Origin: a virus | Virus record (IMG/VR): IMGVR_UViG_3300007540_000127 | Coordinates: 1 to 22,327 of that record | Length of the DNA: 22,327 nucleotides | Strand: one strand, 5' to 3' | Part shown: positions 1 through 22,327 of the stretch, piece by piece | Layout: each line of letters opens with the position of its first letter | Position numbering within the stretch: the first letter of the stretch is position 1 | The notes under the pieces: model-generated | What the model was told of the DNA's origin: nothing | Databases searched by the model: none | The model's input: the letters and a program-made list of their open reading frames with translations, nothing else | Program-made: the position numbers and the translations under genes

Positions 1-36
1 AAAGCATTCAAGGAACTCGAAGATGAAAAAGACTGA
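1..36 (+). CDS. C-terminal tail of an upstream gene (partial)
   Basis: Frame 1 is open from the window edge and reads KAFKELEDEKD before a TGA at 34-36. It overlaps the start of the nuclease gene at 23 by 14 bases, the tight overlap seen throughout this operon. Eleven residues are too few to identify the protein. In phages of this general type a DNA polymerase or helicase often precedes the exonuclease, but nothing here shows that. The frame of the next gene is also open to the edge, so this assignment is tentative. Confidence 0.4.
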   Translation, partial: KAFKELEDEKD

Positions 37-889
37 GACGTTAGTTAAAGACATCTACAAGCTGATGGAGACAAAGGACGCTGACCCAGCAGTAGACGTT
101 GAGGCTGAGATTGAGAAGTTCGGTGAAGCAGTCAAGGACTTAATGCGTACTGAGTTCGGCAGGGAGAAGCGACAAGACAAACGGACGCTAAGGTTGTCTA
201 ACATTGGACGCACAGACCGTTACCTTTGGAATGTAGTAGCAGGTACAGAGAAGGAAGAACTTGAACCCGCGACATACGTTAAGTTTATGTACGGACATCT
301 AATTGAAGAGATGCTGTTATTCTTAACACGTATGGCAGGGCACACAGTAACCGACGAGCAGAAGCGTTGTGAGGTGGAAGGTATCCGAGGCTCAATGGAC
401 TGTAAGATTGACGGTGTAGTTACCGACGTTAAGTCAGCCAGTAGTTTTGGGTTTAAGAAGTTTAAGGAAGGTAAGATACTGAACGACGACCCCTTCGGTT
501 ACGTTGACCAGATTAAAGCCTACGCCCACTCGGAAGGTGCTACAGAGATTGGTTGGCTGGCGATGGACAAGACCAACGGACATCTTACGTTCTTGAAGTA
601 CGACTTGAACGACCCAAAGGTTGCAGGGGTTATAGAGTTTGACGGTACGATTGTTGATAGGGTGAAGCACTTGAAGGAGATGGTAAACAAACCAGAACCT
701 AACTACTTATGTCACCAGCCGGAGCCGGAAGGCAAGTCAGGTAACATGAAGTTAGCAATGGGTTGTTCTTACTGTCAATACAAAAAGCATTGCTATCCTG
801 ACCTACGGTTGTTCAACTACTCCTACGCACCAAAGTACTTGTGTAAGGTAGTCAAAGAGCCAAACGTACAGGAGCTGAAAATCAAATGA
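23..889 (+). CDS. PD-(D/E)XK exonuclease, Cas4/RecB-like
   Basis: Predicted DNA exonuclease for phage recombination, replication or host DNA breakdown, 288 residues. Visible nuclease motifs, in order: GHxxEE with H92 and E95; a D126/D130 segment (GSMDCKIDG); D135-V-K137, the core D..(D/E)xK signature; and Q163xxxY167. The C-terminus has C248-x2-C251-x5-C257, as in the 4Fe-4S-binding Cas4/AddB-type nucleases. The usual fourth cysteine, expected near the N-terminus in a segment like SxIGxCxRxLW, reads SNIGRTDRYLW here, so threonine (T64) stands where cysteine would be; C230 is another cysteine near the cluster. ATG at 23 follows AAGGA at 10-14. The stop overlaps the next start (ATGA at 886). 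In T7-like phages an exonuclease and endonuclease I act together in DNA metabolism. The nuclease fold is well supported; the exact substrate is inferred. Confidence 0.85.
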   Translation: MKKTETLVKDIYKLMETKDADPAVDVEAEIEKFGEAVKDLMRTEFGREKRQDKRTLRLSNIGRTDRYLWNVVAGTEKEELEPATYVKFMYGHLIEEMLLFLTRMAGHTVTDEQKRCEVEGIRGSMDCKIDGVVTDVKSASSFGFKKFKEGKILNDDPFGYVDQIKAYAHSEGATEIGWLAMDKTNGHLTFLKYDLNDPKVAGVIEFDGTIVDRVKHLKEMVNKPEPNYLCHQPEPEGKSGNMKLAMGCSYCQYKKHCYPDLRLFNYSYAPKYLCKVVKEPNVQELKIK

Positions 890-1266
890 GTAAGAATAAG
901 AAAAATGGTAGGTTCCGGTCAGGCTTAGAGTCAGCTTTATATGACCAACTCAACAAAGAGTTTGAATACGAACCGTACAGACTGCCCTACACTATACACA
1001 GGAAGTACGTACCGGACTTTGTACATGACGGTAAGAAGATACTAATTGAGGCTAAGGGTTACTTCAGGGTAGGAGACACACAAAAGTACACCTCCATCCG
1101 AGACTCAATGCCAGAGTGGGAGTTAGTGTTTGTCTTATCAGACCCGTACAAGAAGGTACGCAAGGGCAGTAAGATGACAATGGGACAGTGGTGCGAGAAG
1201 GAAGGCTTTGCTCACTTCACTGTAAAGACTACTAAGGAATTACTAAAGTATGTGAGGGATAAATAA
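886..1266 (+). CDS. T7 endonuclease I-like Holliday junction resolvase
   Basis: Predicted structure-specific endonuclease that cuts branched DNA during phage replication, recombination and packaging. At 126 residues it is a little shorter than T7 gp3 (149). The catalytic set of the family can be placed: E15 in FRSGLE, D44 in YVPDF, and E55-A-K57 in ILIEAKGYF, followed by DxxKYxxI. These match E20, D55, E65 and K67 of T7 endonuclease I in order and spacing type. The family acts as a dimer. The start overlaps the nuclease stop by four bases (ATGA), implying translational coupling. A small ORF starts two bases after its stop. The family call is confident; in vivo role is taken from T7. Confidence 0.88.
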   Translation: MSKNKKNGRFRSGLESALYDQLNKEFEYEPYRLPYTIHRKYVPDFVHDGKKILIEAKGYFRVGDTQKYTSIRDSMPEWELVFVLSDPYKKVRKGSKMTMGQWCEKEGFAHFTVKTTKELLKYVRDK

Positions 1267-1267
1267 G

Positions 1268-1414
1268 ATGTCGTTTGAAGAATACAAGGAACAGTTCCTA
1301 CGCGACCACGATGAGATAACTATATTGGAAGTGCTAGAGATAAACGGTGAGGAACTGTTGGAAGCATTTGAAGATAGACTAATTAGACATAGAGAGGATA
1401 CTTATGAGCATTGA
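1268..1414 (+). CDS. small acidic conserved-type phage protein, 48 aa
   Basis: A 48-residue ORF starting with ATG one base after the resolvase stop and ending in TGA at 1412-1414, overlapping the DUF3310 gene by 11 bases. The protein begins MSFEEYKEQF and has the core ITILEVLEINGEELLEAFEDRL. It is rich in E and L and is probably mainly helical. Small proteins with a similar xLLEVLEIxxEELxxxFED core are common next to DUF3310 genes in marine phages, as I remember them. Function unknown. The exact fit between two neighbours, with overlapping start and stop, is the main support for it being a real gene. Confidence 0.7.
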   Translation: MSFEEYKEQFLRDHDEITILEVLEINGEELLEAFEDRLIRHREDTYEH

Positions 1415-1721
1415 CGACGCAACACCAGAGATGTGGGACAAGCTACGTACAAAGTACAAGGCGTTAGCAGAGGAAGAGTATAAGGACTTCTTAGAGTACC
1501 CATCAGTCGATGACCCTGTAGAAAGCCCAGTGCATTACAACACAGGTTCCATAGAGTGTATCGAGGCTATCAAAGCTAGTATGTCCGACACAGAGTTCAA
1601 AGGCTACCTCAAGGGTAATGCTATGAAGTACCTCTGGCGTTATGACTACAAGGGTAAGCCTGTAGAAGATTTACAGAAGGCTCAGTGGTACTTAGCACGT
1701 TTGACCGAGGAGATAGAGTAA
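1404..1721 (+). CDS. DUF3310 domain protein (T7 gp1.7-related)
   Basis: A 105-residue protein whose residues about 37-105 carry the DUF3310 (SaV-like) pattern: DPVESPVHY, then SIECIEAI, then the signature GNAMKYLWRYDYKGKPVEDLQKAQWYL. DUF3310 forms the C-terminal part of T7 gp1.7, described as a nucleotide kinase affecting dTMP/dGMP metabolism and dideoxythymidine sensitivity; whether this stand-alone domain has that activity is unknown. The first 36 residues are acidic and unassigned. Start ATG at 1404 lies inside the preceding small ORF and the stop codon (1719-1721) shares its last base with the next ATG. The location in an operon with ribonucleotide reductase fits a nucleotide-metabolism role. 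Confidence 0.82.
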   Translation: MSIDDATPEMWDKLRTKYKALAEEEYKDFLEYPSVDDPVESPVHYNTGSIECIEAIKASMSDTEFKGYLKGNAMKYLWRYDYKGKPVEDLQKAQWYLARLTEEIE

Positions 1722-1993
1722 TGGCACTTAACATAGCAACTTGGAAAATAATTAGCGTAACTAACGCGATACAGGAGTTAGCGTGGTTACTCGGAGACGA
1801 TGTAGATTATAACGATGTTCTTACTTCTCTTCAGGTCTCTGCTCTTATTTCCCCAAAACTAGCAAGTGACGTAGATGAAATTAACTTCTATGTACATCAT
1901 AAGTACGGTGATGATGATTACATCGAGGAAGAACACTTAGGTTGTCAGAACTTTCCTGTTTGTGACACAGAAGGTTGCGGGGGTGGTAAATAA
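1721..1993 (+). CDS. unknown small protein with cysteine cluster, 90 aa
   Basis: Starts with ATG at 1721, sharing one base with the preceding TAA; a longer in-frame GTG start at 1685 would overlap the DUF3310 gene by 37 bases and is less likely. The protein begins MALNIATWKIISV and is followed by an acidic middle (DDVDYNDVL, YGDDDYIEEE). The last 20 residues hold CQNFPVC-DTEG-C, a C-x5-C-x4-C arrangement followed by glycines, which could bind a metal or be a remnant of a longer zinc motif; a preceding HH pair (VHHKYG) could supply further ligands. I do not recognise the family. It sits between the DUF3310 gene and another tiny ORF, all coupled by one-base stop/start overlaps. Confidence 0.75.
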   Translation: MALNIATWKIISVTNAIQELAWLLGDDVDYNDVLTSLQVSALISPKLASDVDEINFYVHHKYGDDDYIEEEHLGCQNFPVCDTEGCGGGK

Positions 1994-2139
1994 TGGCACA
2001 AGGACAGACACACGGCGGTAAGGGTTCAGCAGTGCGCCCTACTGACAAGAAGAAGTACGAGAACAATTATGACGCTATCTTCGGTAAGAAGAACAAAGAA
2101 AAGGAGAAGAAACAAGATGACAACACAAAGAACAGTTAG
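1993..2139 (+). CDS. small lysine-rich phage protein, 48 aa
   Basis: ATG at 1993 shares its A with the preceding TAA; TAG ends it at 2139, overlapping the next gene by 23 bases. The protein starts MAQGQTHGGKGSAVRPTDKK, then KYENNYDAIFGKKN and a run of K/E. The GKGSxxRPxDxxKYxxNYDAIFGK pattern recurs, in my memory, in unrelated phages as a tiny hypothetical protein, which argues it is genuinely coding. It is basic, probably largely disordered and may bind nucleic acid, but no function is known. Confidence 0.72.
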   Translation: MAQGQTHGGKGSAVRPTDKKKYENNYDAIFGKKNKEKEKKQDDNTKNS

Positions 2140-2305
2140 GTACGAGTTCATCGCACACCCTTATGATTGTGAGCTAGGTTCCTCTCCAAACACCACAGTT
2201 AGTTTAGTCATACACGACAGAGACATTTCACTGCCAGAGATGTACAAACAGTTTGAATATTTTTTAAAGGCCGCAGGCTATTACCCACCAACGGAAGAAG
2301 AATAA
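2117..2305 (+). CDS. unknown small protein, 62 aa
   Basis: The chosen start is ATG at 2117 with AAGGAG at 2101-2106 ten bases upstream; an in-frame ATG at 2069 would add 16 very basic residues inside the preceding ORF and has no better ribosome site. The protein begins MTTQRTVRYEFIAHPYDCEL, continues with alternating polar and hydrophobic residues (TTVSLVIHDRDISL) suggesting beta strands, and then a helix (EMYKQFEYFLKAAGYY). It ends in PPTEEE. Its stop shares one base with the ATG of the ribonucleotide reductase, so it is probably translated together with it. Function unknown. Confidence 0.72.
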   Translation: MTTQRTVRYEFIAHPYDCELGSSPNTTVSLVIHDRDISLPEMYKQFEYFLKAAGYYPPTEEE

Positions 2306-4185
2306 TGGATAAGTACCAACAGTTTATACACAAGTCACGCTACGCGCGCTGGATTAAAGAGGAAGGCCGTCGTGAGACGTGGGAGGAGACAGTACAACGA
2401 TATGTCGATTTTTGGGCAGAACGTGGACAGATTGATAGCAAAGTGTCGAAGAAACTGTATAACGCTATCTACAACCTAGAAGTTATGCCGTCAATGCGCT
2501 GTCTTATGACTGCCGGTGTAGCCTTGGACAAGGACAACGTAGCAGGCTTTAACTGTAGTTACCTAGCCATTGACTCACCACGTAGCTTTGACGAGCTTAT
2601 GTACGTGCTTATGTGCGGTACTGGTGTCGGGTTCAGTGTTGAACGTAACTTCATTACCAAGCTACCTGTCGTTGCTGAGTCCTTCCATAAGACTGACACA
2701 ACGATTGTAGTGGGCGACAGTAAGGTAGGATGGGCATCAGCATTCCGTGAGCTTATCGCTATGCTGTACGCAGGTAAGATACCTAACTGGGATATGTCAA
2801 AGGTACGACCCGCAGGTGCAAGACTAGAGACATTTGGTGGCCGAGCGTCAGGGGCGCAACCCTTGGAGGACTTGTTCCACTTCTGTGTTGATGTCTTCCG
2901 CAAGGCAGAGGGACGTAAGCTAACCAGCCTTGAATGTCACGATGTAGTGTGTAAGGTTGCTGACATTGTAGTTGTGGGTGGTGTAAGACGTTCAGCTTTG
3001 ATTAGCTTGTCAAACCTCTCAGACGGACGTATGGCGAAGGCTAAGTCAGGAGCATGGTGGGAGCTTAACGGACACCGTAGACTGGCTAACAACAGCGTAG
3101 CGTACACAGAGAAGCCAGACTTCGAGGCGTTCCTCAATGAGATGCAGACATTGTACGAGTCTAAGTCAGGTGAACGTGGTTTGTTTAGTCGTGTAGCAGC
3201 ACAGAAGATTGCAGCTAGGAATGGCCGTCGTGACCCTAACTATGACTTCGGTACTAACCCTTGCTCTGAGATTATCCTACGTAGTAATCAGTTCTGTAAC
3301 TTGTCAGAGATTGTAGTACGAGAGGATGACACGGAAGAGACGTTGAAAGCTAAGGCGGAAGTAGCGGCCATCATTGGTACACTACAGGCTACCCTGACTG
3401 ACTTCAGATATTTACGTAACATCTGGAAGAAGAACACAGAGGAAGAGGCTTTACTGGGCGTGAGTATGACAGGTATCATGGACAACAAACTGTTAAGCAC
3501 ACCTAACTCACCGCATTGTGAAGTGGTGTTGGAGAATGTGAGAAATGTTGCTATTGAAACTAATAAGAAGTGGGCTAAGAAACTTGGCATCAATCAGTCT
3601 ACTGCCGTTACTGCTGTTAAACCGAGTGGTACTGTTTCTCAGCTTGTCGATAGTGCTAGTGGCATCCATCCTCGCTTCTCTAAGCATTACATTAGACGGG
3701 TACGTTCGGACAAGAAAGACCCGCTTGCAGTCTTCATGTCAGCCGCAGGATTCCCTGTAGAGGACGATGTGATGTCTGATTCGTCATCGGTGTTTAGCTT
3801 CCCTGTCAAGGCACCAGAGACCAGTGTGACGGTCAGTGACGTAGGTGCAATGCACCAGCTAGAGCTTTGGAAGATGTACCAGAATCATTGGTGTGAGCAT
3901 AAGCCAAGTATCACAGTATACTACACTGACAGCGAGTTCCTTCAGGTAGCTCAGTGGATTTGGGATAACTTTGACTTGTGTAGTGGAATTAGTTTGTTGC
4001 CTGTTAGTGAACATACGTATCAGCAAGCTCCTTATGAGGACATCAGTGCTGAACAATATAAAGAACTACTAGCATCAATGCCAAAAGATATTAACTGGTC
4101 TGACCTACAATACTTTGAGCAGGAAGACAACACAACCGGCTCACAGGAACTAGCGTGTACCGGAGGTGCTTGTGAAATAGTTTAA
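2305..4185 (+). CDS. nrdJ: adenosylcobalamin-dependent (class II) ribonucleotide reductase
   Basis: Makes deoxyribonucleotides from ribonucleotides for phage DNA synthesis, using a B12 coenzyme-generated thiyl radical. The 626-residue protein shows all redox residues of the monomeric Lactobacillus-type enzyme: C84 (FNCSYL) pairing with C331, the thiyl-radical C320 in NPCSEI with N318 and E322, C331 eleven residues later (NQFC, equal to the C408/C419 spacing of the L. leichmannii enzyme), KPSGTVSQLVDSASGIHPR near 439-457, and a terminal C618-x4-C623 pair that re-reduces the active site. No small subunit or activase gene is nearby, as expected for class II. It is shorter than the about 740-residue L. 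leichmannii protein but lacks no key residue. It is the last gene before a strong terminator. Activity depends on host cobalamin. Confidence 0.93.
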   Translation: MDKYQQFIHKSRYARWIKEEGRRETWEETVQRYVDFWAERGQIDSKVSKKLYNAIYNLEVMPSMRCLMTAGVALDKDNVAGFNCSYLAIDSPRSFDELMYVLMCGTGVGFSVERNFITKLPVVAESFHKTDTTIVVGDSKVGWASAFRELIAMLYAGKIPNWDMSKVRPAGARLETFGGRASGAQPLEDLFHFCVDVFRKAEGRKLTSLECHDVVCKVADIVVVGGVRRSALISLSNLSDGRMAKAKSGAWWELNGHRRLANNSVAYTEKPDFEAFLNEMQTLYESKSGERGLFSRVAAQKIAARNGRRDPNYDFGTNPCSEIILRSNQFCNLSEIVVREDDTEETLKAKAEVAAIIGTLQATLTDFRYLRNIWKKNTEEEALLGVSMTGIMDNKLLSTPNSPHCEVVLENVRNVAIETNKKWAKKLGINQSTAVTAVKPSGTVSQLVDSASGIHPRFSKHYIRRVRSDKKDPLAVFMSAAGFPVEDDVMSDSSSVFSFPVKAPETSVTVSDVGAMHQLELWKMYQNHWCEHKPSITVYYTDSEFLQVAQWIWDNFDLCSGISLLPVSEHTYQQAPYEDISAEQYKELLASMPKDINWSDLQYFEQEDNTTGSQELACTGGACEIV

Positions 4186-4238
4186 GAAAGTGCTGATATG
4201 CGGTGTTATACTACGCAAACAGCAACTGAAGTAAACTT

Positions 4239-4264
4239 GGGGGTCGCAATGACCCCCCTTTTTT
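4239..4264 (+). terminator. rho-independent terminator after the reductase operon
   Basis: A 7-bp perfect stem GGGGGTC / GACCCCC (4239-4245 with 4251-4257), loop GCAAT, followed by one C and six T (4259-4264). This is a textbook intrinsic terminator for the + strand operon. In the other direction the downstream bases are only AAGTTTACTT, so it would be weak for the converging late genes, whose last stop codon (4263-4265) lies in the T tract. Confidence 0.92.
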
Positions 4265-6455
4265 ACTCGCTGGGGACTTGCGCCCCTACAATCATTCCGG
4301 TAATAGCAGCAGTTTTAGGTAGACCTTCAACAAATTTATTGAACAAACCCTTAGATATTTTATCTCCCTTCTGTAATTGAGCGTTCATAGCTTTTGCTAT
4401 ATTTATCTTTTTATCAACTACTTTAGGGTCTATCTGCTTTCGAGCTAGTGTTGAGAAAACAGGATAAAGCAGAGAACTTAAACCAGGGTTACGGATAGCA
4501 CCCAGTTCCGCCCCTCTAACAGCAAGGGACAAAGCAGCTTCAGAACCTTCAATACCCTTAGACATTAAATCTACTTCCTGAGCTAACTTATAAAGTTTAT
4601 CTCCTTTCTCTTTACCCACAATAGCATTGAACGTATCCGAAAACTTACCCAGCTCCATTTTTTGTAGGAAGTTATTAAAGTGTTGAGGCGAGCCAGTCGG
4701 GAACAAGTTGTTAATAAACTCCTTCTCAATAGACTTTATCATATTTTCACCATCTACTGTCACTTTCAACTCTTTAGCTTTTGACATGAGTTTTTTAAGG
4801 TCTTGTACTGCAAGGTTTTCACCAGATTTAACCAAGTATTGACCAATGTCGGCTACGTTATCCTTTTTAAGCGCCTTAGATACCCAACCGCCGTGAATGG
4901 TGTTTATGCCTTCCTTATACAGTCCTGACAAATCCTTATACTTCTCAAGCAACAAAGGGTTAAAATTCTGAGCAGCAGAATCCATAGACTTTGACAGGTC
5001 TGTAATGGCTTCTCCAATTAACTTCTCTGCTTTAGTGTTTTTCTCACCCACCGAACGCTCCATGTCACGTTGCAGAGACTTTAAAGTAGAAAGCTCTGTA
5101 TGTGCTTCCGAGAATGACATATTAGGACGCATACTAGTGAGCTTATTAGCAATAGTTTTGTGCTTACCTAGAATACCTGTAGTACCTTCCTTTGTAATTA
5201 ACTCATCCAAAGCATCCTCGCCCCGTTTAATAGCAGACTGAGGTCGAACAATGTTTTTATTGGTGTTAAAAATTTTCTCCAGATTTCCAGTAGCTATGCT
5301 TAGCATTTTATTAGCTGTGGGGTCGTTCCCGATTCGCCCTTTTAACTCTCGCAGCTCTCTTAACTTCTTGTATACTTCTTTCGGGGACAGCACGGTGTTG
5401 ATGTTATTTACGTTATCTAAAACAGATTTTACTGAAGATGTCTTTTTGCTTTTAGGTAAAGATAGATAAGCACTACGGACTCTGTTTTTTATATTACCTG
5501 TTTTAAGAAAGACAGAACCTTCTTTGTCTATTATCTGATACATAGGAGTAACAATAGCCTTCAAAGCCGTATCACTGTCCTCTACCATCTTTATGAGAGC
5601 TTCGCCTGTTTCTTCTCTCGTTAAATCGTCAGTAGAACGACCAAGTATTTCTTTAAACTGGTCTACGATATATTTGTCTTGAGTTTTTAAAGAGTTTTCG
5701 TACTCCTGCTTCATAAACATGGAAGAAGAGGCGTAGTCTTGTCCTAAACGTCCCGTTTTGCTCTCTGGAACCGCTTGTACGGGCATAAGGCCGCCGCCCT
5801 TCTGCATAAGTTTCTGGTTAAGTTCCGAGGCAAGCCGTAGTTCTTCACCACGCTTCCCTAAGTTCTGTACTACTTCCTGTAGGTACTGTTCACTAAACTC
5901 ACCGGAAGCTATGACATTATCAAGGGTTGTGTCACCACGCTGAATAGCAAGGGCGAGGTCAGTCGCTGCTGCCTCTCCTGTACTGCTAAAGTATTGTGGA
6001 GAGAAAAACTTACTAATGGGCTGATATACTGTCTTCAGTCCCTTACCAAGAATACCAAAACCAGCGCCGAATGCGGCATCTTTAGCTGCTGCTTCTAATG
6101 ATTCTTCCGTTGCTGTGTTAAGGTCGAAGTCTCTGTCCTCAACATATGATTCAGCAAGTTCGCCACTAAAGTAACCAGTTCCTGCGCCTACAGCTCCACC
6201 AAGCAAACCGCCAACAACGGAACCTACTGGCCCAAAAGCTGTACCTAAAGAGGCACCATATAAGGCACCGGCAACGGCACCTCCTGTTTCAGTAACAGTA
6301 GATATGTAGTCGGCTTTAGTTGCTTGGTCTATATTGTAATCCTCTTCCGTGGCTAATCCAGAACCAATAGCATATTGCTTTATTTGTTCTTCTGTAGTCC
6401 CATCAGGTATTCCGTCAATTACTTGTCCTGTGGGTAATGTTTTACTAAAAGACAT
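4263..6455 (-). CDS. putative internal virion/ejection protein with glycine-zipper segment, 730 aa
   Basis: Last gene of the late arm. The N-terminus contains VIDGIPDGTTEEQIKQYA, a short pattern common at the start of phage internal and tail proteins. Residues about 58-99 form a long G/A-rich small-residue segment (GGAVAGALYGASLG, then GSVVGGLLGGAVGAG) like glycine-zipper membrane-inserting helices; a second shorter one lies at about 127-140. The rest, to the end, is helical and charged with many K/E and no enzyme motif I can see. Position after nozzle and two further virion-like proteins matches the ejection-protein genes of podoviruses, which enter the cell ahead of the DNA. ATG at 6455 follows AGGA. 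The role is inferred from position and composition only. Confidence 0.65.
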   Translation of the reverse strand: MSFSKTLPTGQVIDGIPDGTTEEQIKQYAIGSGLATEEDYNIDQATKADYISTVTETGGAVAGALYGASLGTAFGPVGSVVGGLLGGAVGAGTGYFSGELAESYVEDRDFDLNTATEESLEAAAKDAAFGAGFGILGKGLKTVYQPISKFFSPQYFSSTGEAAATDLALAIQRGDTTLDNVIASGEFSEQYLQEVVQNLGKRGEELRLASELNQKLMQKGGGLMPVQAVPESKTGRLGQDYASSSMFMKQEYENSLKTQDKYIVDQFKEILGRSTDDLTREETGEALIKMVEDSDTALKAIVTPMYQIIDKEGSVFLKTGNIKNRVRSAYLSLPKSKKTSSVKSVLDNVNNINTVLSPKEVYKKLRELRELKGRIGNDPTANKMLSIATGNLEKIFNTNKNIVRPQSAIKRGEDALDELITKEGTTGILGKHKTIANKLTSMRPNMSFSEAHTELSTLKSLQRDMERSVGEKNTKAEKLIGEAITDLSKSMDSAAQNFNPLLLEKYKDLSGLYKEGINTIHGGWVSKALKKDNVADIGQYLVKSGENLAVQDLKKLMSKAKELKVTVDGENMIKSIEKEFINNLFPTGSPQHFNNFLQKMELGKFSDTFNAIVGKEKGDKLYKLAQEVDLMSKGIEGSEAALSLAVRGAELGAIRNPGLSSLLYPVFSTLARKQIDPKVVDKKINIAKAMNAQLQKGDKISKGLFNKFVEGLPKTAAITGMIVGAQVPSE

Positions 6456-6469
6456 ATTAAATTCCTATC

Positions 6470-7462
6470 TTATCTGAAGCCTCGTCGAGAAGCTTGTGTA
6501 GGTACGCTTGCGGTTGTTAGCGTATCTGCGGCTACTTGAGCATCCCAAGTCATTGGTTTTTCGGGTATATCGTAGCCGGGAAGATTGTACTGCTGCGCTA
6601 CTTGCTCTGCATACCCTTCACTTTTCTTCAAGTCTTGCCAATGCTGAACAAAACCAGCTTGATTGCCTCTATTATCGTTTAAGTATTTAGCTTTTTCTTT
6701 ATTCCTTTCAGCATTAAACGCAGACATTTTAGCCATGGCTTTAAGGAATCTTTCAATTTCCTTTGCGTTCCAGTCCTTAGTTGGAAAACCTTTTTGAATT
6801 ATAGCAATATCTCGGTCAGAAGCAACACCCGGTGGTAGATTATTGATAATACCAACGGATATTAAGTTATCAAACTCCGTTTTTAAAGAGTCAACTGCGG
6901 TTTGTCCACCTAAAAACTCTTTAGTCGCAGACCAAGTTTTACCGATGACGCCGCCAGTAGGCTTAAAGCGTGCGTATCGTGAGATTAAATTTAAAGCTTT
7001 TGCGGCTTCCCCATCAGCTTTTTCCGCTGCTTCCTCTGCCTCAGCAATTCTTTCATAATCTCCAGCAAGCATTTTACGACCACGAGCTTTTTCCGCTGCA
7101 AGTCTTTCAATCTCTCTTTGTTCTGCCCTTTGTCTATAACCGCTAGATACCTCAGCTTGTCCCATAGCCTGTATCTTAGCAGCCGTCTGAGCAGCACCAG
7201 CGAGGTCACCAGTACCTTGTTGTATCTTAGCCAGCTTCGCTAGGTCTTCCGGTTTATTTAAGTCCAGACCAGCTAACGCTTGACCCATACGTGCTTGGGG
7301 CGAAGGGGCGCCACCACTAGCGACACGACCTAAGCTACCCTGAAGTCGTTGTGCTTGTTGCTGACCAAACATACCACGGAAACCGGGAGTACCGGGTACA
7401 GCAGAAGTAGGCTGTTGTGTGGGAGTAATCTCCGTGAGCATTCTCATTAAATCTTTAGCCAT
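6470..7462 (-). CDS. putative internal virion protein, 330 aa
   Basis: Helix-rich protein rich in A, Q, K and E. The N-terminal about 60 residues are P/G/Q-rich and probably flexible; residues about 105-155 are dense in A, E, K and R and look coiled-coil; the segment NNLPPGVASDRDIAIIQKGFP near 210-230 followed by WNAKEIERFLKAMAKM resembles a conserved patch I recall from structural proteins of marine podoviruses. No catalytic motif. ATG at 7462 is preceded by AAGGAG. It lies 14 bases upstream of the 730-residue protein and 14 bases downstream of the 338-residue protein in one transcription unit, so an ejection or core-protein role is likely but not shown. Confidence 0.62.
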   Translation of the reverse strand: MAKDLMRMLTEITPTQQPTSAVPGTPGFRGMFGQQQAQRLQGSLGRVASGGAPSPQARMGQALAGLDLNKPEDLAKLAKIQQGTGDLAGAAQTAAKIQAMGQAEVSSGYRQRAEQREIERLAAEKARGRKMLAGDYERIAEAEEAAEKADGEAAKALNLISRYARFKPTGGVIGKTWSATKEFLGGQTAVDSLKTEFDNLISVGIINNLPPGVASDRDIAIIQKGFPTKDWNAKEIERFLKAMAKMSAFNAERNKEKAKYLNDNRGNQAGFVQHWQDLKKSEGYAEQVAQQYNLPGYDIPEKPMTWDAQVAADTLTTASVPTQASRRGFR

Positions 7463-7476
7463 TAGGTTTGTCTCCT

Positions 7477-8493
7477 TTATTGTTGAGTTATGTCAAAGTT
7501 ACTACCTAAATCAAGAACATCTTGAATGTCCTGTACTGTATCAGTAGGTGTGTAATTTTCATTAAGTGAAATACCGCCAAACATACCACCAATAACAGGT
7601 AGACCAGAAAGATAGTCTTGTGCGCCGCTAAAAATATTACTAAATATACCATCTTGTCCCGAAGCTAAATCGGGCTGACGTAACGCAGCCGCTGCTATCT
7701 GCTCCTGTAGTGTAGCTTCTCGACCTAACAAACTATCAAGCAAGGAACGCTGCTGTTGTAGTCTCAGCTGGTTAGCTAAGTCTTCAGCCTGTGTACGGGC
7801 TTCAACACCACCTAAACCTAATTCAGCTTGGTACTGTGCGCCAGTTCTACGGCCTACGTCGGCAAACCCGGCAGGAGTAGCTGCGGCACCAAAGAGTCCA
7901 ATAGCCTGCTGTTGTGGCATATAACCAGCACCCAGTAGACCCTGTGCCCCTAGAAGTGATTGCTGTTGTTCAGCCAATGCTTGCTGTCTAGCACCTAAAC
8001 TAGCTCGTGACATAGCTTCCTGTCGTGCAGTCTCCTGTGCCAGTAACTCAGGAGAAGCACCACCGTAAGCAGCGGAGGAAAGACCTAAGCGACCTTGGGA
8101 TAGCATACGCTCTTCTAAAGCTAGACGCTGACGTTCCTCTTCAGGACGCTGTGTAGCTCGAATCTGTTCAAAGATAGCAGCTTGCTGTGCCGCAGGGTCT
8201 TGTCCTACTTGACCAAATAAACCTGCTGCTTGTCCCATTAGCTGCGTTTGTAAAGCCTGTTGCTCAGGAGACAACCCAACGGTTAAACCCCCTTCAGGTG
8301 TTGCTGAAACATCAGCTAAAGTACCTGTGACTGTGTAGGGTTTAAACTGAGTAGCTTCCCCTACCTGTCCTGCAAGTCCTGTAAGGGCTGCCTGCTGCTC
8401 ACGACCTAGCTGTTGAACGTCTTGGATGTTCTCACGTCCTAGGTAGTAATCAGCGCCGGCTCTAGCTGCGTCAGTTAAATCAAATAAACTCAT
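7477..8493 (-). CDS. putative glutamine-rich internal virion protein, 338 aa
   Basis: Protein with strong A/Q/L/G bias. After a start MSLFDLTDAARAGADYYLG, the middle (residues about 75-275) is almost entirely Q-, A-, L- and E-rich predicted helix, with SLLGAQGLLGAGYMPQQQAIGLF near 180-200 typical of phage ejection or tail-core proteins as I remember them. The C-terminal 65 residues are G/N/D-rich with SGLPVIGGMFGGIS. ATG at 8493 shares one base with the stop of the nozzle gene and is preceded by AGGGAGAC. Composition and position next to the nozzle support a virion location; the precise role is unknown. Confidence 0.65.
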   Translation of the reverse strand: MSLFDLTDAARAGADYYLGRENIQDVQQLGREQQAALTGLAGQVGEATQFKPYTVTGTLADVSATPEGGLTVGLSPEQQALQTQLMGQAAGLFGQVGQDPAAQQAAIFEQIRATQRPEEERQRLALEERMLSQGRLGLSSAAYGGASPELLAQETARQEAMSRASLGARQQALAEQQQSLLGAQGLLGAGYMPQQQAIGLFGAAATPAGFADVGRRTGAQYQAELGLGGVEARTQAEDLANQLRLQQQRSLLDSLLGREATLQEQIAAAALRQPDLASGQDGIFSNIFSGAQDYLSGLPVIGGMFGGISLNENYTPTDTVQDIQDVLDLGSNFDITQQ

Positions 8494-10025
8494 TATATTA
8501 GTCTCCCTAATAGAGCGTGTATGTCAATTTTTTGAATAGAGAACTGAGCCTCGTTAATCTCAGCTTCAAGGCCAATCGTCACTACCTCACCGCTACCACT
8601 GGTGTTTACCTTCGGAGTGTTGATAAGAATAGATGAAGTGTATTCACCAGTAGTGTTGTACTCAGCAATGCCGTACTCGGCTAGAGTTCCTGTACCAAAG
8701 ATAAATGCTTGTTTGGTATAATTTTGCGCATAGTCATAGCCCCAGTTAAGAGTTGTGGGCGTGTTTTGACCACCGATAATAGTTAAGTTAAACTTCTTCA
8801 AGAACTTTAGGTTGGACGTATTGCCAAAGTCCAAAGGATTACTAAAGTAACGCATCTCGTACTTCTCAGTCCCGTCTAAGTACCCACTGTACTTTACAAT
8901 ACCGCTGTCTTTACCTATGTAAACAGTACCGTCTTCAAGAACAGTAAACGACAAAGGGTAGAGGCTTGACCAAGTAGTAGCGCGCTGAGAACCATCCTCT
9001 AGTGGTGTTCTCATATCAAAACAATATGCAGTGTTGCTGTCAGGAAGTGTCAACACATAGAAAGCATTGTCAGAACTATACATAGACTTTATAGGATTAC
9101 TTTGTAAAACTACTAATGACATTAAATCAGTACGTACATTCTTACTGATGTCGCGCATAGGTAGGGACTTTTCTTGTATAACCCTTTCGAAACTACGTAC
9201 ACCTGAATTAGACAAAAAGAGAATGTCTTTGCCTGTGTGCTGTACTGAGTCACGAGCGATACAACCAACGCCCTCTACAGTGTCTACAAGGGTCATAGAG
9301 GCCGGAGAAGTAGCACCGGAGTACACCAGTATAGACTTCTTGCCAAAGATGATTAGAAAGCCATTGTGAGCTGCTAAGGCTGTTATCTCATCAAAGCCCG
9401 TAGGCCATACAGTCGTGACATCTAACGAACCTGAAGTACCGCCTGTCCAGTGATGTCCATTTAACAAATCAGACCAGTATACTGTGTGCTTATTACCAGT
9501 AACATCAGCCGCCCAAAGTCTACCGTAAGCTGCTAAAACTTCATTAGCCTCTGGTGGATTACCTGTCGCGTGTGTGTGTGCTGAGTGTTCTTCCAATACA
9601 AAAGAACCCTCGTGGTCGGTGCCAAGCACGTACTCATGGTCTCGTTGGAACAAATACACATGGTCGTTTAGAGTCACAACTTTCCAGTTGTTAGCTGTGG
9701 GAGTGTAACCTGTGGGTGTCGCGTCCGTTAGTGTTGTAGTCCCTGTAAATATTTTGTTGTTACCTGCTGACAGTATATATTTATCGCCGGAAGAATCAAT
9801 GTATTCGTACACTGTTTCAATACCACGGCTAGTCCCTAGTACGGAGGAACCGTTGGTACTGACTTCCTCCCAGCCTTCTCTTGCACCGATACGACCCAGC
9901 TTGTCAATAACACAGTTGTCTGCGATAGACGCAAACGAAGGATTACCGCCAATAGGTGAATCCTCTGTGTTAAGGCCAAAGAATCCCGGTGCTGCTACTG
10001 TAATGTTCTGTAATTGTTGAGCCAT
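8493..10025 (-). CDS. tail nozzle / packaged-DNA stabilisation protein (P22 gp10 or T7 gp12-like)
   Basis: Predicted to close the tail tube under the adaptor and hold packaged DNA. The 510-residue protein starts MAQQLQNITVAAPGFFGLNTEDSP, then SIADNCVIDKLGRIGAREGWEEV, the usual opening of this family in which an early segment gives the sites DN and GxIxxRxG. The remainder is beta-rich with repeated strand pairs (YILSAGNNKIFTG, HVYLFQRDHEYVLG, GFLIIFGKKSILVYSG), consistent with the beta-propeller of nozzle proteins. The block GVRSFERVIQEKSLPMRDIS near 280-300 is a strong family signature in my memory. It starts directly at the stop of the adaptor gene (one-base overlap), the normal adaptor-nozzle pairing. 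Confidence 0.85.
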   Translation of the reverse strand: MAQQLQNITVAAPGFFGLNTEDSPIGGNPSFASIADNCVIDKLGRIGAREGWEEVSTNGSSVLGTSRGIETVYEYIDSSGDKYILSAGNNKIFTGTTTLTDATPTGYTPTANNWKVVTLNDHVYLFQRDHEYVLGTDHEGSFVLEEHSAHTHATGNPPEANEVLAAYGRLWAADVTGNKHTVYWSDLLNGHHWTGGTSGSLDVTTVWPTGFDEITALAAHNGFLIIFGKKSILVYSGATSPASMTLVDTVEGVGCIARDSVQHTGKDILFLSNSGVRSFERVIQEKSLPMRDISKNVRTDLMSLVVLQSNPIKSMYSSDNAFYVLTLPDSNTAYCFDMRTPLEDGSQRATTWSSLYPLSFTVLEDGTVYIGKDSGIVKYSGYLDGTEKYEMRYFSNPLDFGNTSNLKFLKKFNLTIIGGQNTPTTLNWGYDYAQNYTKQAFIFGTGTLAEYGIAEYNTTGEYTSSILINTPKVNTSGSGEVVTIGLEAEINEAQFSIQKIDIHALLGRLI

Positions 10026-10669
10026 TATGAATACCAGATAGTTTCTTCGGGGTGTTTGGCTGAGTCATAAGCAATGGCGTCGGACAAAGAGACATCAGCC
10101 AGAGCAAACAATTCAGCGGCGCTTGTTCCACCAGTTTCTCCACGCTCCCTAGCACCCAACGCTGTAGCCAGTTGAGTCACCGGCAAAGAGGGAACTGTGA
10201 GCTTGTCAGTATCTTCAGTAAAGTTAGCAGTACGTACAGCAGAGTTAAATGTCAAGGTGTACGCTTTGTCTGGGTTAGGATAAATCTCAACAGTGTCATC
10301 ACCATTAGTGTCTACACCTTTGAAGCAATAGTACTGAGGCTTGCCCGACGGTGGAGGAGTTACTAAGTTAGCATTATCCATCCAAGCAGCACCACGGTAT
10401 TGTACAAAGTTCTTAGAAGTCTCATCAACAACGTTAAAGACCTTCAAGTTAGTGCCTGAGCCTGTCAAAGAATATGTAGTAGTGTCAGCAACAAGAGACA
10501 CAGGAAGCTCGGTACGTAATGCAGTCCAGTCGTAAGCGTCCTCTACAGTTCTTTTTGCATCATTAACAAACTCTCCTATCAGTTTAGAGTAGCTGTTCTG
10601 TGCTACAGTGCTTACCTCCTCCTCACGGAGCCGACGCAGTACACTGTTTACTATCTGTAAGTATGTCAT
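10025..10669 (-). CDS. head-tail adaptor / tail tubular protein A-like (T7 gp11, P22 gp4 type)
   Basis: A 214-residue protein that should form the ring between portal and nozzle. It begins MTYLQIVNSVLRRLREEEV, continues with SYSKLIGEFVNDAKRTVEDAYDWTALR, the helical start typical of these adaptors, and then a beta-rich part (TTTYSLTG, KPQYYCFKG, TVEIYPNPDKAYTLTFN) and a helical C-terminus with LATALGARERGETGGTSAAELFALAD. Length and order match the family. ATG at 10669 lies three bases after the stop of the 932-residue gene; the stop overlaps the nozzle ATG. Confidence 0.83.
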   Translation of the reverse strand: MTYLQIVNSVLRRLREEEVSTVAQNSYSKLIGEFVNDAKRTVEDAYDWTALRTELPVSLVADTTTYSLTGSGTNLKVFNVVDETSKNFVQYRGAAWMDNANLVTPPPSGKPQYYCFKGVDTNGDDTVEIYPNPDKAYTLTFNSAVRTANFTEDTDKLTVPSLPVTQLATALGARERGETGGTSAAELFALADVSLSDAIAYDSAKHPEETIWYS

Positions 10670-10672
10670 TAA

Positions 10673-13471
10673 TTAAACCCTTCTTCCTGTTAATAAACCC
10701 TGCGGTCTACGTTGTGTTGCTTGTGTTGGTTGTAAAAACTGTCCTAGTATGTTTGTTTGTGGTAACACAGGTGCCGTTGGAACTTGAGCAACTGGCATTA
10801 GAGGCTGTTGTCCTAGCCTTTGTATCTGTGGAGCTGCTGTTATTTCTGTTTCAAACTGCAACATATCCTTAAACAAAGTGTCCGTAGTTCTTGTACCTGC
10901 TCTCGGTGAAGCCATAAACGAAGGCATGGTTATTTGTGGTAAGTTAAGATTAATATTAGGTAAGTCTATGCTAGGCAAGTCTACGCTTGGTAAGTCTACT
11001 TCAGGTATAGCATCAACTACTGTCTCTACGACATCACCTACAACTTGCCCTGCGTCCTCAACTACATCACCAACAACCTGCGCTACGTCCTCTACAGCCG
11101 CTCCTGTGTCCTGAGCTACGTCTTCAATAATATCACCAGCTGACTGTCCTATGTCTTCCAGAACGTCTCCTGTGACCTGTAGAGCGTCTTCTCCTGCCTG
11201 TAATGCTGGGTCTACAAACTCTTCACCTATGTAGTCTAAAACATCGTCTACGGGGTCTACAACACCTTCTTCAACAGCATCGCCTATGACCTGTGCAACG
11301 TCTTCCACTACATCACCAGTCGTCTGAACTACGTCTTCCGCAACGTCTCCGATGGTCTGTGCAACAGGGTCTACAATCTCTTCGCCCACAAAGTCTAAGA
11401 CATCATCTACAGGGTCTACAACGTAGTCTTCAATAACGTCCCCTACTTCCTGTGCTACATCTTCGGCAGCCTGTATAGCAGGGTCTACGAACTCAGAACC
11501 TACGTAGTCAAGAGCATCATCTATCGGGTCAATAATAACATCTTCGACTACTGCCGCGATAGGTTCTACCGCTTGAAGGATAGGGTCAACCACCTCACTA
11601 CCAAGTAAGTCTAGTATGTCGTCCGCTGGGTCAATGATAACATCCTCGACTACATCGCCAACTACTTGGGCTACGTCTTCGACACCATCAAAGATAGGCT
11701 GTAAAGCGTCTCCTACGTTCTGTACTACTTCCACGATAGGGTCTAAAACGGAAGAAAGGTCACCGACATCTATATCAGGAACACCTCCGAAACCGCCACC
11801 CTCAGTTATGTATTCCACTAAACCGTCTTCCAAAGCGTCTTGAAAGTCCCCGCCTGCTATAGCTGTTTCTAAGGCTGCTTTTGTACCCTCAATAAAGTCA
11901 GGGTCGTTTGCAAGTGCAGGAGGTATACCGATTGCTTCTAAGTTGTCGCTTATCAGAGTATTGCCTTGAAGAGCTAAAGCAGCTCCTAAGACATCTTGGT
12001 CACCGATTGCGCTAATAAGGCTTGTTGTCTGGTTATACGTTAAACCACCTAAACCAATTCCATCTATCATTTCAGTTGCGGATAGCGCACCGTCAAAACC
12101 CATTAATAAGTTATCAGCCATTTGCTGACCGACTGTCCCGCTTAATGGAGAATTAACCCACTCACTACTCATGTCCGTTGGCGGGGTAATAATACCTGCT
12201 TGTTCCAAACCACCAATAACCAGATTAGCGTAATCAGAACCGTGTAGTGTTTCACCTGTTGCTAAACGAATAGCAGAGTAAAGCTGTTCTGATTTACCAC
12301 CTGTGTAGATGGCAGCAAAAGTACGAACCCCGGGAATTAAGAACTCATCACGCCACTCATTCCACGCGCTATATTCTATAGGTGGGATGTCACCTTGTAC
12401 ACGCAGATTGTCATAGTACTGTAACTCATTTACATTTTCTCGATTATACTGAGCTTCTGTTTCTGGAATATAATAAGTATCTTCACTAACAACACTCCAA
12501 GCATTAGGGTCATTAGGGCGGTAAGCTACTAGTGTCGTTTCTCCTTCTCTAACGCCCGCGGCTGGAACATCGGCAGGCGCAGGAGCTTCTATAATATAGT
12601 AAGGATTTTCTGAATCTTTTTGAGATAAATTCCACTCAGAACGCCATGCGCTTTCGTAGTCTTCCTTTTCTATCTCACCTCTTTTTTCTAGCTCCTGTAA
12701 ATAAGACACCCGTAGTCCGAAATCTAACTCTTCATACTTTTCTTGAAAAGCTGACATATCTTCTTTACGAAGATTATCCATAGCGCTTGTAAAGTTTTCT
12801 TTCTTTTCTAAGAAATCTGAAGCAAGTAGTTCACGCCCTTCGTAGATACTTTCATCAGAATCGTACCAATCTCTCGCAGTTTCAGGGTCTACTCCTCTGC
12901 TTATCATTTGATTGTGATAATAAGCTCTTTCATATTCTTCAGGGTCTCCACCTAAACGACGACCCATTGTAGGAAAGGCTGAACCGGAGGCGGCCTGTGT
13001 GATTGCTTGTTGACGGAAAAGTTCTTCACTTGTTTGAAAGTAAAGGTCAGCCATCATTTCGTCATCATATTCTATATAAGGAAGGTAGCTGCTTTCCATC
13101 GCATCGCGCATCATCTCAGGGTCATCTAAGAAATCTACTTTTCCAAGGTCACTTCCTGATATAAATACTTTCGCGAATGAGTCGAAAGGGTCTAAGCTTT
13201 CTCGATAACCCGTGGCTCGTCCTTCTTCTTCTTCTTCTTTTACAGAGGGTTCTCCACGGTATCCTGAGCCAGCTCCATACTCCACAGCAAAGGGGTCAGT
13301 TTCCTCGTCAAACGAACTAGCAAGGCTAACAACTTCTTCGGCACCCACAGGCTGTATTGTGTAGTCAGGTGTAGTTTTTTGTTTAGCTTCCCACGCTGCT
13401 AAGTCTTCTCTGTAGTAACGACTTCTACTGCCGCCACGATAGCGACTTGGGTCTGGTTTAGGTAGTGCCAT
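10673..13471 (-). CDS. large acidic hendecad-repeat virion-associated protein, 932 aa
   Basis: I do not recognise a family with known function. Residues 1-300 are acidic, with several aromatic-rich DDE segments and a five-glutamate run at 79-83; about 360-560 look globular (FAAIYTGGKSEQLYSAIRLA, GLTYNQTTSLISAIG). Residues about 595-822 consist of 11-residue repeats with consensus (V/T)GDVVEDVAQx, interrupted by four copies of VDPxDDxLDxxGxExVDP beginning near 611, 645, 683 and 736. Residues 826-848 carry short VDLPS/IDLPN repeats, and the C-terminus is P/Q/T-rich and basic. From K531 to R857 there is no K, R or H. It lies between the putative holin, which overlaps its ATG by 14 bases, and the tail adaptor, so a virion or ejection role is likely. 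ATG at 13471 follows AAGGGG. Confidence 0.8.
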   Translation of the reverse strand: MALPKPDPSRYRGGSRSRYYREDLAAWEAKQKTTPDYTIQPVGAEEVVSLASSFDEETDPFAVEYGAGSGYRGEPSVKEEEEEGRATGYRESLDPFDSFAKVFISGSDLGKVDFLDDPEMMRDAMESSYLPYIEYDDEMMADLYFQTSEELFRQQAITQAASGSAFPTMGRRLGGDPEEYERAYYHNQMISRGVDPETARDWYDSDESIYEGRELLASDFLEKKENFTSAMDNLRKEDMSAFQEKYEELDFGLRVSYLQELEKRGEIEKEDYESAWRSEWNLSQKDSENPYYIIEAPAPADVPAAGVREGETTLVAYRPNDPNAWSVVSEDTYYIPETEAQYNRENVNELQYYDNLRVQGDIPPIEYSAWNEWRDEFLIPGVRTFAAIYTGGKSEQLYSAIRLATGETLHGSDYANLVIGGLEQAGIITPPTDMSSEWVNSPLSGTVGQQMADNLLMGFDGALSATEMIDGIGLGGLTYNQTTSLISAIGDQDVLGAALALQGNTLISDNLEAIGIPPALANDPDFIEGTKAALETAIAGGDFQDALEDGLVEYITEGGGFGGVPDIDVGDLSSVLDPIVEVVQNVGDALQPIFDGVEDVAQVVGDVVEDVIIDPADDILDLLGSEVVDPILQAVEPIAAVVEDVIIDPIDDALDYVGSEFVDPAIQAAEDVAQEVGDVIEDYVVDPVDDVLDFVGEEIVDPVAQTIGDVAEDVVQTTGDVVEDVAQVIGDAVEEGVVDPVDDVLDYIGEEFVDPALQAGEDALQVTGDVLEDIGQSAGDIIEDVAQDTGAAVEDVAQVVGDVVEDAGQVVGDVVETVVDAIPEVDLPSVDLPSIDLPNINLNLPQITMPSFMASPRAGTRTTDTLFKDMLQFETEITAAPQIQRLGQQPLMPVAQVPTAPVLPQTNILGQFLQPTQATQRRPQGLLTGRRV
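10934..11680 (-). repeat. coding repeats of the 932-aa protein (33-base and 15-base units)
   Basis: Between about 11012 and 11680 the gene is built of 33-base units encoding (V/T)GDVVEDVAQx, clearest as five consecutive units at residues about 768-822, plus four longer VDPxDDxLD modules. Between 10934 and 11000 there is a shorter 15-base period encoding VDLPS, VDLPS, IDLPN. The units differ at the DNA level, so the amino-acid pattern seems to be kept by selection rather than by very recent duplication. Confidence 0.85.
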
Positions 13472-13865
13472 TCTTAACCCCTTTAGTTTTCTCTACTGTA
13501 CGTAACACCCCTAACCCTAACATACCCATAAGAACTGGCATCATTGTTGACAAATCTATAAGGGGAATGTTGACTGAAGAATCGGCCAAAGCCAGCGTAA
13601 AATTTGCCATCGGAATAACCAAGAAGTTACTCGCCATAGAAAGCACGCATACCCAGCCGACAGCCGGACGCCAACCTGCGACAAATAAGTTCCTATGTCC
13701 CGCTTCAGTTTTGTTTACCTCTATCTGTGCCATTGCACTTTCGTGTGCGTATTTCTCTGCCATAGTCGCAACTTCATGGGCAATCTTTTGCTTGGTGTCA
13801 GCATCAGGTATAAACTTGTCAAGTATGCTTGTAACGGGCTGTATTAAAGATTTAAGTATACTCAT
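13458..13865 (-). CDS. putative holin, three-transmembrane type
   Basis: A 135-residue membrane protein. The cytoplasm-side N-terminus MSILKSLIQPVTSILDKFIP is followed by an amphipathic helix (TKQKIAHEVATMAEKYAHE) and the motif EAGHRNLFVAGWRPAVGWVC, which I associate with the Holin_3TMS family (gene-transfer-agent release holins). Hydrophobic stretches: about 61-90 (GWVCVLSMASNFLVIPMANF) and about 106-124 (TMMPVLMGMLGLGVL). ATG at 13865 is chosen over an in-frame GTG at 13874; neither has a Shine-Dalgarno sequence, and a consensus promoter abuts the ATG. The last 14 bases overlap the 932-residue gene. Such proteins make holes in the inner membrane at lysis; that activity is inferred from the family. 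An ordinary virion membrane protein is the alternative. Confidence 0.75.
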   Translation of the reverse strand: MSILKSLIQPVTSILDKFIPDADTKQKIAHEVATMAEKYAHESAMAQIEVNKTEAGHRNLFVAGWRPAVGWVCVLSMASNFLVIPMANFTLALADSSVNIPLIDLSTMMPVLMGMLGLGVLRTVEKTKGVKNGTT

Positions 13866-13894
13866 ATTATACACTATTTAGTCTTGTTTGTCAA
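13866..13894 (-). promoter_or_regulatory. consensus sigma70 promoter abutting the holin start
   Basis: On the - strand TTGACA (13889-13894), a 17-base spacer (13872-13888) and TATAAT (13866-13871): perfect in both boxes. The start point would be near 13859, inside codon 2-3 of the holin-like gene, so the transcript would lack that gene's start codon and would serve the 932-residue, adaptor, nozzle and ejection genes. A GTATAC palindrome lies at 13856-13861, across the expected start point. Confidence 0.8.
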
Positions 13895-14063
13895 GTAGTT
13901 TTTTACCATGAACTAACATTTGTACTGTGTCTGACTCGTATATTCTAATACCCAACCACACTATGGTGAATATAGAGGCGACTGGCGGTAACCAAGCTGC
14001 GAGAGCAAGGATACCTGTTGATGCGGCAGCAACGTCCAAAGCTTCTTTTGTTTCTTCCACCAT
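13878..14063 (-). CDS. small membrane protein, possible second holin or lysis protein, 61 aa
   Basis: Starts MVEETKEALDVAAASTG; the hydrophobic core ILALAAWLPPVASIFTIVWLGIRIY (about 18-42) could form one long or two short membrane helices split by the PP, followed by ESDTVQML and a basic tail HGKKLLDKQD. Small proteins with LAAWLPxxAxxxTIVWxxIRIYE are common beside holins in marine podoviruses in my memory, and are often annotated as holin-like or hypothetical. ATG at 14063 follows AAGGAT. The gene ends 12 bases before the start of the three-helix holin, so the two may form a lysis pair, but no endolysin is seen next to them. Confidence 0.68.
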   Translation of the reverse strand: MVEETKEALDVAAASTGILALAAWLPPVASIFTIVWLGIRIYESDTVQMLVHGKKLLDKQD

Positions 14064-14094
14064 GCTTAAATCCTTATTTTAAGTTTAGGGGGTT

Positions 14095-14412
14095 TTACCA
14101 AGGAACGCCTGCTTCCTGAGTTGGATTTTTTTCAGCGTCAATCTGTGATGCAATAGAAGCTTCGATGCTTTCTACTTGCTCTTCGCCAAGTGAATCTTTA
14201 GTCCAGCCGATAGCCATCTCTTCAGTGATGTCAGCATATGGAACATAGTCAGGTGATGATGGGTCAGGGGTAAAGCCACAAGTGCCATAAGAGCTGCCTG
14301 AGTAAGTTACATCATCTACTACTTCGCTGTCTGATGCTCTCCAGTGGGCTACAATAACTGCGCCGTCTGAGATTTCGTGTTCAAGGGTTGAGATTGTCCA
14401 AGTTACTGCCAT
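14095..14412 (-). CDS. conserved-type small phage protein of unknown function, 105 aa
   Basis: Begins MAVTWTISTLEHEISDGAVIVAHWRASD, then a serine/glycine-rich part (TYSGSSYGTCGFTPDPSSPDY) and a helical acidic C-terminus ending KNPTQEAGVPW. The opening WTISxxE...DGxVxxAHWRxSD and the W-ending tail are features of a protein found next to tail genes in many aquatic phages, according to memory; I believe it has only a domain-of-unknown-function label. One cysteine, no membrane segment. ATG at 14412 is preceded by AAAGGAA. It sits between the tail-assembly-chaperone-like gene and the membrane proteins, so it could be a minor tail or fibre-associated protein. Confidence 0.7.
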   Translation of the reverse strand: MAVTWTISTLEHEISDGAVIVAHWRASDSEVVDDVTYSGSSYGTCGFTPDPSSPDYVPYADITEEMAIGWTKDSLGEEQVESIEASIASQIDAEKNPTQEAGVPW

Positions 14413-14434
14413 TGTTTTATTCCTTTTTGTTTAA

Positions 14435-14887
14435 TTAAGGCGCTGTAGGCCAAGTAATGTTAGTTGGAAATCCTGCTTGTTCCGATATGTCACGTAGCTC
14501 TGTGCGGTAAGTAGCCCAAGAAGCCTTTGTGCTGTCGTCTAAAGGACTGTCGGGCATCTGCGTCCAGTCACATAGGGTCAGTAGCTCATCACGCTCATAA
14601 CGCACGCTAGAGGCTTCTGAGGCTATTTCGTCTGCTGTCTTGTCCCGTACAACCCAAGGCAGTGTCCATACACCTTCTACAAGCACAGGCGCTGAAGCAT
14701 GAACAGCAGTTTCTGTATGCGATATATTTTCTGGAAACTCTCCTCTAACTATTGAAAACACGCCAAAAGAAATTAAGGTTTCTTCGTTTATCTCTAGTGG
14801 GAAAGAAACACCTGAGTTGTCTTTTCGTAATTTTTTTATACTATAGGGAAACTCATCTACAGTGTTATTGATTGTTTTTACGTACAT
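14435..14887 (-). CDS. tail fibre assembly chaperone-like protein, 150 aa
   Basis: The C-terminal about 55 residues fit the phage tail assembly chaperone (Phage_tail_APC-type) pattern: VRYERDELLTLCDWTQMPDSP, then SWATYRTELRDIS, ending FPTNITWPTAP. The N-terminal half (residues 1-95) is a separate beta-rich part with WTLPWVVRDKTADEIA linking the two, common in fibre-associated proteins of marine phages. Such proteins help fibres fold or attach and may also be carried in the particle; the exact role is inferred. ATG at 14887 follows AAGGAT. It is next to the beta-propeller and fibre genes, as expected for a fibre chaperone. Confidence 0.75.
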   Translation of the reverse strand: MYVKTINNTVDEFPYSIKKLRKDNSGVSFPLEINEETLISFGVFSIVRGEFPENISHTETAVHASAPVLVEGVWTLPWVVRDKTADEIASEASSVRYERDELLTLCDWTQMPDSPLDDSTKASWATYRTELRDISEQAGFPTNITWPTAP

Positions 14888-14896
14888 AATAAATCC

Positions 14897-15991
14897 TTAG
14901 TTGTATAAGTGTACTTTAGCGCCTTGATATGCCAAGCTTGAATGGTCAATAGTAGTTTCTAAAGTTAAATTAGATGGGTCAGAGTATTCTATAACTTTAA
15001 CTCCTGCTGGGCTGTAGCTATTACCGTAAGAGTTATATACTCTTTTAGCTCCAGCGTCAATAGCCATACTTTTTCTAAGTGTATCATTAGAGTAGCCGAC
15101 ACCTGTATAGGTATCTAATAAAGTTAAATTAGACGGGTCGCTTACATCAATGCTGGAGATTTTTCCGTATCGGTTAGAAACAAAAGCTATTTCTGCGTCT
15201 ACATCTACCTCTACCGCCATCGCGTAGTCTAAGTTTGTAGTGTCACCGAGGCTATCCAAAAGCACTGCCGCTGTGTCAGTGCTGACATCAATAGCTATAA
15301 TTCTATCGCTGCTAGTTACTGCGTATAAAATATCATTTGCAACATCTAAAAAGGTATCTTGTACATACTGCGCTATAGAGCCGAGTTGTAAATTATCTTT
15401 AAAAACCATAACATTAGTTCCTGTTGGGCTAATGTCAAAAGTACGTAAACTAGAGCTAGTAAAGTAATAAAGCAGCTCTCTTGTGGGATTAACTGTTAGA
15501 CCGTATGTTGCTGACCCGTATTGTAAAAACCACTCTAATGTTACATTTGTCGGGTCGCTATAGTCGTATCTACAATGGCCCTTATTTGATGTAGTGCCAG
15601 ATAAGTTAGCGGTATATGCGAACTCTTTTGAAGGGTCAACAGCTACCCCAGTAACTTGGTCTAACCCAACAGAATTTATTACGGTGTCTGCTACAACTAT
15701 ATTTGTGTCATCGCTCCAATCTGCAATAGCTAAACGGTCAGCATTCCTGTTCGTCACCATAAAAACTTTATTAGTATCATCTACTGCTGTGTACATGTCT
15801 GCCCCGCCAGCGCCGACGTTAAAACCGAAAGCCGAATTATTAAAATAATCAATCTGCGAAGCATCGTCTAAATCATTAAGCAGGGTTGTGCCGCCGCTGC
15901 CTGCTATTGTAAGAAGCTTTGTAAAATCTGGGTCAGGCGTGACTCCAGAATCAGTCTTAGCCTTGATAAGTTTATTAGCTACTGTACTCAT
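14897..15991 (-). CDS. beta-propeller-like tail-tip protein, 364 aa
   Basis: After a 30-residue N-terminus (MSTVANKLIKAKTDSGVTPD...) the protein is made of about six repeat units of 38-45 residues, starting near 68, 115, 164, 212, 257 and 308. Each has the pattern xAVDxxxxxxYxxx..., then xIxxxDxSDPSNLTLLDT. Three units carry YSDPTNVTLE, DVSDPSNLTLL or YSDPSNLTLE. The unit resembles the LVIVD/YVTN-type beta-propeller blades that bind surfaces or sugars. It follows the fibre gene with a TAATG overlap and precedes the chaperone-like gene, so it is probably a host-contact or fibre-tip protein. No signal peptide and no enzyme motif are seen. The fold is inferred from repeat spacing; function is unproven. 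Confidence 0.72.
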   Translation of the reverse strand: MSTVANKLIKAKTDSGVTPDPDFTKLLTIAGSGGTTLLNDLDDASQIDYFNNSAFGFNVGAGGADMYTAVDDTNKVFMVTNRNADRLAIADWSDDTNIVVADTVINSVGLDQVTGVAVDPSKEFAYTANLSGTTSNKGHCRYDYSDPTNVTLEWFLQYGSATYGLTVNPTRELLYYFTSSSLRTFDISPTGTNVMVFKDNLQLGSIAQYVQDTFLDVANDILYAVTSSDRIIAIDVSTDTAAVLLDSLGDTTNLDYAMAVEVDVDAEIAFVSNRYGKISSIDVSDPSNLTLLDTYTGVGYSNDTLRKSMAIDAGAKRVYNSYGNSYSPAGVKVIEYSDPSNLTLETTIDHSSLAYQGAKVHLYN

Positions 15992-18630
15992 TATGCCATC
16001 GCCTGTCCAGCCGTGAAGCCGTAGTAAGTAGTACCACCGTCAATAGTATAGAATACAAACACATCTACACCGCCACTGGTTGCTGTCAAGGTAGGCGCTG
16101 TGCCTCCCGCCCAGTCAACACTAGCAGGCCAAGTAATTGTACGGGCTGTGGTGTCCTGAATAACTTTCAAGGTGAACGCTGTAGCATTGCCTGTGGTTGC
16201 TGGGTTGCTAAAGGTGTAAGTAGTATTGCCTGTGAGGTCATGTACAAAGTTAGTCGCAGTCGCTAGGTCTATAGTAGTTGCCGTGCCTGTAAGGGTTTCT
16301 GCGTCTTCTGTGATAGCTCCTTGTACTGTTAGAGTTCCTGCAACATCTAAAGCACTACCAGGCGAACTAGTACCAATACCCACGTTACCGCTGGAGTCTA
16401 TGCGCATGGCTTCTGTGCCATCAATTCGCCAGCGGTGGATATTAGGACTAGAAGGATGCGAACCACCAAATACTGAATAATTAGCTCCAGAGTTAGTTGC
16501 ATTACCGCCCGACACGGTTATCAAAGAAGTGTCGCTAGTGGGTCTGATGCTGTCTGTATTATCAATACGCACACCGCCAGTATTAGCAATGCCTGATAGG
16601 TGTAGGTCTTTGAAGCGACTATCAGAATGTCCTATGTCAACTGTTGCATCTATATTAGTGCCGCCTTTATGAGGCAATACCGCACTAGTACCAAACTGCA
16701 AACCTGAGTGTGTTGAGTTTCCTTCAATCACTAAATTGTCAGAGTTATCAACACCAACACTACCTACGGTTGTGCCGTCTTTGCGGAACTGTGCGATAGT
16801 GCCATCACTTCCTAATCTATTAAAGATTGCAGAAGGGTTATTGCTTCTAGTTAAAAACGCTACAGAATCTCCACCACCAACATAGTATTCAAACCCTTTT
16901 GTTACACCTAAATCAGAAGAAGTCTTACCCACCAACAGGTTGCCTGATGAGTCTATGCGCATGCGTTCTGTGCTAACTGTATTAAAAACAAGAGGATGGG
17001 AGCTTCGGGTTCCCACCTCACCAGCAAAACCATTGCTAGTTTGTGGTGGCACAATTTCAATCTGCCTTAACCCAGAAGCATCAGTAACTAAAACACCTGA
17101 GTCTGCCGCAGTTGTTAAACTTGATGAAGGCGAACTAGTACCAATACCCAAAGACTCCGCAGACGCATCCCAGAACAACTTAGCCGTTGTGCCTGTGTCC
17201 TCGTAGAAGCTGATGTCTCCGTTGTTGGCGACAAGCATACGATTGACGTTGTTTGTAGTTCCGTTAGAAGTGCTAAACATTAATTGTGAATCATCACCAA
17301 GCGCATCAACTGTGGTAGCGGTAATAGATGCTTTTATCCCTGCTCCGGGTGTAGACGTATCATTGCCATAGAATTGAAGGTCTCCAATAACTGCGCCTGC
17401 GCCTAAACCATTGCCTGTGCTTTCTAGCTTAATTATTGAGCCATCTAGATTGCTAACAGTCAAACCATCCATCGTGGCTGTGCCAGTAACGTCTATGCCT
17501 GTGGATTTTGTTGCTAACTTAGTATTTCCTTGATGCCCTAATCTAATCTCACTAGCAGTTGTTGTTAGCAGGTTTTGACCACTGCCGTTTTTAATAATAG
17601 TCCCTGCATCTGAGTTACCTAAAATTAAATATCCTGTCCCAGCGTCGCTAATATAGCTATTAGACCCATCATGGTAAATCTCTAGGTCATCACCAGCACC
17701 GAACGTAGCCTTGTCGTTGTCGCCGAAGTTAAGGTCGCCTGTCAGCGTACCGCCGGTAGTCATCAAAGCACCAGCGGCTGTTACGTTAGCTGTGTCCGTT
17801 ACGTCTGCACTGGCTTCAATACCATCTAGCTTAGTGTTGTCGGCAGAGGTAAAGTTAATCTCGGTAAGACCGCCATCGCCCACGGTGTATGTAGTATCAG
17901 TCCAAGGAACATTGACAACGGCTTGGTCGTCGCTGTTTAACTGGATACCGTAAGTTCTTGCAGCAGTAGTAGTTACAGCATTAGCAACTACAGTTTGGTC
18001 TGTGTCACTAAACAGCTCAATGCCGCCTAAAGTTGTGTCAGTAGCCACGGGAAGTGCAAAAGAAGTGCTAGTAATTGTAAAGCTAGGATATGTTCCTGAA
18101 ACGGAAGTACCACCAGCGCCTGTCAATGCGACAGTCTGGTCAGGAGCTGTATTAGCAATCTCTCCACCAGCGGACAAGCTAATGCCTGTGCCTGCCGATA
18201 GGGATGCTACAACGTTAGTGGTGTCGGTTACATCTGCACCTGCTTCGATACCGTCGAGCTTTGTGCCGTCTGTGGCTACGTCTCGTCCATCGAAGGTGCT
18301 GTTGGTTGTTATTGCGCCTGTCATCGCTCCACCTGTTCTAGGTAGTGCGGCATCGGCTGTGGTGCCCTGCGCAGCAGTAGCGTAGTCCGTAGAGGCTGTA
18401 GTGGCAGCAGTGCCCAAGCCTAGGGTAGTACGTGCAGCAGAAGCGTTCGCATCGTCAATCAGTGTACCACCAAAAGTCGAAACGGCTGAGGAATTTAGTT
18501 TAGTAGCACTAGCTACAGCTATGTTGTCAAACTCAGTGTTAATCTCCGTCCCTTTAACAATCTTAGCAGGGTTACCAGACGGCAGAGAATCTTTAGCAGC
18601 AAAGTTAGTAGTTTTAATATAATTAGACAT
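15991..18630 (-). CDS. tail fibre protein, 879 aa
   Basis: Large trimeric-type fibre for host recognition. The N-terminus (IKTTNFAAKDSLPSGNPAK, then KGTEINTEFDNIAVASATK) is the particle-anchoring region used by many marine podovirus fibres. The shaft has two TKLDGIEA(G/S)ADVTD elements (near 122 and 265), DDLEIYHDGSNSYI near 315, and two MRIDSSGN elements followed by LLVGKTSS or VGIGTSSP. The C-terminal 90 residues (ATNFVHDLTGNTTYTFSNP...VFYTIDGGTTYYGFTAGQ) form a beta-sandwich seen at the end of other fibres; there is no S74 peptidase domain. Start ATG at 18630; an upstream in-frame TTG at 18633 adds one residue and is not chosen. It lies just after the capsid terminator, so it is probably made at a lower level than the capsid. 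Confidence 0.88.
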   Translation of the reverse strand: MSNYIKTTNFAAKDSLPSGNPAKIVKGTEINTEFDNIAVASATKLNSSAVSTFGGTLIDDANASAARTTLGLGTAATTASTDYATAAQGTTADAALPRTGGAMTGAITTNSTFDGRDVATDGTKLDGIEAGADVTDTTNVVASLSAGTGISLSAGGEIANTAPDQTVALTGAGGTSVSGTYPSFTITSTSFALPVATDTTLGGIELFSDTDQTVVANAVTTTAARTYGIQLNSDDQAVVNVPWTDTTYTVGDGGLTEINFTSADNTKLDGIEASADVTDTANVTAAGALMTTGGTLTGDLNFGDNDKATFGAGDDLEIYHDGSNSYISDAGTGYLILGNSDAGTIIKNGSGQNLLTTTASEIRLGHQGNTKLATKSTGIDVTGTATMDGLTVSNLDGSIIKLESTGNGLGAGAVIGDLQFYGNDTSTPGAGIKASITATTVDALGDDSQLMFSTSNGTTNNVNRMLVANNGDISFYEDTGTTAKLFWDASAESLGIGTSSPSSSLTTAADSGVLVTDASGLRQIEIVPPQTSNGFAGEVGTRSSHPLVFNTVSTERMRIDSSGNLLVGKTSSDLGVTKGFEYYVGGGDSVAFLTRSNNPSAIFNRLGSDGTIAQFRKDGTTVGSVGVDNSDNLVIEGNSTHSGLQFGTSAVLPHKGGTNIDATVDIGHSDSRFKDLHLSGIANTGGVRIDNTDSIRPTSDTSLITVSGGNATNSGANYSVFGGSHPSSPNIHRWRIDGTEAMRIDSSGNVGIGTSSPGSALDVAGTLTVQGAITEDAETLTGTATTIDLATATNFVHDLTGNTTYTFSNPATTGNATAFTLKVIQDTTARTITWPASVDWAGGTAPTLTATSGGVDVFVFYTIDGGTTYYGFTAGQAMA
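16361..17150 (-). repeat. exact repeats inside the fibre gene
   Basis: A 22-base sequence is repeated exactly at 16361-16382 and 17129-17150, coding for GIGTSSP, and a 15-base sequence at 16394-16408 and 16949-16963, coding for MRIDS. They mark repeated shaft modules and could allow deletion, duplication or exchange of fibre segments by recombination. Confidence 0.8.
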
Positions 18631-18668
18631 CAAGAAACCTGTTCAAGTATGAGAGGAGGGGAAAGTAG

Positions 18669-18699
18669 AAAAAGGGACTCCCCTGTTACAGGAAGCCCC
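18669..18699 (-). terminator. rho-independent terminator after the major capsid gene
   Basis: On the - strand, 14 bases past the capsid stop, GGGGCTTCCTG and CAGGGGAGTCCC pair around a TAA loop (18674-18699). The stem has about eleven pairs, including G-T pairs and one bulged A, followed by TTTTTC. The fibre gene begins about 40 bases further on without a visible promoter, so the hairpin is probably leaky and lowers expression of downstream late genes relative to capsid, as with the terminator after gene 10 of T7. Confidence 0.72.
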
Positions 18700-18712
18700 T
18701 CTTGGTTACTAC

Positions 18713-19645
18713 TTATGCATCTACTGCAAGTACGAATCCAGCGTCTGGACGCAAGACCTTAGTGCCGTACAGAGTGTCAGCAGTGTACAAGGTTCCGAGG
18801 AACTCCTGCTTGTACTGAGTCTGTGAACGAACGCCCTGCTGCTCTGCCAGAACAAAAGTGTCCTTGTGCAGAAGCTGTGCGCCTTTAACACCACTTTCAA
18901 GAGTAGCAGCGTTGGTTGATACAAATACGTCAATGCCGTACAGAGTACCAATCTGACCGTTCTGAACACCGCGACCATCTACGAAGTCAGAAGAGTTGTA
19001 GCGGTCAATGCCCATGATAGCGTTACGCAGTGAAGGTGGAACTACGAAGCAGCGGTTGTCCATAGGAACGTCTGCATCATCCATCTTCTGAATCAAAGCA
19101 CGGAAAGCTAGGTCAGAAAAATCACCACACTCAGCAGCACCCTGTGCGCTGTATGCTTCAAGAAGACCGGAAGTAGGGTCAATCTGGAAAGAAGCACTGT
19201 GAGTCCAGTCGCTACCATCGCCGTCACCCAGAGACTTACCAAGGTTAGTCAGGTCACTATCAACCTGCTTAGCCAGAGCATAACCAGCGTCGCCAGTGTA
19301 GAACTGACGGAGAGAAGCCAGAGCCTGAGTCTCGGTGATGTCTTCAATCATACGAGAGAATTCGAAGTGCTTGTCGATAACAACCTGTACTTCACCCTCA
19401 GAAGCATTCTGAATGGTTACAGCTTGGCCTTCAACCTTAGCGTGAGCATCGCCACGAACAGGCTTAGGGATATGTACAACGTCGCCTTTCTTACCAGTCA
19501 TGCCCAAAGACTTGACCAGAGGAGCCAGAACCAAGTTAGACTTGTATGCAGCAACAACTTCGTCACTCCAAATTTCTGGGATAAAAGTAGCAGCGCTAGT
19601 GTTGTCTACCGCACCGCCCATGTTGGGATATGTTGAATCAGTCAT
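18713..19645 (-). CDS. major capsid protein (HK97-like fold expected)
   Basis: Forms the icosahedral head. The 310-residue sequence begins MTDSTYPNMGGAVDNTSAAT, then FIPEIWSDEVVAAYKSNLVLAPLVK, the entry typical of T7-like and P22-like marine capsid proteins, and continues with GKKGDVVHIPKP, VQVVIDKHFEFSRMIEDITETQ, the spine-type helix ALASLRQFYTGDAGYALAKQVD, and RCFVVPPSLRNAIMGIDRYN. The end is LYGTKVLRPDAGFVLAVDA. It lies right after scaffold and is followed by a terminator. Start ATG at 19645 with AAGG nine bases upstream. Family assignment is from memory of such capsids; the fold was not computed. Confidence 0.9.
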   Translation of the reverse strand: MTDSTYPNMGGAVDNTSAATFIPEIWSDEVVAAYKSNLVLAPLVKSLGMTGKKGDVVHIPKPVRGDAHAKVEGQAVTIQNASEGEVQVVIDKHFEFSRMIEDITETQALASLRQFYTGDAGYALAKQVDSDLTNLGKSLGDGDGSDWTHSASFQIDPTSGLLEAYSAQGAAECGDFSDLAFRALIQKMDDADVPMDNRCFVVPPSLRNAIMGIDRYNSSDFVDGRGVQNGQIGTLYGIDVFVSTNAATLESGVKGAQLLHKDTFVLAEQQGVRSQTQYKQEFLGTLYTADTLYGTKVLRPDAGFVLAVDA

Positions 19646-19675
19646 AATTTAATACCTTATAATAAAAGAGTTTAG

Positions 19676-20467
19676 TTAGCGGACTCTCTTCTCGGCATAA
19701 GCCCTAGTGATTTCATCAGATAAAGCTAAATACCGTTCTGGATTGTCCTGCATTAGTTTAATAATGTCTGAGCGTCGATATATCTTCTTCGCTCGCTGTT
19801 CTCCATTTCCTTTGGTGCTACCAGTAGAGGCAGCTTTAACAGCGGATTTCCTTGTTTGCTTCTCAGCAGCTACAGTCTTAGCTACGGCACCTTGACGTTC
19901 CTTCCAGTTAGTGAAGAGTTCGTCGGCAGCTTCGTAGTCGTACTGCGTGTCTGCTTGAGCAAAGAGCTGTGTTCTAATCTTAGAGGCTTTAATCCATTCA
20001 ACAAACTTTGGGTTCTGAACAATATCAGTCATGTCAGGATGACGCTTCTGAAGTTGTGTCATTGCAATAGTTCGTGCCTGTTCCTGTGTGGCAGCCTCAG
20101 CCTTCTTAATTGAAGGGTGATTAGCGATAGCTCTTTCGACAGCCTTGTCAGGGTCGGAAAAGAAATCAATATCTTCGTCTACAGTTTCTTGCGTTGGTGT
20201 AGTGTTGTCGAGTTGTGTCTGAATGTAACTATCAACGACTGAACGTAACTCCCCTACTTCTCCGCTTTGCTTTCCTAGGAGCTTCTCAGCTTCTTGGTGC
20301 ATCCTTACAATCTCAGCGGTTGACTTTCCTTTGTACTTATCGGGGATGTCATCTTCTTGGGTTTCCGCAGGAGTTACCTCTTGTTGAGTTTCCTGTGTAA
20401 TTTCCTCAAGGTTGCCTAGTTCTTCTTTGTCGTCTTCTGGACGCTCGTCTGGTAAAATTGTTGCCAT
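19676..20467 (-). CDS. scaffold (capsid assembly) protein
   Basis: A 263-residue, highly charged, probably helical protein directly before the capsid gene. The N-terminus (EDDKEELGNLEEITQETQQEV) is acidic and likely disordered, DIPDKYKGKSTAEIVRMHQEAEKLLGKQSGEVGELR (about 41-78) is the well-known start of podovirus scaffolds, and the C-terminus (RAKKIYRRSDIIKLMQDNPERYLALSDEITRAYAEKRVR) is basic and helical, fitting a capsid-binding end that is lost or released at maturation. ATG at 20467 follows GGAG at 20475-20478, with a possible hairpin covering that site. No protease gene is seen. Confidence 0.9.
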   Translation of the reverse strand: MATILPDERPEDDKEELGNLEEITQETQQEVTPAETQEDDIPDKYKGKSTAEIVRMHQEAEKLLGKQSGEVGELRSVVDSYIQTQLDNTTPTQETVDEDIDFFSDPDKAVERAIANHPSIKKAEAATQEQARTIAMTQLQKRHPDMTDIVQNPKFVEWIKASKIRTQLFAQADTQYDYEAADELFTNWKERQGAVAKTVAAEKQTRKSAVKAASTGSTKGNGEQRAKKIYRRSDIIKLMQDNPERYLALSDEITRAYAEKRVR

Positions 20468-20471
20468 TATT

Positions 20472-20502
20472 AAACTCCGTACCTTTAGTATTATGGAGGT
20501 TT
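20472..20502 (-). promoter_or_regulatory. possible hairpin covering the scaffold ribosome site
   Basis: On the - strand AAACCTCC (20495-20502) can pair with GGAGTTT (20472-20478), with one bulged C, around a 16-base loop. The GGAG is the likely Shine-Dalgarno of the scaffold gene. The stem is short (7 pairs), so occlusion of the ribosome site is only a possibility. Confidence 0.3.
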
Positions 20503-20526
20503 ATATTATGTAAGGGTTCAACACAC

Positions 20527-20745
20527 CTATGAATTTGCCTTACGTTCTTGTTTCAGCTGACTCTCTCGTTTCTTGACCCAATTGTCGGACGCAATACCAT
20601 TCCGCTTTTCAGTCCAAGTTCCAAAAGAATTTAGCTGCTTTACTGCTAGTTGACCACAATCATTGCACTCAACTTCTTTAGTGTCGCTACTAACGAATCG
20701 TTCATTAGTATGTCCAGCTTCACATTTAAAATCAAACAGCGGCAT
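20527..20745 (-). CDS. FmdB-like zinc ribbon protein, 72 aa
   Basis: Small zinc-binding protein of unclear role. The first 32 residues hold MPLFDFKCEAGHTNERFV...ECNDCG, with C8, H12, C27 and C30 as likely metal ligands; the standard FmdB zinc ribbon has MPxYxFxCxxCGxxF and a second CPxCG knuckle. Here the first knuckle lost its second cysteine (C-E-A-G-H), with histidine in place. The C-terminal half is basic and ends KRESQLKQERKANS. It starts inside the preceding gene (14-base overlap) with GGAAG upstream. Such ribbons are common between portal and scaffold in some marine phages in my memory; the role in packaging or regulation is unknown. Confidence 0.78.
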   Translation of the reverse strand: MPLFDFKCEAGHTNERFVSSDTKEVECNDCGQLAVKQLNSFGTWTEKRNGIASDNWVKKRESQLKQERKANS

Positions 20746-20989
20746 CGTCTTCCATGCCTAGGTTGTCATATGCGTCACGGACTTGCTCTTCTAAGTTTAG
20801 CAACGAAGCAATGACATAAAGTTGTCCCTTCCTAAAGAAGAGGTCTTTTTCATCTTTCGTTCCTTCTACTGAATTAATGCCTTTGGAGTTAGTAAGCAGG
20901 TCTTCCGATAAAGTCTTCCAACCTGATGTACGAAACATCGAAAGCATATCTTCGTAGTATTTTTCTAGTTCTTTGTCTGTGTCATTCAT
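20732..20989 (-). CDS. unknown late protein before scaffold, 85 aa
   Basis: Acidic, helical protein: MNDTDKELEKYYEDMLSMF, then SGWKTLSEDLLTN, and the core GINSVEGTKDEKDLFFRKGQ, followed by LYVIASLLNLEEQVRDAYDN. The pattern INSVExTKDEKDLxFRKGQLxVxxxxxNLE is one I recall from packaging-region genes of T7-like and marine phages, but no activity is known to me. ATG at 20989 is preceded by AAGGAG. It is the first gene after the consensus promoter at 21067-21095, so it heads the scaffold-capsid transcript, and overlaps the zinc ribbon gene by 14 bases. Confidence 0.82.
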   Translation of the reverse strand: MNDTDKELEKYYEDMLSMFRTSGWKTLSEDLLTNSKGINSVEGTKDEKDLFFRKGQLYVIASLLNLEEQVRDAYDNLGMEDDAAV

Positions 20990-21021
20990 TAACTGTTTCT
21001 CCTTAAAGGACAGTTTGTTAT

Positions 21022-21059
21022 AAGTTAAAGTACAAGTTAAAGTATACTAAAGCATACTA
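21022..21059 (-). repeat. short direct repeats in the leader of the late promoter
   Basis: AAGTTAAAGTA occurs twice with a 12-base period (21022-21032 and 21034-21044, given on the + strand), followed by ATACTA twice with a 10-base period (21044-21049 and 21054-21059). The block lies between the -10 box at 21067 and the ATG at 20989. It could be a regulator-binding site or affect mRNA structure; no protein is identified. Confidence 0.55.
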
Positions 21060-21068
21060 TAGTAGTAT
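21054..21068. promoter_or_regulatory. candidate operator at the late promoter
   Basis: ATACTA-TAG-TAGTAT is a 6-base inverted repeat with a 3-base centre. It begins at the downstream edge of the -10 box and covers the expected start of transcription, where a repressor would block RNA polymerase. It is AT-rich, so chance is possible. Confidence 0.35.
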
Positions 21069-21095
21069 TATAACATATTTACAGTCAAATGTCAA
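21067..21095 (-). promoter_or_regulatory. consensus sigma70 promoter for the scaffold-capsid genes
   Basis: On the - strand TTGACA (21090-21095), a 17-base spacer (21073-21089) and TATAAT (21067-21072), all exact consensus. It lies in a gene-free gap between the 37-residue protein and the 85-residue protein. Expected start near 21060 gives a leader of about 70 bases with short repeats. Host RNA polymerase should use it. Confidence 0.9.
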
Positions 21096-21107
21096 GCTTT
21101 ATTTTAC

Positions 21108-21221
21108 TTATTTGTAACCACGTGCCTTCATCTTGTTCTTACCCGCACGTTGTCCGCGCTTAGGCTTGGGCATTGATTTCGGCTTTGCTTTGCTTTTAGG
21201 CTTCATTGAATATGAGGGCAT
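21108..21221 (-). CDS. tiny basic protein, 37 aa
   Basis: ATG at 21221 is preceded by AGGAGG at the right distance, TAA at 21108-21110. The product, MPSYSMKPKSKAKPKSMPKP followed by KRGQRAGKNKMKARGYK, has about 14 lysines and arginines, no acidic residue, and regular K-P or K-x spacing, so it should bind DNA or RNA or the inner surface of the head. Tiny lysine/proline proteins next to portal genes are known to me from other marine phages, without a function. The strong ribosome site in a gap that otherwise holds no gene is the best support. Confidence 0.72.
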   Translation of the reverse strand: MPSYSMKPKSKAKPKSMPKPKRGQRAGKNKMKARGYK

Positions 21222-21304
21222 AAATTCCTCCTGTTATGTTTCATATACTATACAATGTACACTCTAATGTATACTTAAGACACTTTTGTATACATATTAG
21301 TACA
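21222..21304. other. gene-free gap with inverted repeat
   Basis: Between the 97-residue and the 37-residue genes there are 83 AT-rich bases. They hold ATGTATAC (21267-21274) and GTATACAT (21288-21295), an exact 8-base inverted repeat around 13 bases, plus the ribosome site of the 37-residue gene. A T tract is missing, so it is not an intrinsic terminator. I see no consensus promoter here. It could be an RNA-processing hairpin or a protein-binding site. Confidence 0.5.
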
Positions 21305-21598
21305 CTACCACTTAGCTTTATCAGCCCAATATGCCGCAGACATTTTGCCTTTAGCTATGTTCTTACCATGTCGTGCTTTGAAGCTGGCTCTTTTCTTCTT
21401 CATAGCCTCAGACTCACCTGCTTTAGGCTTACCTGCTGTCTTAGCTCCCTGCTCTCCAAAGCGGATGGTCTTAACCTTGTCACCCTCCTTGGCAACCACT
21501 ACGTGACTCTTCTTAGGATGACCGGGGGTACGTTTCGGCTTATTGTACCCCGCTACGCCTACCCTAGCTAGTCTTGGGTCTGGTTTTTTTGCTGGCAC
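21305..21598 (-). CDS. DUF6321-like basic phage protein, 97 aa
   Basis: Starts at GTG (21598), not ATG: a near-perfect TAAGGAGG (21605-21612) lies six bases upstream, and there is no better start. The protein is strongly basic: MPAKKPDPRLARVGVAGYNK, PKRTPGHPKKSHVVVAKEGD, then KVKTIRFGEQGAKTAGKPKAGESEAMKKKRASFKARHGKN, and AKGKMSAAYWADKAKW at the end. The KPDPRLxRxGVxGxNKPKRTPxHPxKSHVVVAKEGDKxKTIRFG pattern matches a family I know as DUF6321, found beside portal genes in many phages; a virion or DNA-binding role is likely but unshown. It overlaps the preceding small gene by 35 bases. Confidence 0.85.
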   Translation of the reverse strand: MPAKKPDPRLARVGVAGYNKPKRTPGHPKKSHVVVAKEGDKVKTIRFGEQGAKTAGKPKAGESEAMKKKRASFKARHGKNIAKGKMSAAYWADKAKW

Positions 21599-21713
21599 TA
21601 GGAGCCTCCTTAGTGTTGACTTGTTCTTGTAGTTTGTCTACTTTTTTGTTGACATCCTTAAATGCTTCGTTTATCTGTTTAAGTACGTCGTTGAACTGTC
21701 GCTCTGTAATCAT
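21564..21713 (-). CDS. small coiled-coil protein after portal, 49 aa
   Basis: ATG at 21713 overlaps the portal stop (ATGA, 21710-21713) and TAG ends it at 21564-21566, 35 bases inside the DUF6321-like gene. The sequence MITERQFNDVLKQINEAFKD, then VNKKVDKLQEQVNTKE, has a heptad pattern (I, F, V, L, I, F, V, V, L, V), so a short coiled coil is likely, followed by a basic tail SKKTRPKTS. Function unknown. The stop/start coupling with the portal supports it being translated. Confidence 0.7.
   Translation of the reverse strand: MITERQFNDVLKQINEAFKDVNKKVDKLQEQVNTKEAPSASKKTRPKTS
21605..21612 (-). promoter_or_regulatory. strong ribosome binding site deciding a GTG start
   Basis: On the - strand TAAGGAGG ends six bases before GTG at 21598. 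It lies inside the coding sequence of the 49-residue gene, where its codons read K-E-A, and fixes the start of the 97-residue gene. Confidence 0.8.
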
Positions 21714-22327
21714 TGTGGCAATTGTCCCATATTAGGTTGCATTGGAGGTCGTGCTTGTGGTTGTGCCTGTGGTGCTGGTTGTTCTACGTTGCCTTCCTTA
21801 ACGGCTACCTCACGCTCCTTGAGTAGCTGCTTAGAGATTTCAAGGCGCTTCTTAAACTCTTTGTCGTCCGCATCCCCTGCATCTAAGTTAGCTGTTACAG
21901 CCTTAATACGGTCAATCTCAAGCTCTTGTGGTACAGCCTGTGCTTCAGCCATAGCTTTGGCAGCACGTGCCTGAGACTCTTGAGCCTGTCCGTTAAGGGC
22001 AGCAGTCTGTGAAGCTTGGAACTGCAACTGAGCTTGCTGTGAAGCCTGTTGAGCCTGTTGTGCTTCTGGGTTAGGCTGATTGGCTTGGTCAAGCTTGGCA
22101 ATAAGTTCTTCACGGTTGGACAAGTTCATGTTCTCAACAATGGACTTAATCAGCTCAGGATACATTGGGGTCTCAGGAGACATGGTTTGTAATAACTGTA
22201 CAAGCTGTGTGACTTCATACTCACGGGCAATAATACCTAGAGAGCTGGATACGTCAAACTTATAGTCAGCCACTGGGTACAACTCAGGCTCAAACTGCAT
22301 ATAGCGATGAGCAGCCTTGGTTACCAG
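21710..22327 (-). CDS. portal protein, C-terminal part (gene continues beyond window)
   Basis: The frame is open through the right edge: codons upstream of the first internal ATG at 22300 read LVTKAAHRY, so 205 residues are visible and the true start is outside. The visible part opens with LVTKAAHRYMQFEPELYPVA, then SSSLGIIAREYEVTQLVQLLQTMSPETPMYP and ENMNLSNREELIAKLDQA, typical of the P22-type/podovirus portal's crown region. It ends in a Q/A-rich helical section (QQAQQASQQAQLQFQASQ) and a P/Q-rich tail. The portal is the ring through which DNA is packaged and ejected; the Q/A helix fits the barrel of P22-like portals. Position before scaffold and capsid is standard. Confidence 0.8.
   Translation of the reverse strand: MVTKAAHRYMQFEPELYPVADYKFDVSSSLGIIAREYEVTQLVQLLQTMSPETPMYPELIKSIVENMNLSNREELIAKLDQANQPNPEAQQAQQASQQAQLQFQASQTAALNGQAQESQARAAKAMAEAQAVPQELEIDRIKAVTANLDAGDADDKEFKKRLEISKQLLKEREVAVKEGNVEQPAPQAQPQARPPMQPNMGQLPQ

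Follow-up and report, generated by a model that had tools for sequence, protein, structure and literature searches.

Collagen needs three chains, and coiled-coil and collagen stalks are both already known in phage fibres. The two are combined in the stalk of EPclA, a trimeric fibre of an EHEC phage (PMC3368898). Among coiled coils, an 11/3 periodicity is slightly right-handed, the right-handedness of 15/4 equals in strength the left-handedness of heptads, and 19/5 is found in the stalk of YadA (PMC4786415). Units of 11 residues have also been described in the DNA pilot protein H of phiX174, where three hendecads precede eleven heptads in a decameric tube of solved structure whose lining consists of amide and guanidinium side chains (PMC7354561), and in tape measure proteins, which carry them in tandem and change their copy number (PMC3271669).

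Here we analyse a 932-aa open reading frame (10673..13471, minus strand, as are all parts of it given below) from a 22,327-nt stretch of viral DNA (IMG/VR record IMGVR_UViG_3300007540_000127, positions 1 to 22,327; the window), the source of a hendecad finding made in a sequence-only reading. That reading knew of no characterised phage protein of this make-up, which is wrong as far as the repeat length goes, as phiX174 H (PMC7354561) and the tape measure proteins (PMC3271669) illustrate.

Neighbourhood and repeat region of the rod protein

The gene of the rod protein has a GTA-type holin gene upstream (13458..13874, minus strand; GTA_holin_3TM), whose end overlaps the start of the open reading frame by 14 bases. 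Downstream follow an SU10-type adaptor (10025..10669, minus strand; Pfam SU10_adaptor) and a nozzle or head-closure-like protein (8493..10025, minus strand). The three open reading frames after the nozzle gene (4263-8493) occupy the usual position of ejection proteins, and one of them matches a PHROG whose description says that the phage releases it upon infection. On the opposite side of the rod gene lie the major head protein, a separate tail-fibre gene (15991-18633) and a tail-assembly chaperone. Judged from these assignments the gene order of the window is podovirus-like, and the late-gene position beside holin and tail genes, to which the sequence-only reading had drawn attention, is supported by the neighbours. 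In the ejection-protein position, a 730-aa open reading frame (4263-6455, minus strand) carries, close to the N-terminus, a hydrophobic and Gly-rich stretch (GGAVAGALYGASLGTAFGPVGSVVGGLLGGAVGAGTGY), possibly a membrane-inserting segment; this protein is a better candidate than the rod for part of a conduit. Elsewhere in the window, a 97-aa protein (21305-21598, minus strand) matched phrog_7595, of unknown function, strongly (E 3e-41) and phrog_220 (minor head protein and DNA pilot) weakly (E 9e-7).

By alignment, the rod protein begins with a segment common to close relatives (residues 1-56, 13304..13471; MALPKPDPSRYRGG ... EEVVSLxSxFD), the EEVVSL-like motif of which is present in about half (27/54) of the complete homologs. 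It is followed by a variable N-terminal domain (residues 62-383, 12323..13288) and a central domain (residues 368-432, 12176..12370; ATGGxSExxxSAxxxASGETLHGSDYANLxxxGLExxG). The amphipathic repeat region, or rod, spans residues 568-822 (11006..11770) and is joined by VDLPS-type five-residue repeats (residues 823-850, 10922..11005) to a C-terminal segment (residues 860-932, 10676..10894) that begins TRTTDTLFKDMLQFETEI and is the most constant feature of the locus.

Five consecutive hendecads make up residues 768-822 (11006..11170): GDVLEDIGQSA, GDIIEDVAQDT, GAAVEDVAQVV, GDVVEDAGQVV and GDVVETVVDAI, with units 3 and 5 degenerate. Position by position they hold G; D or A; V, I or A; L, I or V; E; D or T; I, V or A; G, A or V; Q or D; mixed residues; and A, T, V or I. 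The four hydrophobic columns (a/d/e/h) average 3.78, 4.18, 3.78 and 2.8 on the Kyte-Doolittle scale. These five units and their hydrophobic pattern had been noticed from the letters and are confirmed here; lag-11 self-identity across residues 561-830 is 0.274 (z = 7.6 versus composition shuffles). Further units claimed at residues 598-610 and 707-735 were likewise found, at 598-610 and 708-735. In the same region, lags of 15, 19, 22, 34, 38, 49, 53, 72 and 91 were significant as well (z 4.0-6.3), and lag 7 was present but weaker (z 4.0), whereas the scan of residues 1-560 gave no comparable peak (best z 3.0, at another lag). All of these lags other than 7 fit an integral number of helical turns if a turn takes 3.67-3.80 residues (11/3, 15/4, 19/5 and their sums). 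The array is therefore a mixed one with 11-, 15- and 19-residue spacing and not one of pure hendecads. The hendecad array that the earlier reading had placed at 11012-11680 is thus real as a repeat, but it forms part of one longer region, residues 568-822. The second unit in this region, (V/I)DPxDDxLDxxG(S/E)ExVDP, occurs four times with a DP-DP spacing of exactly 15 residues (residues 613-630, 647-664, 685-702 and 738-755; 11582..11635, 11480..11533, 11366..11419 and 11207..11260).

The hydrophobic moment of residues 568-822 reached 1.21, compared with 0.48 +/- 0.06 in shuffles, and peaked at 95.5 degrees per residue; that of residues 758-822 peaked at 98.5 degrees. There was little 3.5-residue power (0.29 at 103 degrees versus 1.21 at the peak). 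These angles are calibrated on synthetic repeats only, where 7-, 11- and 15-mers gave 103, 98 and 96 degrees; phiX174 H, used as a positive control, failed (heptads peaked at 96.5 and hendecads at 101.5 degrees), its segments being short and polar. With about 3.67-3.80 residues per turn, the region has the periodicity expected of right-handed coiled coils. Its composition is extreme: among 255 residues there are no Lys, no Arg, no Trp and few Phe, and 72 Asp and Glu give a net charge of -72. The whole rod protein carries -14.9 charges per 100 residues, as against -6.6 to +2.1 for ten other measured window proteins.

Rod classes and unit-wise length change among relatives

We searched IMG/VR for stretches carrying the nozzle protein and found 536 related ones, of which the best 80, with a nozzle 82-100% identical to that of the window, were kept. 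Two nozzle relatives sit in binned metagenome contigs of unrelated lineages, most likely as binning artefacts, and therefore give no host assignment. In the relatives kept, the upstream gene, where complete, is an open reading frame of 529-994 residues at the same place. It is a mosaic. L004-L007 match the window in the first 62 residues and in most of the protein after residue 383, with the block between replaced; the same variable domain is also block-replaced in L008/L009. L028 and L095 match only in the first ~64 residues and in the DNA from about residue 905-923 onward, and both carry collagen-like rods. In L004, L028 and L095 the DNA identity to the window stops near residue 62-65.

The sequences that take the place of the rod include (GID/GVD)n(GEQ)n collagen-like arrays, (PVDV)n, (TGT)n, (DTT)n and (DPVV)n. 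By thresholds of our own, we assigned 42 non-redundant complete proteins to classes. Of these, 25 were helical, with a rod peak at 95-99.5 degrees (3.6-3.8 residues per turn; z 7-28), seven were collagen-like, with Gly-X-Y runs of 45-153 residues, and seven had Thr/Gly/Pro/Ala-rich rods; the remaining three were unclassified, two of them just under the z threshold. Three of the collagen-like proteins (L041, L064 and L095) peaked at 120 degrees, that is, 3 residues, and both L083 and L037 have a collagen run plus a helix-like segment. The central domain (residues 368-432) is recognisable in both the helical and the collagen class, and L095 and L037 match tail-fibre PHROGs via their collagen part. 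At the level of sequence, the helical rod that had been predicted is thus borne out as a right-handed coiled-coil periodicity kept in 25 of the 42 homologs. The sequence-only reading had also named homologs in which the 11-residue spacing is not kept as evidence that would count against it; up to 17 of the 42 are of this kind, while the other 25 keep the helix periodicity. That the spacing is missing in part of the family is the most informative result.

Behind every type of rod stands the same C-terminus. T(R/A)TT(D/N)xLF, in this form or as a variant, is present in 72/72 sequences, and in 42/42 non-redundant complete proteins it falls inside the last 130 residues, the motif search for this classification having been restricted to the C-terminus. 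A more distant relative, L109, has an Ala/Gly-rich low-complexity protein ending NDSIFRTDL... at the place of the rod gene, which we take for a degenerate version of the layout seen in the other relatives.

Several further features of the locus were observed. Whatever the rod type, the 200-residue stretch that precedes the C-terminal motif is acidic in 67/67 sequences (median 7 Lys+Arg versus 39 Asp+Glu). Upstream of the adaptor, L028, L041, L064 and L095 carry long (GID/GVD)n plus (GEQ)n collagen-like arrays, the (GID/GVD)n part of which is almost without Pro and Lys/Arg. The stretch from the major head protein to the adaptor (10673-18700), which holds the tail fibre, a 364-aa open reading frame, the chaperone, the holins and the rod protein, appears far more variable than adaptor and nozzle in L014, L037, L048, L064 and L078; it looks like a host-interaction-like island enclosing conserved holin genes.

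Within the rod protein, residues 568-822 are under the strongest purifying selection: in the comparison with L003, the rod has a dN/dS of 0.083, lower than that of any other part of the protein (0.18-0.26). Length changes were found in the same region. L002, ~99% identical elsewhere, is without exactly one hendecad (33 bases; ~residues 797-807, 11051..11083), and this unit lies in the only recent period-33 tandem DNA repeat (11024-11092, TRF). L003 has ten extra VDLPS-type residues relative to the window protein. The missing hendecad, the extra VDLPS residues and the low dN/dS together indicate that length changes by units while the residues are held. Most of the C-terminal part of the repeat array is missing from L008/L009, and the VDLPS/IDLP repeats (10922-11005, minus strand), which are period-15 tandem DNA, vary in copy number among relatives.

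Structure prediction and competing explanations

AlphaFold2, run as monomer, predicted the full rod protein (with 31 homologs) at a mean pLDDT of 47 and a pTM of 0.35, with the rod as long helices (pLDDT about 25-45) and no fold for the C-terminal 80 residues. The rod alone was modelled as two near-continuous helices (residues 569-734 and 741-821; pLDDT mostly about 35-54, pTM 0.22). This output agrees with a helical rod and proves nothing; a continuous one, at 0.15 nm for each of its roughly 250 residues, would reach ~38 nm. Foldseek with the full-length model gave nothing significant against the PDB and viral models, and tblastn, queried with the window protein and also with two of its divergent relatives, recovered no rod-protein homolog in the annotated phage collection searched, the single weak match being to the repeat only. 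For the window protein, Pfam produced neither a match above cut-off nor a known fibre domain; a Collagen_mid match was below cut-off and on the helical region, and was set aside. We also rejected the results of the PDB sequence search, which were only designed helical proteins (E 0.49-0.57; E 0.045-0.67 in the profile version), and the matches to PHROG tape measure families, which we judged to be repeat-driven.

The right-handed amphipathic helix is kept across divergent members, the rod is swapped as a block for collagen-like and other simple sequence ahead of a constant C-terminus at a fixed place among tail genes, collagen consists of three chains, and EHEC phage fibres unite both stalk types in one trimeric stalk; on these grounds we favour an exchangeable stalk, probably of a trimeric appendage. 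Tentatively, and with close to an even chance of being right, we propose that the rod protein is a structural protein of the virion, in a marine phage with a short tail an appendage of the fibre or spacer type, with residues 568-822 as its exchangeable stalk. The region would form an extended right-handed alpha-helical coiled coil, one of several cassettes (hendecad/pentadecad helix, collagen-like Gly-X-Y, Thr/Gly/Pro/Ala-rich) that precede the constant C-terminal segment. The cassettes are swapped as blocks by recombination, and their length shifts by whole repeat units. The repeat with its conserved periodicity, the swapping, the unit-wise length change, the constant C-terminus and the gene context are observations; from them we infer the coiled-coil assembly, the location in the virion, a role in adsorption and the particle-attached end, and the trimeric state from the collagen-like homologs only. 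Since a separate tail-fibre gene is present at 15991-18633, the rod protein need not be the receptor-binding fibre. The very low AlphaFold2 confidence in the rod (pLDDT about 25-54, monomer) counts against a stalk, as do the negative searches for a fold match and for a fibre domain. In a stalk without a positive charge in 255 residues, charge repulsion would have to be screened, and the Gly in each unit and the DP pairs may act as helix breakers.

The same low pLDDT suits the main rival, in which the variable region is an acidic, low-complexity spacer that is flexible for the most part, with length and charge as the targets of selection and a periodicity that reflects no more than a transient helix. 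Such a spacer would also fit the acidic stretch before the C-terminal motif, shared by all 67 sequences with 200 residues there, and the Thr/Gly/Pro/Ala-rich replacements in other members. However, a structureless linker would not be expected to show a strong and consistent periodicity of 95-99.5 degrees in 25 divergent members, nor to change length by whole hendecads at a dN/dS of 0.083, and we regard this explanation as unlikely, if a serious one. A helix lying on the membrane surface, as in lipid-binding proteins with 11-mer repeats, had been raised in the earlier reading and shares the high hydrophobic moment and the 11-residue spacing. The composition speaks against it: the 255 residues with a net charge of -72 have no Lys or Arg, and hence no basic residues beside the hydrophobic face, and the best 19-residue mean hydrophobicity, 1.23, is too low for a transmembrane segment. 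We give this idea very little credence.

The sequence-only reading had further proposed that the rod could be part of an ejection conduit, for which its chains would have to assemble as a helical barrel or a needle. There are precedents in the three hendecads of the DNA-translocating tube of phiX174 H (PMC7354561) and in the coiled-coil needles of short-tailed phages (SU10, PMC9509320), and the rod gene directly precedes the adaptor and nozzle genes. Yet the classification left 17 of the 42 homologs outside the helical class, and their collagen-like or other simple-sequence rods could hardly line a DNA tube; the net charge of -72 without Lys or Arg is also at odds with the amide and guanidinium lining of the phiX174 tube (PMC7354561). 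Ejection-protein candidates lie elsewhere, at 4263-8493, among them the one with the released-on-infection match, and the gene numbering of SU10 puts the needle (gp18) right after the nozzle (gp17), whereas the rod gene precedes adaptor and nozzle. We thus consider a conduit improbable. Tape measure families gave the best PHROG matches, with E values down to 2.6e-11, and every one of these matches centres on the repeat region; repeats of 11 residues are also known from tape measure proteins (PMC3271669). A tape measure protein or similar ruler would, however, sit oddly beside a podovirus adaptor and nozzle; no gene for a long-tail tube was recognised in the window, which is a fragment, or in L078, residues 568-822, with few Phe and not a single Trp, lack the W/F markers of such repeats, and the collagen-like homologs would be left unexplained. 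We give this reading almost no chance of being correct. A lysis protein such as a spanin, considered since the gene follows that of the holin, was rejected, having neither a hydrophobic segment nor a lysis domain to its credit and giving no reason for the collagen-like homologs.

The locus may also say something about selection, a broader claim that we hold with rather more doubt than conviction. In a widespread group of marine podoviruses, rods of unlike physical make-up (a right-handed coiled coil, a collagen-like triple helix and other acidic simple-sequence rods) would be swapped at a core locus before a constant C-terminal anchor, with selection keeping extension, right-handedness and negative charge, not sequence.

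Comparison with described systems

The tail module of HMO-2011-type marine podoviruses resembles that of the window. The window adaptor is homologous to HMO-2011 gp45, and the window nozzle matches a PHROG named amidase, which is the label of gp44 at the matching place; a rod-protein homolog was not detectable in HMO-2011. A tail needle of the P22/SU10 type would be a coiled coil with a C-terminal tip, encoded directly after the nozzle gene; the rod gene sits before the adaptor, and its product has no predicted fold in the C-terminal 80 residues. With tape measure repeats the rod shares tandem 11-residue units and changes in copy number, but neither the Trp/Phe markers nor the long tails of these proteins (PMC3271669) were seen for it. 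Like phiX174 H (PMC7354561), it has consecutive hendecads suggestive of a long helical coiled coil; unlike H, it has little heptad signal and no Lys/Arg. The stalk of YadA-type trimeric autotransporters (PMC4786415) is likewise long, with a right-handed periodicity of more than 3.63 residues per turn, up to 19/5; YadA, however, is a bacterial outer-membrane adhesin with a beta-barrel anchor, and no homology to the rod protein was detected.

A close parallel is with EPclA and EPclB of an EHEC prophage (PMC3368898), which have fibre-type stalks of coiled coil and collagen whose length varies by whole units. The rod family, at the level of sequence, has the same properties: coiled-coil and/or collagen stalks and unit-wise length change. 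The EPcl coiled coil is heptad-like and Ala/Ser-rich, whereas the repeat described here has 11 or 15 residues and is Val/Asp-rich, and EPcl proteins have PfN and PfC domains, families of which Pfam found no match in the window protein or among 31 relatives. In EPcl, helix and collagen follow one another in a single chain; here they are alternatives at one locus, except possibly in L083 and L037. If the rod protein is indeed a virion fibre, a large unannotated protein of marine podoviruses would gain a functional meaning, and the locus would amount to a natural experiment on what a stalk needs, namely length, stiffness and charge rather than sequence. At this single gene position, next to a nozzle that stays 82-100% identical, one stalk architecture replaces another.
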